DNA from: Bacteroidales bacterium | GTDB taxonomy: Bacteria; Bacteroidota; Bacteroidia; Bacteroidales; ML635J-15 | Assembly: GCA_017994175.1 (NCBI GenBank) | Contig: JAGOLH010000007.1 | Coordinates: 1 to 64,000, forward strand | Length of the DNA stretch: 64,000 nt | Direction: 5' to 3' | Part shown: piece after piece, positions 1 to 64,000 of the stretch | Position numbering within the stretch: position 1 is the stretch's first letter | How the letters are laid out: each line of letters starts with the position of its first letter | Translations under genes and position numbers: made by a program | Notes under the pieces: generated by a model | What the model saw: only the letters and a program-made list of their open reading frames with translations | Told to the model about the DNA's origin: nothing | The model's database searches: none

Positions 1-111
1 ATCCAGGATATAATAACCAAAGAAGTATTTAAGTTCGCTTCTCCAACTTCTGAAATTCTTAATACTCCTTTAGCCCCTTTGATAAAAGAATGGGAACTTC
101 TACCGCACTAA
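1..111 (+). CDS. C-terminal end of an unidentified protein, cut by window start
   Basis: Frame 1 is open from the first base to a TAA at 109-111 and gives 36 residues ending in EWELLPH. The reading is rich in ordinary residues with no early stop, so it is plausibly the tail of a real gene whose body lies outside the window. Nothing in it identifies a family. A weak A-run/T-run hairpin at about 131-162 follows and could be its terminator. A short open frame can arise by chance, so the call is tentative. Confidence 0.45.
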   Translation: MQDIITKEVFKFASPTSEILNTPLAPLIKEWELLPH

Positions 112-589
112 TTGTATGAAGTCAGGAAACAAAAAAGAACCGACTGATTATCGACTTTTTTTGTGTAAAATCCTGAAATAGTCTAATTGTATTCATAAGC
201 ATAAAATTTAATTAACAAATCCAATAATATCACATTTTTAATTTTCACCGAAAAACAATCCGCAACTATGGTACATTACTAAATTACCCATCAGGTGCAG
301 AAACAACACAACTTTGCTAATTTATATAATTATTTAACCAATTACAATACCCATATTAATAAATTTTTCTTTGAATTTATATTTTAGTATATTTTTTAAA
401 CAAGCGACTATTTGATTTCTATTGAAGTTGCAAAACGCTACAACGAAAAAGAATTCGCAGTACTATAACTTGATTACACTATTGGAGTATGCATTTATTC
501 GCCAGTATAACATAAATGCAATCTTGGTTTATCAAATTCTACATGGCGTAAAGAAACGCTCACAGAAACATCTAAAAATATTGAATCGT
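112..589. other. Intergenic region, AT-rich, no supported gene
   Basis: This 478-bp stretch lies between the partial gene at the window start and the 3' end of the outer-membrane protein gene on the reverse strand. It is very AT-rich. The part near 131-162 has an A-run and a T-run that could pair as a weak terminator. An open frame beginning with TTG at 422 runs into the neighbouring gene antisense and shows no recognisable motif, so it is not called. No tRNA, CRISPR or repeat is visible. Confidence 0.6.
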
Positions 590-2986
590 TTATTCGTCGA
601 TATCGTATTTTATTTCGTTTGGTTTCTTCTCCGGTTTTTTAAGACCGAAATTATACCGAATCTGAATACCAAAGCGCTGATTGTCGGAATAGCGTGAGCC
701 TGCAACCGAAATACTTCCCTGATGCATCTCAAACTGTGTTACCATTGTTCTGAGTATATCCCTGCCATTAATGCTAATAGTAAGTCTATCGTCGAAAAAG
801 CGTTGTGTGATACCAAAATTCACCTGCCCGAAATTTTTCAGCTCATAAAAATTTTGCATCCCATTAATCATCATAAACCCGCTTAATGTAATTCGCGTAT
901 TTTTGAATAGCTTTAAAGAATGAAACGTAAATAAACGCCAGCTGCCCCGCTTGTATGAAAATGGGGTATTATCGTAAAAGCCTTCATACTCATTCAGGTT
1001 ATATTGTGCTCCCACAGCAAAATAATACCGGCCACCCGGGGGAATTCCGGCCATACCCCTTAAATAGGTTTCGGTGCTGTTACTTAAGTTATCGTAGGTG
1101 TTCACAACAATATTGGGGTAGTTATCATCGGTATATAATACATTCGAAATAATATCGCGTGTATAACTTCTTCCGACAGCAAACAAGGGCATGTCTTCGA
1201 CACTTATGTTCAACTCAAAATTATCGGTAAATTCCGGTTTTAATTCAGGATTACCGGTTTCATATAAAAAGTCATCGACATATTTTATATTGGGGCTTAA
1301 GTTTTGGTAGCCCGGCCGGTTTATTGTTTTACGGTAGATTAGAAACACCCTGGCTTCGAAGCCTTTAACTTCCAACACGCGCCGACTCAAATATACGTAG
1401 GGGAACCAATCTGCCCTATTCAGTAAAAAACTGGTATCGGTCGGTACAGTCTGTACTCCGTTCATAAATGTGTGCTCTATGCGTACTCCGGTTTTCAGCT
1501 GCAGGTGTTTCCAAAAAGTCTTCGATAACTGAAGATAAGCAGCATTTATGTTTTCGTTATAAAAAAAAGCATTGGTTCTAATGGGGTCTGCAATCATGCT
1601 CTGGTTTACATTAAAAAAATACTCATTATCGCTCGCATAATGCTGAAAGGAGGTCTTAACACCGCTTTCCAGCTTAATTTTATGCGGAAACTGGTAAGTA
1701 AGGTCTGACTGAAACTGTACAAAATGCCTGTTTTGCAAGTGATTGCCTTCGCCCAAAACGCTTGCTTCAAACGGGAAGTAATAATTTGAACTGTAGTTTT
1801 GAAAAGCGTTGTTATGGTTGAAATTATAACTCAGTTTGGTGTCGATATTCGATGAAATTGTATCTATTTTATATACCATTCCGAACTCCTGCTGCACATT
1901 AAAAGCATCATTCCACGAATTAGTCATGGTTTCGCTTTCCGATAACTGTTCTTCCGAACCATTAACCACTATATTGTAATTATCTGACGCCGAATACGGA
2001 AAGCTTGCATTAATACGGCCATCGTAATTGTAAGTAATTTTATCGTTCGGATAATAATTGATTCCATACCCAAGGTATGCCTGATGGCTGTTTCTCCGCG
2101 TTTGCGCATTCTGGTTCAATAAAGTATCGGCATTCAGCATCCTTTCGGAATTCAAATCCTCAATCATATCCTGAAAGGTGTAGTTGCCGTTCACATAGTA
2201 CGACGTGAGGTCGCTGCCATCGTTATAGTTAAAACCTGCAAAACGGTTACCATACTTACCCTGGTTCATACCCGCACGGATTGATATAAACCGACCGATT
2301 TTCACTCCTTTTTTCAGTATCACATTAACAATGCCACCGGAGCTGCTTGCATCATATTTTGCAGAAGGTGTTCTGAGCACTTCGATACTCTGAATACTTC
2401 CGGGCGGTAAGCTGCGCAATATCATTGCAATATCCTGACTACTCATTTTCTGTTCCCGTCCATTGATATAAATTGCAGCGGGAGAAGCTCCGTTCAGATA
2501 AATCCCTCCATCCTGATCGACATAAATTCCGGGAGTACTTTCAAGCACTTCCAGGGTATTGGTAGTAACCAATGCCAGAGGCTCCGGATCTATGATCATT
2601 TTATCGTCTTCGTGCCTGATCAGTGGTTTTCGGGCTTCTACCGTAACCTCGTTCAACGCAATGGCATCTTCCGACAACTGAAATGAGAATTCACGCTTGT
2701 CAGGTTTAATGCTAATGTTTTTTTCAATGGGTTTATAACCGATATAGCTTATTTTGATAGTATAAAGACCTTGTTCAACATCGTTAATAATACCGGAACC
2801 ATACTGATTTGTGGTAGCAAAAAACTGAGTTGAATCAACTACGTTTATCATCTGAATAGTAGCCCCCACAAGAGGGTCACGGTGCGTGTCGGTAACACTG
2901 ATTTTAACAGCCTGGCCAAATACAGAGCCGGAGAGTGTCATTATTAAATTTACTAAAAGAGCCAGCTTTATATTCACAAATATCAA
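590..2986 (-). CDS. Outer-membrane beta-barrel protein with carboxypeptidase-regulatory-like N-terminus (TonB-dependent receptor type)
   Basis: The product has about 798 residues: a signal peptide (hydrophobic run ending SVFGQ), an Ig-like CarboxypepD_reg domain (about residues 25-115, DPLVGATIQMIN and IGYKP), a plug domain (about 130-235, with ESTPGIYVDQDG, INGREQ and GGIVNVILKKG), and a long beta-barrel rich in aromatic residues. This is the 'outer membrane beta-barrel family' (OMP_b-brl_3) related to TonB-dependent receptors. Members sit in the outer membrane, and the substrate is not predictable here. No SusD partner is adjacent, so it is not a standard glycan-uptake pair. The longest frame starts with TTG at 2986; GTG at 2977 gives a tidier signal peptide (NIKLALLVNL). 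A 13-nt palindrome upstream (3075-3087) might be an operator. Confidence 0.85.
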   Translation of the reverse strand: MIFVNIKLALLVNLIMTLSGSVFGQAVKISVTDTHRDPLVGATIQMINVVDSTQFFATTNQYGSGIINDVEQGLYTIKISYIGYKPIEKNISIKPDKREFSFQLSEDAIALNEVTVEARKPLIRHEDDKMIIDPEPLALVTTNTLEVLESTPGIYVDQDGGIYLNGASPAAIYINGREQKMSSQDIAMILRSLPPGSIQSIEVLRTPSAKYDASSSGGIVNVILKKGVKIGRFISIRAGMNQGKYGNRFAGFNYNDGSDLTSYYVNGNYTFQDMIEDLNSERMLNADTLLNQNAQTRRNSHQAYLGYGINYYPNDKITYNYDGRINASFPYSASDNYNIVVNGSEEQLSESETMTNSWNDAFNVQQEFGMVYKIDTISSNIDTKLSYNFNHNNAFQNYSSNYYFPFEASVLGEGNHLQNRHFVQFQSDLTYQFPHKIKLESGVKTSFQHYASDNEYFFNVNQSMIADPIRTNAFFYNENINAAYLQLSKTFWKHLQLKTGVRIEHTFMNGVQTVPTDTSFLLNRADWFPYVYLSRRVLEVKGFEARVFLIYRKTINRPGYQNLSPNIKYVDDFLYETGNPELKPEFTDNFELNISVEDMPLFAVGRSYTRDIISNVLYTDDNYPNIVVNTYDNLSNSTETYLRGMAGIPPGGRYYFAVGAQYNLNEYEGFYDNTPFSYKRGSWRLFTFHSLKLFKNTRITLSGFMMINGMQNFYELKNFGQVNFGITQRFFDDRLTISINGRDILRTMVTQFEMHQGSISVAGSRYSDNQRFGIQIRYNFGLKKPEKKPNEIKYDIDE

Positions 2987-3074
2987 TGTATTAAAAAAAC
3001 GAAACTACTACAATTCCGGCGTTTATAATTTATAATCTTAACAAATCGCTTAAAAAAAAGTTTATTGCCATCGT

Positions 3075-3087
3075 ATGCAAATTGCAT
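3075..3087. promoter_or_regulatory. Short palindrome upstream of outer-membrane protein gene
   Basis: ATGCAAATTGCAT has perfect 6-bp arms around a central A. It lies about 90 bp upstream of the reverse-strand outer-membrane protein gene and about 190 bp upstream of the forward ygfK-like gene. It could be a regulator binding site, but AT-rich palindromes of this size also arise by chance. Confidence 0.2.
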
Positions 3088-3221
3088 GCTACATTTACTG
3101 TATTCTTATAAAACCGCCAGTTTACAGCATTATCAGATATTTTCATCAATATAATGTGGTTTTATTGCTTCCAGTTCTTGTCGTAATTGTGCTTAACCTT
3201 TTAACATCACAACACTAATGT

Positions 3222-3242
3222 CGGTAGTTTTCATTAAATTTG
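3222..3242 (+). promoter_or_regulatory. Candidate promoter/operator of the ygfK cassette
   Basis: TAAATTTG at 3235-3242 matches the Bacteroidota -7 consensus TAnnTTTG, about 30 bp before the ATG at 3272. No good -33 TTTG is seen at the right spacing. The 18-nt block 3222-3239 recurs with 16 of 18 identities at 6605-6622, in front of the next gene, so it may also be a shared regulator site. Confidence 0.45.
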
Positions 3243-3271
3243 CTACACAAAGTTTGTAAAAACAAAAATCT

Positions 3272-6200
3272 ATGTCCGGCAATTTCAATCCAATTCCGTT
3301 AAAAAAACTACTGCAGATCATTCTTAATGAATTGCACACTTCGGGGAGTGTATTCGGTATTCCTTCGGAATTATTCTTTATTCCCGATAGTACTAACACG
3401 TATAAAACAACACAATTCAATACTCTGATTGACACGCCCGTTGGAGTTGCAGCAGGTCCGCATTCTCAAATGGCACAAAATATTATTGCAGCATGGCTAA
3501 TGGGTGCCCGATACATTGAACTAAAAACGATTCAGACACTTGATGAACTGGAGGTGCCGAAACCATGTATCGATATGCAGGACGAAGGCTATAACTGTGA
3601 ATGGTCGCAGGAACTCAGAATAAACCAAAGCTTCAATGAATACCTTAATGCCTGGATTATAATACATATCCTTCATCAGGAACTGGGTTTTTCCAACAAC
3701 GTCAATACCGTTTTCAACATGAGCGTTGGCTATAACCTCGAAGGTATTATGCAGGCAAATGTGCAATGGTTCTTCGAAAAAATGAACGATTGCACGGTAG
3801 AGCTTACGGAAAAACTTGAAAGTATTAAGGATTATTATCCTGAGATTACTGCATTGAATATCCCCTCGAAAATTTCGGATAACATTACTCTGTCGACGAT
3901 GCACGGATGCCCTGCCAACGAAATTGAAAGTATCGCTTTCTATCTGCTTACCGAAAAAAAGCTGCATACATACATTAAGCTCAACCCCACCTTGTTGGGT
4001 CCAGATCAATTGCGACAAATTCTCAACCATACGTCTAAATTTAAAACTCAAGTCCCTGATATTGCCTTTGAGCACGATTTAAAATACCCGGATGCTTTAA
4101 AAATCATCAGATCATTGCAGAAAACTGCAACTGATCACCGGCTTTGTTTCGGTGTGAAGCTTACGAATACGCTTGAATCGGTAAATAACAAAAATATTTT
4201 CAGCGACAACGTAGAAATGATGTACATGAGCGGACGGGCACTTCACCCAGTGTCGATTGCACTGGCAAAGAAACTAAACGATGATTTGCAGGGCGAAATT
4301 CCCTTTTCGTTTTCTGCCGGAGTGGATGCATTTAATATTTCAGACCTAATTTCCTGCGGGTTCCAAACCATTACCGTTTGCTCCGATCTGCTTAAACCGG
4401 GCGGCTATATGCGGCTGAATCAGTATTTCGAAGAACTTTCCAAGAACTTCTCTGATAAGGGTGTTTCAAATATCAAAGATTTCATCCTTGCTACTGCAGG
4501 TGTCGATGATATAACTCAGGCAAAGTCGATTAACCTGTCAACATACTTTAACGAAACCATCCAGTCGAGTCGGTATCGCAGGGAATATATTACAACTCCA
4601 TCAATTAAAACCCAGCGGCAACTCGGTAAGTTCGATTGCATATCGGCACCATGTAAAGACAGCTGCGCAACAAACCAGGATATTCCCAATTACATGTACC
4701 ACACTTCGCAATCCGATTTCAAAAGCGCATACAGGGTAATTCTCCAAACCAATCCATTCCCTGCAATTACAGGTATGATCTGTGACCATTTGTGTCAGAA
4801 TAAATGCACACGAATCAACTACGATTCAGCACTGCATATCAGGGAGGTAAAGCGGTTTATTTCGGAACAGAACGAAGTTCAGCGCGACGTGTACGGAGCA
4901 AAAAACGACGTAAAAGTTGCTGTTGTCGGAGCAGGGCCCAGCGGTTTATCATGTGCTTATTATCTTGCACTTGCCGGTTTTCAGGTTGATGTTTTCGAAG
5001 AAAAATCACAGGCCGGGGGCATGGTTCAATTTGCTGTTCCCGGGTTCCGCTTGAGCGATGAGGCTATTCGCAGCGATTTTAAACGCGTCGCAGATCTGGG
5101 AGTTAATATTCATTACAATTCAAGAATTGATACTGAAAAATTTGAGCTTCTCCGCAAAAGCTACACCTATATATACCTCGCACCTGGTGCTCAGCTTTCA
5201 GCAAATTTTACCATTGAAGGGTATAATTCCAGAGGTGTTATCGACTCACTTGGATTTCTGTTCAAGGCAAGAAAAAGAGAAGATACCGGTATTGGTAAAA
5301 ATATCGTTATCGTTGGGGGCGGAAACACTGCCATGGACGCTGCACGGACTGCATGGCGGCTTGTTGGGAAAGATGGAAAAGTAACTATTGTTTACCGGCG
5401 AACCATAAACGAAATGCCTGCCGATCAGGGCGAAATTAAAGCCGTCATCGAAGAAGGAATAGAGATAATAGAGCTGGTAGCCCCCGAAAAAGTGATTTCG
5501 TATAATGGAAGAGTAAGCGCCTTGCTCTGCAGCAGAATGGAGCTTTCGGGGAAAGATGCCTCTGGTCGCCCCAAACCAGTAAAAATTCCAAATTCAGAAT
5601 TCGAAATTTCTTGCGATACAATCATCCCAGCACTGGGTCAGATGACAAATATTGATTTTGTACAAAACGATATGCTAGCACCTGAAGCATCAGGATATAT
5701 GACAAAACTCGAAAACATTTTTATCGGTGGCGATGCAAAGCGCAATGCTGCAACAGCCATTATTGCTATTTCTGACGGACGTCGCACTGCAGAGGAAATT
5801 ATACACAAAGCAGCCCCTTGGCTCGAAATACCGCATCTGCACAACATTAAAAACCTTACAAAGAAAGATCTGATGCTAAAACGTGCAAGACGTATTTCAG
5901 CAATCAAACTGTGGGAAGCACCTCCGGAAACAAGGCAGTCGTTTGCTCCGGTAAGCAGAACACCCGATAAGCAAAGCATAGTGACTGAATCAGGTCGCTG
6001 CCTGTACTGTGATGAAATTTGCAATATATGCACTACCGTTTGCCCCAATTTCGCAAACCGTTGTTACGAAATTGCGCCAATGGAATTCATGTTGAAAAAA
6101 GCCCAAATTTCGGAAAACGGGAAAATTGAATTGATTGATGACGTTTTGTTTTCCATTCAACAAAAATACCAAATTATAAACATTGCAAATTTTTGCAATG

Positions 6201-6538
6201 AATGTGGCAATTGCAACACATTCTGCCCAACTTCGTCTGCACCGTATATCGAAAAACCTAAAATTTGGCTAACAGCTGAGTCGTTCGCCAGTGCCACCAA
6301 AGGGTATTATTTCGACAGCCAAACAAATGCCCTACTTTTCAAAAGAGATGAGCAACTTTCTACATTGACTTTAAAAAACGGAGTATATATTTTTGAGACC
6401 GATATATGTATTGCACATTTCAACGCTACTAATTTCTCCCTTGAAGAAATCGCTTTAAAAATCCCATCACAGGAGGCCTTGCACTTTTATGATGCTGCGA
6501 TTATGATGATTCTTTACAATGTTGTAAAAAATTTGTAA
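3272..6538 (+). CDS. ygfK: YgfK-like iron-sulfur flavin oxidoreductase ('putative selenate reductase' family)
   Basis: The product has 1088 residues and three parts. The N-terminal part (about 1-430) resembles dihydroorotate dehydrogenase-type barrels (STMHGCPANEIES near 208, GRALHPVSIAL near 320). The middle is GltD/NAPDH-like: a cysteine-rich helical region (CISAPCKDSC near 455, CDHLCQNKC near 503), an FAD Rossmann motif VGAGPSGLSCAYYLA near 548 and an NAD(P) motif VGGGNTAMDAA near 680. The C-terminus carries ferredoxin-like cysteine clusters (CLYCDEICNICTTVC near 910, CNECGNCNTFC near 975). E. coli YgfK is of similar length. The 'selenate reductase' label is historical; in gut anaerobes ygfK belongs to the purine/uric-acid degradation cluster. 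It is the first gene of a forward cassette ending with ssnA. A role in electron transfer to a purine-derived intermediate is inference. Confidence 0.9.
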   Translation: MSGNFNPIPLKKLLQIILNELHTSGSVFGIPSELFFIPDSTNTYKTTQFNTLIDTPVGVAAGPHSQMAQNIIAAWLMGARYIELKTIQTLDELEVPKPCIDMQDEGYNCEWSQELRINQSFNEYLNAWIIIHILHQELGFSNNVNTVFNMSVGYNLEGIMQANVQWFFEKMNDCTVELTEKLESIKDYYPEITALNIPSKISDNITLSTMHGCPANEIESIAFYLLTEKKLHTYIKLNPTLLGPDQLRQILNHTSKFKTQVPDIAFEHDLKYPDALKIIRSLQKTATDHRLCFGVKLTNTLESVNNKNIFSDNVEMMYMSGRALHPVSIALAKKLNDDLQGEIPFSFSAGVDAFNISDLISCGFQTITVCSDLLKPGGYMRLNQYFEELSKNFSDKGVSNIKDFILATAGVDDITQAKSINLSTYFNETIQSSRYRREYITTPSIKTQRQLGKFDCISAPCKDSCATNQDIPNYMYHTSQSDFKSAYRVILQTNPFPAITGMICDHLCQNKCTRINYDSALHIREVKRFISEQNEVQRDVYGAKNDVKVAVVGAGPSGLSCAYYLALAGFQVDVFEEKSQAGGMVQFAVPGFRLSDEAIRSDFKRVADLGVNIHYNSRIDTEKFELLRKSYTYIYLAPGAQLSANFTIEGYNSRGVIDSLGFLFKARKREDTGIGKNIVIVGGGNTAMDAARTAWRLVGKDGKVTIVYRRTINEMPADQGEIKAVIEEGIEIIELVAPEKVISYNGRVSALLCSRMELSGKDASGRPKPVKIPNSEFEISCDTIIPALGQMTNIDFVQNDMLAPEASGYMTKLENIFIGGDAKRNAATAIIAISDGRRTAEEIIHKAAPWLEIPHLHNIKNLTKKDLMLKRARRISAIKLWEAPPETRQSFAPVSRTPDKQSIVTESGRCLYCDEICNICTTVCPNFANRCYEIAPMEFMLKKAQISENGKIELIDDVLFSIQQKYQIINIANFCNECGNCNTFCPTSSAPYIEKPKIWLTAESFASATKGYYFDSQTNALLFKRDEQLSTLTLKNGVYIFETDICIAHFNATNFSLEEIALKIPSQEALHFYDAAIMMILYNVVKNL

Positions 6539-6604
6539 TTTAATTGATCCAATAAAACCCGCATGAACTTTTTCGGATATTCATCAGATATTATTTATAA
6601 ATTT

Positions 6605-6622
6605 CGGCAATTTTCATTAAAT
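6605..6622 (+). repeat. Second copy of 18-nt upstream element shared with ygfK
   Basis: CGGCAATTTTCATTAAAT here and CGGTAGTTTTCATTAAAT at 3222-3239 differ at two positions. This copy ends 10 bp before the start of the PLP enzyme gene, the first copy 32 bp before ygfK. A weaker resemblance (ATTCATTAATTT) occurs near 8178-8189 before the third gene. It may be a regulator binding site common to the cassette, or partly a promoter. Confidence 0.35.
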
Positions 6623-6632
6623 CTACAGTAAT

Positions 6633-8117
6633 ATGATTCAACTGATTGATAAAGTCAGTAACGAAAAAGCATTGCAAAATGCCGTAAAACGTTTCAAAGA
6701 CAGAGGAATAGTGCTTCCAACATTTGCTCAGCAGCAGAACCCTGAGCTTATACCCTCCAAAGTAAAAAATGAGTTAAAGAATATTGGCTTATGGGAAATC
6801 AACCCTCTCAACCTGTTTAGAATAACATGGAAAAACGAGCCAAAAGAAAAAGGTGGGCTATATGGCAAAGTGAATTACATTGAATTACCCAAACAAATTA
6901 CCGGGGTTAATGCAAGAATTGTACTGCTGATTGGGAAATGGTTTCCTACAGGAGCACATAAAGTCGGAGCTGCCTATGGTTGCCTTGCACCCAGAATCAC
7001 TACAGGTGGTTTCGACCCAACCTTTCATAAAGCGGTGTGGCCTTCCACCGGGAATTACTGCCGTGGCGGTGCTTTCGATTCCAAGCTGATGGGGACCGAA
7101 TCGGTAGCTATTTTACCGGAAGAAATGAGTCAGGAACGCTTCAACTGGCTGCGTAACGAGATTGGCTCTGAAGTTATTGCCACACCCGGATGCGAGTCGA
7201 ATGTTAAGGAAATCTACGATAAATGCTGGGAAATAAGAAGAACCCGGCCCGATTGCATAATATTCAATCAGTTTGATGAGTTCGGCAATGCTGCGTGGCA
7301 CTATAACATCACCGGCAAAGCCATAGAAGAAGTGTACAACGATGTAAAAACCCCGAAAAGCAAACTGTCAGCCTATATATCAGCTACCGGCTCAGCCGGC
7401 ACCATTGCAGCAGGCGACTATCTCCGGACAATTGCCCCAATGATAAAAGTAGTTGCCTCGGAAGCATTACAGTGCCCCACCTTGCTGATGAACGGTTTTG
7501 GCGGGCACCGTATCGAAGGGATAGGTGATAAACACGTTCCTTGGATCCACAATGTAAAAAATACCGATGTGGTTACTGCCATCGACGATGAAGATTGTAT
7601 GCGTCTGCTCAGGCTTTTTAACGAAAAAGAAGGGCAGAAATATCTTAAAGAAGCCGGTGTTGACGAAAATGTAATAAGGAACTTACATCTCATCGGAATT
7701 TCAGGTATTGGGAATTTGCTTTCTGCAATAAAAACCGCCCGCCATTTCGAAATGAATGAAAACGATATTTTAGTAACTATTGCCACCGATTCTGCCGATA
7801 TGTATCAATCGCGTATTGCTGAACTTAATGCAGACAGAGGTGACTACAATCAAAATCAAGCCATTAAAGATCTGGAGAAGTGTCTATTCGGCCAGAAAAC
7901 CGATTTTATGAAAGAACTCAGCTACAGCGACCGTAAATCCATTCATAACTTGAAATACTATACATGGATCGAACAGCAGGGGAAAGAGGTGGAAGACCTG
8001 AATCAGTTGTGGTACGATGGAGATATCTGGGATAGTCTTTTCCATCAGATCAAGGTTTGGGATGAACTGATCACAGAATTTAACAAAAGAACAGGCTTGT
8101 TAAAACAATACGAGTAA
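6633..8117 (+). CDS. PLP-dependent enzyme, fold type II (cysteine synthase/CBS-like), purine-cassette associated
   Basis: The product has 494 residues. The PLP-binding lysine is probably K110 in the motif GAHKVGAAYG. STGNYCRG (138-145) corresponds to the substrate-carboxylate loop of cysteine synthases, and ATGSAGTIAAG (251-261) to the phosphate-binding glycine loop. The protein is longer than typical cysteine synthases (about 310 residues), with an extra N-terminal region of about 90 residues and a long C-terminal tail. It is not a clear match to YgeX diaminopropionate ammonia-lyase in the motifs I can compare, but that is a fold-II lyase too. Its place between ygfK and xdhD-like genes suggests it handles a beta-substituted or diamino acid made during purine breakdown, which is inference. 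Spacing from ygfK is 94 bp. Confidence 0.8.
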   Translation: MIQLIDKVSNEKALQNAVKRFKDRGIVLPTFAQQQNPELIPSKVKNELKNIGLWEINPLNLFRITWKNEPKEKGGLYGKVNYIELPKQITGVNARIVLLIGKWFPTGAHKVGAAYGCLAPRITTGGFDPTFHKAVWPSTGNYCRGGAFDSKLMGTESVAILPEEMSQERFNWLRNEIGSEVIATPGCESNVKEIYDKCWEIRRTRPDCIIFNQFDEFGNAAWHYNITGKAIEEVYNDVKTPKSKLSAYISATGSAGTIAAGDYLRTIAPMIKVVASEALQCPTLLMNGFGGHRIEGIGDKHVPWIHNVKNTDVVTAIDDEDCMRLLRLFNEKEGQKYLKEAGVDENVIRNLHLIGISGIGNLLSAIKTARHFEMNENDILVTIATDSADMYQSRIAELNADRGDYNQNQAIKDLEKCLFGQKTDFMKELSYSDRKSIHNLKYYTWIEQQGKEVEDLNQLWYDGDIWDSLFHQIKVWDELITEFNKRTGLLKQYE

Positions 8118-8140
8118 CGATAACTCACAATAATTTATCG

Positions 8141-8170
8141 AAAGCGTAGGGCATAAACTACGCTTTTTTT
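8141..8170 (+). terminator. Intrinsic terminator or attenuating hairpin after the first PLP gene
   Basis: AAAGCGTAG (8141-8149) pairs with CTACGCTTT (8158-8166) around an 8-nt loop and is followed by a T-run to 8170. It sits between two genes of the same cassette, so it may lower downstream expression rather than end the operon completely. Confidence 0.75.
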
Positions 8171-8237
8171 GCGAATAATTCATTAATTTAGCACATATAT
8201 AAAACGTGTTGTTTTGAAAAGAACCGGAAATAAATTC

Positions 8238-9455
8238 ATGTACCGTTGCGTTGATTGCGGAAAAGAATACAGCAACGAAAGTACTATGTACCTGTGCCCT
8301 TCGTGTAGCACAGGTAACACATCTGCTGCTCCTCCAAAAGGTGTTTTGAAAACTATGTATGACTATAACTCCCTGATAAAAAAGGGTGATTTCAGCTATC
8401 ACAAAAAAAATCACTTTATCGAACTGCTTCCTATACTCGATATTTCGAGTATGCCTCAATCGCGGGTTGGAAACACACCGTTATACATGCTTAATGAACT
8501 CAGCCACAAAAAGCTCCCTTTCCGGTTGTTTTTAAAAGACGACTCGCAAAATCCGACTTTTTCTTACAAAGACAGGGCTTCGGCGCTTGTGTCGGCATTT
8601 GCTAAAGAAAATGGGTACAACACTATTGTTGCAGCATCAACCGGTAATGCCGGGTCTTCGCTGGCAGGGATGTGTGCCATACAACAGCAGAAAGCCATTG
8701 TTATGGTTCCTGAGACCGCTCCGGTTGCAAAACTGACTCAGATAATCATGTACGGCGCATATATAGTACCTGTAAAAGGCAACTACGACGATGCATTCGA
8801 TTTAAGTATTGAAGCAACGCAGGAATTTGGATGGTATAACCGCAATACTGCATATAACCCGCTTACGGTGGAGGGCAAAAAAACAGCTGCTTTCGAAATT
8901 TTTGAACAGCTGGACTTCACTGTTCCTGACCGAATTTTTATTCCTGCCGGTGACGGAGTGATTTTATCAGGAGTATATAAAGGGTTCGAAGACTTGCTGA
9001 AACTCGGGATTATTGAGAAAATGCCTGTGATAGTGATGGTGCAATCGGAAGGCAGCGATAATTTGTCGAGAAACATCGACTCAGATGTCTTCACAATGAA
9101 ACCCAGTAGCACGATTGCCGATTCGATTTCGGTGGACATTCCCAGAAATTTTTATATGGCAAAACAATTTATCAGCAATTATCATGGGGAACATATCACA
9201 GTAACAGATAATAAAATAATTGAAGCCTCGAAATTGCTGGCTGAAAATACCGGCATTTTCGCAGAACCCGCTGCTGCCACAGCTTTTGCAGGAATGTTAG
9301 CTTACACCGATGATAACTTACTGGCCGAAAACTCCGTGAATGTTGTAATGCTTACAGGCAGTGGACTCAAAGACCTGAAATCAGTCGAAAGAATTCTGAA
9401 TATACCTGAATCGATTGATCCGGATATTAGAAAACTGAAACATCTTTTCAAATGA
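8238..9455 (+). CDS. Threonine synthase-like PLP enzyme with N-terminal zinc ribbon
   Basis: The product has 405 residues from ATG 8238; a TTG at 8214 would add eight residues, but MYRCVDCGK is the usual beginning of the family. A zinc ribbon comes first (CxxC ... CPSC near residues 4-23). The PLP lysine is in NPTFSYKDRAS, followed by the substrate loop ASTGNAGSS and the glycine loop PAGDGVILSG. These are hallmarks of threonine synthase (ThrC) and related fold-II lyases. The usual ThrC neighbours (thrA, thrB) are absent, and the gene overlaps the xdhD-like gene by 4 bp (ATGA), so it is translationally coupled to it. A role in the cassette, for example deamination of a diamino or hydroxyamino acid, is more likely than threonine biosynthesis, though this is inference. 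Confidence 0.8.
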   Translation: MYRCVDCGKEYSNESTMYLCPSCSTGNTSAAPPKGVLKTMYDYNSLIKKGDFSYHKKNHFIELLPILDISSMPQSRVGNTPLYMLNELSHKKLPFRLFLKDDSQNPTFSYKDRASALVSAFAKENGYNTIVAASTGNAGSSLAGMCAIQQQKAIVMVPETAPVAKLTQIIMYGAYIVPVKGNYDDAFDLSIEATQEFGWYNRNTAYNPLTVEGKKTAAFEIFEQLDFTVPDRIFIPAGDGVILSGVYKGFEDLLKLGIIEKMPVIVMVQSEGSDNLSRNIDSDVFTMKPSSTIADSISVDIPRNFYMAKQFISNYHGEHITVTDNKIIEASKLLAENTGIFAEPAAATAFAGMLAYTDDNLLAENSVNVVMLTGSGLKDLKSVERILNIPESIDPDIRKLKHLFK

Positions 9456-12001
9456 TACATTTCATTTTAAATGGTACCGTACAACATTATACGGGCAATT
9501 CCGAAAATTCGCTATTGCACTATTTGCGAATCGAAAAACATATCACTTCGGTAAAAGACGGCTGCTCGGGGCAGGGAGTATGCGGTGCCTGTACGGTAGA
9601 AATCAACGGAAAAGCGCGGCTTGCCTGTACTGTTAAAATGAAAAATCTTGAAGGCGCTGAAGTGTTTACACCCGAAGGCTTCCCCGAATATGTTAAAGAT
9701 GCCATTGCAACAGCTTTTGTGAACAACGGAGCAGTGCAATGTGGTTTTTGTACTCCCGGTTTTATTAGCCGTGTAAAGGTACTTCTTCAGGAAAACCCGA
9801 ATCCCTGTATCGATGAAATCCGCAAAGCTATTAAACCCCACTTGTGCCGCTGTACGGGGTATAAGAAAATTGAGGAAGCCATAAGTAATGCTGCTAAAGT
9901 TATACGTGAAAATAAAACCGCAGAAATTCGTACCACATCCGGGAAAATAGGTGTGTCGCACCCCAAATATGATTCATACCGCACAGCCTTGGGGCAACGT
10001 AAGTTTGTTGATGATATTTTTGTTGACGGGATGTTGTTTGCAGCGCTCAAATTCAGCGATTATCCGAAAGCAAAAGTCTTACACATTGATATCGTTGAAG
10101 CAAATAAACTGCCTGGCGTCCATCGCGTTTTTACGGCAGCCGATATTCCTGCTGCTCACTTGATTGGGTTGATTTACAACGACCAGTATGTAATGATTGG
10201 CAACGGTGAAACAACCCATTATATCGGAGATGTGATAGCTGGTGTTGTTGCCGAATCGGAAGAAATTGCAAGAGAAGCCATTGCCCTGATTAAAGTAGAA
10301 TACGAAGTGCTTACTCCGATAACCGATGTCTTTCAGGCAATTCAAGGCGATCGGGTGCATCCCGCGAAACCGAATAATTTCGACACAACCTCCTTTACAA
10401 TCGGGAATGCAGATGATGCCCTCCGGAAGTCGAAATATGTAGTTGAGGATCATTACGAGACCCAGCGTATTGAGCATGCTTTCCTCGAAAAAGAAGCTGC
10501 TATTGCCCAGCCAGATGGGAACGGGGGTATAGCAGTGCTCAGTCAAAGTCAGGGAATTTACGAGGACCGCAGGCAGATTGCCATGATTTTGGGGATCCCC
10601 GAAGAGAAAGTGCATGTTACACTGGTTCCCAACGGTGGCGGCTTTGGCGGGAAAGAAGATATGAGTGTGCAGGGCTATGCAGCCATGTTTGCATTTTTGA
10701 CCTACAAACCCGTTAAAATTACCCTGAGCCGCGAAGAATCGATTCGCTTGCACCCGAAACGGCACCCGGTTTACATCGACATCTCCCTTGGTGCAGATGA
10801 AAACGGGAAGCTCACAGCATTAAAACTTCGGGCTGTCGGTGACACCGGGGCGTATGCTTCGGTGGGGACCAAGGTGATGGAACGCGTTGCCGGACATGCA
10901 GCGGGGGGCTATTTTATCCCTGAAATCGATATCGAGGCAAAAACTGTGTATACCAACAATATTCCCTGTGGTGCCATGCGTGGATTCGGAGCAAACCAGG
11001 CAGCCTTTGCCCTCGAAAGCTGTATTGATGTTTTATGCCGAAAAGCCGGATTCGACCGATGGAAATTTCGCTGGGATAATGCACTTGTCGACGGACTTAG
11101 AACCTCAACAGGACAAAAGGTGTTTGGCGTTGGAATTAGAGCATGCCTTGAAGCGGTTAAAGATGACTTCTGTAATGCCAAATTTGCAGGATTGGCATGT
11201 GCAATAAAGAATTCCGGTGTCGGGAACGGAATGATTGACGAATCAAAGGTAAAAATCGAAATCGTATCAGGGACTCATATACGTCTGCACCATGGTTGGA
11301 CCGAAATGGGTCAGGGAGTACACAACATGGCTCTGCAAACCTTATGCGAAGAAACCTCCGTTTCTCCCGATATCATTGAGGTGATTGTTGATACTGAGGC
11401 ACAGATCAAGACAGGCATGACCACATCATCGAGAGCAACCGCACTTGTTGGACTGGCTGTAATAAACGCAGCCAAAGCTTTAAAGGAAGATCTAGCGACA
11501 AATGCCCTTGCCGATTTGGCAGGCAAAACTTATTTCGGACAGTTTATTTGCGATTGGACTACCAAGCCCGGCGAAATAGGAAAAGAACCGGTGATTCATT
11601 ATTCCTACGGTTATGCAGCCCAGGTGTGTATTCTTGATGATTCTGGAAACATTTCTAAAATGATTGCTGCTCACGATGCCGGTAAAATCATGAACCCTAT
11701 GCTCTTCGAAGGTCAGATTCAGGGGGGTGTACACATGGGGCTGGGTTATGCTTTATGCGAAGATTTGCCAATGGAAAACGGATATCTGGTCAGCGACAAA
11801 ATGAAAGACCTGCAAATACTTCGAGCCCATGAAACCCCCGAAATTGTAGTGAAAGGTGTTGAAGTGAAAGACCCCGTGGGTCCATACGGTGCAAAAGGCA
11901 TCGGGGAAATCGGTCTGGTGCCCACTGCTGCTGCTGTAGCCAATGCTTTCTACGCTTACGATGGAATTAAAAGAACCAAACTCCCCCTGAAAAGAAAATA
12001 A
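9452..12001 (+). CDS. xdhD: XdhD-like molybdenum hydroxylase, fused [2Fe-2S] and molybdopterin domains
   Basis: The product has 849 residues. Residues 1-160 carry two [2Fe-2S] clusters: a plant-type site (CSGQGVCGAC, then a later Cys) and an alpha-helical site (QCGFCTPGF, HLCRCTGY). The rest is the xanthine dehydrogenase large domain, with GGGFGGKED, AMRGFGANQAAFALES, EMGQGVHNMALQ and the C-terminal GAKGIGEIG, whose Glu is the usual catalytic base. The same fusion occurs in E. coli XdhD (about 956 residues). No FAD subunit (YgfM/XdhB) or XdhC chaperone lies beside it, so electrons must leave through another partner, possibly the YgfK-like protein (inference). The substrate is probably a purine or related heterocycle. 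The start overlaps the upstream stop, and the ssnA gene follows after 11 bp. Confidence 0.88.
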   Translation: MIHFILNGTVQHYTGNSENSLLHYLRIEKHITSVKDGCSGQGVCGACTVEINGKARLACTVKMKNLEGAEVFTPEGFPEYVKDAIATAFVNNGAVQCGFCTPGFISRVKVLLQENPNPCIDEIRKAIKPHLCRCTGYKKIEEAISNAAKVIRENKTAEIRTTSGKIGVSHPKYDSYRTALGQRKFVDDIFVDGMLFAALKFSDYPKAKVLHIDIVEANKLPGVHRVFTAADIPAAHLIGLIYNDQYVMIGNGETTHYIGDVIAGVVAESEEIAREAIALIKVEYEVLTPITDVFQAIQGDRVHPAKPNNFDTTSFTIGNADDALRKSKYVVEDHYETQRIEHAFLEKEAAIAQPDGNGGIAVLSQSQGIYEDRRQIAMILGIPEEKVHVTLVPNGGGFGGKEDMSVQGYAAMFAFLTYKPVKITLSREESIRLHPKRHPVYIDISLGADENGKLTALKLRAVGDTGAYASVGTKVMERVAGHAAGGYFIPEIDIEAKTVYTNNIPCGAMRGFGANQAAFALESCIDVLCRKAGFDRWKFRWDNALVDGLRTSTGQKVFGVGIRACLEAVKDDFCNAKFAGLACAIKNSGVGNGMIDESKVKIEIVSGTHIRLHHGWTEMGQGVHNMALQTLCEETSVSPDIIEVIVDTEAQIKTGMTTSSRATALVGLAVINAAKALKEDLATNALADLAGKTYFGQFICDWTTKPGEIGKEPVIHYSYGYAAQVCILDDSGNISKMIAAHDAGKIMNPMLFEGQIQGGVHMGLGYALCEDLPMENGYLVSDKMKDLQILRAHETPEIVVKGVEVKDPVGPYGAKGIGEIGLVPTAAAVANAFYAYDGIKRTKLPLKRK

Positions 12002-12012
12002 AACAATGCACT

Positions 12013-13290
12013 ATGGCTCTATTACTTAAAAACGCCACATATCTCGACTGGAGAAATTTTAATATATCGGTTCGCGACATATGGGTTGAAGAAGGATTGC
12101 ACGGAAAAATCAGGTTCTTCAATAATGACGATTCTGAGTTGAAACAAATGCATGCCGAAACGCTGGACTGCACAGATAAAATAGTAACCAAGTCGTTTGC
12201 CGTTGGACATCATCATGCATATTCAGCTCTTGCAAGAGGCATGAATCCGCCAAAAATCGACCCGAAGAATTTTATCGAAATTCTGAAATACATCTGGTGG
12301 ACACTCGACAAATGCCTTGATCCAAAAACTATTGAATATAGTGCGCTCACAACAGCAATTGCCTGTGCAAAAGCCGGTTCGAGCTTTGTAATTGATCACC
12401 ATGCTTCGCCATTTTCAGTAGGAAACTCCCTGAACATCATTGCAGATGCATTCGGCAAAATAGGAATTTCTCATTTACTGTGCTACGAGATTTCGGACCG
12501 CGACGGTGAAGAGATTGCACAACAAGGCCTTGCCGAAACCCAAAAGTACCTGCAGAAGCATCAGGGCCTGGTCGGGCTGCATGCGTCGTTCACCGTTGCA
12601 GATACCACACTGAAACAGGCAGTTGAAATCATGGAAAAGTTCAATTCCGGTATACACATTCATGTGGCTGAAGACATTTCCGACCAGGAGCATTGCCTCA
12701 ACACGTATAAAAAAAGGGTTATAGAGCGTCTTCATGAAGCCGGGGCAACAAATAGTTCAAAGACAATTCTTGCTCATTGTTTGCACCTAAGCGATAATGA
12801 AAGAGAAATCATCAGGAATTCACCATGCTGGGTAGTTCAGAATATGGAAAGCAATCTGAACAATAAAGTTGGTTTGTTTTCAGGAAAAAATCTGGGTGAA
12901 AATATCATGCTGGGAACCGATGGTATGCATAGCGATATGCTGAAAAGTGCACGTTTTGCCTATTTTGCAGGCCAGTTACATGATGACATCAGCTATAATC
13001 AGGCATACAGCCGGTTCAGGAATGTACATAATTATCTGAGTACTAACAATTTTACCGGCGATGGTGAAAACAACCTGGTAGTGCTTGATTATAAATCGCC
13101 TACAGCAATGCATAGCTCTAATTTTCCCGGGCATTTTTTGTTTGGTCTGGAAGCCGGGCAGGTTATACATTTAATATCGAATGGCAGGCTGATACTTAAA
13201 GACCGTATTTTGCAAACTATAGACGAAGACAAAGTGCTAAAAGAATCGCGTAAGATTGCAACTAAGTTATGGCAAAAAATGAGTTTGTGA
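12013..13290 (+). CDS. ssnA: SsnA-like metal-dependent amidohydrolase (aminohydrolase/deaminase)
   Basis: The product has 425 residues in the amidohydrolase superfamily. Metal-site motifs are visible in order: GHHHAYSALARGM near residue 64 (HxH), GLHASFT near 195, HIHVAED near 217 (zinc His), AHCLHLS near 257 and LGTDGMHSDM near 303 (Asp). The phrase SALARGM is characteristic of SsnA. SsnA proteins belong with YgfK and XdhD in the anaerobic purine cluster and are thought to deaminate or open purine-related rings. It closes the forward cassette and converges on ddl with only 38 bp between them. No strong terminator is visible there. Confidence 0.88.
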   Translation: MALLLKNATYLDWRNFNISVRDIWVEEGLHGKIRFFNNDDSELKQMHAETLDCTDKIVTKSFAVGHHHAYSALARGMNPPKIDPKNFIEILKYIWWTLDKCLDPKTIEYSALTTAIACAKAGSSFVIDHHASPFSVGNSLNIIADAFGKIGISHLLCYEISDRDGEEIAQQGLAETQKYLQKHQGLVGLHASFTVADTTLKQAVEIMEKFNSGIHIHVAEDISDQEHCLNTYKKRVIERLHEAGATNSSKTILAHCLHLSDNEREIIRNSPCWVVQNMESNLNNKVGLFSGKNLGENIMLGTDGMHSDMLKSARFAYFAGQLHDDISYNQAYSRFRNVHNYLSTNNFTGDGENNLVVLDYKSPTAMHSSNFPGHFLFGLEAGQVIHLISNGRLILKDRILQTIDEDKVLKESRKIATKLWQKMSL

Positions 13291-13328
13291 CCAATATTAT
13301 TCCCTTTTACATCGGGATGATGCTATTT

Positions 13329-14312
13329 TCAAAGCATATGTTTTGCCAATGCATCTTCAATTACCTCAGTAAGTATGTCGGTAATATTGTATCCGGCAGT
13401 CCTGATCTGTTTTGGCACAATGCTTTCGGTGCTCATCCCCGGGATTGAATTTAGCTCCAGAAAATAGGGTGTATCTCCGTTAATAATGTAATCGACCCTA
13501 ACAATACCTTTGCAATACAACGCATCGTAGATTGCAGATGTATATTTATGTATCTTCTTTGCAACTTCGTCGTTTATTCGAGCGGGTGTAATTTCCTGAG
13601 TCAGTTTTGAATGATATTTTGCTTCGTAATCGAAAAATTCGTTTGCCGTAACAATCTCCGTAATAGGTAAAAGGTAGGTATTTTTTTGAGATTTAAAAAC
13701 ACCGCACGAAACCTCGGTTCCCTGAATGAACGATTCAATCACCACTTCAGGATCTTCAACGAAGGCAATGTTCAACGCATCAATCAGTTCTTCCTTTTTC
13801 TTTACCTTGCTTACTCCAAAACTGGACCCTGAAGTATTGGGTTTAACAAAAAGAGGCAATCCCAGGGTCTCCACAATCTCATCCATGTCAACGGCTGTTT
13901 CAGCAGTAACCATAACTGATTGAGCCATCGGAATTCCCTGCTTCTGTAAATACGTTTTACACATGAATTTATTGAATGTCAGTGCGGATGTAAGCAAACT
14001 GCACGAAGAATATGGAATTTGTAGCATATCGAAATATCCCTGCACCTGTCCGTTTTCTCCGGGTTTTCCATGAATAGCGTTCCATACAAAATCGAAACGA
14101 ATTTCTTTGCTTCCGACAGTGCATGAAAAAGTATTCTTATCGACAGGATATCTGTTGCTGCCTTCTACAAGATTCCATTCAAAACCCTTTACATCTATAA
14201 TATAAGCATTGAACAGTTTTTTATCGATAAAATTAAAAATCTGTCCGGCAGTCGATAAGCTAATCTCTCTTTCTGAAGAATTTCCTCCGGCAAAAATGGC
14301 AATTGTTTTCAT
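13329..14312 (-). CDS. ddl: D-alanine--D-alanine ligase
   Basis: The product has 327 residues with an ATP-grasp fold. It joins two D-alanines for the peptidoglycan stem peptide in the cytoplasm. The N-terminus KTIAIFAGGNSSEREISL contains the family motif (GGxSxEReISL), LFVKPNTSGSSFGVSKV is the ATP-binding loop, and YFLELNSIPGMS supplies the metal-binding Glu/Asn. The length is normal. It is a lone reverse-strand gene, convergent with the ssnA-like gene, and stands downstream of the ParAB/transglycosylase group across a gap of 122 bp. Confidence 0.95.
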   Translation of the reverse strand: MKTIAIFAGGNSSEREISLSTAGQIFNFIDKKLFNAYIIDVKGFEWNLVEGSNRYPVDKNTFSCTVGSKEIRFDFVWNAIHGKPGENGQVQGYFDMLQIPYSSCSLLTSALTFNKFMCKTYLQKQGIPMAQSVMVTAETAVDMDEIVETLGLPLFVKPNTSGSSFGVSKVKKKEELIDALNIAFVEDPEVVIESFIQGTEVSCGVFKSQKNTYLLPITEIVTANEFFDYEAKYHSKLTQEITPARINDEVAKKIHKYTSAIYDALYCKGIVRVDYIINGDTPYFLELNSIPGMSTESIVPKQIRTAGYNITDILTEVIEDALAKHML

Positions 14313-14434
14313 AGCTTAATAATCAGTTTGCATTTGAGCTTTTAATTAAACTTTAAAAAAACTGAAAATTAACCGGAATTATTCATTGATTTTAAAAAAA
14401 ACATGAACAACTGCCTTTTCATAAAATACAATTA

Positions 14435-15976
14435 TCAGGCTTTCTTTCTGATTTTAAGTTTTTGTCCGACCTTAAGTGAAGACGGATTAGAAATATTATT
14501 CAGCTTCATGATATCCTCAACCGTAACGCCCGGATACTTGTTTGCAATGCTCCACGGGTTATCGCCCGATTGAACTGTGTAGTACTCGTATTTCGGGTCG
14601 GTTGTAACAGATGTCTGATTGTTAGTAGATGCAACCGCAACATTGCTCATTTTTTGTTTATCAACAAAGCTCATTGTGTCGATATTTCTGTAACGTACGG
14701 CAACACCTACCGGTTTGTAAATAACAATCTTCTGCCCTATTTTCAGATAATTACTATATAAACCGTTCCACGACTTAATATCTGAAACATTCACATCGTA
14801 CCATGTGGCGATGTAGCCCAGAATATCACCTGATTTTACCGTGTACACCAGTTTTTCGGTATTTAAAGGCTGGGGCGAAGGGGTATAGCTATCGGCAATC
14901 ATTTCGTTATCGGTCAAAGTGATTGGCTCAGCAACATACAGTACAGTATCGCTTTTTTTATACAGTGAGTCTTCGAGGGCTATAAATGAACTGATTTTAT
15001 CAGTACGAAGGCGCAGGGGATAGTTTTTATTGCGTGCCGGAATATAGTCTTTACGATATTGTGGATTTAATAATCGGAGTTCTTCTTTCTCAACCCCCAA
15101 AATCTGCGATATTTTTTCGAAGCCCAGCTCCTGCGATACCATCACTGTGTCGACCCTTACCGGAATATTGGATGGGCATGGGAAAAACTTATGTTCTTCG
15201 TAGAAGTTAAAAATATAATTAATGGCAATAAAAGCCGGTACATAGTTACGGGTTTCATACGGGAGGTACTTCGAAATTTCCCAGTAATTTGTTTTACCAC
15301 CAGACCTGCGTATTGCATTATTAATAGTTCCCGGGCCACAATTATACGAAGCAATAGCAAGATGCCAGTCGCCGTAAATATCGTAGAGGTCTTTCAAATA
15401 TTGGGCTGCAGCTACCGATTCCAGATACGGATCGCGCCTTTCATCCACATACGAAGTTACATCCAGTCCATATTGTCGTGCGGTCTGCAGCATAAACTGC
15501 CAAATGCCCGTTGCTCCCGCACGCGAAACAGCGTTGGGGTTCAGTGCAGACTCCACTATTGTGAGATACTTCAACTCAAGCGGGAGCTGATATGCATCGA
15601 GCACTTCTTCAAAAATAGGGAAATAATATTGCGATTTACCCAGCAAATCCGGAATAAACCACTTGCCCTTACTGATGTATTTGGTGATGTACGACTGAAC
15701 AAGAGAATTGTAATCGAGGGGAATCGGGGAAACAATGGTCGAAAGCCTCTCTCTGTAAACGCTGTCGGGGACATCGGTAATAACCTCATTAGAGTGGCTT
15801 ACACACACCATATAAATACTATCATCTGAATAGGTCTTATACCAGTCGAGGAGTAAACTGTCCAACTTGTCAGCAAAAACATAATCGGATGCAGCAACTG
15901 TATCTGCCTGCTGACAGAAACACTCAGCATTCAGGCCGAGTATAAAAAACAAACATATTATAATTACCTTTTTCAT
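14435..15976 (-). CDS. Lytic murein transglycosylase with LysM repeats (MltD-like)
   Basis: The product has 513 residues with a signal peptide (hydrophobic run ending in LGLNAECFC). The SLT domain lies at about 110-260: the catalytic Glu is in VESALNPNAVS, followed by GATGIWQFM and ASYNCGPGTI. The C-terminus has two clear LysM domains (YTVKSGDILGYIATWYDV near 370, YTVQSGDNPWSIANKY near 465) and a weaker LysM-like stretch near 275-330. It cleaves peptidoglycan glycan strands in the periplasm. It overlaps the DUF5683 gene by 4 bp in the parA-parB-DUF5683-transglycosylase order common in Bacteroidota. Confidence 0.92.
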   Translation of the reverse strand: MKKVIIICLFFILGLNAECFCQQADTVAASDYVFADKLDSLLLDWYKTYSDDSIYMVCVSHSNEVITDVPDSVYRERLSTIVSPIPLDYNSLVQSYITKYISKGKWFIPDLLGKSQYYFPIFEEVLDAYQLPLELKYLTIVESALNPNAVSRAGATGIWQFMLQTARQYGLDVTSYVDERRDPYLESVAAAQYLKDLYDIYGDWHLAIASYNCGPGTINNAIRRSGGKTNYWEISKYLPYETRNYVPAFIAINYIFNFYEEHKFFPCPSNIPVRVDTVMVSQELGFEKISQILGVEKEELRLLNPQYRKDYIPARNKNYPLRLRTDKISSFIALEDSLYKKSDTVLYVAEPITLTDNEMIADSYTPSPQPLNTEKLVYTVKSGDILGYIATWYDVNVSDIKSWNGLYSNYLKIGQKIVIYKPVGVAVRYRNIDTMSFVDKQKMSNVAVASTNNQTSVTTDPKYEYYTVQSGDNPWSIANKYPGVTVEDIMKLNNISNPSSLKVGQKLKIRKKA

Positions 15977-16536
15977 TTAAAGTCGATATGGCACATTAAA
16001 CCAGCGCATACAGGAGTATAAACTCCCGTTTGAAATAACGCCGGTTGCAGGTTGAACGAAAGGTCTTCGGATACATCGAACCGGAACAAATGAGCATCGA
16101 CATTGGCATCGATAATCTGAATAGCATAAATTGCAATGAATCCCAGAATATTCAGATCTCTGTAACGCCGGAAGCGATCCATTTCGTTAAGCAAACCCTG
16201 GCTAGAAAGCAATCCGTTGAACTCATCTGCAAGACCTTCCTGACGGTTGATATATGCAGTTTTATAGCGATTAAACTGATGTTGATTATAATATGCAAAA
16301 TAACCAAAACCACCGAGCCCTGCATACACAATGGGAACTTTCCATATTTTTCGGTTATACACCTGTCCCAGACCGGGAAGCACTGCAGAATATATGGTGG
16401 CTTTGCGGGGTGATTTATAAATACTGTCGCAGGGTTCATTACTTACAGGTGTTTTTTTTGATTGAGCGTCGCTTTGCTGACCAAGGCTCACCGAAGAAGT
16501 AATTACAAAGGCTATAATATATATTATTATCCTCAA
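15973..16536 (-). CDS. DUF5683 family membrane-associated protein
   Basis: The product has 187 residues with an N-terminal signal sequence ending near SVSLGQQ. The core motif PRKATIYSAVLPGLGQVYNRKIWKVP, seen here in part as SAVLPGLGQVYN, is typical of DUF5683. Two hydrophobic segments follow, near 70-85 and 130-145. The function is unknown. The start appears to be TTG at 16536, two bases after the parB stop; no ATG lies nearby. It is translationally coupled to the transglycosylase by a 4-bp overlap, so it probably works at the envelope in the same unit. Confidence 0.85.
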   Translation of the reverse strand: MRIIIYIIAFVITSSVSLGQQSDAQSKKTPVSNEPCDSIYKSPRKATIYSAVLPGLGQVYNRKIWKVPIVYAGLGGFGYFAYYNQHQFNRYKTAYINRQEGLADEFNGLLSSQGLLNEMDRFRRYRDLNILGFIAIYAIQIIDANVDAHLFRFDVSEDLSFNLQPALFQTGVYTPVCAGLMCHIDFK

Positions 16537-16538
16537 TA

Positions 16539-17423
16539 TTAAACGTTTAGTTTATCAATAACTGAAATAATCCTTTCCAGTTCGTCGTCGTTTTCGAAAG
16601 GTATAACAATTTTTCCTTTGCCGGTTGCATACCGCCGAAAATCGACATCGGTTGCAAAGTGTTTCGAAAGATGTTTTTTCAGTTTTTCGTATTCGGCAGG
16701 TGTGGTAAACCGTCGAATCTTTTTGGCAGCGTTGTCGGGGTTGTTTTCATCATTACTGAGCTGCCGTGCAATTTCCTCCACTTTTCGAACCGAAAAATCG
16801 TATTTCAGTATTTGTTCATAAATCATCAATTGGGTATCTTCGTCTTTCAGGTTGATCAATGCGCGTGCATGACCCATGGATATCTGCTGGCTCCTTATCC
16901 CCAATTGTACTTTGGGAGGAAGCTTCAGCAGTCTGATGTAATTGGCGACAGTAGAGCGCTTTTTGCCTACTCTTTCGCTCAATTCCTCCTGAGTGAGGTT
17001 ACACTCGTCGAGTAATCGCTGATATGAAATAGCTATTTCGATGGCATCAAGATCTTCGCGCTGAATATTTTCGACCAGCGCCATTTCGAGTAGGTTTTCA
17101 TCGTTAACCTTGCGCACGTAAGCAGGAATTTTCGACAGTCCGGCAATTTTAGCTGCACGTAAACGACGCTCACCCGATATCAGTTGATATTTGCCATTTC
17201 CCTGCTCTTTAACGGTTATTGGTTGAATTACACCAAGTTTTGTAATTGATGCAGCCAGCTCGTTAAGAAGCTCTATGTCAAAATTTTCGCGCGGTTGATA
17301 CGGATTGGCAACAATCTCATTTATATCTATATCGAAAGAGCTGTAAGGTCGCTTTGCATTTTCAATCGACTTTTCATCGAGCAGTGCACCCAATCCTCTT
17401 CCCAGAACATTCTTTTTCCCCAT
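16539..17423 (-). CDS. parB: Chromosome-partitioning protein ParB
   Basis: The product has 294 residues. The ParB N-terminal CTPase domain shows NPYQPRENFD, ISGERRLRAAKIAGL (GERRxRA box) and ENIQREDLDAIE. A helix-turn-helix follows (TQEELSERVGKKRSTVANYIRLL), and the C-terminal dimer domain ends the protein. It binds parS and CTP and spreads along DNA. It lies 2 bp after parA. I found no convincing parS palindrome in the window. Confidence 0.96.
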   Translation of the reverse strand: MGKKNVLGRGLGALLDEKSIENAKRPYSSFDIDINEIVANPYQPRENFDIELLNELAASITKLGVIQPITVKEQGNGKYQLISGERRLRAAKIAGLSKIPAYVRKVNDENLLEMALVENIQREDLDAIEIAISYQRLLDECNLTQEELSERVGKKRSTVANYIRLLKLPPKVQLGIRSQQISMGHARALINLKDEDTQLMIYEQILKYDFSVRKVEEIARQLSNDENNPDNAAKKIRRFTTPAEYEKLKKHLSKHFATDVDFRRYATGKGKIVIPFENDDELERIISVIDKLNV

Positions 17424-17425
17424 AG

Positions 17426-18226
17426 TTAAATAGTAATTTGCTCTTTCTCTATTGCTTTATTGCTTGTGTTTTTCTGTAGTATTTCCCTTGCAAGGTCTAA
17501 ATAGTTTACAGCACCTTTTGAGTTTACATCATAATCGATAATTGTCTGTCCGAAACTCGGAGCTTCTCCCAGTTTAACATTTCTATAAATTACGGTTTCA
17601 AAAACCATTTCCTGAAAATGTTTCTGAACTTCTTCGTAAATCTGATGCGACAAACGAAGGCGAGAATCGAACATTGTAATTAGAAAACCTTCTATATCGA
17701 GCCGGTTATTCAAATGATCCTGAACAATGCGAATTGTATTCAGCAATTTACCAAGTCCTTCAAGAGCAAAATACTCGCACTGCACCGGAATAATCACCGA
17801 ATCAGCTGCCGTAAGTGCATTGACAACGATCAGTCCAAGCGACGGTGAGCAATCGATAATTATGTAATCGTACTTGTCTTTTACCTTATTTAATATATAG
17901 CTCATTATTTTCTCCCGGTTCGGTATTTCAATCATCTCGATTTCGGCACCAACCAGATCGATGGTGCTTGGCAATAAATCGAGTCCTTTGATTTCGGTTG
18001 TAAGGATTACATTCGATGGTTCTTCTTCTTTTACCAGAGTCTCATATAATCCAATCCTTACGTTTTTAACATCGAAGCCCAGCCCGGATGTCGCATTTGC
18101 CTGCGGATCGGCATCCACCAGTAACACTTTTTTTTCGAGCACAGCCATACCTGCTGCAAGGTTTATTGCCGTAGTAGTCTTTCCGACACCCCCTTTTTGG
18201 TTGGCTATTGCAATTACTTTTCCCAT
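17426..18226 (-). CDS. parA: Chromosome-partitioning ATPase ParA (Soj)
   Basis: The product has 266 residues from ATG 18226. It has a deviant Walker A (KGGVGKTTTAINLA) at the N-terminus, VDADPQANAT and DCSPSLGLI. It is the cytoplasmic ATPase partner of ParB. An upstream TTG at 18256 would add ten residues, but a -7-like box (18246-18253) falls in that stretch, so the internal ATG directly before GKVIAIANQKGG is preferred. It is the first gene of the parA-parB-DUF5683-transglycosylase operon. Confidence 0.96.
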   Translation of the reverse strand: MGKVIAIANQKGGVGKTTTAINLAAGMAVLEKKVLLVDADPQANATSGLGFDVKNVRIGLYETLVKEEEPSNVILTTEIKGLDLLPSTIDLVGAEIEMIEIPNREKIMSYILNKVKDKYDYIIIDCSPSLGLIVVNALTAADSVIIPVQCEYFALEGLGKLLNTIRIVQDHLNNRLDIEGFLITMFDSRLRLSHQIYEEVQKHFQEMVFETVIYRNVKLGEAPSFGQTIIDYDVNSKGAVNYLDLAREILQKNTSNKAIEKEQITI

Positions 18227-18245
18227 ATTACATTTTAAAATTTGC

Positions 18246-18253
18246 CAAAAATA
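18246..18253 (-). promoter_or_regulatory. Candidate -7 box for parA operon
   Basis: On the reverse strand this reads TATTTTTG, matching TAnnTTTG, with transcription expected to start near 18240 and the parA ATG at 18226. No -33 TTTG is seen at the usual spacing, so support is partial. Confidence 0.45.
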
Positions 18254-18333
18254 CAATTATCGGTTCAATGAATGTGCATTCGAGGAGTCAAAATTTTTAA
18301 CATTTATGTTAATATCCGGTTGCACTGAACCTA

Positions 18334-18954
18334 TCAAACAATTAATTCACCCAATCCCTGCCGCACCACAACTATCTCATCATAAGTGCAATCAACAACT
18401 GTTGACGGGATATTATTTCCATACCCGCCATCAATTACCAAATCAACCAGATCGTTATAATCTTCGTAAATTAACTCCGGGTCGGTTGTATATTCAATAA
18501 TTTCATCATCGTTTTTCAGCGAAGTGGTTAATATCGGATTACCCAGTATTCTTACAATTTCCCGAATAATATTATTCTCTGGAACCCTCACACCCACGGT
18601 TTTTTTGTTTGTTTTAAGAATGCGTTGCACATTGTTATTTGCTTGCAGTATAAAAGTGAAAGGGCCAGGCAGGTTGCGTTTCAGCAATTTGAATATATGA
18701 TTCTCGATAGGTGTTGTAAACTCCGAAATATGTTTTATATCGTAACAAATAAAAGAGAAATTTGATTTATCGTGCTTCACTCCTTTAATCCTCGAAACCT
18801 TCTCAACAGCCTTGCTTTTCGTGATATCGCATCCGATTCCGTATACTGTATCGGTAGGGTAAATAATTACACCGCCATCACGCAATATATCAACCGCTTT
18901 GTTTAGAAGTCGTTCTGCAGGGTTGTCGGGGTGTATTTTTAAATATAAAGCCAC
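18334..18954 (-). CDS. YrdC/Sua5/TsaC-family protein (threonylcarbamoyl-AMP synthase type)
   Basis: The product has 206 residues. The family motif GGVIIYPTDTVYGIGCD near residue 30 and SRIKGVKHDKSNFSFIC (KxR and SxN elements) are visible, with a later GVRVPENNI. The family makes threonylcarbamoyl-AMP for the t6A modification of tRNA. Many Bacteroidota carry this short YciO-like version in addition to a longer Sua5, so which paralogue this is cannot be settled here. The start is GTG, 3 bp after the transaldolase stop, so the two genes are co-transcribed. Confidence 0.85.
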   Translation of the reverse strand: MALYLKIHPDNPAERLLNKAVDILRDGGVIIYPTDTVYGIGCDITKSKAVEKVSRIKGVKHDKSNFSFICYDIKHISEFTTPIENHIFKLLKRNLPGPFTFILQANNNVQRILKTNKKTVGVRVPENNIIREIVRILGNPILTTSLKNDDEIIEYTTDPELIYEDYNDLVDLVIDGGYGNNIPSTVVDCTYDEIVVVRQGLGELIV

Positions 18955-18957
18955 AAA

Positions 18958-19614
18958 TCAATCTTTCATTTTTGCATAGTCTTCCAAGAATTTCTTCAGC
19001 CCTATGTCGGTAAGCGGATGGTTCAATAACCCAAGAATTGCATTCAACGGACATGTTGCCACGTCGGCACCGTACTCAAGGCATTTTATTATGTGCATGG
19101 TATGCCTGATTGAGGCTGCAAGAACCTGTGTTGGGTATTCATAATAGTTGAACATATCAACAATCTGACGAATTAGCTCCATTCCGTCGGTAGAATTATC
19201 ATCGAGTCTGCCCACAAAAGGAGAAACATATGTAGCTCCGGCTTTTGCTGCGAGAAGAGCCTGTCCCTGATTGAATACCAGTGTGCAATTGGTACGGATA
19301 CCATTATCGCTGAAATACTTAATGGCTTTAATCCCTTCTTTTATCACCGGCACTTTAACAACAATCTGCTCATGGAGCGATGCAAGCTCTTTACCTTCCC
19401 TTATCATTCCTTCGAAATCGGTGCTTATAACCTCAGCGCTCACGTCTCCCTTAACAATGTTACATATTTCAACATAGTGTTTCAGGATGTTTACATGCCC
19501 CCGAATTCCCTCCTTAGCCATGAGCGACGGATTTGTAGTAACACCATCGAGGATGCCCAGCGACTGTGCTTCACGTATCTGGTCAAGATTTGCTGTGTCG
19601 ATAAAGAATTTCAT
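18958..19614 (-). CDS. fsa: Fructose-6-phosphate aldolase / transaldolase-like protein
   Basis: The product has 218 residues, the length of the short FSA/TalC group. Motifs are [15 protein letters not shown] at the start, [24 protein letters not shown] with the Schiff-base lysine, [18 protein letters not shown] and [12 protein letters not shown]-group enzymes perform aldol or transaldolase reactions on fructose-6-phosphate or sedoheptulose-7-phosphate, and the choice cannot be made from the sequence by eye. It is the promoter-proximal gene of the pair with the YrdC gene. Confidence 0.9.
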
Positions 19615-19637
19615 ATTGCGTGTATTGATTTGACCGT

Positions 19638-19645
19638 CAAAAGTA
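19638..19645 (-). promoter_or_regulatory. Candidate -7 box for fsa
   Basis: The reverse strand reads TACTTTTG, matching TAnnTTTG, 24 bp upstream of the fsa ATG at 19614. No -33 element stands at the expected distance. Confidence 0.45.
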
Positions 19646-19841
19646 GTTAAAAATTCCGCAAGCCGTATTTAAAGAAAATAACAATTGCAGCCTTTTATAA
19701 AATAATTTCGCGTAACACACCGTTATGAGTTTGTAAACCAACGGCATTCTCAACAAAACCATGTTGATAAAAACAGTAATAACACAGCCTAAAAGAAATA
19801 TAGAGTTTCTAATTTCGTTTTTGATTTAAACTTAACCTATT

Positions 19842-20534
19842 ATGATTCTTCTTCAGGCAACAGCCGACACATTAAAAAACGCTGCCAATGTTGCTCAGGC
19901 CACAACAGAGCAGGGTATGTCGTTTCTTGAATTAGCCGTTAAAGGCGGCTGGATAATGTTAGTTCTGGCGGTTCTTTCGGTAATTGCAATCTATATTTTC
20001 ATCGACCGATTCATTGCAATCCGCAAAGCATCGAAAGAGCAAGCATCATTTATGGAAAATATCAAGAATTTCATCCATAGCGGAAAAGTAGAACAAGCAT
20101 TAGATGCATGTAAAATGAATCCGGGAACTTTATCGAGAATGATTGAAAAGGGAATTATGCGTATCGGAAGACCTTTGAACGATATTAATGCCGCTGTCGA
20201 AAATGTGGGGAAGCAGGAAATCGCAAAGCTCGAAAAAGGTCTTCCTGTGCTGGCTTCCATTGCAGGAGGAGCTCCGATGCTTGGGTTTCTCGGCACGGTA
20301 ATGGGGATGATCAAAGCTTTCTACGATATGGCTCACGCTGGAAATAATCTGGATATAACACTTCTTTCGAATGGAATCTATCTAGCTATGGTAACTACTG
20401 TTGGAGGTCTTATCGTTGGAATTGTTGCTTATTTTGCATATAACGTACTTGTTTCAAAAATTGATTCACTGGTTGCTATGCTCGAAGGACGTACTACGGC
20501 ATTTATGGACATTCTTAATGAACCCGTAAACTAA
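19842..20534 (+). CDS. exbB: ExbB/TolQ-family proton channel subunit
   Basis: The product has 230 residues with three membrane segments: about 33-55 (GWIMLVLAVLSVIAIYIFI), about 135-160 after LPVLASIAGGAPMLGFLGTV, and about 178-200 (GIYLAMVTTVGGLIVGIVAY). The GFLGTV and TTVGGL stretches are family signatures. With ExbD it forms the inner-membrane motor that uses proton motive force to drive TonB. It is the first gene of an exbB-exbD-tonB operon with 5-bp and 2-bp gaps. Confidence 0.93.
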   Translation: MILLQATADTLKNAANVAQATTEQGMSFLELAVKGGWIMLVLAVLSVIAIYIFIDRFIAIRKASKEQASFMENIKNFIHSGKVEQALDACKMNPGTLSRMIEKGIMRIGRPLNDINAAVENVGKQEIAKLEKGLPVLASIAGGAPMLGFLGTVMGMIKAFYDMAHAGNNLDITLLSNGIYLAMVTTVGGLIVGIVAYFAYNVLVSKIDSLVAMLEGRTTAFMDILNEPVN

Positions 20535-20539
20535 AAAAA

Positions 20540-20944
20540 ATGGCACTGCAAACCCGAAATAAAATAAATTCTTCCTTCAGCATGGCTTCCATGTCGGATT
20601 TGGTGTTCCTGTTGCTTGTATTTTTCATGATCACTTCCACAATGATAGCACCAAATGCGTTAAAACTTTTACTACCTCAGAGCAACAACCAAACCCAGGC
20701 AAAGCAGAATACAACCGTTTCGATTGATGACCTTGGCGATGGTGTTTTTGCATATGCTGTCGGCACGAGTTATTGCAATTTCGACGAGGTAGAGCGAAGG
20801 CTAAGGGTTGAACTGGCAGATGTACAGGAACCTGTGGTTACCCTTGCGGTAGATAAAACCGTTCCAATGGAAGAAGTGGTTAAAATAATGAATATTGCTG
20901 TAAATAATAACTATAAACTTATTTTAAGAACAGCTCCTGAATAG
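20540..20944 (+). CDS. exbD: ExbD/TolR-family protein
   Basis: The product has 134 residues. A single transmembrane segment near residues 18-36 contains the functional Asp (SMSDLVFLLLVFFMI), followed by a periplasmic domain ending VEEVVKIMNIAVNNNYKL-type helix. This is the usual ExbD layout. It lies 5 bp after exbB and 2 bp before the TonB-like gene. Confidence 0.92.
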   Translation: MALQTRNKINSSFSMASMSDLVFLLLVFFMITSTMIAPNALKLLLPQSNNQTQAKQNTTVSIDDLGDGVFAYAVGTSYCNFDEVERRLRVELADVQEPVVTLAVDKTVPMEEVVKIMNIAVNNNYKLILRTAPE

Positions 20945-20946
20945 AC

Positions 20947-21666
20947 ATGAGTTTTTTTAACAAACATAAAGAAGGTATTATCGTTACTTTGCTGGTACAT
21001 GCAGCAGCAATAATACTTTTATTGCTATTAAGTTTTACCATACCTGATCCTCCTCCGGTGGAGAAAGGAATATTGCTTGATCTTGGGGGTGCTGGCAGTG
21101 GAACTCCTAATCCGGGACCATCTTCGCCCTCCTCTTCTGACGCACAACACAACGCCTCCTCACAACACACACCTGTTTCGGGCAGTTTGACTCAGGATTT
21201 AGAAGAAGCGCCAGCCCTACCCTCAGGCAATAATCCGGATAACCAACAGCTTACCCCTGAAGAAATTCAAAGAAGGGAGAAAGCAAACAAAATCTCGAAC
21301 CTGACTCAATTCGGGAATGGGTCGCCCGGGAATGGTGTCGGGCCTGGAAGCGGATTGCCAGGTTCAAACGGAGACGGGTCAACCCCTGGTGATGGTGGTG
21401 GGCCTGGTGGAGTTGGAGGAAATGTAGGTTCACGAAAAATCAGTAAAATAGTTGAACCGATGCAGAAACCCGATATGTTTGGGAAGGTAATCCTTTCATA
21501 TCTTGTTAACGAACAAGGGGTAGTGTCGAATATCTCGGTGGTTTCTTCGAATTGTGCAGAATGTACGAGCTATGCTATTACAGCTCTCAGCCAATGGAAA
21601 TATGAACCATTACCTGGTGCAAAACTTCAGAAAGGGCAACAGACTTTTAATTTTTCTCCAAAATAA
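20947..21666 (+). CDS. TonB-like energy transducer with glycine/proline-rich linker
   Basis: The product has 239 residues. An N-terminal membrane anchor (IIVTLLVHAAAIILLLLL) is followed by a low-complexity Ser/Pro/Gly linker (about 40-165, with many GxGxxG runs) and a short C-terminal TonB-like domain (about 170-239; VILSYLVNEQGVVSNISVV, ITALSQWKYEP). It passes energy from ExbBD to outer-membrane receptors. The glycine-rich rather than proline-lysine linker is common in Bacteroidota. It ends the operon, with a possible small terminator at 21685-21705. Confidence 0.85.
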   Translation: MSFFNKHKEGIIVTLLVHAAAIILLLLLSFTIPDPPPVEKGILLDLGGAGSGTPNPGPSSPSSSDAQHNASSQHTPVSGSLTQDLEEAPALPSGNNPDNQQLTPEEIQRREKANKISNLTQFGNGSPGNGVGPGSGLPGSNGDGSTPGDGGGPGGVGGNVGSRKISKIVEPMQKPDMFGKVILSYLVNEQGVVSNISVVSSNCAECTSYAITALSQWKYEPLPGAKLQKGQQTFNFSPK

Positions 21667-21684
21667 ACCCGTTACAAGGGCTAC

Positions 21685-21705
21685 AAGGTTATTCAAACCT
21701 TTTTC
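21685..21705 (+). terminator. Possible terminator of exbB-exbD-tonB
   Basis: AAGGTT (21685-21690) pairs with AACCTT (21696-21701) across ATTCA and is followed by TTTC. The stem is short and overlaps the 3' end of the convergent histidine kinase gene. Confidence 0.35.
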
Positions 21706-22739
21706 ATCGTAAATGCAACAGTAGTACCAATTCCTTCCGTACTCCGAATATTCACTTTCTGACCATGGGCATCTATAATGTGCTTAACAATCGCTAAACC
21801 AAGGCCGCTTCCACCAGTATTTGAAGAATGGCTCTTATCGACACGATAAAAACGCTCAAACACCCTTGGCAGGTCTTTGTCCGGAATACCAATTCCATTA
21901 TCGGTAACCTCTATTAAAAGATGCTTGTCCATATCGAACAACTCTACCTTGACAAAGCCACCTTCTTTTGCATAGTTGATACCGTTCAAGATCAGGTTTG
22001 CCAACACCTGATTTATTAGATGCCTGTCGGCTTCGATGCTTTTCATTTTTTCGTAATGCTTCTTAAAGCTCAGGGCAATTTTTTTCTCATTTGCCCTGTC
22101 TTCAAATGATTCAATTACTTCAGCGATTAGTTTTTCGGGTTCAAACACTTTAAAATCAGGCTTAATCCTTCCAGACTCCAGTTTTGATATTGCTTCGAGG
22201 TCGTTTACAATTGAAATCATTTTATTGATATTCTTCTCTATCTTTGAAAGGTATTTCCTGTTGATATTTTCGTCCTCAAGCCCACCTTCAAGCAAGGTGG
22301 AAGTATAGCCCTGTATGTTGAAAATAGGCGTTTTCAGTTCGTGTGAAACATTTCCGATAAACTCTTTCCGGTACGTTGCCATTTGCCGCAGCTGCTCAAG
22401 CTCCTGATTATGCTCACGATCCCATTCATTAACATCTGCTTCAACCTGATGTATCATATCAGCACGGTTGTTGAACTTTGCGTTGAAATTTCGCCCTGCC
22501 TCTTTCCTTTTGTGAATGGCTTTATAAATCACCCGAATACGGTCGTAGATAAACTGAAAAAAAATAAACCTTAGGCTAAAAAATGAGATTAAAAACGACA
22601 CCGACAACAATATTACACAGAAAACCATATTGAATGAATGGTAATAATACAGATTGAAAACCATTGCTATCAGCATTATTACAACGCTGAGTAAAACCGA
22701 AAATAAAAAAGCCAGCCTGTTCGATGAGTAATATTTCAT
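21693..22739 (-). CDS. Sensor histidine kinase (PhoR-type, two transmembrane segments)
   Basis: The product has 348 residues. Two membrane helices near 9-30 and 36-58 are joined by a very short loop, so there is almost no periplasmic sensor domain. A linker leads to the H-box (FIGNVSHELKTPIFN near 130), the N-box (NQVLANLILNGINYA), G1 (DNGIGIP), the F-box (FERFYRVD) and G2 (GGSGLGLAIVKH). The canonical N-box Ala is Gly here (NGINY). It follows the response regulator by 24 bp. It probably senses a membrane or cytoplasmic cue, or a partner protein. Confidence 0.93.
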   Translation of the reverse strand: MKYYSSNRLAFLFSVLLSVVIMLIAMVFNLYYYHSFNMVFCVILLSVSFLISFFSLRFIFFQFIYDRIRVIYKAIHKRKEAGRNFNAKFNNRADMIHQVEADVNEWDREHNQELEQLRQMATYRKEFIGNVSHELKTPIFNIQGYTSTLLEGGLEDENINRKYLSKIEKNINKMISIVNDLEAISKLESGRIKPDFKVFEPEKLIAEVIESFEDRANEKKIALSFKKHYEKMKSIEADRHLINQVLANLILNGINYAKEGGFVKVELFDMDKHLLIEVTDNGIGIPDKDLPRVFERFYRVDKSHSSNTGGSGLGLAIVKHIIDAHGQKVNIRSTEGIGTTVAFTMKKV

Positions 22740-22763
22740 AATATGAGCATTTGGAAATTAAAC

Positions 22764-23480
22764 CTATTGTTCATCCGGTCTATATTCAAATTTATATCCT
22801 GTACCTTTGAAGGTTCGTATGAATTCATCTCCGATTTTCTCCCGCAATTTCCTCACATGAACGTCAATGGCACGTTCTCCTACTATAACCTCGTCACCCC
22901 AAATAGCGGAGTATATCTCGTCCCTTGAAAACACTTTTCCCGGCTTCGAAACAAGAAGTTTCAGCAGTTTAAACTCTTTTTTAGGTAAAATCACTTCGGC
23001 TCCGTTTTTCATTACAGAGTGCATCTCCACATCGATGGTTAGCCCATTAAATCTCAATACGGTTTCCGCCTCATCAACATCGCTTCTCCGATTGCTTAAT
23101 CTATTACTCCTCCTCAGCATCGACTGAATTTTTTTAATTAAAACCTTGGGACGCACAGGTTTTGTTATATAGTCATCGGCACCTGCATCGAATCCGGCAA
23201 TCTGTGAGTAGTCTTCGGAGCGGGCTGTAAGAAACACAATCAGCGTATGGTCGAACTGAGTTGATGATCTTAATATATGACATACCTCAACTCCATCCAT
23301 TTCCGGCATCATAATATCCAGCAGAATTACATCAGGATTGTATTTGCCAGCCAAGTCAATGGCATCCTTCCCATTTCCGGCAATTTCAACTATAAATCCC
23401 TCTTTATCTAGATTATATGACAAGAATTCCAAAATATCAGGGTCGTCATCAACGACGAGAATTTTTTGAGGATTATTCAT
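22764..23480 (-). CDS. Response regulator, OmpR/PhoB type
   Basis: The product has 238 residues. The receiver domain (1-120) has acidic DDDPD, the phospho-acceptor Asp in VILLDIMMPEMDG, conserved Thr (FLTARSED) and Lys (DYITKPVRP). The C-terminal winged-helix DNA-binding domain (about 140-232) ends with VHVRKLREKIGDEFIRT and GTGYKF. It starts 11 bp after the GH16-like gene, so it is probably co-transcribed with the surface-glycan genes upstream as well as with the kinase. Confidence 0.95.
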   Translation of the reverse strand: MNNPQKILVVDDDPDILEFLSYNLDKEGFIVEIAGNGKDAIDLAGKYNPDVILLDIMMPEMDGVEVCHILRSSTQFDHTLIVFLTARSEDYSQIAGFDAGADDYITKPVRPKVLIKKIQSMLRRSNRLSNRRSDVDEAETVLRFNGLTIDVEMHSVMKNGAEVILPKKEFKLLKLLVSKPGKVFSRDEIYSAIWGDEVIVGERAIDVHVRKLREKIGDEFIRTFKGTGYKFEYRPDEQ

Positions 23481-23491
23481 TTTGCAACATT

Positions 23492-25423
23492 TTATTCAAT
23501 TGTAATTTCATATATTTCTCCGGTAATTGCATTTTTGGGGAACGGTATATTCTCCTGCAGATACGGACTTCCGGGCCACCATTGTGTGTTATGGAACTCC
23601 TGAGTAATAATTAAAAGCATCTGATTATTCGGAATCATTGAAATGGATTCATCAACAAAACCCACGACAAACAATTTGTCTTTTTCGGGACCGATGCGCC
23701 AGATGATTTTATCAGGTTGCCAATCTATTTGGAAATAATAGTAATCTCGTCCAAAAACTTCATCGTCCGAAATAAAGTACTTTTCTATCACAGCCCGATA
23801 TGTATCTTCCCAGCGGAACCAGTGAAACTTCCTGCCCTGGTATTGAATTTCGTTACATCCTGTTCCGAAATTGGATGGTGATGCGCATGCCATATCCCAG
23901 TTGGTACAGCAAACAGCTATTGTGTTATCAAGCGAAGCGATATACTCGGGCATGAGCACATTCCAATCGGCAGGGTTTTTCTGATTGACAACCGGCTCGT
24001 TATATAATGGGGGATATTCATTATCGGGGCAATAGGGAACTGTTTTCAAAATTTCAAAATCAATTTCGGAATAAGCAACCCTGTTCACTCTTTTCTCTTC
24101 GGTGCCACCCCAGTAAGTTGCCATGTATCCATTTTTTTCACACGACCTCCGCAGGTTCCATCCACTTTCTTCTCCAAATCCACCCTGATAAATCAACCAT
24201 ATTGCATTGGTGATACCATTCCACACATTGTCTTTATTCAGCAACTCTGTCAAATTTGCCTTTACTGTTATTTTTCCATACGTAAAACCATGTCTCGTTA
24301 TAATGCCTACATTTTCTTTGCGCCAATCTCCATAGGTAGCCCCTGGGTTTTGAATAACAATTTTATTTTCCACTGAATCAGATGAAACCGTAAGACACGG
24401 ATATTTTGCATTGGTTGGTGTGATACCGATAAGCTCTTCTTTCCTCGTAAATGCATTATTCCAATTATATTCCTCCTTACTGTACCCATCGTTTAATACG
24501 TCGGTAATTACAGGGATATTGAACATTTTACTAGAGCGGTCGACATAATGTATGAATTGCTGAACAGCAGCATTTTCGTATATTGTACGTGAATTATTGC
24601 AATTACATGTGAATGTTTCACTATAATTCAAAGTTTTTCGAAAATCGTAATCATGAGCATAGATTCCGGCTCCCAAGTCGGGTTTTGCTTTTACATTCAA
24701 CACCGCTTCGTATTTTTTTATGAAGCTATCTCCAAGCTTCGCTCCATCTCCATAAAGAAAATAATAATACGGGTTTACAAAATCATTCTTATATGTTTTG
24801 TTGATATGTTGCAAATAATCAGGTATTTTTTTAATATCCACCTCTGTTGCTATGACTAGTAAAATACTATAATCACCTACTCTTGGGTTTCGCTTCCACC
24901 TATCGTTCACACCATTGAAATAACAGTTTTTTTCGTCGCGGGGATTACCAATTATTCTAAAAAAATCCTGAATTTGTTTTTTTTCTCCCGGTTCAATTTC
25001 ACCCACAGGCTTAAACCCGAGAAGAGTATCCTCCCATGATCCATAGAAATTCTCACTAGCGTATGGATGCATTTGATTTGAATTATCAGAAACTTCAGGA
25101 ACTTTATAAGTTTCGTTCTGATAATAAATTTTATAATAGTATTTTTCCTTTCTGGAAGAAGTATTCTTTATTGTAAATTCATAATTGAAGTACCCAGATT
25201 CAGTCTGCCGTATGGATGGTATTACAAAACCAAGGATGGCTTCCCTGTAATCAAGCATCAATTGTTTGTTGTCCTGCCCGGGTTGGTAATTGGTCAACCA
25301 ATGCACATTATCCACCGAAAATGACAGCTTTTTTGCGGAAGGCTCTGAAGTGCATGAAAAAAACAAGGCAATCAGCACCGCTGCTGAAACAATATTTAAT
25401 ATAAATCCGCCTTTAGAACGCAT
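23492..25423 (-). CDS. Lipoprotein with C-terminal GH16-like (concanavalin A-like) domain
   Basis: The product has about 643 residues from ATG 25423; a TTG three codons upstream is also open. A lipoprotein signal peptide ends at the lipobox LFFSC. The N-terminal half (about 30-330) has no family I recognise and includes a cysteine cluster (TCNCNN). The C-terminal half (about 370-643) looks like a GH16 jelly-roll: YGKITVKANL, then AYSEIDFEIL, in which EIDFE fits the GH16 catalytic pattern E-I-D-x-E, then YYYFQIDWQPDKIIWRI and a final strand GEIYEITIE. It would cleave or bind a beta-glucan- or galactan-like polymer at the cell surface. Activity is inferred from that motif. It overlaps the upstream gene by 11 bp. 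Confidence 0.75.
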   Translation of the reverse strand: MRSKGGFILNIVSAAVLIALFFSCTSEPSAKKLSFSVDNVHWLTNYQPGQDNKQLMLDYREAILGFVIPSIRQTESGYFNYEFTIKNTSSRKEKYYYKIYYQNETYKVPEVSDNSNQMHPYASENFYGSWEDTLLGFKPVGEIEPGEKKQIQDFFRIIGNPRDEKNCYFNGVNDRWKRNPRVGDYSILLVIATEVDIKKIPDYLQHINKTYKNDFVNPYYYFLYGDGAKLGDSFIKKYEAVLNVKAKPDLGAGIYAHDYDFRKTLNYSETFTCNCNNSRTIYENAAVQQFIHYVDRSSKMFNIPVITDVLNDGYSKEEYNWNNAFTRKEELIGITPTNAKYPCLTVSSDSVENKIVIQNPGATYGDWRKENVGIITRHGFTYGKITVKANLTELLNKDNVWNGITNAIWLIYQGGFGEESGWNLRRSCEKNGYMATYWGGTEEKRVNRVAYSEIDFEILKTVPYCPDNEYPPLYNEPVVNQKNPADWNVLMPEYIASLDNTIAVCCTNWDMACASPSNFGTGCNEIQYQGRKFHWFRWEDTYRAVIEKYFISDDEVFGRDYYYFQIDWQPDKIIWRIGPEKDKLFVVGFVDESISMIPNNQMLLIITQEFHNTQWWPGSPYLQENIPFPKNAITGEIYEITIE

Positions 25424-27602
25424 AAATCTCAACTTTTGATTTCATCATCTCCTTATCGTGTGTTGTACTTTGAGTCAAGTTAGCAGATGAAACATCAATA
25501 AACGAAAAACACATAATTTCCGGTGTCTCATCGCCTGTATAATTTCCACACACAATACTGTTGTTTGTATAGTATTTCGGGTTCAACCCATCAGGGAATC
25601 CCTTGAAGTCAATCGACTTTTCGATTGTATACATCTTTTTATCAACGTTAATCTGTTTCAGATCGAATCTCCACGACCTGTCGAGAACTAAAACTTTACC
25701 AGAATTGTTTTTGTGGCTACCGATAGAAATATAATCTGCCCTAGCGTTTAACAGGTAATGATCTTCCAATATTTCTGGGGTTTGGGCAACTTGAGTAATG
25801 CGAATTGCGCCTTTTTGCAGGGAAACTGAAAATATACGGTAAACCATTTTGGTTTCTTCACCATATATTGCAAAAATCTCACTTCCTGCTATTTCAGGCA
25901 AAACATCGTAACAATAAAACTTCGAAATTGAGGGGAAGTTATTTTTTTCTGTTATAAATACCGGCTCTCTTTTTTCGGATGGGTAAATACAGCCAAATTT
26001 GGTTCCCTGTAGCACAAGTATTGCCGGCTTATTAGCTCCGGTTGTAGATATACAGGCGCCCCATGTCGTTGTAGAAAATCCATCAAAGCTTTCGAATTGC
26101 TTTTCCCAAAGTTTTGTCCCTGAAATCTGATAAGCATCATTATTCAAACTAAAGCAAATTATTTTTCTGCCTGAATTATCGATGAAGCAAATTTCATCTT
26201 TCTTGTTGTTATCCCAATCAATCGGAATCATCAAAGCATTCTCATTAACTTTTTCGCTGAATATTACAGGTTTTGAGAACAATCCCTCTTTAACTGCATA
26301 AAATATTGACAATGTATTGGGCGAATTACCGGCTACAACCTGTTCATGCTGCTGATTCAATAAACGTATATTTGAGATATAGTTGTACTTTTTAATAATT
26401 CCTTTCTCCGGCAGGACTTTTCCCATTACGTAAGTACCATAACTGCATGGATATGGCGGGGTGTTGATTGCAGGCTTAAATACCGAATCGACAGTTAAGT
26501 CGCACAGAGCATTATTACCCAGTTTTATATCGTCAGTGTTTTTCATAATTACGAGTATGTCATCCACGTATACCGAATTATTGTTCCTGTTCCATCCATA
26601 AATACACAGGGTGTTTCCGGGGGAGCATACTTCGGGAGGAATTTCGAAACTATCCTGTTCTTTAATCCATTTTTTTACCGGACTATTTGTTTTACCAAGA
26701 AGATAACCGTACCAAAAAACATCGTTATTGTTTTTATCTTTTACTGCAAAAACCAGTACGTAGTCCATTTGGGCTTTTTCACTCAGGTAGTAAAACCTGA
26801 AGTTCACCCTATCGACCTGTGTTAGATCAAAATCTGCCAATGGAATCATGGTAGGCGCGGTATAGGTATTTTTGCCGGCTGCTGAGGCTGATTTCTGACT
26901 GTTGTAGGCGACACGTGTAGTAATTCCATCTCCGCTAATCCCTTCGTAATCGATTAGTTTCGATCGTTTCAGTCTCGTTTGAGCATCCCCATTTTGAAAA
27001 CTAATTTCGATATCGTCGATATACACAATATGGCCATCTCCAAGATAATTACACCCATAAATTCTGACCTTATTGCCCTGATTCATCAAGGAATCTGGAA
27101 TAGTAAATTGTCTGGATGCATAAAACCACTCTCCCGCAGTCACATTATCGCGATTCACCTGGAGTGCATCCCAATACAATTGGGTTTGCATATCTTCATC
27201 AAACACCGACAGTACAAGAAGTACATTCATCTTAGTTTTAACGGGCAGAAACCATGCGCCAATTTTCACAGAGCCAGTGTTGGCAGATGCAATGTTATCA
27301 AGGTCGAAAACTATGGCTGCTGAGTATGCATTGCGCTCTGCCATTACCGTGCTATGCTTCCCCGACAGTGCATGTTCTGTACTGATGCCACCTTTGGAAT
27401 TTTCGAGAATGAGGTAATCTGTTTCAAAATTAATAATGAATTTTTCAGGAATAACTTCGGAGTTTAGATTGTTTTTTTTTCCATCCGTATTCTTAAACTC
27501 CCAATGTGCTGCAATGTATAATAAAACAGATAACAATAATATTGCAATAAAAGTAAAAACCAAATACAGATTTTTATTCTTTTTCAGATACGGGAACGTC
27601 AT
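25413..27602 (-). CDS. Membrane-anchored surface protein with two repeated beta-sandwich domains and a beta-propeller-like C-terminus
   Basis: The product has about 729 residues from ATG 27602; an ATG at 27638 would add twelve. A signal-anchor lies near residues 12-35. Two related domains (about 45-205 and 225-370) each end with the pattern IYG(C/W)N...(I/V)YVDDI, like carbohydrate-binding beta-sandwiches. The C-terminal half (about 380-729) has repeated short strands and an Asp-rich DWDNNKKDEICFID loop resembling FG-GAP/propeller repeats. I do not recognise a named family. It lies between a GT2 glycosyltransferase and the GH16-like lipoprotein, overlapping both, so a role in building or binding a surface glycan is likely by context. 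Confidence 0.7.
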   Translation of the reverse strand: MTFPYLKKNKNLYLVFTFIAILLLSVLLYIAAHWEFKNTDGKKNNLNSEVIPEKFIINFETDYLILENSKGGISTEHALSGKHSTVMAERNAYSAAIVFDLDNIASANTGSVKIGAWFLPVKTKMNVLLVLSVFDEDMQTQLYWDALQVNRDNVTAGEWFYASRQFTIPDSLMNQGNKVRIYGCNYLGDGHIVYIDDIEISFQNGDAQTRLKRSKLIDYEGISGDGITTRVAYNSQKSASAAGKNTYTAPTMIPLADFDLTQVDRVNFRFYYLSEKAQMDYVLVFAVKDKNNNDVFWYGYLLGKTNSPVKKWIKEQDSFEIPPEVCSPGNTLCIYGWNRNNNSVYVDDILVIMKNTDDIKLGNNALCDLTVDSVFKPAINTPPYPCSYGTYVMGKVLPEKGIIKKYNYISNIRLLNQQHEQVVAGNSPNTLSIFYAVKEGLFSKPVIFSEKVNENALMIPIDWDNNKKDEICFIDNSGRKIICFSLNNDAYQISGTKLWEKQFESFDGFSTTTWGACISTTGANKPAILVLQGTKFGCIYPSEKREPVFITEKNNFPSISKFYCYDVLPEIAGSEIFAIYGEETKMVYRIFSVSLQKGAIRITQVAQTPEILEDHYLLNARADYISIGSHKNNSGKVLVLDRSWRFDLKQINVDKKMYTIEKSIDFKGFPDGLNPKYYTNNSIVCGNYTGDETPEIMCFSFIDVSSANLTQSTTHDKEMMKSKVEIYAF

Positions 27603-28554
27603 CTTTATTTGGTTCAATGTTGGTTTCGTTAATAACATATAGCGGCCGGTTCCTGACGTTATTGCCTATCCGGCTTATATACTCACCGATAATACCCAGG
27701 CTTATAAGTTGAATTCCGCCGATAAAGAGAACACTAATAATGAGAGATGCCCAGCCCTGAACATATTCCTTTGCCACAATCCGCTGATAAAGCGCCCATA
27801 ACATAATAAAAAACGATACCAGACTAAAAACAAAACCCATATAGGTTGCAAATTTCAGTGGAAAATCGGAGAAGGAGGTAATGCCATCGACAGCAAATCG
27901 CCACATTTTTTTAAACGAATACCCGGACACCCCATCGAGTCTTTTGTCGCGGTGGTATGCAACACTTGTTTGTTTTAACCCAATCCAGGCGATTTGTCCT
28001 CTTAGAAACTTCTGTTGTTCAGGCATTTTTTTCAGCAAGTTTGCTACCCTGCGGCTAATAATTCTGAAATCACCGGTATCAACAGGAATGCGGCTTCGGG
28101 TAAGGATTGATAAAATACGGTAGAAAAACCTTGCTGTCAATTTTTTAAAAACAGAGTCACCTTTCCTGCTTTCTCTTTTCGCGTATACCACATCGTAACC
28201 CTCATTCATTTTGTTATAGAGTTCTCCCAATACAGCAGGGGGGTCTTGAAAATCAGCGTCCATGAAAACAATTCTTTTCCCGGAGCAAACTTCAAGTCCT
28301 GCTGTAATTGCTATCTGATGTCCAAAATTACGGCTTAGGTCAATATATTTCACCTTGTTATCGGAAACTGCCAAACCTTTAATTACCGGTAACGAAAGGT
28401 CTGAACTGCCATCGTTCACAAATATGATTTCGTACGATACGATAGAATTTTTTTGTAGAACAGCAGTAATTTCGGTGTACAGATTACCTATATTCTTCTC
28501 CTCGTTTAACACCGGGATTATTACTGATAAATTAATGTCGTACAACTCTTTCAT
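27574..28554 (-). CDS. Glycosyltransferase family 2, GtrB/DPM1-like (polyprenyl-phosphate sugar transferase type)
   Basis: The product has 326 residues. The GT2 domain begins LSVIIPVLNEEKNIG, with VNDGSSD and FMDADFQDPP (DxD metal site). KFLRGQIAWIGLKQ and the C-terminal pair of membrane helices (about 235-255 and 270-295) match the GtrB/ArnC/DPM1 group, which loads a sugar onto undecaprenyl phosphate at the inner membrane. The gene overlaps the following surface-protein gene, indicating coupling. Confidence 0.9.
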   Translation of the reverse strand: MKELYDINLSVIIPVLNEEKNIGNLYTEITAVLQKNSIVSYEIIFVNDGSSDLSLPVIKGLAVSDNKVKYIDLSRNFGHQIAITAGLEVCSGKRIVFMDADFQDPPAVLGELYNKMNEGYDVVYAKRESRKGDSVFKKLTARFFYRILSILTRSRIPVDTGDFRIISRRVANLLKKMPEQQKFLRGQIAWIGLKQTSVAYHRDKRLDGVSGYSFKKMWRFAVDGITSFSDFPLKFATYMGFVFSLVSFFIMLWALYQRIVAKEYVQGWASLIISVLFIGGIQLISLGIIGEYISRIGNNVRNRPLYVINETNIEPNKDDVPVSEKE

Positions 28555-28592
28555 TATTCATCAAATTAACACAAATATAGTATTATTTACAA

Positions 28593-30104
28593 TCATTCCG
28601 ATGTCTCATGGTCGTTTTCAGCCACAATATGCGGTCTAATAAGTTCTCCGATTGCACGAAGATTAAAAATCCGAATCAGAAATGCAAATAACAGCGATAA
28701 GGCAACCGCTACAATAAAAGCAGTAAACCAACCGTGAAAAAGATAGCGACAGGCAAACGAAATTCCGATGGAAATCGGGAAAAACAGAATTATTCTGGCA
28801 ATCAAACTATAATTTGCACGAATATTCAGCAGTTTTACAGCAATAAATATTTGCGCAGTCATAGTAATGAGCTGTGTTACCATACTAGTAAAAGCAGCAC
28901 CAGTCGACCAAAAAGCAGGGATAAGGATGAAATTAATACTGATGTTAAACACCATACCTGCCGCCGCCATAATGTTCAAATACTTCAGGCTGCCATTTGC
29001 AGTGAGCAGAGAGCCAAAAATATAAGTACCACAAATTCCGATAAAACCTACCATAAGATAGCTCAACACAGGGGCACTACGTTCGGCAAATCCTACATAC
29101 ATCAGATGCATTAGTTCATTGTTGAAAACAATGCACACCGATGCGAGAACTATAGCCGGAACAATAAGTAAAAGTGCCGCTATTTTGATTATGCCGCCGA
29201 CATTTTCTTTTTTCTGGAGCATTCGGGCGAACATAGGCATTAATAATACCGAAAACAGATAGGCTATCATGGAAAAAGCATCCAGAATACGGAAAGCCTG
29301 GGCATATATGCCGCTTTCTTCCTGTCCGTTGGGCAACAACCTCTCTATCATAATAGAATCCACCCGGTTGTAGAAAGCCATAAGCAGAATAAGCAAAGCA
29401 AATGGAAAACTTTGCTTGATGTAAACTGCATAAAACCTGTAATCGAAATGTAGCTTAAAATATGTTGTTTTACGAACAACAATAATGAATGCGACGATAG
29501 CAGTGATTAAATAAGCTGCAGTCTGCGAGTAAACAAACCATTCAATTCTGAAAGGCACTGATGTAACATGTCCCCACAGAAGTATTCCACAAATCAGAAT
29601 CATAATAAACCTATCAAGCACCGAAAGAATACTATCGGTTTTAAAAAACTGAAGACCACTTACGTTGGAACGAAGATATAATACGAATGAAGCGAGAAAC
29701 TGATTTACAATGAGAACGCCAAGTACACTGAATTGCCTTATGTCGTAACCCAGTGCCAATGCGGCAACTAACGACACAAGGGCATAAAATACAGCCAATA
29801 ACAAACGTAAGGAAACAATGTTAGAAAAATACTTGCTCAGCATGTGGCTGTGCCTTGCTATATTTCGGTTGTTATTATTGGTAATTCCTAAGTCGAGTAA
29901 AATCTGAAGTATAAGTGAAAAATTGAATAAAGAAAAATACAGCCCATATTCCTGAGCCCCAACCACATTTTGGACACTTCGTTCGATTCCGAAAATCCAG
30001 AATGGTTTGACCAACAAGTTCAGAAGCAACAGAAATGCAAGGTTTATTAGAAAATTTTTCTTCAAGAGTTGGGTGTTTTGTCTTGCAAATATAGAAAATT
30101 GCAT
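28593..30104 (-). CDS. Polysaccharide flippase (Wzx/MATE-like oligosaccharide exporter)
   Basis: The product has 503 residues with about twelve to fourteen hydrophobic helices along the whole length. The N-terminus (KNFLINLAFLLLLNLLVKPFW) and the internal motif YNRVDSIMIERLLP resemble polysaccharide-biosynthesis flippases. Such proteins move lipid-linked oligosaccharides across the inner membrane. It lies 38 bp upstream of the GT2 gene in the same direction and is probably the first gene of the glycan unit. It is divergent from the EF-G-like gene. Confidence 0.88.
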   Translation of the reverse strand: MQFSIFARQNTQLLKKNFLINLAFLLLLNLLVKPFWIFGIERSVQNVVGAQEYGLYFSLFNFSLILQILLDLGITNNNNRNIARHSHMLSKYFSNIVSLRLLLAVFYALVSLVAALALGYDIRQFSVLGVLIVNQFLASFVLYLRSNVSGLQFFKTDSILSVLDRFIMILICGILLWGHVTSVPFRIEWFVYSQTAAYLITAIVAFIIVVRKTTYFKLHFDYRFYAVYIKQSFPFALLILLMAFYNRVDSIMIERLLPNGQEESGIYAQAFRILDAFSMIAYLFSVLLMPMFARMLQKKENVGGIIKIAALLLIVPAIVLASVCIVFNNELMHLMYVGFAERSAPVLSYLMVGFIGICGTYIFGSLLTANGSLKYLNIMAAAGMVFNISINFILIPAFWSTGAAFTSMVTQLITMTAQIFIAVKLLNIRANYSLIARIILFFPISIGISFACRYLFHGWFTAFIVAVALSLLFAFLIRIFNLRAIGELIRPHIVAENDHETSE

Positions 30105-30164
30105 TGTTACTGATTCTATTTTTAAAGTATTGGCTTATGAAAATCAAGTAAATAGTATTAAGCA

Positions 30165-30193
30165 TTGTAAAACACAAAATTTTCTTATTTTTG
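30165..30193 (+). promoter_or_regulatory. Promoter of the EF-G-like gene
   Basis: TTG at 30165-30167 and TATTTTTG at 30186-30193 are separated by 18 bp and fit the Bacteroidota TTTG...TAnnTTTG form. The start of transcription would be near 30200, giving a leader of about 60 nt before the ATG at 30263. Confidence 0.6.
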
Positions 30194-30262
30194 TACGCCT
30201 TTTTCGGGTGTTTCCGGAAAATTAAAAGAAATTCAATTAATTAAAACAGATAAAACTCTGAC

Positions 30263-32413
30263 ATGAAAACTTATCAGACGAATCAGATCAGAAATGTTGC
30301 CCTCTTGGGTAACGGAGGTTCAGGAAAAACAATGCTTGCAGAAAGTATGTTATTTCTAGGTGGTATCATAACCCGCAAAGGTGATATCGACAGTAAAAAT
30401 ACAGTTTCCGATTACAGAATTCTGGAGCAGACCAATGGAAATTCAATTTTTTCTACGGTGATGTACACAGAATACAAAGACACAAAAATCAATATTATCG
30501 ATAATCCCGGTCTTGATGATTTCATTGGTCAGGTTGTTTCCTCACTCAATCCAGCTGATCTGGGTTTACTGGTTGTAAATGCACAGAATGGAGTTGAGGT
30601 TGGCACCGAAATTCACAACCGGTATCTTGAAAAAGCTCATAAGCCTGTGATTATTGCCATGAATCACCTCGATCATGATAAAACAAATTTTGAGAAGAGT
30701 ATCGATATGCTTCACGAGTCGATGGGTGGCAATGTTGTGGTGGCACAATATCCTGTAAACCAGGGCGTCAGCTTCGACAGTATCATCGATGTTATTACCA
30801 TGAAAATGTATACCCTGAAAGATGGCAAAACCATAATCAGCGATATTCCTGCTTCACAAATGAGTCATGCTGAAGGGCTGAGAATGCAGTTAATTGAAAA
30901 AGCTGCTGAGGCCGATGAAGCACTCATGGAGAAATTTTTCGAAAACGACACGCTGTCTGAAGCCGAAATGATGCAGGGTATTGCTGCCGGATTACCTCAC
31001 CGCGGCATTTTCCCTGTTTTCTGTGTAAACGCAAGAAATGACCTCGGTGTTGAAAGACTTATGGACTTTCTGGCAGGTGTAGCTCCTGCCCCCGATCATT
31101 GCGAACCTATAAATAACAGCGAAGGTGAACCTGTGAAGTGCTGTACAAAAGAAAAGCCGGCAATTTTCGTTTTTAAAACTTCAATCGAAGAGCATATTGG
31201 CGAAATTAACTATTTCAAGGTGATGTCGGGAGAAATAACCGAGAGCATCGACCTTTACAACTCAACGAAAGGCGTTAAGGAAAGACTCTCGCAGTTGTTT
31301 GTTTGCGCAGGTAAAAACAGAACAAAAGTGCCTAAGCTTGTTGCAGGTGATATAGGCGCCACAGTTAAACTGAAAGCCACTAAAACATGTCATACGCTTG
31401 TAGCCCCCGGATTTGACTGGACAATTCCATCAATTGAATGGCCTTCGCCAAAATTCCGCACTGCCATTAAAACAGTAAATGAAGGTGAAGAGGAGAAATT
31501 GGGAGAAGCACTGAACCGCATGCGCGACGAAGACCAGACGATTGTGTTCGAGCATTCAAAAGAACTTCGTCAGTTGATTATTTCAGGGCAGGGTGAATAC
31601 CATCTGAGCATTGTTAAGTGGCACCTTGACAATCAGTTTAAAATTGAAACCAACTTCCTAAAACCACGAATCCCTTACCGTGAGACCATAACCAAAAAAG
31701 CACAAGCCGATTACCGTCATAAAAAGCAATCGGGTGGTGCAGGACAGTTCGGCGAGGTACATTTAATCGTGGAGCCATATTCCGAAGGCTTGCCAGAACC
31801 CGATATGTACAAAATCAATAACAAGGAATACAAAATTTCGGTGCGTGGTAAAGATGAAATTGAACTTGAATGGGGCGGCAAACTTCAGTACTTCAACTGT
31901 ATTGTAGGAGGTTCTATCGATGCGCGATTTATGCCTGCTATCCTGAAAGGGATCATGGAGAAAATAGAAGTTGGCCCACTGACCGGATCTTATGCACGTG
32001 ATATCAGAGTATGTGTTTATGATGGAAAAATGCACCCTGTTGATTCAAACGAGATTTCGTTCCGGCTTGCCGGACGTAATGCATTCAGCATGGCCTTCAA
32101 AGATGCCGGACCAAAAATTATGGAACCTATCTACGATGTTGAAGTGTTTGTTCCCGGCGACCGTATGGGTGATGTAATGAGCGATTTGCAGGGGCGTCGT
32201 GCAATTATACAGGGTATGAGCAGTGAAAAAGGATTCGAAAAAATCATGGTTAGAGTACCGCTTGCCGAAATGGGAAATTACTCTACTGCTTTACGTTCAC
32301 TTACCGGAGGTCGTGCAATGTATAATATGAAATTCAGCGAATACCAGCAAGTTCCGCCAGATGTTCAGGAAGCACTGCTCAAAGAATATGCACAACAGGA
32401 TAGTGAAGAATAA
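30263..32413 (+). CDS. Elongation factor G paralogue with degenerate GTPase motifs (EF-G2-like)
   Basis: The product has 716 residues and the full EF-G domain set (G domain, domain II, III, IV with QSGGAGQFGEVHL, and V ending near LTGGRAMYNMKFSEYQ). The G motifs are altered. G1 is GNGGSGKT (16-23) instead of GHVDAGKT. The RGITI switch I sequence is missing. G3 is DNPGLDDF (80-87), in which the catalytic His of DTPGHVDF is Leu. G4 is NHLD. Bacteroides EF-G2, a second EF-G used during carbon starvation, is described as translocating without GTP hydrolysis, and this protein has the residues expected of that type. It is not the housekeeping EF-G, which normally lies in the str operon, absent here. 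Confidence 0.87.
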   Translation: MKTYQTNQIRNVALLGNGGSGKTMLAESMLFLGGIITRKGDIDSKNTVSDYRILEQTNGNSIFSTVMYTEYKDTKINIIDNPGLDDFIGQVVSSLNPADLGLLVVNAQNGVEVGTEIHNRYLEKAHKPVIIAMNHLDHDKTNFEKSIDMLHESMGGNVVVAQYPVNQGVSFDSIIDVITMKMYTLKDGKTIISDIPASQMSHAEGLRMQLIEKAAEADEALMEKFFENDTLSEAEMMQGIAAGLPHRGIFPVFCVNARNDLGVERLMDFLAGVAPAPDHCEPINNSEGEPVKCCTKEKPAIFVFKTSIEEHIGEINYFKVMSGEITESIDLYNSTKGVKERLSQLFVCAGKNRTKVPKLVAGDIGATVKLKATKTCHTLVAPGFDWTIPSIEWPSPKFRTAIKTVNEGEEEKLGEALNRMRDEDQTIVFEHSKELRQLIISGQGEYHLSIVKWHLDNQFKIETNFLKPRIPYRETITKKAQADYRHKKQSGGAGQFGEVHLIVEPYSEGLPEPDMYKINNKEYKISVRGKDEIELEWGGKLQYFNCIVGGSIDARFMPAILKGIMEKIEVGPLTGSYARDIRVCVYDGKMHPVDSNEISFRLAGRNAFSMAFKDAGPKIMEPIYDVEVFVPGDRMGDVMSDLQGRRAIIQGMSSEKGFEKIMVRVPLAEMGNYSTALRSLTGGRAMYNMKFSEYQQVPPDVQEALLKEYAQQDSEE

Positions 32414-32430
32414 TTACTGTTCCTTCTTTA

Positions 32431-32461
32431 TAAAAAAGACCGCTTTTTAAGCGGTTTTTTT
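32431..32461 (+). terminator. Intrinsic terminator after the EF-G-like gene
   Basis: ACCGCTT (32439-32445) pairs with AAGCGGT (32449-32455) across a 3-nt loop, flanked by an A-run and a T-run, 25 bp after the stop codon. It is a strong hairpin that could also act on the opposite strand. Confidence 0.85.
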
Positions 32462-32513
32462 ATCCCCCTTTTTTAATAATACATTTGGACATTTATTAAA
32501 CGTAATGAAAATT

Positions 32514-33368
32514 TTAGGCTTTCCCTACTGGCTCCACGTGAATGGTTACCGTGAGGTGCTCTAATTGCGTCTTAAGGATTTCTTCGATATCGTCGCAATG
32601 CCGGTGAACTTCTGCCAAAACCATTCCAGCGGGAAGTTCCAGATGAAATTCAACAAAACGATAATTGCCCGCCTTTCGGGTTTTCAGGTCGTGATATTTC
32701 AGATTTCGGGCAGCCAGAATTTCGTTAATCCGGCTGACTTCTGATTCGTCGAGCGAAACATCGAGCAAAGGAGTGAATGCTTTTTTCAGTAACTGAAACG
32801 ATTCCCAGAGTATAAGCAAGGCCACGAGAATGGCAATTATGGGGTCGATTAATGGTATTCCGGTAATCCAAAGCAGTAGCAAACCGAGCCCAACTCCCAG
32901 CGAGGTATATACGTCGGTTTTCAGGTGCAGTGCATCTGCCTCCAGGGCTACCGAATCGGTTTCCTTCGCTACTTTATACAGCTTTCGCGACACGAAATAA
33001 TTTACCACGGCCGAAACAAGCATAACCGTTGCCCCCAGCAGTACGAATTCAGGTTCGCCCGGGTTTTCTATTTTATGAATCGCCTCCACAACAATCCATA
33101 CGGCAGCGCCGACTATAAGCAATGCCTCTATCACTCCCGAAACATTCTCGAATTTGCCATGCCCGTAGGGATGTCTTTCGTCGGCAGGAATATCGGAAAC
33201 ACGAACGGCAAAAAAGGCAATCACCGCAGCAACCAGATCCATAAGCGAGTGTATGGCCTCCGAGATAATACTTACCGACCCGCTCAACAAACCCACAGTT
33301 AACTTCAAAGCGATTAGCAACGTGTTTGACGCGACTGAGAGCCTGGCTACTGAAACCTTTTTGTTCAT
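32514..33368 (-). CDS. Cation diffusion facilitator family transporter
   Basis: The product has 284 residues from ATG 33368. Motifs are VGLLSGSVSIISEAIHSLMDLVAA (membrane helix 2, with the HxxxD metal site) and ERHPYGHGKFENVSG (cytoplasmic loop). Further helices carry ALEADALHLKTDVYTS (helix 5, second HxxxD). The C-terminal soluble domain ends in LTVTIHVEP. These proteins export Zn2+, Fe2+ or other divalent ions in exchange for protons. A longer frame begins with TTG at 33416, but a well-formed promoter overlaps that stretch (33386-33417), so the ATG is preferred. Confidence 0.93.
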   Translation of the reverse strand: MNKKVSVARLSVASNTLLIALKLTVGLLSGSVSIISEAIHSLMDLVAAVIAFFAVRVSDIPADERHPYGHGKFENVSGVIEALLIVGAAVWIVVEAIHKIENPGEPEFVLLGATVMLVSAVVNYFVSRKLYKVAKETDSVALEADALHLKTDVYTSLGVGLGLLLLWITGIPLIDPIIAILVALLILWESFQLLKKAFTPLLDVSLDESEVSRINEILAARNLKYHDLKTRKAGNYRFVEFHLELPAGMVLAEVHRHCDDIEEILKTQLEHLTVTIHVEPVGKA

Positions 33369-33385
33369 CGAATAAGAATTTCGTA

Positions 33386-33417
33386 CAAATTTACATGGAG
33401 GATTTTTTACAGACAAA
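33386..33417 (-). promoter_or_regulatory. Promoter of the cation efflux gene
   Basis: On the reverse strand TTTG (33417-33414), a 20-bp spacer and TAAATTTG (33393-33386) fit the Bacteroidota promoter consensus exactly. Transcription would start near 33380, about 12 nt before the ATG at 33368. Confidence 0.75.
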
Positions 33418-33572
33418 AAAAGATATTACCGCGTATTACTTTGATTATCAAATGATTATAACTAACAATTATTAAGTTATTACCAGTTTATCAATGAAAA
33501 CGAAAGACAAATTCTTTCAATTCAGATAATTATATTGCAATCCTTTTATAGACATGTAGTGCAATTAATAAT

Positions 33573-33580
33573 TACTTTTG
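33573..33580 (+). promoter_or_regulatory. Candidate -7 box for the flavodoxin gene
   Basis: TACTTTTG matches TAnnTTTG, 17 bp before the ATG at 33598. It supports that start over the longer open frame. No -33 element is seen at the expected distance. Confidence 0.4.
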
Positions 33581-33597
33581 AAACCAATTATCGGAAT

Positions 33598-34098
33598 ATG
33601 AAAACTCTTATTATTTACGACAGTTTTTTTGGCAATACCGAAAAAATTGCTTTTGCGATTGCCAAATCGCTTACGAACGACCATTCTGTTGAAATACACA
33701 AAGCATCAGATTTTTCTGACTTCATCAACTCTGAATTTGATATTTTGATCCTAGGGTCACCCACAAGAGGTTTTAAAGCTACGCCACTGGTGCAGGCATT
33801 CATTGACGACTATTCATTAAAGCCGGGAAAGCCAATGGCTGTGGCTGTTTTTGATACACGCATAAAAATCGAAAATATTAAGCAGGGATTTTTTCGATAT
33901 ATCGTAAAAAAAGGAGGATTTGCAGCCGATAAAATGATGCGGGCATTTTCGAAAAAACAAATAGATACAATAGTTGCACCGGAAGGGTTTTATGTAATTG
34001 ACAAGGAAGGTCCGCTGGAAGCGGGCGAAGAGCAGAGAGCTGAAAACTGGGCTCAGACTATACTTGAAAATTATACCAGAAACACAAACTTAAACTGA
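33598..34098 (+). CDS. Flavodoxin-like protein
   Basis: The product has 166 residues. MKTLIIYDSFFGNTEKIA is the FMN phosphate-binding loop of flavodoxins, and LILGSPTRGFKATP near residue 60 is the second FMN loop. The open frame extends 63 bases further upstream, but this ATG gives the normal N-terminus and follows a -7 box. Members of this group are small cytoplasmic electron carriers or quinone-reductase-like proteins. It is convergent with fabD and has no obvious functional neighbour. Confidence 0.87.
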   Translation: MKTLIIYDSFFGNTEKIAFAIAKSLTNDHSVEIHKASDFSDFINSEFDILILGSPTRGFKATPLVQAFIDDYSLKPGKPMAVAVFDTRIKIENIKQGFFRYIVKKGGFAADKMMRAFSKKQIDTIVAPEGFYVIDKEGPLEAGEEQRAENWAQTILENYTRNTNLN

Positions 34099-34204
34099 CT
34101 TTTTAAGCTTGCCTCATCTGTGAGTGGCTGCAAAAAACAAAAAATTGTACGAAGCAAAAGACCTTCTAATGTATTCTTGCCCCATGAATAAATAAGTCAG
34201 GTCT

Positions 34205-35083
34205 TCACGCAATACTCATCGTATTAACCTCAGGAGCAATTTTCTTTACCAGTCCCTGCAACACAGTTCCGGGCCCCGATTCAATAAACATATCAGCACC
34301 ATCGGCTACCATATTCTTCACGGTTTGAGTCCAAAGTACGGGGCTGGTGAGCTGTAATATCAGGTTTTGTTTTATTTCAACGGGGTTGGTGTGTGGTTTG
34401 GCATCCACGTTCTGATACACCGGACAGCGGGGTGCTGCAAATTTGGTGTTCTCAATGGCAGCCGCCAGTTCTTCGCGGGCCGGCTCCATCACCGGAGAGT
34501 GAAAAGCACCTCCTACAGGAAGTTTAATCACCTTGCGCACACCGGCTGCTGTTAGTTTTTCGATAGCGAGATCGATGCCACGGATAGTTCCCGAAATTAC
34601 CACCTGACCCGGAGAATTAAAGTTCGCCGGCACCACGATGTCGTCAACCGACTGACAAATTTCGGCGATCAATGCATCGTCGGCGTTAAGCACAGCAGCC
34701 ATGGTTGATGCTGCGGCTTCGCATGCCTTTTGCATGGCCAGTGCACGCTTGAGAACCAGACTCAGACCATCTTCGAAACTCAGTGCTCCAGCAGCTGTCA
34801 GGGCACTGAACTCACCCAAAGAATGACCGGCCACCATGTCGGAAGTAAAATTGTTACCATGGGCAATGGCAAGCAACACCGAATGGGTAAAAATAGCCGG
34901 CTGGGTAACTTTGGTTTGCTTCAGTTCTTCGGGTGTTCCCTGAAACATAATTTCGGTAAGATTGTAACCAACAATTTCGTTGGCTTTATGAAATAATGCG
35001 GCAATCGTACTGCTGTTGTCGAACAAATCTTTTCCCATACCGGGAAACTGTGCCCCTTGTCCGGGGAAAACGTAAGCTTTCAT
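34205..35083 (-). CDS. fabD: Malonyl-CoA:ACP transacylase
   Basis: The product has 292 residues. YVFPGQGAQFPGMG is the N-terminal motif. The nucleophile is S88 in AGHSLGEFSAL, and the catalytic His is H195 in GGAFHSPVM. GPGTVLQGLVKK near the end is typical. It loads malonate onto acyl carrier protein for fatty-acid synthesis. It stands alone rather than in a fab operon. The gap upstream holds an inverted-repeat element. Confidence 0.95.
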   Translation of the reverse strand: MKAYVFPGQGAQFPGMGKDLFDNSSTIAALFHKANEIVGYNLTEIMFQGTPEELKQTKVTQPAIFTHSVLLAIAHGNNFTSDMVAGHSLGEFSALTAAGALSFEDGLSLVLKRALAMQKACEAAASTMAAVLNADDALIAEICQSVDDIVVPANFNSPGQVVISGTIRGIDLAIEKLTAAGVRKVIKLPVGGAFHSPVMEPAREELAAAIENTKFAAPRCPVYQNVDAKPHTNPVEIKQNLILQLTSPVLWTQTVKNMVADGADMFIESGPGTVLQGLVKKIAPEVNTMSIA

Positions 35084-35145
35084 TTATTTTAATTTTGTGA
35101 AATGGATATTCAGCCTATTAATTTTCATTGTGTCCTGTTTTTTTA

Positions 35146-35288
35146 AGAATACAGAATACAGAATGCAGAAGGGGTGGTTTTTCGGGTGAGGGAAACTCGA
35201 TATTGCGAGGACTTTTTCGAATATCATTACAGAGGTATCTACCATCGAATTGACTGTCCCCGATTCTGTATTCTGAATTCTGTATTCT
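35146..35288. repeat. 143-bp element with 25-bp terminal inverted repeats (MITE-like)
   Basis: The left arm 35146-35170 and the right arm 35264-35288 are inverted repeats matching at 23 of 25 positions, built from AGAATACAGAAT units. Between them lie about 93 bp without a gene. It fills the gap between folE and fabD. The arrangement suggests a small non-autonomous repeat or a long-stemmed RNA structure. No transposase is present and no flanking target duplication was confirmed. Confidence 0.6.
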
Positions 35289-35368
35289 CTCATCTGCCTT
35301 CATGAAGTTTGCATTTTTATAAAATTTGATCAACCATCGAAATATAATAATACATTGTAGTGGTTGGT

Positions 35369-35995
35369 TTAGCTCAATTTCGAAGAAATGAGGTGCAAAA
35401 ATTCTTTGCGTGTGGCTTCTTTGCAGAACGCACCGACGAAGTCGCTGGTTGTGGTTACAGAATTTTGCTTCTGAACTCCCCGCATCTGCATACACAGGTG
35501 ACGGGCTTCGATAACCACCGCAACACCCAGGGGATTCAGGGTAGTCTGAATACATTCCTTAATTTGTGTTGTAAGTCTTTCCTGAACCTGCAGGCGGCGC
35601 GAATAGGCTTCTACCACGCGTGCAATTTTACTCAGACCGGTTATGTAATGATTCGGAATATAGGCAACATGGGCCTTGCCAAAAAACGGAACCAGGTGGT
35701 GCTCGCACAAACTGTAAATTTCAATATCCTTCACAATCACCATTTGATGGTAATCTTCGTGAAATTTTGCGGAATTTAATATTGCCTCGGGATCCATGTT
35801 GTAACCCTGCAACATAAATTGCATGGCTTTGGCAACACGCAAGGGTGTTTTTTCGAGTCCTTCGCGGGTAGGATCTTCACCCAGAAGGCTTATAATTTCG
35901 CGATAATGACCACCGATCTGTTGTATTTTTTCGGCATCGTATTTTTCGGTCTTTACATACCCGCCTTTCTTTTTGTTGTTCAGCGATTGTTCCAT
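35369..35995 (-). CDS. folE: GTP cyclohydrolase I
   Basis: The product has 208 residues. [18 protein letters not shown] near 108 carries the zinc and substrate Cys/His residues, [23 protein letters not shown] is the central signature, and the later zinc Cys is in [10 protein letters not shown]. It converts GTP to dihydroneopterin triphosphate for folate or queuosine/preQ0 synthesis. It is divergent from mqnB, with only 49 bp between the start codons. Confidence 0.95.
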
Positions 35996-36004
35996 AACAG
36001 CAAT

Positions 36005-36039
36005 TTTGTTGCAAATAAAGCAATTTTTCAGTTAATTTG
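36005..36039 (+). promoter_or_regulatory. Compact divergent promoter region of folE and mqnB
   Basis: In the 49-bp gap, TTG (36009-36011) and TTAATTTG (36032-36039) are 20 bp apart, which gives a near-consensus promoter for mqnB almost at its start codon. On the other strand a 7-of-8 match to the -7 box lies at 36012-36019 for folE. The two would overlap, so the genes could compete for polymerase. Confidence 0.35.
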
Positions 36040-36044
36040 TTCAA

Positions 36045-36701
36045 ATGAAAGTTCTGATAGTATCGGCCACACCATTCGAAGCACAGCTTCCTGATTCGCT
36101 TTTTCACGTTTTTACCGCAGAAGGTTACCATCGCCACGATGGCCGGATTCCCGTGCTGGTAAGCGGTCCCGGAATTATGTCCTGTGTTTTTTCCTTAGCG
36201 GAGACATTGCAACACTACCAACCTGAAATGATTATAAACATGGGAATTGCCGGGTCGCTCAAATCTGCAATTAAAATCGGAACCCATTGCGTTGTGGCAT
36301 CAGATTACCTGATTGATTCAGGCATTTTCCGCAACAATGTTTTTACGCATCTGAGAGATTGCGACTTCTCTCTGAACAACGATAAGCTTTTTCGGGCTAC
36401 AGCCGATATTTTGCCACTTATGCCCGAATGCAGCGCTGTTCATGGTCAAACAGTGGGTCTGTTTTACGATTTGCCCTTACACCAACGTCCTGAGCCGTAC
36501 CAACAAAGCGCTGCAGACATCGAAACCATGGAAGGGGCTGCCGTGTTTTATGTTGCTGCCTCCAAAGGAATTCCAGTGTGCAGCATACGCACTATTTCGA
36601 ACACCGTTGGCATTGCGCATGAACCCGGGCAATTCTTAAATGCGGTTACATCGAACTGTGCGATAATTGAAACCCTCATTTCACGACTCGGTGCATCTTA
36701 A
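36045..36701 (+). CDS. mqnB: Futalosine hydrolase
   Basis: The product has 218 residues in the nucleoside-phosphorylase/MTAN fold. It starts MKVLIVSATPFEAQLP. NMGIAGSLK and the C-terminal signature METMEGAAVFYVAASKGIP-type stretch (ETMEGAAVFYVA) are visible. It removes the base from futalosine in the futalosine route to menaquinone. The overlap with mqnD confirms the pathway. The other mqn genes must lie elsewhere. Confidence 0.92.
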   Translation: MKVLIVSATPFEAQLPDSLFHVFTAEGYHRHDGRIPVLVSGPGIMSCVFSLAETLQHYQPEMIINMGIAGSLKSAIKIGTHCVVASDYLIDSGIFRNNVFTHLRDCDFSLNNDKLFRATADILPLMPECSAVHGQTVGLFYDLPLHQRPEPYQQSAADIETMEGAAVFYVAASKGIPVCSIRTISNTVGIAHEPGQFLNAVTSNCAIIETLISRLGAS

Positions 36702-37509
36702 TTTTGCCATATCGCCCTGCCCCAACGACACCTATATTTTTCACGCATTGAAAAATATTCAGGGCTTTGCACCCGGCATAGAACCTGTGTTCACTTTTGC
36801 TGATGTGGAAGCACTCAACGCTATGGCTCTGAGCAGCGAACCCGATGTTTGCAAGCTGAGCTTTCATGCTTACGCCCACTGCCACAACAATTACCGCCTG
36901 CTGGGTTCAGGCAGTGCACTGGGGCATGCCTGCGGTCCGCTGCTCATCAGCAAACGAAAAATATACCCCGACGAATTGCGCGATGTACACATTGCCATTC
37001 CGGGCAAGCTTACGACCGCAAACCTGTTGCTGGGCATTGCTTTCCCAGAAGCTACACGCAAAACAGAATATGTATTTTCGGATATCGAAACCGTGGTTCT
37101 CGATGGTGAATGCGACGCCGGCCTCATCATTCACGAAAATCGTTTCACCTACGAAAAAAAAGGTCTTAAAAAAATCATTGATCTAGGGGAATGGTGGGAA
37201 AATAAATTCCAATTACCCATTCCTCTGGGCGGAATTGCCATTAAAAGAAGCATTGCACCCCACATTGCCGAAAATGTAGAACAAGCCATTCGCAACAGCA
37301 TCGTATATTCGCACACCCACCAAAGCGAAGCCCTTGCGTTTTGCCGCAGCCTGTCGCAGGAAATGGATGAAAAGGTATTGCAACAACATATCAATTTGTA
37401 TGTTAACGATTACAGCCTCGATTTGGGTGAAAAAGGCAGGCAAGCCATAAATTTTCTTTTCGCCAGGGCAATTGAAACCAAAATTATCCCCAACGGGGTT
37501 GAATTGTAG
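36691..37509 (+). CDS. mqnD: 1,4-dihydroxy-6-naphthoate synthase
   Basis: The product has about 272 residues from GTG 36691, overlapping the mqnB stop; a TTG at 36667 would add eight. The motif LNFAISPCPNDTYIFHAL is the family N-terminus. CKLSFHAYAHCHNNYRLLGSGSA and LIIHENRFTYEKKGL follow, in a periplasmic-binding-protein-like fold. The enzyme turns cyclic dehypoxanthinyl futalosine into 1,4-dihydroxy-6-naphthoate. Co-translation with mqnB is likely. Confidence 0.93.
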   Translation: MHLNFAISPCPNDTYIFHALKNIQGFAPGIEPVFTFADVEALNAMALSSEPDVCKLSFHAYAHCHNNYRLLGSGSALGHACGPLLISKRKIYPDELRDVHIAIPGKLTTANLLLGIAFPEATRKTEYVFSDIETVVLDGECDAGLIIHENRFTYEKKGLKKIIDLGEWWENKFQLPIPLGGIAIKRSIAPHIAENVEQAIRNSIVYSHTHQSEALAFCRSLSQEMDEKVLQQHINLYVNDYSLDLGEKGRQAINFLFARAIETKIIPNGVEL

Positions 37510-37530
37510 AGACGCGATAAATCGCGTCTC
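37509..37530. repeat. Palindrome GAGACGCGA-TAAA-TCGCGTCTC
   Basis: Perfect 9-bp arms around a 4-nt loop begin at the last base of the mqnD stop codon. No T-run follows on either strand, so it is not a typical terminator. A degraded relative is at about 37541-37561 and a related palindrome at 37572-37591. Confidence 0.6.
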
Positions 37531-37571
37531 AAAAACGCACTGACGCGGAAAAATCGCTTCTAAAAAAAACA

Positions 37572-37591
37572 GAGACCCGATATCGGGTCTC
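37572..37591 (-). terminator. Palindromic terminator of the TapB-family gene
   Basis: GAGACCCGATATCGGGTCTC is a perfect 20-bp palindrome. Read on the reverse strand it is followed by TG and a T-run (complement of 37562-37569), so it fits an intrinsic terminator for the TapB gene, whose stop lies 27 bp upstream. Confidence 0.7.
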
Positions 37592-37618
37592 CGCAAAATT
37601 ATATTACAATAATTCACC

Positions 37619-38305
37619 CTATTTCACCAGTTTCGAAAGTACCATGTAACCCATGAGTTTGCCATTTTTATCGTAGTTTTCGCTGCGAACCACTCCTGCG
37701 GAGGATGAAATCCATTCTGTTACAGAAGCCTGAGTGTTCATAAAGGCAACTTTGCTGGTAACTGTATAGGTTATCTTTGTAGCCTGAAATGTACCGGCAG
37801 GAACTGTAATCGATTCGCTGCTAACAACTTTTCGGTCCGTAATATTGACTACCATATTAAAAACCTGAAAACCCTGACTGCTTGCTGACATTGTAAATTT
37901 TGCATCAGGAAGTGTTGTTCCAGGTACAAGCGTTGAAGGGTACTGCATTCCAACATTCTCAACTTTCACATCCATGTCTTTGTATGCATCCATTGTTGAT
38001 TGGTCCATGAAGTTGCTCATATCAACGTAAATCACGCCATTTTCACATTTATATGTCATTTTCGATGTGAATTGATTTTTCTTTGCATCAATTGAATTGG
38101 TTTCGATGGTGGCTTCGTAGCCAACTGCAGTATTGTTTACTGCCAACACTTTTGTTGTTGCAGTTGATTCGAGTTTGTCTTTAGCATTGAAATTTTGTGT
38201 TTCCCACGACGCACCTTCATGCAACGGATAATAATCGGGGCAGGTTTGGGCTATGGTAAAAACGGCAATTACACAGGCAATGGTACTGAGAAATACTCTT
38301 TTCAT
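37619..38305 (-). CDS. TapB-family (DUF3108-like) secreted protein
   Basis: The product has 228 residues with a signal peptide (STIACVIAVFTIAQ, cut near residue 20). CPDYYPLHEGASWE at the mature N-terminus and ITVPAGTFQATKITYTV near residue 168 are features of the TapB/DUF3108-like group. The family is periplasmic or surface-exposed and its role here is unknown. It is a single gene with a strong promoter (38332-38362) and its own terminator. Confidence 0.85.
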   Translation of the reverse strand: MKRVFLSTIACVIAVFTIAQTCPDYYPLHEGASWETQNFNAKDKLESTATTKVLAVNNTAVGYEATIETNSIDAKKNQFTSKMTYKCENGVIYVDMSNFMDQSTMDAYKDMDVKVENVGMQYPSTLVPGTTLPDAKFTMSASSQGFQVFNMVVNITDRKVVSSESITVPAGTFQATKITYTVTSKVAFMNTQASVTEWISSSAGVVRSENYDKNGKLMGYMVLSKLVK

Positions 38306-38331
38306 AATTTTTTGTTTTAGTTTATTGTTTG

Positions 38332-38362
38332 CAAAATTAATTCGATTTGGGCAGGTTACAAA
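38332..38362 (-). promoter_or_regulatory. Promoter of the TapB-family gene
   Basis: On the reverse strand TTTG (38362-38359), a 19-bp spacer and TAATTTTG (38339-38332) match the Bacteroidota consensus in both boxes and spacing. The start codon is at 38305. Confidence 0.75.
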
Positions 38363-38468
38363 TATTGTGCAAAAATAATTAACACATCACACATCGTTTT
38401 AAAATAACTATTTAACAAAATTTGTCGTCGCGTTCGAAAGCTGTTTCCTAAAATATCCATAAAATCAC

Positions 38469-38476
38469 TAACTTTG
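38469..38476 (+). promoter_or_regulatory. Candidate -7 box for the ten-gene array
   Basis: TAACTTTG matches TAnnTTTG, 22 bp before the ATG of the DUF2520 gene at 38499. The -33 box is poor. This is the only good candidate promoter in front of the long co-directional array 38499-47268. Confidence 0.45.
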
Positions 38477-38498
38477 TTTATCAAATGAAAAAACGAGC

Positions 38499-39290
38499 AT
38501 GAACAAACGCATTGTTATTATCGGTGCAGGAAACGTAGCAAACAACCTAGCCTCGCTGTTACAGGGCAGCGCATACACCATAGTGCAGGTGTTCAGCCGC
38601 AGCAACAATTCGGCCGCAGCACTCGCTCAGCAATGTGCATGCAGCCACACCTGTAATTTCGGCAAGATTACCAATGCGGCCGACATCTACATTTTCTGCC
38701 TCAGCGACGATGCCAACATGCAATACATTCCCCAATTTCGCCACACGGCGAAACTGTTGATTCACACTTCGGGCAGCATGAGCCCTGCTGTTTTTGCGGG
38801 TCTTACAGCAAACTATGGCGTTCTCTACCCTTTGCAATCGCTAAAAAAAGGCATTAGCATCGCTGCCTCGCAAATTCCATTTTTAATTGAAGCCTCCAAC
38901 CAGGAAAGCTTTAAACAAATTGCCGCAATAGCAGAGGCTATGGGCGCAACTTTCACACATGCCGACACCATACATCGTACCTGGGCGCATATTTCGGCGG
39001 TTTTTGCCTGCAATTTCAGCAACCACATGTTGGCCATTGCCTCCGACATTGCACGAAAAAACAACGTACCCTGGGAAATGCTTCAGCCCCTTATCGTAAA
39101 TACTTTTAACCGAAGTTTGCATGCCGACCCCTTTACTGTGCAGACCGGTCCGGCTTACCGAAACGAAAAATCGGTGATGCAAAAACACAGCGAAATGTTG
39201 CACGACGGGTTTAATACTTACGAAAACTTGTATAAAACCATTAGCAATAGTATATTTGAAATGTATAAAACAAATAAAAAGGAAGATTGA
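38499..39290 (+). CDS. Rossmann-like and DUF2520 domain-containing protein
   Basis: The product has 263 residues. The N-terminal Rossmann fold (RIVIIGAGNVANNLASLL) binds NAD(P). IYIFCLSDDANMQYIP and LLIHTSGSMSP are like ProC-type reductases. The C-terminal helical DUF2520 region includes HADTIHRTWAHISAVFACNFSNHM-type sequence. Its substrate is unknown. It overlaps the kdsC gene by 4 bp and begins the forward array. Confidence 0.88.
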   Translation: MNKRIVIIGAGNVANNLASLLQGSAYTIVQVFSRSNNSAAALAQQCACSHTCNFGKITNAADIYIFCLSDDANMQYIPQFRHTAKLLIHTSGSMSPAVFAGLTANYGVLYPLQSLKKGISIAASQIPFLIEASNQESFKQIAAIAEAMGATFTHADTIHRTWAHISAVFACNFSNHMLAIASDIARKNNVPWEMLQPLIVNTFNRSLHADPFTVQTGPAYRNEKSVMQKHSEMLHDGFNTYENLYKTISNSIFEMYKTNKKED

Positions 39291-39829
39291 TGATACCCGA
39301 TGAGAGCCTGAATTTCAAACAGTTATTGAAAAATATAAAAGCCATTGTTCTCGATGTCGACGGTGTATTGTCGTCGTGCCAGGTGCTGATTGAGCCTGAT
39401 GGAGAACTTCAGCGCAACACCAACGTGAAAGACGGCTTTGTTGTTCAACTGGCTACGCGCATGGGTATCAGAATAGGAATTATTACAGGAGGGAAATCGG
39501 ACGCAGTGGTAAAACGCTACAATAAAATTGGGGTCGACGACGTATATTATCAGGTGAAAGATAAAAACACAGCGCTTGATGAATTTATGAATAAGCACAA
39601 TTTGAAACCATCAGAGATTTTATATATGGGCGACGACCTTCCCGACTATCGGGTAATGCAGCGTGTGGGCGTGGCCACCTGTCCGCTCGATGCAGCCCAG
39701 GAAATTAAAGCCATTTCGCTCTATGTGTCGCAATATAAGGGTGGCGAAGGCTGTGTGCGCGATATCATTGAACAGGTGTTGCGCACTCAGGGTAAATGGA
39801 TGACAAATGAGGCATTTGTATTATGCTGA
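39287..39829 (+). CDS. kdsC: KdsC-type HAD phosphatase (3-deoxy-D-manno-octulosonate 8-phosphate phosphatase)
   Basis: The product has 180 residues. VLDVDGVLSSCQV contains the nucleophilic DxD motif of KdsC; GIITGGKS (motif II) and YMGDDLPDYRVMQRVG (motif IV) follow. It lacks a cap domain, as expected for the tetrameric KdsC group. It removes phosphate from Kdo-8-phosphate for lipopolysaccharide core synthesis, indicating a Gram-negative envelope. It overlaps both neighbours. Confidence 0.9.
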   Translation: MMIPDESLNFKQLLKNIKAIVLDVDGVLSSCQVLIEPDGELQRNTNVKDGFVVQLATRMGIRIGIITGGKSDAVVKRYNKIGVDDVYYQVKDKNTALDEFMNKHNLKPSEILYMGDDLPDYRVMQRVGVATCPLDAAQEIKAISLYVSQYKGGEGCVRDIIEQVLRTQGKWMTNEAFVLC

Positions 39830-40800
39830 GTTTCTTACGATTAATACGGTTCCCAAATTTGGTAATGGTTGCGCTAACCATGTACGCTATGCTGTATGGT
39901 ATTGCCCATCCGGTTCTGGAGTATTACGGAGGTGAAATTGTCACCAGCCCGTTGCAATTTATCTTTCTTGTGCTGTCGTTTGTTTTCCTTGCAGCAGCTG
40001 GGTATGTAATAAACGATTATTTCGACCGTAAAGCCGATTTGGTAAACAGACCCGATACTATTGTGGTAGGAATACACATAAAACGCCGCTGGGCAATGGT
40101 TTTTCATACAGTATTCAATATTATCGGAGTTATACTCGGGTTTGCTGTTGCTTTTTCGATTGGCAAATGGTGGTTCGGGTTTCTTTTTATCGCTTTTTCA
40201 TTGATACTATGGTGGTATTCTTCGAACCTTAAGAAACTACCAGTTGCAGGGAATCTTACCGTTGCCATATTAGGCGCCGTGGTGCCTCTTACCATTGCCG
40301 GATTTCAATATTACGGAACAATCCGTGTTCTAGGTATTTTACCTGTCAATATTTCCATTGCAATGAAAGAGATTTTCGACATTTCAGTAGGATTTGCTGT
40401 GTTTGCATTCATGTTTAATTTCATTAGGGAGCTCGTGAAGGATATGGAGGATATTGAAGGAGATAAAGCCATGTATTGCAAAACAATCCCTATTGTGCTT
40501 GGAATAAGATTAACGAAATACCTTGCTTCATTACTTTGTTTTGCCGGAGTCTTTCTGGTTTTACTGTCGTATGTTGCTTACATAAGGAACCTCTCCTATA
40601 TGACCAACGATTTTATCAGTATCTGGTACGTTCCTGTTCTTGTTGCCCTGCCTCTTTTTTACTGTGGTATCAGGCTTATCTTTTCAGAAAAAAAATCTGA
40701 TTACAAAATGATAAGTAATATCCTGAAATTAAATATGCTCACAGGTATCCTCTACACTTTGGTTATGTTTCTGATAATTATATCAAACACTGTAAAATGA
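39823..40800 (+). CDS. UbiA-family prenyltransferase (geranylgeranylglycerol-phosphate geranylgeranyltransferase-like)
   Basis: The product has 325 residues with about eight or nine membrane helices. The first Asp-rich motif is INDYFDRKADLVNRP near residue 65 (NDxxDxxxD), the second is ELVKDMEDIEGDK near 205. UbiA enzymes join a prenyl chain to an acceptor in the membrane. In Bacteroidota the copy between kdsC and maf is usually placed with digeranylgeranylglyceryl phosphate synthases. A GGGP synthase gene 6 kb downstream in the same array supports this. The alternative is a menaquinone prenyltransferase, given the mqn genes nearby. Confidence 0.85.
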   Translation: MLSFLRLIRFPNLVMVALTMYAMLYGIAHPVLEYYGGEIVTSPLQFIFLVLSFVFLAAAGYVINDYFDRKADLVNRPDTIVVGIHIKRRWAMVFHTVFNIIGVILGFAVAFSIGKWWFGFLFIAFSLILWWYSSNLKKLPVAGNLTVAILGAVVPLTIAGFQYYGTIRVLGILPVNISIAMKEIFDISVGFAVFAFMFNFIRELVKDMEDIEGDKAMYCKTIPIVLGIRLTKYLASLLCFAGVFLVLLSYVAYIRNLSYMTNDFISIWYVPVLVALPLFYCGIRLIFSEKKSDYKMISNILKLNMLTGILYTLVMFLIIISNTVK

Positions 40801-41372
40801 CCGGTAAAAAAATATACAATATTATTCTTGGGTCGGCAAGTCCGCGTCGCAGAGCCCTTCTCGAAGAAATGGGCATTCCTTTTCGGATAGTCAGAATAGA
40901 TTTTCCTGAAGAGAACTTCCCCTCCCACTTATACCGTGAAGAAATTGCGCTTTATCTGGCTGCAGAAAAGTCAAAACATTTTGGCAATCTTGCTGAAAAC
41001 GACTTGCTGATCACCGCCGATACCATTGTGTGGCATAACGATACTGTACTGGGGAAGCCCTTACATTACTCCGATGCTTTTCAGATGCTGAAGCGCCTCA
41101 GCAATCAGTGCCACGATGTTATTACCGGTGTTTGTCTGCGTAGCTCAGAAAAAACACATTGCTTCTTTGCAGAGACCAAAGTTAAATTTGCCGATGTCAG
41201 CAACGACGATATTAAAACATATATTGAAAAATACAAACCCTTCGATAAAGCCGGAGCCTATGGTATTCAGGAGTGGATTGGGCTGATTGGCATTGAATGG
41301 GTTCAAGGTTCGTATTTTAATGTTGTAGGATTACCGACACACCGTTTATTTGTTGAACTTCAAAATTTTTAA
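40797..41372 (+). CDS. maf: Maf-family nucleotide pyrophosphatase
   Basis: The product has 191 residues. It has ILGSASPRRRALLEEMG at the N-terminus, LLITADTIVWHND in the middle and FDKAGAYGIQEWIG near the end, which are the Maf signatures. It hydrolyses non-canonical nucleotides such as dTTP/UTP or modified bases. It overlaps the UbiA gene by 4 bp and precedes the peptidase by 8 bp. Confidence 0.94.
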   Translation: MTGKKIYNIILGSASPRRRALLEEMGIPFRIVRIDFPEENFPSHLYREEIALYLAAEKSKHFGNLAENDLLITADTIVWHNDTVLGKPLHYSDAFQMLKRLSNQCHDVITGVCLRSSEKTHCFFAETKVKFADVSNDDIKTYIEKYKPFDKAGAYGIQEWIGLIGIEWVQGSYFNVVGLPTHRLFVELQNF

Positions 41373-41380
41373 AAGTTTTC

Positions 41381-43540
41381 ATGAAAAAATTACTATTCAT
41401 TTTGATTGCATTAATTTCCTGGCTTTTCTCAATTGCCGGAGAAGGCATGTGGATTCCCCTACTGCTTGAAAAATATAACTACGAAGACATGCAGGCTAAA
41501 GGGTTTAGGTTAACGCCTGAAGATATTTACAGTATCAATCATTCATCACTAAAGGATGCTGTTGTTATATTTGGAGGGGGTTGCACCGGTGAGGTAATTT
41601 CAGATCAGGGGCTTATTATAACGAACCATCATTGTGGGTTTGGCACTATTCAGCGACACAGCAGCCTTGAGCACGACTATCTTACCGATGGTTTTTGGGC
41701 ACAGACAAAAGAAGAAGAATTGTCAAGTCCATGGCTCAAAGTTACTTTTCTCGTAAGAATGGACGATGTAACAGCCCAGGTGCTCAATGGCGTTTCCAAT
41801 AAGATGACAGAAGCAGAACGCGATGCTGTTATTAATAAGAATATCGGTGAAATTACTTCAAGAGCGGTAACCGGAACCCATTATGAGGCAGTTGTTGAAT
41901 CGTTTTATTATGGTAATCAGTATTTTTTATTTATCAATGAGGTCTTTAAAGACGTACGCCTTGTGGGTGCTCCTCCGTCCTCCATAGGTAAATTTGGCGG
42001 GGATACCGATAACTGGATGTGGCCACGGCATACAGGCGATTTTTCATTATTCAGAATATATTCCGACCCTAACGGAAAACCTGCAGCATATTCAAAAAAT
42101 AACATTCCACTGAAACCCAGAAAGCATATGAGCATATCGCTGAAAGGAGTTCAGGAAGGTGATTTTACAATGGTACTCGGATATCCAGGAAGTACCGAAC
42201 AATACATTCCTTCATACGCAGTTGATATTACTATGAATCAAACCGATCCAAACAGAATAAGCCTGCGCGAAGCCCGTCTCAGGGTAATAAACCAAGCCAT
42301 GGACAACGATAGGGGTATCCGCATACAATATGCCAATAAAGCCGCCTCTATTGCAAACGGGTGGAAAAAATGGATTGGTGAAGTCAGGGGATTAAAACGT
42401 CTGAATGCAGTACACCAGAAAGAGCTCTTTGAACGTGCATTTCAGAAATGGACCGCTTCGAACCGAACTTTGACACAAAAATACGGTGATATCCTCTCAA
42501 AATATGAAAGCTTATATACTGCCGCAAAACCATATTATCATGCTTACGATTATCTTGCAGAAGCCGGATTTGGCATTGAGGTTATCAGTTTTGCCGGTAA
42601 ATTCAACAGTTTGTACTTGGCTGCCAAAAGCGGTTCCAGTAAAGAAGACCTTAACGGGATAATTGAAAAGCTCAAACCGGGTATTGCTGCATTTTACAAA
42701 GACTATCAAGCTTTCATTGATCATGAAGTAATGAAATCGTTGTTAAAAATGTACTATAAAAATGTTCCGTCCGCATATTTGCCGACCTTTTTATGTAAAA
42801 ATTTTCTGCAGAATAGTGATGAGATGATTGAAATGATGGCTGATAATGCATTTGAAAAAAGCATTTTTACAAATCAGGCACGGCTCGACAAATTCTTATT
42901 GGATTTTAAACCCAAAAACTATAAAAAGCTGGAGCTCGATCCTGTGTTCATCATGTATCGTAACCTCATTGATTTATACATCAATAAAATTGAACCTGTG
43001 ATTGCCGATACCGAAAATGAACTCGACAGTTTAAACCGTGTGTACATGAAAGCGCAGATGGAATTTATGGCCGACAGCCTTTTCTATCCCGATGCGAACT
43101 TTACGATGCGCCTTACTTACGGGAAAGTTTCGGAATACAAACCCTGCGATGCTGTTACCTATAAATGGTATACCACGCTCGACGGTATCATCGAAAAAGA
43201 TAACCCCGAAATTTATGATTATGATGTACCCGATAAAATAAAAGAATTATATAAGGCAAAAGATTACGGCAGATATGCCGATGCCGATGGCAAACTACAT
43301 GTGGCATTCATTGCTACTAACCATACCACAGGCGGTAATTCCGGAAGTCCTGTGCTCAATGCCGATGGTGAACTGATTGGGGTAAATTTTGACCGGAACT
43401 GGGAAGGAACGATGAGCGACATCATGTACGATCCAAGTATGTGCCGCAATATTTCACTCGACATTAGGTATGCTCTTTTTGTAATCGAAAAATATGCCGG
43501 AGCAGACCACCTAATTGAAGAAATGACCATTGTTGAATAA
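41381..43540 (+). CDS. S46-family dipeptidyl-peptidase, DPP11-like specificity
   Basis: The product has 719 residues with a signal peptide ending near IAGEG, so it is periplasmic. The catalytic His lies in TNHHCGFG (81-88), the Asp probably in GDTDNWMWPRHTGD near 208, and the Ser is S654 in TGGNSGSP. The residue 18 after the Ser is Arg (FDRNWEGT). In the family this position is Arg in DPP11, which prefers Asp/Glu at P1, and Gly in DPP7, so acidic specificity is inferred. It releases dipeptides from N-termini, supporting protein or peptide growth. It follows maf by 8 bp. Confidence 0.93.
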   Translation: MKKLLFILIALISWLFSIAGEGMWIPLLLEKYNYEDMQAKGFRLTPEDIYSINHSSLKDAVVIFGGGCTGEVISDQGLIITNHHCGFGTIQRHSSLEHDYLTDGFWAQTKEEELSSPWLKVTFLVRMDDVTAQVLNGVSNKMTEAERDAVINKNIGEITSRAVTGTHYEAVVESFYYGNQYFLFINEVFKDVRLVGAPPSSIGKFGGDTDNWMWPRHTGDFSLFRIYSDPNGKPAAYSKNNIPLKPRKHMSISLKGVQEGDFTMVLGYPGSTEQYIPSYAVDITMNQTDPNRISLREARLRVINQAMDNDRGIRIQYANKAASIANGWKKWIGEVRGLKRLNAVHQKELFERAFQKWTASNRTLTQKYGDILSKYESLYTAAKPYYHAYDYLAEAGFGIEVISFAGKFNSLYLAAKSGSSKEDLNGIIEKLKPGIAAFYKDYQAFIDHEVMKSLLKMYYKNVPSAYLPTFLCKNFLQNSDEMIEMMADNAFEKSIFTNQARLDKFLLDFKPKNYKKLELDPVFIMYRNLIDLYINKIEPVIADTENELDSLNRVYMKAQMEFMADSLFYPDANFTMRLTYGKVSEYKPCDAVTYKWYTTLDGIIEKDNPEIYDYDVPDKIKELYKAKDYGRYADADGKLHVAFIATNHTTGGNSGSPVLNADGELIGVNFDRNWEGTMSDIMYDPSMCRNISLDIRYALFVIEKYAGADHLIEEMTIVE

Positions 43541-43554
43541 TAATACCTAATTAT

Positions 43555-44001
43555 ATGAATGTAAATAAAGTAATTTTAATCGGACGCCTCGGAAAAGATC
43601 CCATTGTATCGCATCCCCAACCAGAGTTAACCAAAGCTGAATTCACTCTTGCAACAACCGAATCGTATAAAAAAGACAATCAATGGGTTGATATTACCGA
43701 GTGGCATAATATTACCGCATGGCGCTCCTCAGGGCTATATGCCGAAAAACATCTAAAAAAAGGCATGCTCGTATATGTTGAAGGTAAAATCCGGTCAAAC
43801 AAATGGCAGGACAGTAATGGGAATCAACGAACCACTTATGAAATCGTTGCGGATAATCTGCAAAAACTCGAAAAAACCCCAACTGATGCCCAACACGACA
43901 CGAAAAACACTTTTACCGCATCTAAAAATACACTGGAAGAACCATCACCCGACGCAGGCCTGATGAATGGACCAAATGAATCAGACATTGTACCTTTTTA
44001 G
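43555..44001 (+). CDS. ssb: Single-stranded DNA-binding protein
   Basis: The product has 148 residues. The OB fold begins NKVILIGRLGKDP, with EWHNITAW and GMLVYVEGKI, and the polar tail ends with the conserved acidic tip SDIVPF, which binds partner proteins. It protects single-stranded DNA. The next gene begins immediately after its stop. The order ssb-gldE-gldD is the one known from gliding Bacteroidota. Confidence 0.95.
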   Translation: MNVNKVILIGRLGKDPIVSHPQPELTKAEFTLATTESYKKDNQWVDITEWHNITAWRSSGLYAEKHLKKGMLVYVEGKIRSNKWQDSNGNQRTTYEIVADNLQKLEKTPTDAQHDTKNTFTASKNTLEEPSPDAGLMNGPNESDIVPF

Positions 44002-45330
44002 ATGTATCAGAATTCAACTGAAATATTATTTGTACTGCTGAATTTCGCAAAACTTAACCTGAGTTTTTATATTACAGGAACTCTTGTTGTAGTGGTATTA
44101 ATTATTATTTCTGGAATGGTTTCTTCATCAGAAGTTGCATTTTTTTCGTTATCACCCAAGGACAAACTAAATTTAAGTAAGAACAAATCAAAATCGGGAA
44201 AAACAGCTTATAAATTACTGCTTAAACCTGAAAAGCTGTTAGGTACAATTTTGGTAACCAATAATTTCGTTAACGTGGCTATTGTTATTCTTGTAACATA
44301 TCTTACCGGGCCACTGTTTTCCTTTATTGACAGCGAGACTATAAAAGTGATTGTGCAGCTTGTTATCGTTACTGCAATTCTCCTACTGTTGGGAGAACTT
44401 CTCCCGAAAGTGTATGCCAGTAAATTCCCGTTGAAAACAGCCTTGAAACTTGCACTGCCATTAAATGTAGCATCTAAAATATTCAGTCCTGTAGTATATA
44501 TTCTTGTTCGTTCCACGAGCAGAGTAAACAAGCGAATGCAGCGCCGTCATAAACAAAACATCAGTATCGATGACCTCTCGCATGCCATTGAACTGGCTTC
44601 GGATGAGCTGAATGAAGAAAAGGAAATGCTCGAAGGAATAATCAATTTCACGAATATTGAGGTTAAAGAAATTATGAAGCCCCGCATGGATATTACGGCC
44701 TTCGAATATTCCGAAACATTTACCAAAGTACTTTCAGTTATTGTGGAAACCGGCTACTCCAGAATTCCGGTCTATAAAGAAAACCCTGATAACATTGTAG
44801 GGGTGCTGTACATTAAAGACTTACTCCCATATATTCATATTGAGGATAAAAAATCGTTCAAATGGCAAAAATTAATCAGGACGCACCTGATTATTCCGGA
44901 AACAAAAAAAATCAATGACCTGCTCAAAGATTTCCAGTCAAAAAAAATGCACATGGCCGTTGTGGTTGATGAGTACGGTGGCACCTGCGGGATTGTTACC
45001 ATGGAGGATATTCTTGAGGAAATTGTTGGTGATATCAATGATGAAAGCGATACCGACGGCATATTATTTACCCAGATTAGTGAAAACACGTGGGAGTTCG
45101 ATGGCAGGACAACGATTATTGATTTCTGCAAAACACTGGATGTTGACAGCAACCTATTTGACGCAGTAAGAGGTGAGAGCGATTCGCTTGCCGGACTAAT
45201 ACTTGAAATGAAAGGCGATATTCCCCATAAAAATGAAAATATAAATTACAGTCGGTTTACTTTTACTATTGAATCGGTTGATAAACGGAGAATAAAAAAA
45301 ATAAGGGTTACAATTCATGAAAACAAGTAG
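44002..45330 (+). CDS. gldE: Gliding motility-associated protein GldE (CNNM/CBS/CorC family)
   Basis: The product has 442 residues. Three or four membrane helices (about 20-45, 85-110, 115-140, 155-175) form a CNNM domain (GTILVTNNFVNVAIVILVT and LLLGELLPKVYASK). Two CBS domains follow (EIMKPRMDITAFE; HMAVVVDEYGGTCGIVTMEDILEEIVGDI), then a CorC/HlyC transporter-associated domain. GldE works with GldD in the T9SS/gliding machinery. The gene overlaps gldD by 14 bp. Confidence 0.93.
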   Translation: MYQNSTEILFVLLNFAKLNLSFYITGTLVVVVLIIISGMVSSSEVAFFSLSPKDKLNLSKNKSKSGKTAYKLLLKPEKLLGTILVTNNFVNVAIVILVTYLTGPLFSFIDSETIKVIVQLVIVTAILLLLGELLPKVYASKFPLKTALKLALPLNVASKIFSPVVYILVRSTSRVNKRMQRRHKQNISIDDLSHAIELASDELNEEKEMLEGIINFTNIEVKEIMKPRMDITAFEYSETFTKVLSVIVETGYSRIPVYKENPDNIVGVLYIKDLLPYIHIEDKKSFKWQKLIRTHLIIPETKKINDLLKDFQSKKMHMAVVVDEYGGTCGIVTMEDILEEIVGDINDESDTDGILFTQISENTWEFDGRTTIIDFCKTLDVDSNLFDAVRGESDSLAGLILEMKGDIPHKNENINYSRFTFTIESVDKRRIKKIRVTIHENK

Positions 45331-45889
45331 CATTCTATTGTCGGTTGCAATCATTGCACTATTATTTGCATCTTCCTGTAAAAAGCACTATGCCCCACGT
45401 CCATATGGATATTTCAGAATCGATTTCCCTGAAAAAGACTATAAAACATCTGATACCACCTTTCCGTACTCATTCGAGATGCCGAGTTATAGTTTTATGC
45501 AAGCTGATACAATAAAACTCAACTGGGCTAATCTGGTTTTCCCTCTGAATCATGCCATTATTTATCTTACCTATAAAGAGTTGAACAACGATTTTGAAAC
45601 TCATATGGAAGAATCGCGGGAGTTTGTTTATAAGCATACTGTAAAGGCTGATGCCATCGAAGAGTCGGTTTTTGTGAATGAAGATGAAAAAGTTTATGGA
45701 ATTCTATACGATATCAAAGGCAACGCCGCAAGTTCCGTTCAGTTTTTTGTAACCGACAGCACCCGGCATTTTTTAAGAGGTTCTCTATATTTTGATTGTC
45801 CCCCGAACAAAGATTCGCTGGACCCGGTTATCAGTTTTATCCGCACCGATATTGTTCACATCATGGAAACTTTAAAATGGGCTAAATAA
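45317..45889 (+). CDS. gldD: Gliding motility lipoprotein GldD
   Basis: The product has 190 residues. The lipoprotein signal peptide ends at the lipobox LFASSC, followed by KKHYAPRPYGYFRIDFPEKDY, which is seen as the family start PRPYGYFRIDFPE. GldD is needed for gliding in Flavobacterium and is also found in non-gliding T9SS species. It overlaps the phosphopantetheinyl transferase start by one base. Gliding itself cannot be concluded from this gene alone. Confidence 0.93.
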   Translation: MKTSSILLSVAIIALLFASSCKKHYAPRPYGYFRIDFPEKDYKTSDTTFPYSFEMPSYSFMQADTIKLNWANLVFPLNHAIIYLTYKELNNDFETHMEESREFVYKHTVKADAIEESVFVNEDEKVYGILYDIKGNAASSVQFFVTDSTRHFLRGSLYFDCPPNKDSLDPVISFIRTDIVHIMETLKWAK

Positions 45890-46515
45890 TGCCTGTGATT
45901 ACTGATTTAAACATTTCAGGTACCCGGATTGTATGCTGGCAAATAACCGAATCTGCTGACATACTCACCGGCAGTCTTCCTGAAAACATCCAAAAAGAAG
46001 CAGTAAAATATACCCACATCGGGCGAAGAGAAGAGTTTGCTGCTTCAAGGTTGTGTTTACAGCACGCAGGGTTTAAAGATCCTATTTATAAAGATACATG
46101 GGGGAAACCATTTATAAATAACGCTCATATTGGGATAACCCATACCGACGGATTTGCTGCAGTAATTATAAGTAAAACAATGTGTGTTGCCATTGACGCT
46201 GAACAACCAGATGTGCGTTTACTGCGGACAGCTCCACGATTTTTAAATAATTACGAATCTGAATATTGTGGCAACGATATCGAAAAAATTGCACTCATTT
46301 GGTGCTGCAAGGAGTGTATATACAAGCTCTATGGTCATGGATATTCCGATTTTAAACAAAGCTTGGAAGTTAAAGAAACCGATGACGGAAATTTCGAAGG
46401 AAAAATCCAGGGCAAGGATATTGTTATTCTTCGCAGGTTGAATTTATCTGGTGAAAATATGCCTGTGATTGTATGGTGCAGTCAAGCTCCTGAAAATATA
46501 GCCATCCAAGATTAG
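45889..46515 (+). CDS. 4'-phosphopantetheinyl transferase superfamily protein
   Basis: The product has 208 residues. The motif IGITHTDGFAAVI near 80, the metal-binding CVAIDAEQ near 100 and WCCKECIYKLYG (WxxKE) near 140 identify an Sfp/HetI-type transferase. It loads phosphopantetheine onto acyl carrier proteins. It overlaps gldD by one base. Whether it serves fatty-acid or secondary-metabolite carriers is not visible. Confidence 0.88.
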   Translation: MPVITDLNISGTRIVCWQITESADILTGSLPENIQKEAVKYTHIGRREEFAASRLCLQHAGFKDPIYKDTWGKPFINNAHIGITHTDGFAAVIISKTMCVAIDAEQPDVRLLRTAPRFLNNYESEYCGNDIEKIALIWCCKECIYKLYGHGYSDFKQSLEVKETDDGNFEGKIQGKDIVILRRLNLSGENMPVIVWCSQAPENIAIQD

Positions 46516-46551
46516 GTTGCAAAATATTAAAATTATAATTAATTTGCACAA

Positions 46552-47268
46552 ATGAGTGAGCTAACGGTATATCAGCAAATTATGGAGACGAAAGAGCATG
46601 GCAAACATTTGCTTGCCATGCTGATTGATCCCGATAAATTTTCTGAGCAGAATTTTAGAGAATTTGTAAAAAGTTCGGACTTTTCGGCTGTAGATTTGTT
46701 GTTTGCAGGAGGAAGCTTTTTGAGCACCGGTACAAACTCATGTATTGAAGGTATTAAGAAATATACCGACAAACCGGTAATATTATTTCCCGGGAACGCC
46801 TGCCACATCAGTAAAAACGCCGATGCCATATTACTTTTATCGCTCATATCGGGGCGAAATGCGGAGTTCCTTATTGGAAACCATGTTACAGCCGCACCTT
46901 TTATAAAGAAATCCGGCATCGAAGCTATCAGCACAGGGTATATGCTGATTGGGAATGGCAACGATACATCGGTTGAATATATAAGCAACACACACCCCAT
47001 TCCCGCTGCTAAAACCGACATTGCTGTTGCTACCGCTTTGGCAGGCGAAATGCTTGGCATGAAACTGATCTATCTGGAAGCAGGCAGTGGTGCCCGTAAG
47101 TCGGTACCTGACGAAATGGTCAGAGCTGTAAGCAATGCTTGTAATAGCCCATTGATTGTGGGTGGTGGAATAAATACCCAAGATCAAATGGAACGTAAAT
47201 TTGAAAATGGAGCTACTATTGTTGTAATTGGAAGCGCATTTGAGAAGGGGAAAAGCTTTAAAAGATAG
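46552..47268 (+). CDS. Geranylgeranylglyceryl phosphate synthase family protein (PcrB/GGGPS-like)
   Basis: The product has 238 residues in a TIM-barrel. LLAMLIDPDKF near residue 21, LLFAGGSFLS, LFPGNACHIS, IYLEAGSGA (YLEAGSG near 170) and VGGGINTQDQ are family signatures. It transfers a prenyl chain to sn-glycerol-1-phosphate, the first step of archaeal-type ether lipids; bacterial PcrB uses heptaprenyl chains. Bacteroidota members form a separate group. It ends the forward array, converging on the next gene. Confidence 0.9.
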   Translation: MSELTVYQQIMETKEHGKHLLAMLIDPDKFSEQNFREFVKSSDFSAVDLLFAGGSFLSTGTNSCIEGIKKYTDKPVILFPGNACHISKNADAILLLSLISGRNAEFLIGNHVTAAPFIKKSGIEAISTGYMLIGNGNDTSVEYISNTHPIPAAKTDIAVATALAGEMLGMKLIYLEAGSGARKSVPDEMVRAVSNACNSPLIVGGGINTQDQMERKFENGATIVVIGSAFEKGKSFKR

Positions 47269-47283
47269 ATTTATTAATCTATC
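47264..47283. terminator. Possible bidirectional terminator between two convergent genes
   Basis: GATAGATT (47264-47271) and AATCTATC (47276-47283) form an 8-bp stem with a 4-nt loop that contains the stop codons of both convergent genes. The stem is AT-rich and T-runs are short, so support is moderate. Confidence 0.35.
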
Positions 47284-48302
47284 AGTATCTTTTCGACCGC
47301 CACATTTTCTCCAAAACTAATCTTTGCAAGGTAAACACCTTTTTTCAGGCCTTCGGTACTCAGTGATTCATTCATACCCGACAAAACCATTGCACCCTGT
47401 AAATTAAATAATTGTAACTGGATGGGGCCTCCGTCAACATATTGTATGCAAATGGTCTTACTTACTGCATCGTAAAAAACCATCGGTTTGATTGTTGCAG
47501 GATTTTGTTCCCCTGAAAATATGTAACTCTTCATGCTTGACGCTTTCAGAAAAATAGCAGAGTCATAGCACATGTCTCCAACATCGGCTATAGCCATTAC
47601 AAGGTGGTAGGTATTCCCGGCTATAACATTTATCTGAGCGGTAAGTAAAACGGTTGAGCCATCGAAAACAAAATCAGGGTTATTTAGCGCTTCGTTATCA
47701 ATATAAAACGAAGAATTAACATTGCCGTTAACATTGTTAATGGCTACCGGACTGGTAGTGCCTGGAATAATGGCAATATTTACATTATTGTAGTTTCCGC
47801 CATTTGGATTGGGTCCACAAATAAAAAATCCAAATACATCGTTAAATGAAGAGCCTGCAAACTCCGGGTATTCTTCGGAAGCAAACACATACTGAAATTC
47901 AAGAATATTGCCAATGGGAACCAGATCGAATTCGAAAACTGCCGCATCGTAAGTATCCGACGATATCAGGCAATTGAGTAAATAGTGGCCAGGAGCATCG
48001 TTAATAGTATTGGCAAATGAAGAAACCGGGGCTCCAACGGGCGCAGAACCTTCTGGATTAATCGATCCAGTGCTAAGAACCAGGCCTGATTCCAATCCGG
48101 GCACAATACCCGTGGCATTTGAAAAACTACCAAATGCATTTTCAGCACCCGTATATACAACATTTGTCACAGAAACCCCATCGAAAACAAAATCGGTAGC
48201 TGCCTGAGCAGGGTTGGTTACCGGAACAACATTAATTTGTGCAAACGTAATATTATAAGTTGCACACAAAAACAGAATTGGAATAAGAGGGCTCTTCTTC
48301 AT
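47274..48302 (-). CDS. Choice-of-anchor L domain protein, probable T9SS cargo
   Basis: The product has 342 residues with a signal peptide (ending ITFAQ). The central choice-of-anchor L domain (about 40-250) has LVLSTGSI, FEFDLVPIGNILEFQYVFASEEYPEF and NDVFGFFI, all typical. The C-terminal 70 residues (QLQLFNLQGAMVLSG, LKKGVYLAKIS) look like a short T9SS type A sorting domain. It is therefore likely secreted and held on the surface. The function is unknown. A -7 box lies 23 bp upstream. Confidence 0.82.
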   Translation of the reverse strand: MKKSPLIPILFLCATYNITFAQINVVPVTNPAQAATDFVFDGVSVTNVVYTGAENAFGSFSNATGIVPGLESGLVLSTGSINPEGSAPVGAPVSSFANTINDAPGHYLLNCLISSDTYDAAVFEFDLVPIGNILEFQYVFASEEYPEFAGSSFNDVFGFFICGPNPNGGNYNNVNIAIIPGTTSPVAINNVNGNVNSSFYIDNEALNNPDFVFDGSTVLLTAQINVIAGNTYHLVMAIADVGDMCYDSAIFLKASSMKSYIFSGEQNPATIKPMVFYDAVSKTICIQYVDGGPIQLQLFNLQGAMVLSGMNESLSTEGLKKGVYLAKISFGENVAVEKILID

Positions 48303-48324
48303 TGTCTGAGTTTTTGATTATTCA

Positions 48325-48332
48325 CAAATGTA
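48325..48332 (-). promoter_or_regulatory. Candidate -7 box for the choice-of-anchor L gene
   Basis: The reverse strand reads TACATTTG, matching TAnnTTTG, 23 bp before the ATG. No -33 box at the usual spacing. Confidence 0.4.
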
Positions 48333-48440
48333 CAATCAAAATTGCCAAATTCTGCAGAATAATTAACAAAACTATGATTTGTATTATTTTGAAGTATCGC
48401 CTTCGTTTTAACGATAGTTAGAGGCATTTTTCACCAAAAT

Positions 48441-48469
48441 AAAAAAAGCCGCAAAATATTTGCAGCTTT
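48441..48469 (-). terminator. Intrinsic terminator of the DUF2795 gene
   Basis: AAAGCCGCAAA (48445-48455) pairs with TTTGCAGCTTT (48459-48469), with one G-T pair. Read on the reverse strand the stem is followed by a T-run (complement of 48441-48447), 22 bp after the stop of the DUF2795 gene. Confidence 0.75.
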
Positions 48470-48490
48470 CACTTTTGCAGTTTTTCTGGA

Positions 48491-48712
48491 TTAGTACTCA
48501 TCTTCGTTGAAGAAGAAATCATCTTTACTCGGGTAATCCGGCCAAATGTCCTCAATGCTCTCGTAGATTTCACCTTCATCTTCAATTTCGTTCAGGTTTT
48601 CAATAACTTCGAGAGGGGCTCCGGACCTGATGGCGTAGTCGATTAGCTCATCTTTTGTTGCAGGCCATGGCGCATCTTCTAGTTTCGATGCTAATTCTAA
48701 AGTCCAGTACAT
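48491..48712 (-). CDS. DUF2795 domain-containing small protein
   Basis: The product has 73 residues. MYWTLELASKLEDAPWPATK begins the DUF2795 domain (ELxxxLxxAPWPATKxELIDYAxRxGA), and the tail is very acidic (ED-rich). Small proteins of this kind are common in Bacteroidota near housekeeping genes. The function is unknown. It has a clear terminator (48441-48469). Confidence 0.85.
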   Translation of the reverse strand: MYWTLELASKLEDAPWPATKDELIDYAIRSGAPLEVIENLNEIEDEGEIYESIEDIWPDYPSKDDFFFNEDEY

Positions 48713-48781
48713 TCTAAAAAAATAAATTAATTATTATTATGGTTCAAAAAAAGGTCTGCGAAATAAAGCAAAAAAAATCAT

Positions 48782-49339
48782 TTACAAATCATTCTTCCAA
48801 AAAATTTCATCAACATGTTGTTTAAAACTGAAATATCGCGCCAATACAAAGAGATAATCGGATAGCCTGTTTAAAAATACAAGGATTTCTGCATCAACTT
48901 TGGCGGTACCGGCCAACGCGGTCACTCTACGCTCTGCACGCCGACATACTGCGCGGGCAAGGTGGCAGCTTGCCGAAAGTTGTGAGCCTCCGGGAATAAT
49001 AAAATTTTCAAGCGCAGGAATTGATTCGTTGTATTTATCGATTGATTTTTCGAGAAATTTCGAAAATTCCGGATCCAAAACAGGAATTGCTGGTGCAGAC
49101 TGGGGTACTCGTTTGTAATCAGACGCCAAATGAGCACAAATAGTAAATAAATTTCGCTGAATACAGATCAATTCCTGATTAATTTCTTCATAATTGCACA
49201 CAGCCCGTATTAATCCAAGCCATGAATTTGCTTCATCCACCGTACCATAAGCTTCCACCCTGATATCTGCTTTACTTACTCTGACTCCGCCTATTAAACC
49301 GGTAGTGCCATCATCACCTGTTTTTGTGTATATTTTCAT
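48782..49339 (-). CDS. Cob(I)yrinic acid a,c-diamide adenosyltransferase, PduO type
   Basis: The product has 185 residues. KIYTKTGDDGTTGLIGG is the N-terminal ATP-binding motif. VEAYGTVDEANSWLGLIR and the C-terminal ARAVCRRAERRVTAL and LNRLSDYLFVLAR are the other family signatures. It makes adenosylcobalamin from cob(I)alamin and ATP. No other cobalamin gene is near, so it may act in salvage. Confidence 0.93.
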   Translation of the reverse strand: MKIYTKTGDDGTTGLIGGVRVSKADIRVEAYGTVDEANSWLGLIRAVCNYEEINQELICIQRNLFTICAHLASDYKRVPQSAPAIPVLDPEFSKFLEKSIDKYNESIPALENFIIPGGSQLSASCHLARAVCRRAERRVTALAGTAKVDAEILVFLNRLSDYLFVLARYFSFKQHVDEIFWKNDL

Positions 49340-49461
49340 ACAAATTTCCTTTTTAGGATTTAGATAACCAACACAATAATAAACAAGATTTTCAATACAT
49401 GCACTTTTGATTCGAATAAAAATAATGAAAAAATAAATCGGGTTTCAGGATTAATACACTG

Positions 49462-50157
49462 TCAGTTATTATTAAGAGCATCCGATTCTATAAGCCCGTC
49501 TCGTAGTCTGACAATTCTCTTTGCATGCAGGGCAATATCCTCCTCATGAGTTACCAGCACAATAGTATTGCCCTTGTTGTGAATTTGCTCAATCAGCTCC
49601 ATGATTTCCTCCGATGTTTTTGTATCAAGGTTGCCGGTAGGTTCATCAGCAAGAATAATGGAAGGTTTGTTTACAAGTGCACGGGCCACTGCAACCCGTT
49701 GTCTTTGACCTCCAGACAATTCGTTAGGTTTGTGGTGCATTCGATCCTGCAAACCAACATTCAACAAGACCTCTTCGGCGATTTCCTTTCTTTTCTTTGA
49801 AGGTACTCCGGCATATACCAATGGCAACATTACGTTATCAAGTGCCGAATATCGTGGGAGCAAATTAAAAGTCTGAAAAACAAAGCCAATTTCTTTATTG
49901 CGTATTGTGGCCAGTGAGTTATCTGTCAAATCGCTAACATCGGAACCGTTCAGAATATATGACCCCTTGGTCAGTGTATCAAGACACCCGATAATGTTCA
50001 TCAAAGTAGATTTTCCGGAGCCGGAGGGTCCCATTATTGCAACAAATTCATTTTTTTCAATATATAGCGAAATCGACTTCAGGGCATTGACCACATTAAT
50101 TCCAACAAAGTAATCCTTTGAGGCTTCTTTAAGTTGAATAACAGTATTGTTTGACAT
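49462..50157 (-). CDS. ABC transporter ATP-binding protein (LolD/MacB type)
   Basis: The product has 231 residues. Walker A is [10 protein letters not shown] near residue 42, the Q-loop [11 protein letters not shown], the signature [15 protein letters not shown] near 140, Walker [12 protein letters not shown] and the H-loop VTHEED. This is the LolD/MacB/FtsE-like group (lipoprotein release or efflux). No permease gene is adjacent, so its partner lies elsewhere. Confidence 0.92.
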
Positions 50158-50209
50158 AAAATTGAATTGAGACCCGGTAACGAAAATAGTGTATTAAGTT
50201 GAATCTGAA

Positions 50210-50983
50210 TCAGGTTTTAGATAATTTTAACATAAAATATCCACAAGGCAGATCAAATCCATGAATTACATAACCTGTCGTTCCGGTCGAAATAACACAG
50301 GAATCACTATTACGTACAATGTATTTCCAAAATGTGATCATATCTCTCGACCAGGAAATATCATCGAAAACCATAACATACCTTTCACCTACAAGATTCA
50401 AGCGAACATTCTCGTAATAATTTCGCATCCGCACCCCATTGTGGTCACCATCAAAATATATAAAATCGAATTTACGGTTTTCTTCAATCAAGTTTTCGAT
50501 AGCCAATGAGAAATCGCTGTTGAGAAGAGTTACATTCTCCACTGATAATTCAGAAAGTAATTTTATTGCTTCCTTCATGGTGTTACTGCATCCTTCTATC
50601 GAAATCAGTTCCTTATTACTTGGGGTGGTTGCCAGATATGCTGTTGTAACACCAAGAGATGTTCCAAGTTCAAGAATTCGTTCTGACTCTGCCCAAGCAC
50701 CAAGTCTGAATAAAATTTGTGCATCGTCCTGCTCAGTAACGCAGTACTTCGCAATTCGGCGTATACTCCTTTTATTTCCTTTAAAAACCCGTGAACCGGC
50801 ACCCTTGTCTGTAACTTCTATTTCAGTATGGGTTTCCAATAAAATTTTCCTTTGTTTTTCGATTTCAGAAAAAATATAATAGCCATAGGATTTCCCGTAC
50901 ACAAACAAGAGCATCGATTTCAGGCGTTCATCTGCAAAATGGCCGGGTTTTCTTGAGCAGATTATCCACCGTAAATCAATCAT
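50210..50983 (-). CDS. Class I SAM-dependent methyltransferase
   Basis: The product has 257 residues. The SAM-binding motif ILELGTSLGVTTAYLA near residue 108 and the acidic LISIEGC loop follow an N-terminal region of about 100 residues. FDFIYFDGDHNG near 175 resembles O-methyltransferase-3-type enzymes. The substrate is unknown. It is divergent from recG and not clearly linked to the ABC gene 52 bp downstream. Confidence 0.8.
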   Translation of the reverse strand: MIDLRWIICSRKPGHFADERLKSMLLFVYGKSYGYYIFSEIEKQRKILLETHTEIEVTDKGAGSRVFKGNKRSIRRIAKYCVTEQDDAQILFRLGAWAESERILELGTSLGVTTAYLATTPSNKELISIEGCSNTMKEAIKLLSELSVENVTLLNSDFSLAIENLIEENRKFDFIYFDGDHNGVRMRNYYENVRLNLVGERYVMVFDDISWSRDMITFWKYIVRNSDSCVISTGTTGYVIHGFDLPCGYFMLKLSKT

Positions 50984-51086
50984 CAGAAACTCATTTTTAT
51001 ACTATTCATTGGGGTAAATTTAGATAATTATTCATGAAGTTTTGATAATTTTACGCAAATTGAATTCGATATTTTTATATTCCTCT

Positions 51087-53186
51087 ATGGGCCTTGACAG
51101 TAAAATACAATTTCTCAAAGGGGTAGGCCCCAAAACGGCCGAGTTGTTAAAATCGGAAATTGGCATTGAAAGCTTTGAGGATATGTTGTATTATTTTCCA
51201 TATCGCTACATTGACCGTTCGAAGTTTTACAATATCAGCGAGATTGATGAGAATCTGCCATACATTCAAATCACAGGATATTTCAGCAGTTTTGAAAATA
51301 TTGGCGCAAGAGGGAAAACACGAGTAACCGGTGTTTTCAACGACGAAACGGGTAGCATCGAAATCATCTGGTTCAAAGGGACAAAATGGATAACGAGCAC
51401 CTATAAACCCGATAAGAAGTATATTTTATTCGGTAAGCCTGTACGCTATGGCTCAAAAATAAACATGGTACACCCCGAAGTGGAAGACTTAGAGACATGG
51501 TCACGAAAGATAGGTAAAGAGGTCAGTCCGCAGTACAGTACTACCGAAAAAATGAAAAACCATGGACTGAGCAGCAGGGCATTACAAAATATTGAAGACC
51601 GTTTGCTTAAAGAATGTGCAGAGCAGATTTACGAAACACTTCCCGCATATATTATTTCGAAATATCAGCTCATGCCGCTAAAAAGCGCAATTAAAGAAAT
51701 GCATTTTCCCGGAAGTATTGAACAATTAAATAAAGCCCAGTATCGCTTAAAATTTGAAGAACTTCTGTATATTCAACTTCGTATCTTGCGGTTGAAACTG
51801 ATGCGCAAAGTCAGTTCAACAGGAATTGTCTTCAACCGTGATCGCGATTCATTGGTTGCGGAGTGTTTTCGGAACCTGCCTTTCAAACTTACCAATGCTC
51901 AGATAAAAGTTCTGCGCGATATACGACATCATGTTGAGAGTGGAAAACAAATGAATGTGCTTCTTCAGGGAGATGTCGGTAGCGGAAAAACACTGGTAGC
52001 ACTGCTAAGTATGCTTATGGCTGTTGATAACGGATTTCAGGCTTGCCTGATGGTCCCCACAGAAATATTGGCACAACAGCATTATATTTCGTTTTCAAAA
52101 TACTTAGCAAAATTGGACATTGCCGTTGCCCTGCTTACTGGCAGCACTAAAAAAGCAGAGAGAAAAACTATTCATGAAGGTTTAACTAACGGCAGCCTGA
52201 AAATTTTAATCGGAACCCATGCCTTGATTGAAGATACTGTGAATTTTACAAATCTCGGCTATGTTGTCATTGATGAGCAACATCGTTTTGGTGTTGCGCA
52301 ACGCGCTGCTTTATGGGCAAAGTCAGTTAACCCGCCTCATATTCTGGTTATGACAGCCACCCCAATTCCAAGGACATTGGCAATGACACTATACGGTGAT
52401 CTTGACGTTTGCGTAATCGATGAAATGCCCCCAGGCCGAAAGCCAATTATTACCCGCCATGTTACCGACAACAGCCGTCTTAAAGTATTTGGATGGATGG
52501 AGAAGCTTATTGCTTTAGGGAAGCAGATTTATGTTGTGTATCCATTAATTGAAGAATCAGAAAACTTCGATTATAAAACCCTTGAAGAAGGAGTTGAAGG
52601 AATTTCGCGCGCATTCCCTCTTCCCAAATACACTATTTCTGTTGTGCATGGGCGTATGAAATCTAATGACAAAGAGTTTTCGATGAATATGTTTATTACA
52701 GGTAAAGCGAATATTCTAATTGCAACAACAGTTATCGAAGTGGGTGTTGATGTTCCCAATGCAGCAATGATCGTAATAGAAAGCGCTGAACGCTTTGGAT
52801 TATCGCAGTTGCACCAGTTGAGGGGGCGTGTGGGTCGGGGGCAGGATCAATCGTATTGCATTCTGATGACCGAAAATAAAATATCGGAAAATGCTTTAAA
52901 CCGTATCCAGGCTATGGTTGACACAAATGACGGATTTACACTTGCAGAAACCGACATGAGGCTAAGAGGCCCCGGCGACCTTGAAGGAACACGTCAAAGC
53001 GGATTTGATATCAACCTTCGGGTGGCAAATCTAGCCAAAGATGGTCAGATATTACTATATGTTCGCCAAATAGCAGAATCAATTCTCGACAAAGACCCGG
53101 ATCTCGATTCTCCGGAGAATTCGCTATTAAAAAAACAACTCAACAAAATGAAAGACTCTTCTACTGATTGGCGACAAATAAGTTGA
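51087..53186 (+). CDS. recG: ATP-dependent DNA helicase RecG
   Basis: The product has 699 residues from ATG 51087; the frame is open 45 bases further upstream, but GLDSKIQFLKGVGPKTAELL is the normal start. An N-terminal wedge OB domain is followed by Walker A (LLQGDVGSGKTLVAL near 310), the DEQH box (VVIDEQHRFGVAQR), TATPIPRTLAMT and the C-terminal QLRGRVGRG motif. It remodels stalled replication forks. Confidence 0.96.
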   Translation: MGLDSKIQFLKGVGPKTAELLKSEIGIESFEDMLYYFPYRYIDRSKFYNISEIDENLPYIQITGYFSSFENIGARGKTRVTGVFNDETGSIEIIWFKGTKWITSTYKPDKKYILFGKPVRYGSKINMVHPEVEDLETWSRKIGKEVSPQYSTTEKMKNHGLSSRALQNIEDRLLKECAEQIYETLPAYIISKYQLMPLKSAIKEMHFPGSIEQLNKAQYRLKFEELLYIQLRILRLKLMRKVSSTGIVFNRDRDSLVAECFRNLPFKLTNAQIKVLRDIRHHVESGKQMNVLLQGDVGSGKTLVALLSMLMAVDNGFQACLMVPTEILAQQHYISFSKYLAKLDIAVALLTGSTKKAERKTIHEGLTNGSLKILIGTHALIEDTVNFTNLGYVVIDEQHRFGVAQRAALWAKSVNPPHILVMTATPIPRTLAMTLYGDLDVCVIDEMPPGRKPIITRHVTDNSRLKVFGWMEKLIALGKQIYVVYPLIEESENFDYKTLEEGVEGISRAFPLPKYTISVVHGRMKSNDKEFSMNMFITGKANILIATTVIEVGVDVPNAAMIVIESAERFGLSQLHQLRGRVGRGQDQSYCILMTENKISENALNRIQAMVDTNDGFTLAETDMRLRGPGDLEGTRQSGFDINLRVANLAKDGQILLYVRQIAESILDKDPDLDSPENSLLKKQLNKMKDSSTDWRQIS

Positions 53187-53301
53187 CAATACTGATATAC
53201 TTTACGTAAATATTTTATATAATTTACCATATTCATTTGCTTTGTGTAAATGTACCCATGCTATGAGACTACCGATGGTAATCATCCAAATATAACAAGT
53301 A

Positions 53302-53332
53302 TTGACTTATACAAATTTATTTCATATATTTG
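53302..53332 (+). promoter_or_regulatory. Promoter of the 1521-residue T9SS protein gene
   Basis: TTG (53302-53304), a 20-bp spacer and TATATTTG (53325-53332) fit the Bacteroidota consensus. Transcription near 53340 would give a leader of about 105 nt before the ATG at 53445, longer than usual here. No riboswitch-like fold was recognised in it. Confidence 0.7.
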
Positions 53333-53444
53333 TATATACTAACCTTGTTCAACCAGGGAAACCATATCTGTTTTGTTATTAGGATATTTCCCATTGTGCA
53401 ACTTGGTTTGTATTATATTCTACGGTCAACCAAAAAACTAAAAT

Positions 53445-56400
53445 ATGAAAAAGTATTTCATCGTATTTTCCAGCATCTTACTTCTAGCAACTTTCAGCGC
53501 AAATGCTCAGATAATTTATGTAAAACATGATGCTACAGGCACCAATACTGGAAACAGCTGGGAGAATGCATTTACATCACTTCAATCGGCTCTTGGCATT
53601 GCTGTAAGTGGCGATCAGATTTGGGTTGCGCGTGGCACCTACAAACCGTCATATGATTATGGATTGGGTGGCGGCGCACGGTATTACCATTTCAGGATGA
53701 TTGACGGAGTTGCGATCTACGGCGGGTTTGCCGGAACCGAAACATTGGTTTCGCAGCGAACCGACTTCGGAGAGGGCGGCAATAACGAAACTATTCTCAG
53801 CGCAGACCTGAACGGTGACGATATTCTCGTAGGGGATGGAAACCTAATTAGTATTTCAAATAACAGTGAGAATTGCTATCATGTATTTATGCACCCTTCT
53901 GCAATGACACCTCTGCTCACCAATACAGCAATTCTCGATGGATTTACCATAACCGGAGGTAATGCCGATGGAACAGTTGCTCCTTATACTAGTGGGGGCG
54001 GAATTCTCTGCGATAAGAATTCCCCTACCCTTAACCAACTAATAATAAAATATAATTTTGCAAAAGGAGGAGGCGGTATAACCATTTCGGGGGACGAAAT
54101 AAATCCAGGTAATAACAACACGAAGCTTACGAATTCAGTAATAAAAAACAATCTTTCTTCAGGCTCGGGTGCAGGTGTAAATATGGCAAACTGCAGCGCA
54201 GATGCTGAGGTAATAAATTGTACTATCAGCGGAAACAAAACCACACTCAACCCGGGTAGTTTCAATCAAGGTGGAGCAGGGGTAAGAATCTATCACCGGG
54301 CAAAATTCATAAATTGCATTATTGAGAATAATTGGGCACCGGACTGTACAGCAGGCGGGGGCGGTGCTTTTATCGATTACGGCACCTTTTGGGGTTCACA
54401 GGGGATTTTCTTTATTAACTGCACCATTATCAACAATTACGCAAAAAACGGCGGAGGGACAAACTATGTTATTACTGGTGGAGAATTCCGCAACTGCATA
54501 CTTTGGGGAAATACCGACCAAAATGGCGTTTCAAACTATATCGGCAGTAGTTTTGCTTACTGCAATACTTACCCTCTCCCCTCAGGAACTGGAAATATTA
54601 GTATTTATCCTGACTTTGTTGATCCATTATCCAAGGACTTCAGAATTTGTGGCAATTCGATTTGTGTAAACTCAGGGAACAATGCCTATAACTCTCAACT
54701 CTCCGATATCAGGGGTCAGGTAAGAATTCAAAATACTACAATCGACATGGGAGCCTATGAATTTACGTCAGGAGTCGACCCGATAAGATACTATGTAAAA
54801 CATGACGCAAGCGGACTAAATAATGGAACAACTTGGGAAAATGCATTTACATCGTTGCAATCAGCACTTAATGTCGCAACCGCTATTAGCGAGATTTGGG
54901 TTGCCAAAGGAACTTATAAACCTTCGTATGATTATGGCATTGGAGGAGGGCTTCGATTTAATCATTTCCGAATGATTAACGGGGTTTCTATTTACGGCGG
55001 TTTTGCCGGAAATGAAATAAGTATTAATCAAAGAAGTGATTTTGGCGAAGGGGAAGTCAACGAAACTATTCTCAGTGCTGATATTAACGACGATGATGTG
55101 GTAGCTGGTAGTGGCAGCAATCTTTCCATTACAAACAACACCGAGAATTGTTATCATGTGTTCAGGCTATCATCAGATATTAGCCCTGTCTTGAGTCAAA
55201 CGGCAATTCTTGACGGGTTCACAATAACAGGTGGAAATGCAGACAGTGAAACATCTCCTGACACCCAAGGAGGTGGTGTAGTGATAGAATCACAATCGCC
55301 ACTACTCCGAAACCTGGTTATTAAATACAACTTTGCTAAAGGTGGCGGAGGTATTACGATGATGGGCCCGGAAGTGAACCCGGGATTAAATAACACAGTC
55401 ATACAAAATTCAGTGGTAAAGAATAATTTGTCATCGGGAGGCGGGGGGGGTGTCAATATGGTTAACTGTGGGGCCAATGCAGAAGTTGTCAACTGTATCA
55501 TTTCGGGTAATTTAACCACAATGAACCCCGGACCCTGGAATGTTGGTGGAGGTGGTATCCGAATTTATCACCGTGCTAAATTCACTAATTGTCTGATTAC
55601 CAATAACTGGGCTCCGTATTGTGTCGCCGGAGGGGGAGGTGTTTTTATCGATTACGGACATTTTTGGAGCACTCTTAGTGTAATTTTTACCGGATGTACG
55701 ATTGCTGACAATTATGCTTTAAATTACGGAGGCGTTAGCTACGTTGTAAATGGAGGGGAATTTCGCAACTGTATTCTTTGGGGAAATACCGACCAAAATG
55801 GACTATCGAACTATTATGGAAGTAATTACATTTATTGCAATACAACCCCACTACCTTCAGGAGCCGGAAATATTTCAACAGATCCCGGTTTTGTTGATTC
55901 TGGAAACAATGATTATAGGTTGGTTGATATTTCACCCTCGGTAAACACAGGTACCAATGGCTATAATGCACAGACGTATGATGTACGCGGACAAGCCAGA
56001 ATTCAAGGGGGAACAATTGATATGGGAGCATACGAATGGACAACAGGTATTGATCCTGTAGCAACAACACCTGAAATAACCTGCCCTGCAGATATTTACG
56101 TAAATAACGATGCCGGATTATGCACTGCTGTTGTGAATTACGATGCTGCTGTTGCTACCGGTACCCCTCCTCCTTCACTTATCTATTCCCATGCATCAGG
56201 CTCGGAATTCCCTGTTGGAACAACAACAGTCACAGTTACTGCTACCAACATTGTAGGAGTTAATCAATGTACATTCGAAATAATCGTAAGTGATGCTGAA
56301 ATTCCTACAATTACATGTCCTCCAAACCTCGCTATAAATACAGACACAGACCTTTGTACTGCCAGCGGTGTTGTACTTGGAATTTCAATCACAAGCGATA

Positions 56401-58010
56401 ACTGCGGGGTTCTATCCACCTTAAGCGATGCAGTTGAGCCATATGCAGTTGGAACACACATTATCACATGGACGGTTACCGATGCCAGCAACAATTCGGC
56501 TACCTGTCAGCAAACAGTTACCGTGACCGATGCTCAGGTTCCAACAATTGCTTGTCCATCAAATGTTTCGGTTAATACCGATGCAGACTTTTGTACAGCA
56601 AGTGGGGTTGATTTGGGAACACCTACAGCCGGCGATAACTGCAGCTTCACTGTGACCAACGACGGGGTTGAACCGTATGCAGTTGGAACACACATTATCA
56701 CATGGACAGTTATCGACGCCAGCAACAATTCGGCTACCTGTGAGCAAACCCTTACAGTTACCGACAATCAATTGCCGGTAATTAACTGCCCTGCCGATGT
56801 ATTGGTGAACACCGATACCGATTTATGTACCGCAAGCGGGGTGGATTTGGGTACACCTACAACTTCCGATAATTGCGACATACTTTCGGTTACCAACGAT
56901 GCGGTTGAACCATATAGCGTTGGAGTTCATACAATTACATGGACAGTAGAAGATGTGAATGGAAATACAGAAACCTGTGAGCAGACCCTTACGGTTGCCG
57001 ATGCCCAACTCCCGGTAATTACTTGTCCGGAAGCAGTGGAAGTTAACGCTGATGCCGATATGTGTACTGCCAGTGGAGTTGAAATTGGGGATGCTGTAAC
57101 CGGCGACAATTGCGGTGTACTCAGCGTTACAAACGATGCTGCCGAACCGTATGCTGTCGGCGTTAACATTGTTACCTGGACCGTGGAAGACGTCAACGGA
57201 AATACCAATACATGCCAGCAATCGGTTACGGTAATTGAAGAAGAGCTGCCTGAAATAACTTGCCCGGCAAATGTTTCGGTTAATACCGATGCCGACCTCT
57301 GTACTGCCGGCGGTATTGTTCTCGATGAGCCAATTACCAGCGATAACTGCGGAATTTATTCGGTTGTCAATGATGCTCCTGAAACTTTTGAAACCGGTGA
57401 AACTACCGTTATTTGGACGGTTACCGACAATAACGGGAACATCGCAACCTGCTCTCAGGTGGTTACTGTTACCGATAATCAGGCTCCCGCTATTGTTTGC
57501 CCGCCAAATGTTAGCGTTCCTTTTGACGAGGGCGAAAACACTGCCTCAAATGTCGATTTGGGTACTCCCGAAACAAGCGATAATTGCGGAATACAAACTG
57601 TAGAAAACGACGCCGTTGAACCTTATCCTGTCGGAATTACTACTGTAACATGGACCGTTACCGATGTTAACGGAAATACGGCAACCTGCACTCAGACTGT
57701 TACCGTTTACGACCCCATTTATGTTGTACAATTTACCGAAGACGGTAAAAACTATATCAGCAATTATCCGAACCCGTTTACAAACGCAACAACGATTGAA
57801 TTCGGAATCTTGCATAACTCGAAAGTCAGCATTACCATTGTTGATCTCAATGGAATAAAAATTGCAAGCTTATTCGATGGCGTTGTCTTTGAAAAAGGAG
57901 TGCATCACTTTAACTTCAACTCCAATTTCTACAACCTGTGTCCGGGTGAATATATAATTCAACTGCAAACCGGAAATAAAATGGTTACGAATAAAATGGC
58001 GGTTAAATAG
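53445..58010 (+). CDS. Large secreted repeat protein: two duplicated beta-helix-like modules, seven HYR domains, T9SS sorting domain
   Basis: The product has 1521 residues with a signal peptide (LLLATFSANAQ). Two tandem modules of about 430 residues each (about 20-445 and 447-865) both start IYVKHDA/YYVKHDA and NSWENAFTSLQSAL and contain choice-of-anchor Q-like parts (GAYEFTSG/GAYEWTTG). They are followed by seven HYR repeats of about 78 residues (each with ITCPxxVxVNTDxDLCTA and YAVGxHIITWTV). The C-terminus NYPNPFTNATTIEFG ... GEYIIQLQTGNKMV is a T9SS type A sorting domain. It is probably anchored at the cell surface, perhaps in adhesion. The repeats stay close at the DNA level too. Confidence 0.87.
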   Translation: MKKYFIVFSSILLLATFSANAQIIYVKHDATGTNTGNSWENAFTSLQSALGIAVSGDQIWVARGTYKPSYDYGLGGGARYYHFRMIDGVAIYGGFAGTETLVSQRTDFGEGGNNETILSADLNGDDILVGDGNLISISNNSENCYHVFMHPSAMTPLLTNTAILDGFTITGGNADGTVAPYTSGGGILCDKNSPTLNQLIIKYNFAKGGGGITISGDEINPGNNNTKLTNSVIKNNLSSGSGAGVNMANCSADAEVINCTISGNKTTLNPGSFNQGGAGVRIYHRAKFINCIIENNWAPDCTAGGGGAFIDYGTFWGSQGIFFINCTIINNYAKNGGGTNYVITGGEFRNCILWGNTDQNGVSNYIGSSFAYCNTYPLPSGTGNISIYPDFVDPLSKDFRICGNSICVNSGNNAYNSQLSDIRGQVRIQNTTIDMGAYEFTSGVDPIRYYVKHDASGLNNGTTWENAFTSLQSALNVATAISEIWVAKGTYKPSYDYGIGGGLRFNHFRMINGVSIYGGFAGNEISINQRSDFGEGEVNETILSADINDDDVVAGSGSNLSITNNTENCYHVFRLSSDISPVLSQTAILDGFTITGGNADSETSPDTQGGGVVIESQSPLLRNLVIKYNFAKGGGGITMMGPEVNPGLNNTVIQNSVVKNNLSSGGGGGVNMVNCGANAEVVNCIISGNLTTMNPGPWNVGGGGIRIYHRAKFTNCLITNNWAPYCVAGGGGVFIDYGHFWSTLSVIFTGCTIADNYALNYGGVSYVVNGGEFRNCILWGNTDQNGLSNYYGSNYIYCNTTPLPSGAGNISTDPGFVDSGNNDYRLVDISPSVNTGTNGYNAQTYDVRGQARIQGGTIDMGAYEWTTGIDPVATTPEITCPADIYVNNDAGLCTAVVNYDAAVATGTPPPSLIYSHASGSEFPVGTTTVTVTATNIVGVNQCTFEIIVSDAEIPTITCPPNLAINTDTDLCTASGVVLGISITSDNCGVLSTLSDAVEPYAVGTHIITWTVTDASNNSATCQQTVTVTDAQVPTIACPSNVSVNTDADFCTASGVDLGTPTAGDNCSFTVTNDGVEPYAVGTHIITWTVIDASNNSATCEQTLTVTDNQLPVINCPADVLVNTDTDLCTASGVDLGTPTTSDNCDILSVTNDAVEPYSVGVHTITWTVEDVNGNTETCEQTLTVADAQLPVITCPEAVEVNADADMCTASGVEIGDAVTGDNCGVLSVTNDAAEPYAVGVNIVTWTVEDVNGNTNTCQQSVTVIEEELPEITCPANVSVNTDADLCTAGGIVLDEPITSDNCGIYSVVNDAPETFETGETTVIWTVTDNNGNIATCSQVVTVTDNQAPAIVCPPNVSVPFDEGENTASNVDLGTPETSDNCGIQTVENDAVEPYPVGITTVTWTVTDVNGNTATCTQTVTVYDPIYVVQFTEDGKNYISNYPNPFTNATTIEFGILHNSKVSITIVDLNGIKIASLFDGVVFEKGVHHFNFNSNFYNLCPGEYIIQLQTGNKMVTNKMAVK

Positions 58011-58171
58011 TTTTTTCGACTGACAAAAATGCAATTCCTACTTCTGCCTATTAGGAATAAACCATTTGCCAAATTATTGAAAAACAAATAATACCTTTAC
58101 ATGTTGATATTAAAAAACATACGAGAGCATTAACTTCTTCAAATTAGGATTATTTTATACCGGGGGAATCT

Positions 58172-58651
58172 ATGAAGCATTTTATTATTTGTGTCTTATC
58201 ATCTTTGCTCTGCATAGCAAATTCGAAAGCACAGGACAATGAGTACAATTCTATTGGGAAAAATGGTATATTCACAGAAGTGTATATTTTAAGGCATGAC
58301 TTCAACTCTGGATTTATCTCGTTGAACTATGAACGTTTTCTGGGTCATAAAAAACGTATATCACTGCGTGGAGGCTTTTATCCTGATTTCAAAACACTGT
58401 ACACATTCCCGTTTACATGCACTTGGGTTACTCATCCTTTAAAAAAACACCATATAGAGTTTGGGTTAGGGTTTGTTTATCGGATTGAAATATACAACGA
58501 GAATGTCTATCATGACATACCAGCCCTAATGCTACCAATAATGTATCGGTATCAGCCTGCAAAAGGGTTTTATTTCAGAGGCGGAATCAATTTATTTTAT
58601 AGTTGGCCGGTGCTGCCTTCCCCTTCAATTAGTGCTGGTTACAGGTTTTAA
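58172..58651 (+). CDS. Small predicted outer-membrane protein, unknown function
   Basis: The product has 159 residues with a signal peptide (LSSLLCIANSKAQ). Alternating aromatic/polar strands (GFISLNYERFLGHKKRISLRGG; HIEFGLGFVYRIEIY; GFYFRGGINLFYSW) and a terminal aromatic residue (GYRF) suggest a small beta-barrel. I do not recognise a family. It has its own short leader with a G-rich stretch before the ATG and a terminator after it. Confidence 0.7.
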   Translation: MKHFIICVLSSLLCIANSKAQDNEYNSIGKNGIFTEVYILRHDFNSGFISLNYERFLGHKKRISLRGGFYPDFKTLYTFPFTCTWVTHPLKKHHIEFGLGFVYRIEIYNENVYHDIPALMLPIMYRYQPAKGFYFRGGINLFYSWPVLPSPSISAGYRF

Positions 58652-58670
58652 TACACACTTACATAAATCA

Positions 58671-58701
58671 AAAAAAAGCCGCAACATGAATTGCGGCTTT
58701 T
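58671..58701. terminator. Bidirectional intrinsic terminator
   Basis: AAAAGCCGCAA (58674-58684) pairs perfectly with TTGCGGCTTTT (58691-58701) around a 6-nt loop, with A- and T-runs on both sides. It serves the forward small outer-membrane gene and the reverse peptidase gene. Confidence 0.88.
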
Positions 58702-58723
58702 GATAATGCTATAATGACTTTTG

Positions 58724-61700
58724 TTATTTATTGATTTGCAATTTGTGAATTGATATTCCCGAAACCGTTTCAACTTTTAAAATGTAAATGCCTGCGACAT
58801 AGTCCTTTGTATCGAGAACAATGTTATCTGATTCATTCGAAGAGCAAAATGTACTTTGACCGAGACTATTGATAACCGTTAAGCCAATAATCGGTTCCGA
58901 AGCAATTACATTAACAAAATCAGATGCAGGGTTTGGGAAAACTATAGTAGCATTGGTTTTACTAATTGCGTTTGAATTATCTATTGTAATGCAGAAACTG
59001 TCTTCTGCACTGTCTTCAAAATCATCTCCTGCAAGATCGAAATATACTTCGCTGGTAACTGTGTTCGTAATGGTAACATGACCGGGAGGTATTCCAAACC
59101 AAGAAGATCCACTCATACCATCACCATATGAATCTAATATGGTAAAGGTGTAACAACCTTCGCCTAAGCACCAGTCGTAGTTAAAAGTGGCTACACTATT
59201 TGTATATGGTCCAGCAGAATATAGCACTGCCTGACTTTCGTTATCAGAAAGTTCCCATGTTGTTTCGGTTCCATAATTATCGGTAAGCAATGTAAGATGA
59301 ACAATCTGGCCGGGGGAATTAATCCTGAAATCTTTTTCGGCGTAATTATCGGCATCGTTCATGTCGCTACCACCATTGGGTTCCGAAATGGTAAACTCTA
59401 TAGTATGATTTCCCGAAGCAAAGCTTGCCTCCGGAAACTGAATATTGGTTGTTTGGTTTTGTGCAACATTGCCTGTCCATACAAATTCATAATTTATTAA
59501 GCCAACAGTATAAGCACAGGTTAAACTCGTAAGCGGAGTAGGGTCAAGATTCTTAATCGTAATTTCGGGTACGAAAGAGTTTTCGTTGCAGTAAATTTCT
59601 ATTGGTGATTCAACCGTCAACAAACTTACATTACCTGAATAAACCAGAAAATTCTTCGTCATCTGGTCGTTAGAAGGGTATTGATCGGTATTGCCATTGG
59701 GCATACTCACCGATGCTGTAATTGTGTGCTGTCCTTCGGCAAGAGTGATTTCATCGAACAAAACTGTTGTAACACCTAGGAAATCAAGATCTCCTGTCCA
59801 AGCTGTCTGAACTGGACTTTCTTCATCAATCTGATAGCTTACAGTAACAGACGTTAAATTCAACTGACCCAAATTCATTATTTCGAATGTAGGTTGAAAA
59901 GTAGCATCGGCAATGTTCATGATATTTGTTGGTAAAACAATTGATTTGAGCATTGCATCATAATCATTGTCGTTTGGAATCACCTGCAGGGTTCCAATAT
60001 ATGGGGAACGGAATTGCTTTGTAGCAACTACATCAGGGTTGCAGACGGTACTAAAAGCTTCAAATTGCAACAGGGCTTCACCATTTTCATCAGCAAGTCG
60101 GGCATCAAGGAGAACTCCATCAAGGCTGATTGCTACATAAGCACCGGGTTCTGTGGAAACCAGCAATTGCGAAACACCAATCGGAACTGATGCAAAATAA
60201 TCGGCTTCAAGCTCGCTGGGTACTCCTGCATAGGGCATTAGAGAAGGGTCTCCCATCACGTGATATATTTCCCAATAGTATTCGTCTTCCGAGGAGCTGC
60301 TCTGCATTACTGACATATTACCCATATAGGTAATTTGAGCAGCATCAACGTAGGGGTCTTCGCCATTCTCATGAAACAGGTGATCGTAAGCTGCCTGGGT
60401 AGTACCGGAATAGGTTGGATTTGCGTTAATGGTTGCAGTAACACCTACGCTCCAGTAAAAGTCTTCGTTCCACAGAGTGCTGTTCGATCCTCCGATGTGC
60501 ACAACCGCGCCTTTATGCTGAGCCCTCAGCAATGCTTCCCCAAAACACTCCGATTCATCAAATTTGTTCGACAGACAGCAATTCCCAATACTGAAAAAAT
60601 ATTCGTTATCGTTCTGCAGGCTGGGAATATTCGAAGTTGTAAACGAAGGGTCACCCCATCCGTCGGAACCACAATGTGCTGTATAGTTAACAAATCCAAC
60701 GCCACTACTCAGATTTCCTAAAATAGCAGTTTCGGAGTTTGCAGACGCTGGGTACAGATATACATAAGGATCCATACCATGCGCACTGTTAAAATAGTAT
60801 TGATTAGCATAATTTATCTGGCCATTGGCGTGGGTAGGACCATAATTATTATCTGCGCCGGCAACGAGAACAACCTTATCAAGGAAAGCCGGATCGGGGA
60901 AAGTATACTCTTCAAACATAAGTGTCTTATCAATCTGGGGCTGAAGTTGAGTTACATTGGTTGCCGAAAAGCGCCCAATGTACATGTCGGGAACATAGTC
61001 GCTACCCCCATCAAATTCAACTGTATACATATCGCTGTAATGTTGGCCTGCATTAGTAGCCGGAATTTGTGCCAAATCACCTACAAGAAGCACATAAGTT
61101 GGAGCAGGGTCCTCGATTGTAGCTGCATCATACAAACCTTTGAGGTAATTGTGAATGCTGGTAACAGTGGTGCCAACAGAAGGGTTATTGGTATAGGCTT
61201 CAATAACAGTAAAACCCTTTTTGGTTTTCCATTCAATAAACGGTTGAAGTGCCTCTTCGAACATAGGGCTCGATACAATTACATATTTAATCGGGTATTG
61301 CGATAAAGCATCCTTGGTTGCAGGAGCTTTGTAATTCCATACGCCAGCATACAGATTTCCGAACGATGGGGAATAATATCTGGCCTTTGTTTCGTTATAA
61401 GCTGTCAAGTCAGCATTCTCGAAGCGTATTTCAACTACAATATCGTTTTTCACAATAAGCGTGTTCGACTGTGCGTCGTAGGTAAATGGGTTAATGCTAA
61501 GCCGGGCTAACTGAACGCCTCTCATTTTACTTAGCAACGTAACCGAAACTGTTTCAGGTGAATACGCAGATACTCCATTATATGTGTTTTCGTCTTTATA
61601 AAAAACCAATTGCGAGGGGTCCTGATTCTTGAAAACCGAAGGCTGACATGGCATCAATTGATATTGAAACCCGTATTCGTCAAGAGATATGACCTGTTCA

Positions 61701-62017
61701 TTGTAAGCAACAATATTGACAGCAATTTTGGCTCCGTAAGGAACTTCAATAATTCGGTTCAAATTTGGAAGCTCGGGCATCCCATAATCGGTGTTTGGAG
61801 TATATCCGGGTAGATAAATTCTTGAATATATTCCGTCTTTGGTTTTAACTTCCTGCAACGGAATAATGCTTATATCACTTTGAAAAACAAGCCGTGTATC
61901 GGTGTTTTCGGTTATAATTGCACCGGATGCGTTTGGTTTCAAATAAATGCCTTCCTGCGCAAACAGACCAGCCACCATTAAAAATAATACGCTAAAGATA
62001 AAAAGGGATTTTTTCAT
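58724..62017 (-). CDS. C25-family cysteine peptidase (gingipain-like) with T9SS sorting domain
   Basis: The product has 1097 residues. It has a signal peptide (ending GLFAQ), a propeptide region (about 25-240), a C25 catalytic domain (about 243-610) with the catalytic His in NYTAHCGSDGW (H448) and the Cys in SIGNCCLSN (C480/C481; C481 aligns best with gingipain), then Ig-like/CARDB-like domains (about 640-950), a short domain with SYGDGMSGSSW, and a T9SS type A sorting domain (VFPNPASDFVNV ... AGIYILKVETVSGISIHKLQ). Such peptidases are secreted and degrade proteins outside the cell. The specificity, Arg or Lys, cannot be told. Confidence 0.92.
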   Translation of the reverse strand: MKKSLFIFSVLFLMVAGLFAQEGIYLKPNASGAIITENTDTRLVFQSDISIIPLQEVKTKDGIYSRIYLPGYTPNTDYGMPELPNLNRIIEVPYGAKIAVNIVAYNEQVISLDEYGFQYQLMPCQPSVFKNQDPSQLVFYKDENTYNGVSAYSPETVSVTLLSKMRGVQLARLSINPFTYDAQSNTLIVKNDIVVEIRFENADLTAYNETKARYYSPSFGNLYAGVWNYKAPATKDALSQYPIKYVIVSSPMFEEALQPFIEWKTKKGFTVIEAYTNNPSVGTTVTSIHNYLKGLYDAATIEDPAPTYVLLVGDLAQIPATNAGQHYSDMYTVEFDGGSDYVPDMYIGRFSATNVTQLQPQIDKTLMFEEYTFPDPAFLDKVVLVAGADNNYGPTHANGQINYANQYYFNSAHGMDPYVYLYPASANSETAILGNLSSGVGFVNYTAHCGSDGWGDPSFTTSNIPSLQNDNEYFFSIGNCCLSNKFDESECFGEALLRAQHKGAVVHIGGSNSTLWNEDFYWSVGVTATINANPTYSGTTQAAYDHLFHENGEDPYVDAAQITYMGNMSVMQSSSSEDEYYWEIYHVMGDPSLMPYAGVPSELEADYFASVPIGVSQLLVSTEPGAYVAISLDGVLLDARLADENGEALLQFEAFSTVCNPDVVATKQFRSPYIGTLQVIPNDNDYDAMLKSIVLPTNIMNIADATFQPTFEIMNLGQLNLTSVTVSYQIDEESPVQTAWTGDLDFLGVTTVLFDEITLAEGQHTITASVSMPNGNTDQYPSNDQMTKNFLVYSGNVSLLTVESPIEIYCNENSFVPEITIKNLDPTPLTSLTCAYTVGLINYEFVWTGNVAQNQTTNIQFPEASFASGNHTIEFTISEPNGGSDMNDADNYAEKDFRINSPGQIVHLTLLTDNYGTETTWELSDNESQAVLYSAGPYTNSVATFNYDWCLGEGCYTFTILDSYGDGMSGSSWFGIPPGHVTITNTVTSEVYFDLAGDDFEDSAEDSFCITIDNSNAISKTNATIVFPNPASDFVNVIASEPIIGLTVINSLGQSTFCSSNESDNIVLDTKDYVAGIYILKVETVSGISIHKLQINK

Positions 62018-62056
62018 TATTATTCTGTTTTTAATTTTAATAAATCTTTATGGGTT

Positions 62057-62064
62057 CAAAGATA
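62057..62064 (-). promoter_or_regulatory. Candidate -7 box for the C25 peptidase gene
   Basis: The reverse strand reads TATCTTTG, matching TAnnTTTG, about 40 bp before the ATG at 62017. No -33 box is seen at the right distance. Confidence 0.4.
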
Positions 62065-62165
62065 ATACTTATATGAACATGGATTTAGATAATTTTCGAA
62101 GGAGGTTCTGAAAATTATTTTTGTTTTTTAACAAATGTTAACAATGTAGAAATATCAACCCAGTC

Positions 62166-62609
62166 TTAAATGAAAAGGTCGCGGAAAAACCCGCGTTTTT
62201 TATTGTCATTGTTCCTTTTCACATTGTTGTTTCTGTTGATATTCGGTGAATCGGGTAAAAGCCACTCTCGAATTTTTTCCCACCCCGGAAAACCACCCAC
62301 ATTCCTATCGTCGATATAAATATCAGCATTAATTTTCCGGCTCATATATTTATTAAATTCCTCGTTTGGCGAGCTTTGGTTAACAGCATAAAACATTATA
62401 CCATTGCTCAGACAATATTCGACTGCATCTTTCAGATATTCACCATCTCTGAAAGTCCATAGAATCAAACGATATCCGGCTTCCTGCATTTCACGTAGCA
62501 CCTCAAACGCAAGAGGCATTTCTTTTCCTATAGAAGGGTATTTGTGTTCAACAATTGTCCCGTCGAAATCAACAGCCACAATGTATCTTCTCTCAGCAAT
62601 ATCATTCAT
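62166..62609 (-). CDS. BT0820-type HAD-like hydrolase
   Basis: The product has 147 residues from ATG 62609; a TTG two codons upstream is also open. VAVDFDGTIVEH is the HAD nucleophile motif (DFDGT), followed by LILWTFRDG (motif II) and IYIDDRNVGGFPGW near 105 with an acidic DD. Proteins like BT0820 of Bacteroides are small HAD phosphatases of unknown substrate. The C-terminal tail is Asn/Lys/Arg-rich. It overlaps the lipocalin-like gene by 8 bp. Confidence 0.85.
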   Translation of the reverse strand: MNDIAERRYIVAVDFDGTIVEHKYPSIGKEMPLAFEVLREMQEAGYRLILWTFRDGEYLKDAVEYCLSNGIMFYAVNQSSPNEEFNKYMSRKINADIYIDDRNVGGFPGWEKIREWLLPDSPNINRNNNVKRNNDNKKRGFFRDLFI

Positions 62610-63051
62610 TATCAATCACTTTATGCATTACAACCTTTGAGTTGGAGCTTTCGCTCATAGGACTCATCACCAGATTGGTTTTTGTAAGTTCAAGTATTCT
62701 GCTTTTTTCTTCCGCTTCTTTTCCTATCATTTTAACAATAACCAATGTCCCGTCGTTACTTATGCTCCAGGTACCTTTCGTTGATTGTCCCTTAGCAACT
62801 CTTTCGTACGTATAGTCGTTCCGAAAATAAAAAACAGTACTGTCTTTCAGTTCCCGAAACTTCTGGTCGTATAATTCCTTATAATCGCCCAGATTAATGT
62901 TTTCTTTCAAATAGATGGTATCCATTTTCCAGGTGCCTACCATCAGTTTCTCGTTGTAAACACACAAATCGCTTTTTGCTTTATTTTGTGTGTATCCGAT
63001 CGAGGACGCAAAAATATATATTAATATTATTATGAACAAAGATTTTTTCAT
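62602..63051 (-). CDS. Lipocalin-like exported protein
   Basis: The product has 149 residues with a signal peptide (FIIILIYIFASSIGYTQ). Mature motifs MVGTWKMDTIYLKEN and KGTWSISNDGTLVIVK resemble the lipocalin-like/DUF4488-type beta-barrels common in Bacteroidota. The ligand is unknown. Its start overlaps the recF stop by 4 bp, so it is co-transcribed with recF. Confidence 0.75.
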   Translation of the reverse strand: MKKSLFIIILIYIFASSIGYTQNKAKSDLCVYNEKLMVGTWKMDTIYLKENINLGDYKELYDQKFRELKDSTVFYFRNDYTYERVAKGQSTKGTWSISNDGTLVIVKMIGKEAEEKSRILELTKTNLVMSPMSESSNSKVVMHKVIDNE

Positions 63052-64000
63052 TCGTAAATATTTAAAATGTTACTTTCAATATCAATATGCGACAACATGT
63101 TTCTAATCCTTTTCTCATCGGTATCCGTGATGAATATTTGTCCAAACTGTTCTCCCGACACAATATTCATAATATTACCCACCCGCTCATGATCCAGCTT
63201 ATCAAAGATATCATCCAACAGCAAAATTGGTGCTAAACCCGTTTTATTTTTAATAAAATCGAATTGTGCAAATTTTAATGCTGCAACAAACGACTTTTGC
63301 TGCCCCTGTGATCCGGTACTCCTAAGCGCGTGTTTCTCAATATTAAAAATCAGTTCATCCCTGTGAACCCCAGTAGTAGTATACTGTAATACACTATCCC
63401 GATGAAACGATTTTTTGAGCAGTGTAAGAGGGTTTTCTGAAGCCAGTTGACTCTCATAGATTAATTCCACGGTTTCGTTTCCACCCGATATTAGCTCAAA
63501 GTATTTTTGAAAACTACTTAAGAACCCATTAATAAAATCGTTGCGGACCTTATAAATATAGGCTGATTTCTCAGAAAGGAAATCATCCCACACTTCGAAA
63601 CTAAGATTATCGAATTTACTTTCGCGTGCAGCATCTTTAAGCATTTTGTTTCGTTGCTCTATCCCGTGGTTATAAGCTATCAACTCGTTCAGATAATTGT
63701 GATCGAATTGAGAAATCACCTGATCGATAAACCGGCGCCGCTGTTCGCTCCCAGCGAAAATCATGGTAGAGTCAGATGGCAAAGCATATACTAAGGGAAT
63801 AAATCCAATATGATCGGACATTTTCTCGTATTCCTTGCCATTGTGTCTCAATACTTTTTTCTGCCCTGATTTAAATGCGCAATATATTTTTTCAGAACTT
63901 CCATTTCTCTCATAATCACCCTGAATAAGAAACATTTCCTCCCCATGGGTTATGTTGAGGCGATCAGAATAATTTATAAAGCTCTTAGAAAACGACAAAT
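63048..64000 (-). CDS. recF: DNA replication/repair protein RecF, N-terminus outside the window
   Basis: About 317 residues are inside the window and the frame is open at the right edge; a complete RecF is about 360-370, so the missing start includes the Walker A motif. Visible family motifs are PLVYALPSDSTMIFAGSEQRRRFID, TGVHRDELIFNIE, STGSQGQQKSFVAALKFAQ (signature) and PILLLDDIFDKLDHER (Walker B, D-loop), then GQIFITDTD. It loads RecA at gaps. It is followed by the lipocalin-like gene with a 4-bp overlap. Confidence 0.94.
   Translation of the reverse strand, partial: LSFSKSFINYSDRLNITHGEEMFLIQGDYERNGSSEKIYCAFKSGQKKVLRHNGKEYEKMSDHIGFIPLVYALPSDSTMIFAGSEQRRRFIDQVISQFDHNYLNELIAYNHGIEQRNKMLKDAARESKFDNLSFEVWDDFLSEKSAYIYKVRNDFINGFLSSFQKYFELISGGNETVELIYESQLASENPLTLLKKSFHRDSVLQYTTTGVHRDELIFNIEKHALRSTGSQGQQKSFVAALKFAQFDFIKNKTGLAPILLLDDIFDKLDHERVGNIMNIVSGEQFGQIFITDTDEKRIRNMLSHIDIESNILNIYE

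Follow-up and report, generated by a model that had tools for sequence, protein, structure and literature searches.

A five-gene cassette in the 64,000-nt stretch analyzed here (the window) probably encodes, in a Bacteroidales version, the reductive pathway of anaerobic urate degradation, which is split over two loci in this genome and in which the threonine synthase-like enzyme PLP413 would stand in for the diaminopropionate ammonia-lyase DpaL, with another PLP enzyme, PLP494, as an addition. A known pathway with a new terminal enzyme is the most likely interpretation, rather than a new pathway, and PLP413 is likely to be that enzyme.

Gene organization of the cassette

The window corresponds to positions 1-64000 of contig 120, which is 71.7 kb long and belongs to a draft genome of 3.17 Mb in 129 contigs. 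The open reading frame list of the window contains the five genes at the positions, on the strand and in the order (ygfK-PLP494-PLP413-XDH-ssnA) described in the initial annotation, all of them reading in the same direction:

3272..6538, + strand: ygfK, NAD(P)H-dependent Fe-S flavoprotein predicted to carry out the reductive dearomatization of yanthine (TIGR03315, 906.9 bits against a cutoff of 835)
6633..8117, + strand: PLP494, 494-aa PLP enzyme of the CysK/CBS fold with N- and C-terminal extensions, probably acting on a beta-substituted alanine in the final part of the route (PF00291)
8142..8170, + strand: intrinsic-terminator-like hairpin between PLP494 and PLP413, AAGCGTAG-GGCATAAA-CTACGCTTTTTTT (from the fold of 8118-8180)
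8214..9455, + strand: PLP413, 413-aa ThrC-like PLP enzyme, proposed to substitute for diaminopropionate ammonia-lyase (in-frame ATG at 8238 as an alternative start)
9452..12001, + strand: XDH, fused [2Fe-2S]/molybdopterin hydroxylase of XdhAC-like architecture, predicted to act as a urate-to-yanthine reductase or as a purine hydroxylase (TIGR03311)
12013..13290, + strand: SsnA-like aminohydrolase, predicted to open dihydroyanthine (32% identity to E. coli SsnA, metal motifs)

The intergenic gaps along the five genes are 94, 96, -4 and 11 nt, the XDH gene overlapping that of PLP413 by 4 nt, and the genes for PLP413, XDH and SsnA look like a single transcript. The region 8118-8180 folds with -15.3 kcal/mol (z of -3.95) and is missing from the list produced by a simple scan. 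Since the hairpin formed there resembles an intrinsic terminator, it is possible that the cassette is split into two transcripts. A promoter scan gave no more matches than expected by chance.

Predicted front-end enzymes of the urate pathway

The dearomatizing reductase that characterizes the reductive urate pathway, YgfK or UacX, is present as YgfK, which scored above the TIGR03315 cutoff and shares 35% identity with E. coli YgfK across 1054 alignment columns. XDH is a fused 2Fe-2S and molybdenum protein without an FAD domain; it matched TIGR03311 with 883 bits (cutoff 830) and is 25% identical to E. coli XdhD. Glu606 of E. coli XdhD has been proposed to govern the choice of product (PMC12507026), and in one alignment the segment holding this residue was absent from the window XDH, so the direction and the product of its reaction are not assured. 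XDH may be either a urate reductase or an oxidizer of other purines.

The SsnA-like protein found its best families among the SsnA models and scored 337 against the TIGR03314 cutoff of 455. The SsnA proteins of five Bacteroidales relatives likewise fell under this cutoff, with tested proteins of the order scoring 295-363. Identity to E. coli SsnA is 32%, and the His/Asp metal motifs DHHAS and GTDG are conserved.

The downstream set lies on another contig

The initial annotation had pointed out that the typical partners of such a cassette were absent, and ygeW, ygeY and the hydantoinase gene are indeed missing from the window stretch. A genome-wide search, however, located HyuA, YgeW and YgeY adjacent to one another elsewhere in this genome, on contig 38, and a carbamate-kinase-like gene on contig 41. 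The three proteins of contig 38 all scored above the curated cutoffs: HyuA as D-hydantoinase (TIGR02033, 486 against 393), YgeW (TIGR03316, 630 against 500) and YgeY (TIGR03526, 512 against 321). YgeW and YgeY are 79% and 76% identical, respectively, to the copies that adjoin the cassette in a relative (G214). The carbamate-kinase-like protein scored 338 bits, slightly below the cutoff of 358; the gene after it has weak (23%) similarity to YgeW and probably encodes another carbamoyltransferase.

Of the 64 positive genomes among those sampled for the pathway, 58 have YgeW and 62 have YgeY; neither gene turned up in any of the 16 negatives. Inspection of the cassette and the contig 38 locus revealed no YgfM at either. 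A search for DpaL/YgeX gave no match in this genome, which at 95% completeness and in 129 contigs leaves gene absences uncertain. Judged by these matches, the genome appears to hold the genes of reductive urate degradation described for E. coli and clostridia, minus DpaL/YgeX and, at these two loci, YgfM. A variant route or another heterocycle, which had been deduced from the missing genes, thus loses its ground, since HyuA, YgeW and YgeY are on contig 38 and adjoin the five genes in relatives.

Conservation of the cassette in the order

We examined 295 genomes of the window's order, taking close matches of 54-83% identity as PLP494 orthologues. The sample included 76 genomes with PLP494, 82 with YgfK and 79 with a close SsnA. 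PLP494 and YgfK occurred together in 74 genomes, with 2 carrying PLP494 only, 8 YgfK only and 211 neither (Fisher p = 1e-57); the corresponding counts were 72, 4, 7 and 212 for PLP494 and SsnA (p = 4e-55) and 76, 6, 3 and 210 for YgfK and SsnA, all pairwise p values being about 1e-55 or lower. Kinship among the 295 genomes makes these p values overstate independence; the carriers are nonetheless spread over many families, and about a quarter of the sampled species in the order carry the set.

All five genes were found in the window's order in 17 of the 40 relatives' loci examined. Random association in relatives, the outcome that had been set beforehand as refuting, was thus not seen. The conserved order and the co-occurrence, together with the curated YgfK and XDH matches, support the initial annotation's description of a purine/urate-type cassette, of which this one is also, as that annotation held, a variant. 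In many of the relatives' loci the cassette runs on into a protein of ~207 aa and HyuA, with YgeW and YgeY alongside. Frequent neighbors of the cassette are a regulator of the Lrp/AsnC type and a MocA-like gene. Our search of the sampled genomes found PLP494, YgfK and SsnA all missing from three genomes of the window's own family, which suggests that the cassette was gained by transfer or was lost in a sister genus.

PLP413 likely takes the place of DpaL

PLP413 is a ThrC-like protein with a Cys-rich N terminus that scored above the cutoff of the threonine synthase model TIGR00260 (174.3 against 167.1); NCBI models would label it threonine synthase. Of the 64 positive genomes 58 carry it, and the 16 negatives all lack it. 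In a set of 63 pathway-positive genomes, a DpaL match came from a single one of the 58 PLP413 carriers and from 4 of the 5 genomes that lack PLP413 (Fisher p = 4e-5), the exceptions being one genome with both (G089) and one with neither (G066). DpaL also sits in the PLP413 slot in two loci, as PLP494-DpaL-XDH in G246 and as YgfK-PLP494-DpaL in G026. Near-exclusion and a shared slot are what the displacement of an enzyme by a functional equivalent looks like, suggesting that PLP413 likely takes the place of DpaL. The initial annotation had considered a difference at the carbon-skeleton end of the route, and it is at this end that the probable replacement of DpaL by PLP413 and the addition of PLP494 lie.

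The structure model of PLP413 matched the folds of ThrC, IlvA and serine racemase. The PLP413 family has the motif NRNTxxNPLTxEGKKT where solved ThrC proteins read NSVNPYRxEGQKT or close to it. The position equivalent to Arg160 of ThrC (T. thermophilus numbering) is Thr in PLP413, Leu or Met in other family members and never Arg in ~60 members from many phyla; we take Arg160, from the 1v7c structure, to bind the phosphate of the substrate phosphohomoserine. None of the DpaL models (TIGR03528, TIGR01747 and PRK08206) was among the best 25 of the 44 profile matches of PLP413, and the DpaL motif TDGNHG corresponds to STGNAG in PLP413. From E. coli DpaL work, the Asp of this motif presumably serves the D-isomer; if so, PLP413 may be L-specific.

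PLP494 as a companion of the pathway

PLP494 matched PF00291 only, is CysK-like and had no equivalog match. The best solved folds for its structure model (pLDDT 85.8) were CysK, cyanoalanine synthase and CBS. The motifs PTGxHK and PSTGN are invariant across the orthologues, and 113 near-invariant residues are kept over 120 of them. We rejected CysK (101.9 against a cutoff of 350.95), the cysteate synthase CapA (NF053679, 36.8 against 600) and SbnA (score far under the cutoff) as identities for PLP494.

Among the matches listed from named genomes, relatives of 57-82% identity occur in Bacteroidota, Chloroflexota, Clostridia, Elusimicrobiota, Planctomycetota, Ignavibacteriota, Synergistota, Acidobacteriota and others. 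Of the best 80 PLP494 loci of named genomes, 43 have a PLP413-like gene within 10 kb, 42 a urate marker and 26 no marker at all within that distance. Some of the marker-free loci are on short contigs, and many belong to clades of Elusimicrobiota, Clostridia and Chloroflexota; one Lachnospiraceae copy stands before serC/serA-like genes. More distant relatives on Rhizobium and Bosea plasmids (43% and 41% identity) keep 91-92 of the 113 near-invariant residues but alter several, have M20 peptidase, TauE/SafE and transporter genes as neighbors, and were judged to have a different function.

PLP494 is retained beside DpaL in three Bacteroidales genomes and in SAR324, where the locus reads YqeA-YgeW-YgeY-DpaL-PLP494. 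This persistence weakens the idea that PLP494 is one half of a DpaL substitute and indicates that it is not simply that. Its distribution makes membership of PLP494 in the pathway set of this order well supported, and by gene context it accompanies the pathway repeatedly, whether PLP413 or DpaL is the partner; the published pathway contains no step for it.

Proposed pathway and alternative explanations

Based on the computed gene identities, presence of the set, gene order, co-occurrence, near-exclusion of PLP413 and DpaL and missing ThrC arginine, we infer the following route, in which every reaction, the substrate of PLP413 and the step of PLP494 are predictions, the chemistry being that of the published pathway (PMC12507026 and PMC12990295). 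The fused Fe-S/Mo protein XDH would reduce urate to yanthine (2,8-dioxopurine), YgfK would reduce the ring of yanthine, and SsnA would open it to yield ureidomethyl-hydantoin. HyuA, YgeW and YgeY, encoded on the other contig, would then open the hydantoin and remove its two ureido groups to release 2,3-diaminopropionate, and the carbamate-kinase-like protein could use carbamoyl phosphate to regain ATP. In the last step, which the PLP lyase DpaL/YgeX carries out elsewhere, PLP413, a threonine synthase-like enzyme of another clade, would split diaminopropionate into pyruvate and ammonia. PLP494 might act at this C3 end as well, either by turning D-configured albizziin or diaminopropionate into the L-form that an L-specific PLP413 would need or by performing the beta-elimination itself.

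A broader proposal, which we put forward tentatively and hold to be somewhat less probable than not, is that PLP413 and PLP494 are an unrecognized pair, forming a terminal module for the reductive breakdown of urate that is common to many phyla (Bacteroidota, Chloroflexota, Planctomycetota, Clostridia, Synergistota and others). DpaL would be only one alternative to it, and PLP494 would catalyze a step missing from the published pathway, such as the stereo-inversion of albizziin or diaminopropionate.

The two PLP enzymes could instead be biosynthetic and lie among urate genes by chance, with PLP413 making threonine as the housekeeping synthase and PLP494 acting as cysteine synthase. PLP413 does exceed the thrC cutoff (174 against 167) and is the sole ThrC-like protein found in the genome, where a search for a second ThrC gave none, and PLP494 resembles CysK. 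However, PLP413 is confined to pathway-positive genomes (58 of 64, against 0 of 16 negatives), nearly excludes DpaL and lacks the Arg160 equivalent; no ThrB scored above the cutoff in this genome (best TIGR00191 match 46 bits against 168); and 74 of the 76 PLP494 carriers have YgfK. After the ThrB, ThrC and motif searches we judged a housekeeping ThrC unlikely, and the chance placement of two biosynthetic genes is improbable. Scarcely more probable is an attack by enzymes of the same kinds on another heterocycle, either another purine or a pyrimidine-like ring. An XDH of the TIGR03311 rather than the E. coli XdhD type, without the Glu606 segment, and an SsnA only 32% identical to that of E. 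coli would agree with such a substrate, but HyuA, YgeW and YgeY are present and co-inherited, which fits the release of diaminopropionate from urate, and DpaL can occupy the PLP413 slot.

For PLP494 alone, an indirect service in sulfur/selenium or phosphoserine metabolism (for example, by providing the molybdenum enzyme with Se or S, or by drawing on an unusual donor for cysteine) is a possibility of lower rank that is compatible with the rest of the preferred explanation. The CysK/CBS-like fold, the copies away from urate genes, including the one beside serC/serA-like genes, and the persistence beside DpaL all speak for it; on the other side, PLP494 is found together with PLP413 across many phyla, follows the distribution of YgfK within the order and scores far under the cysteine synthase and cysteate synthase cutoffs. 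We consider a stereo-inversion or an elimination at the C3 end more probable than this indirect role. The reading that we prefer for the cassette as a whole remains a reductive urate pathway in which PLP413 replaces DpaL.

Comparison with known systems

The pathway has been mapped through the SsnA family, and the phyla listed exclude Bacteroidota (PMC12507026); another survey used ygeX among its markers and covered four phyla, Bacteroidota not being named (PMC12542679). Since the Bacteroidales SsnA proteins that we scored are under the family cutoff and most carriers gave no DpaL match, surveys via the SsnA family or ygeX could miss them. We found no paper describing the variant in the open-licence literature, and priority is not established. 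DpaL acts on both isomers (PMC12507026), and the PLP413/PLP494 pair makes it testable whether the intermediates are D-configured (PMC12990295) and how a DpaL-free lineage copes.

The initial annotation regarded two fold-type II PLP enzymes as unusual for such a cluster. Neither PLP494 nor PLP413 is DpaL, which agrees with that view, but the known pathway already has one such enzyme, YgeX/DpaL. PLP413 shares with DpaL/YgeX (TIGR03528, PDB 4d9g) the operon slot and membership in the fold-type II PLP enzymes, whereas it belongs to another clade and differs at the TDGNHG motif. With ThrC (TIGR00260; B. subtilis 6cgq, T. thermophilus 1uim) it shares the fold, with 34% identity to the B. subtilis enzyme in a structural alignment; unlike ThrC, it has Thr at the Arg160 equivalent, GKK in place of GQK and a urate-gene context without a tie to thrB. 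PLP494 has the catalytic-domain fold and the STGN loop of CysK/CBS, but it is only ~25% identical to these proteins, carries long N- and C-terminal extensions and falls far under the family cutoffs.

The E. coli reductive urate cluster (ygeW-ygeX-ygeY-hyuA-yqeA ... ygfK-ssnA-ygfM-xdhD; PMC12507026) has in common with the present set YgfK, an SsnA-type protein, an XDH homologue, HyuA, YgeW and YgeY, a carbamate-kinase-like gene also being available here. Unlike that cluster, the set described here is divided between two loci, has no YgeX/DpaL that we could find and no YgfM at either locus, includes two other PLP enzymes, and has a divergent SsnA and an XDH of the TIGR03311 type without the XdhD Glu606 segment. 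The clostridial and fusobacterial form (C. difficile, C. sporogenes and Cetobacterium: XdhAC or XDH, UacX, UacY and DpaL) shares an SsnA-type protein, a hydantoinase, YgeY and an XDH in which the Fe-S and Mo domains are fused, and the fused architecture of the window XDH without an FAD subunit resembles the clostridial description. Compared with this form, the Bacteroidales set has YgfK for UacX, YgeW for UacY and, in the reading that we favor, PLP413 together with PLP494 for DpaL.

A terminator-like hairpin with a T-run was found in the window between the genes for PLP494, the 494-aa CysK-like PLP enzyme, and PLP413, the 413-aa ThrC-like PLP enzyme (positions 8142-8170), suggesting that the cassette comprises two transcription units. 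In many relatives (e.g., L053:8714-9175), a 153-aa Lrp/AsnC-type protein, a candidate regulator of the urate-type gene set, is encoded in divergent orientation between ygfK and PLP494; in the window, its gene is not present at this place. A conserved protein of ~207 aa is encoded between SsnA and the hydantoinase HyuA in relatives (L053, 16265-16894; L057, L059 and L050). It had no match in Pfam or NCBIfam and is possibly a membrane protein or transporter, and no gene for it was seen adjoining HyuA in the window's genome.

On a Lachnospiraceae contig (L165:3-3520), genes resembling serC and serA come directly after PLP494, which hints at a connection with phosphoserine metabolism. PLP494-like proteins (41-43% identity) are also encoded on Rhizobium and Bosea plasmids (L196 and L197), in the midst of genes for M20 peptidase, TauE/SafE, RidA and transporters; they are perhaps another beta-substituted-alanine lyase.

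Genome G073, in which DpaL is present and PLP494 absent, carries a second, divergent YgfK copy (37%) apart from its main cluster (contig 36:40417-43659). The window's order also has a second and distinct urate-type cluster, on contig 147 of genome G130 (L093); it lacks PLP494 and encodes YgeY, YgfK (45%), a hydantoinase, XdhD-like and XdhC-like proteins, and an SsnA nearer to the Cetobacterium type (35%).
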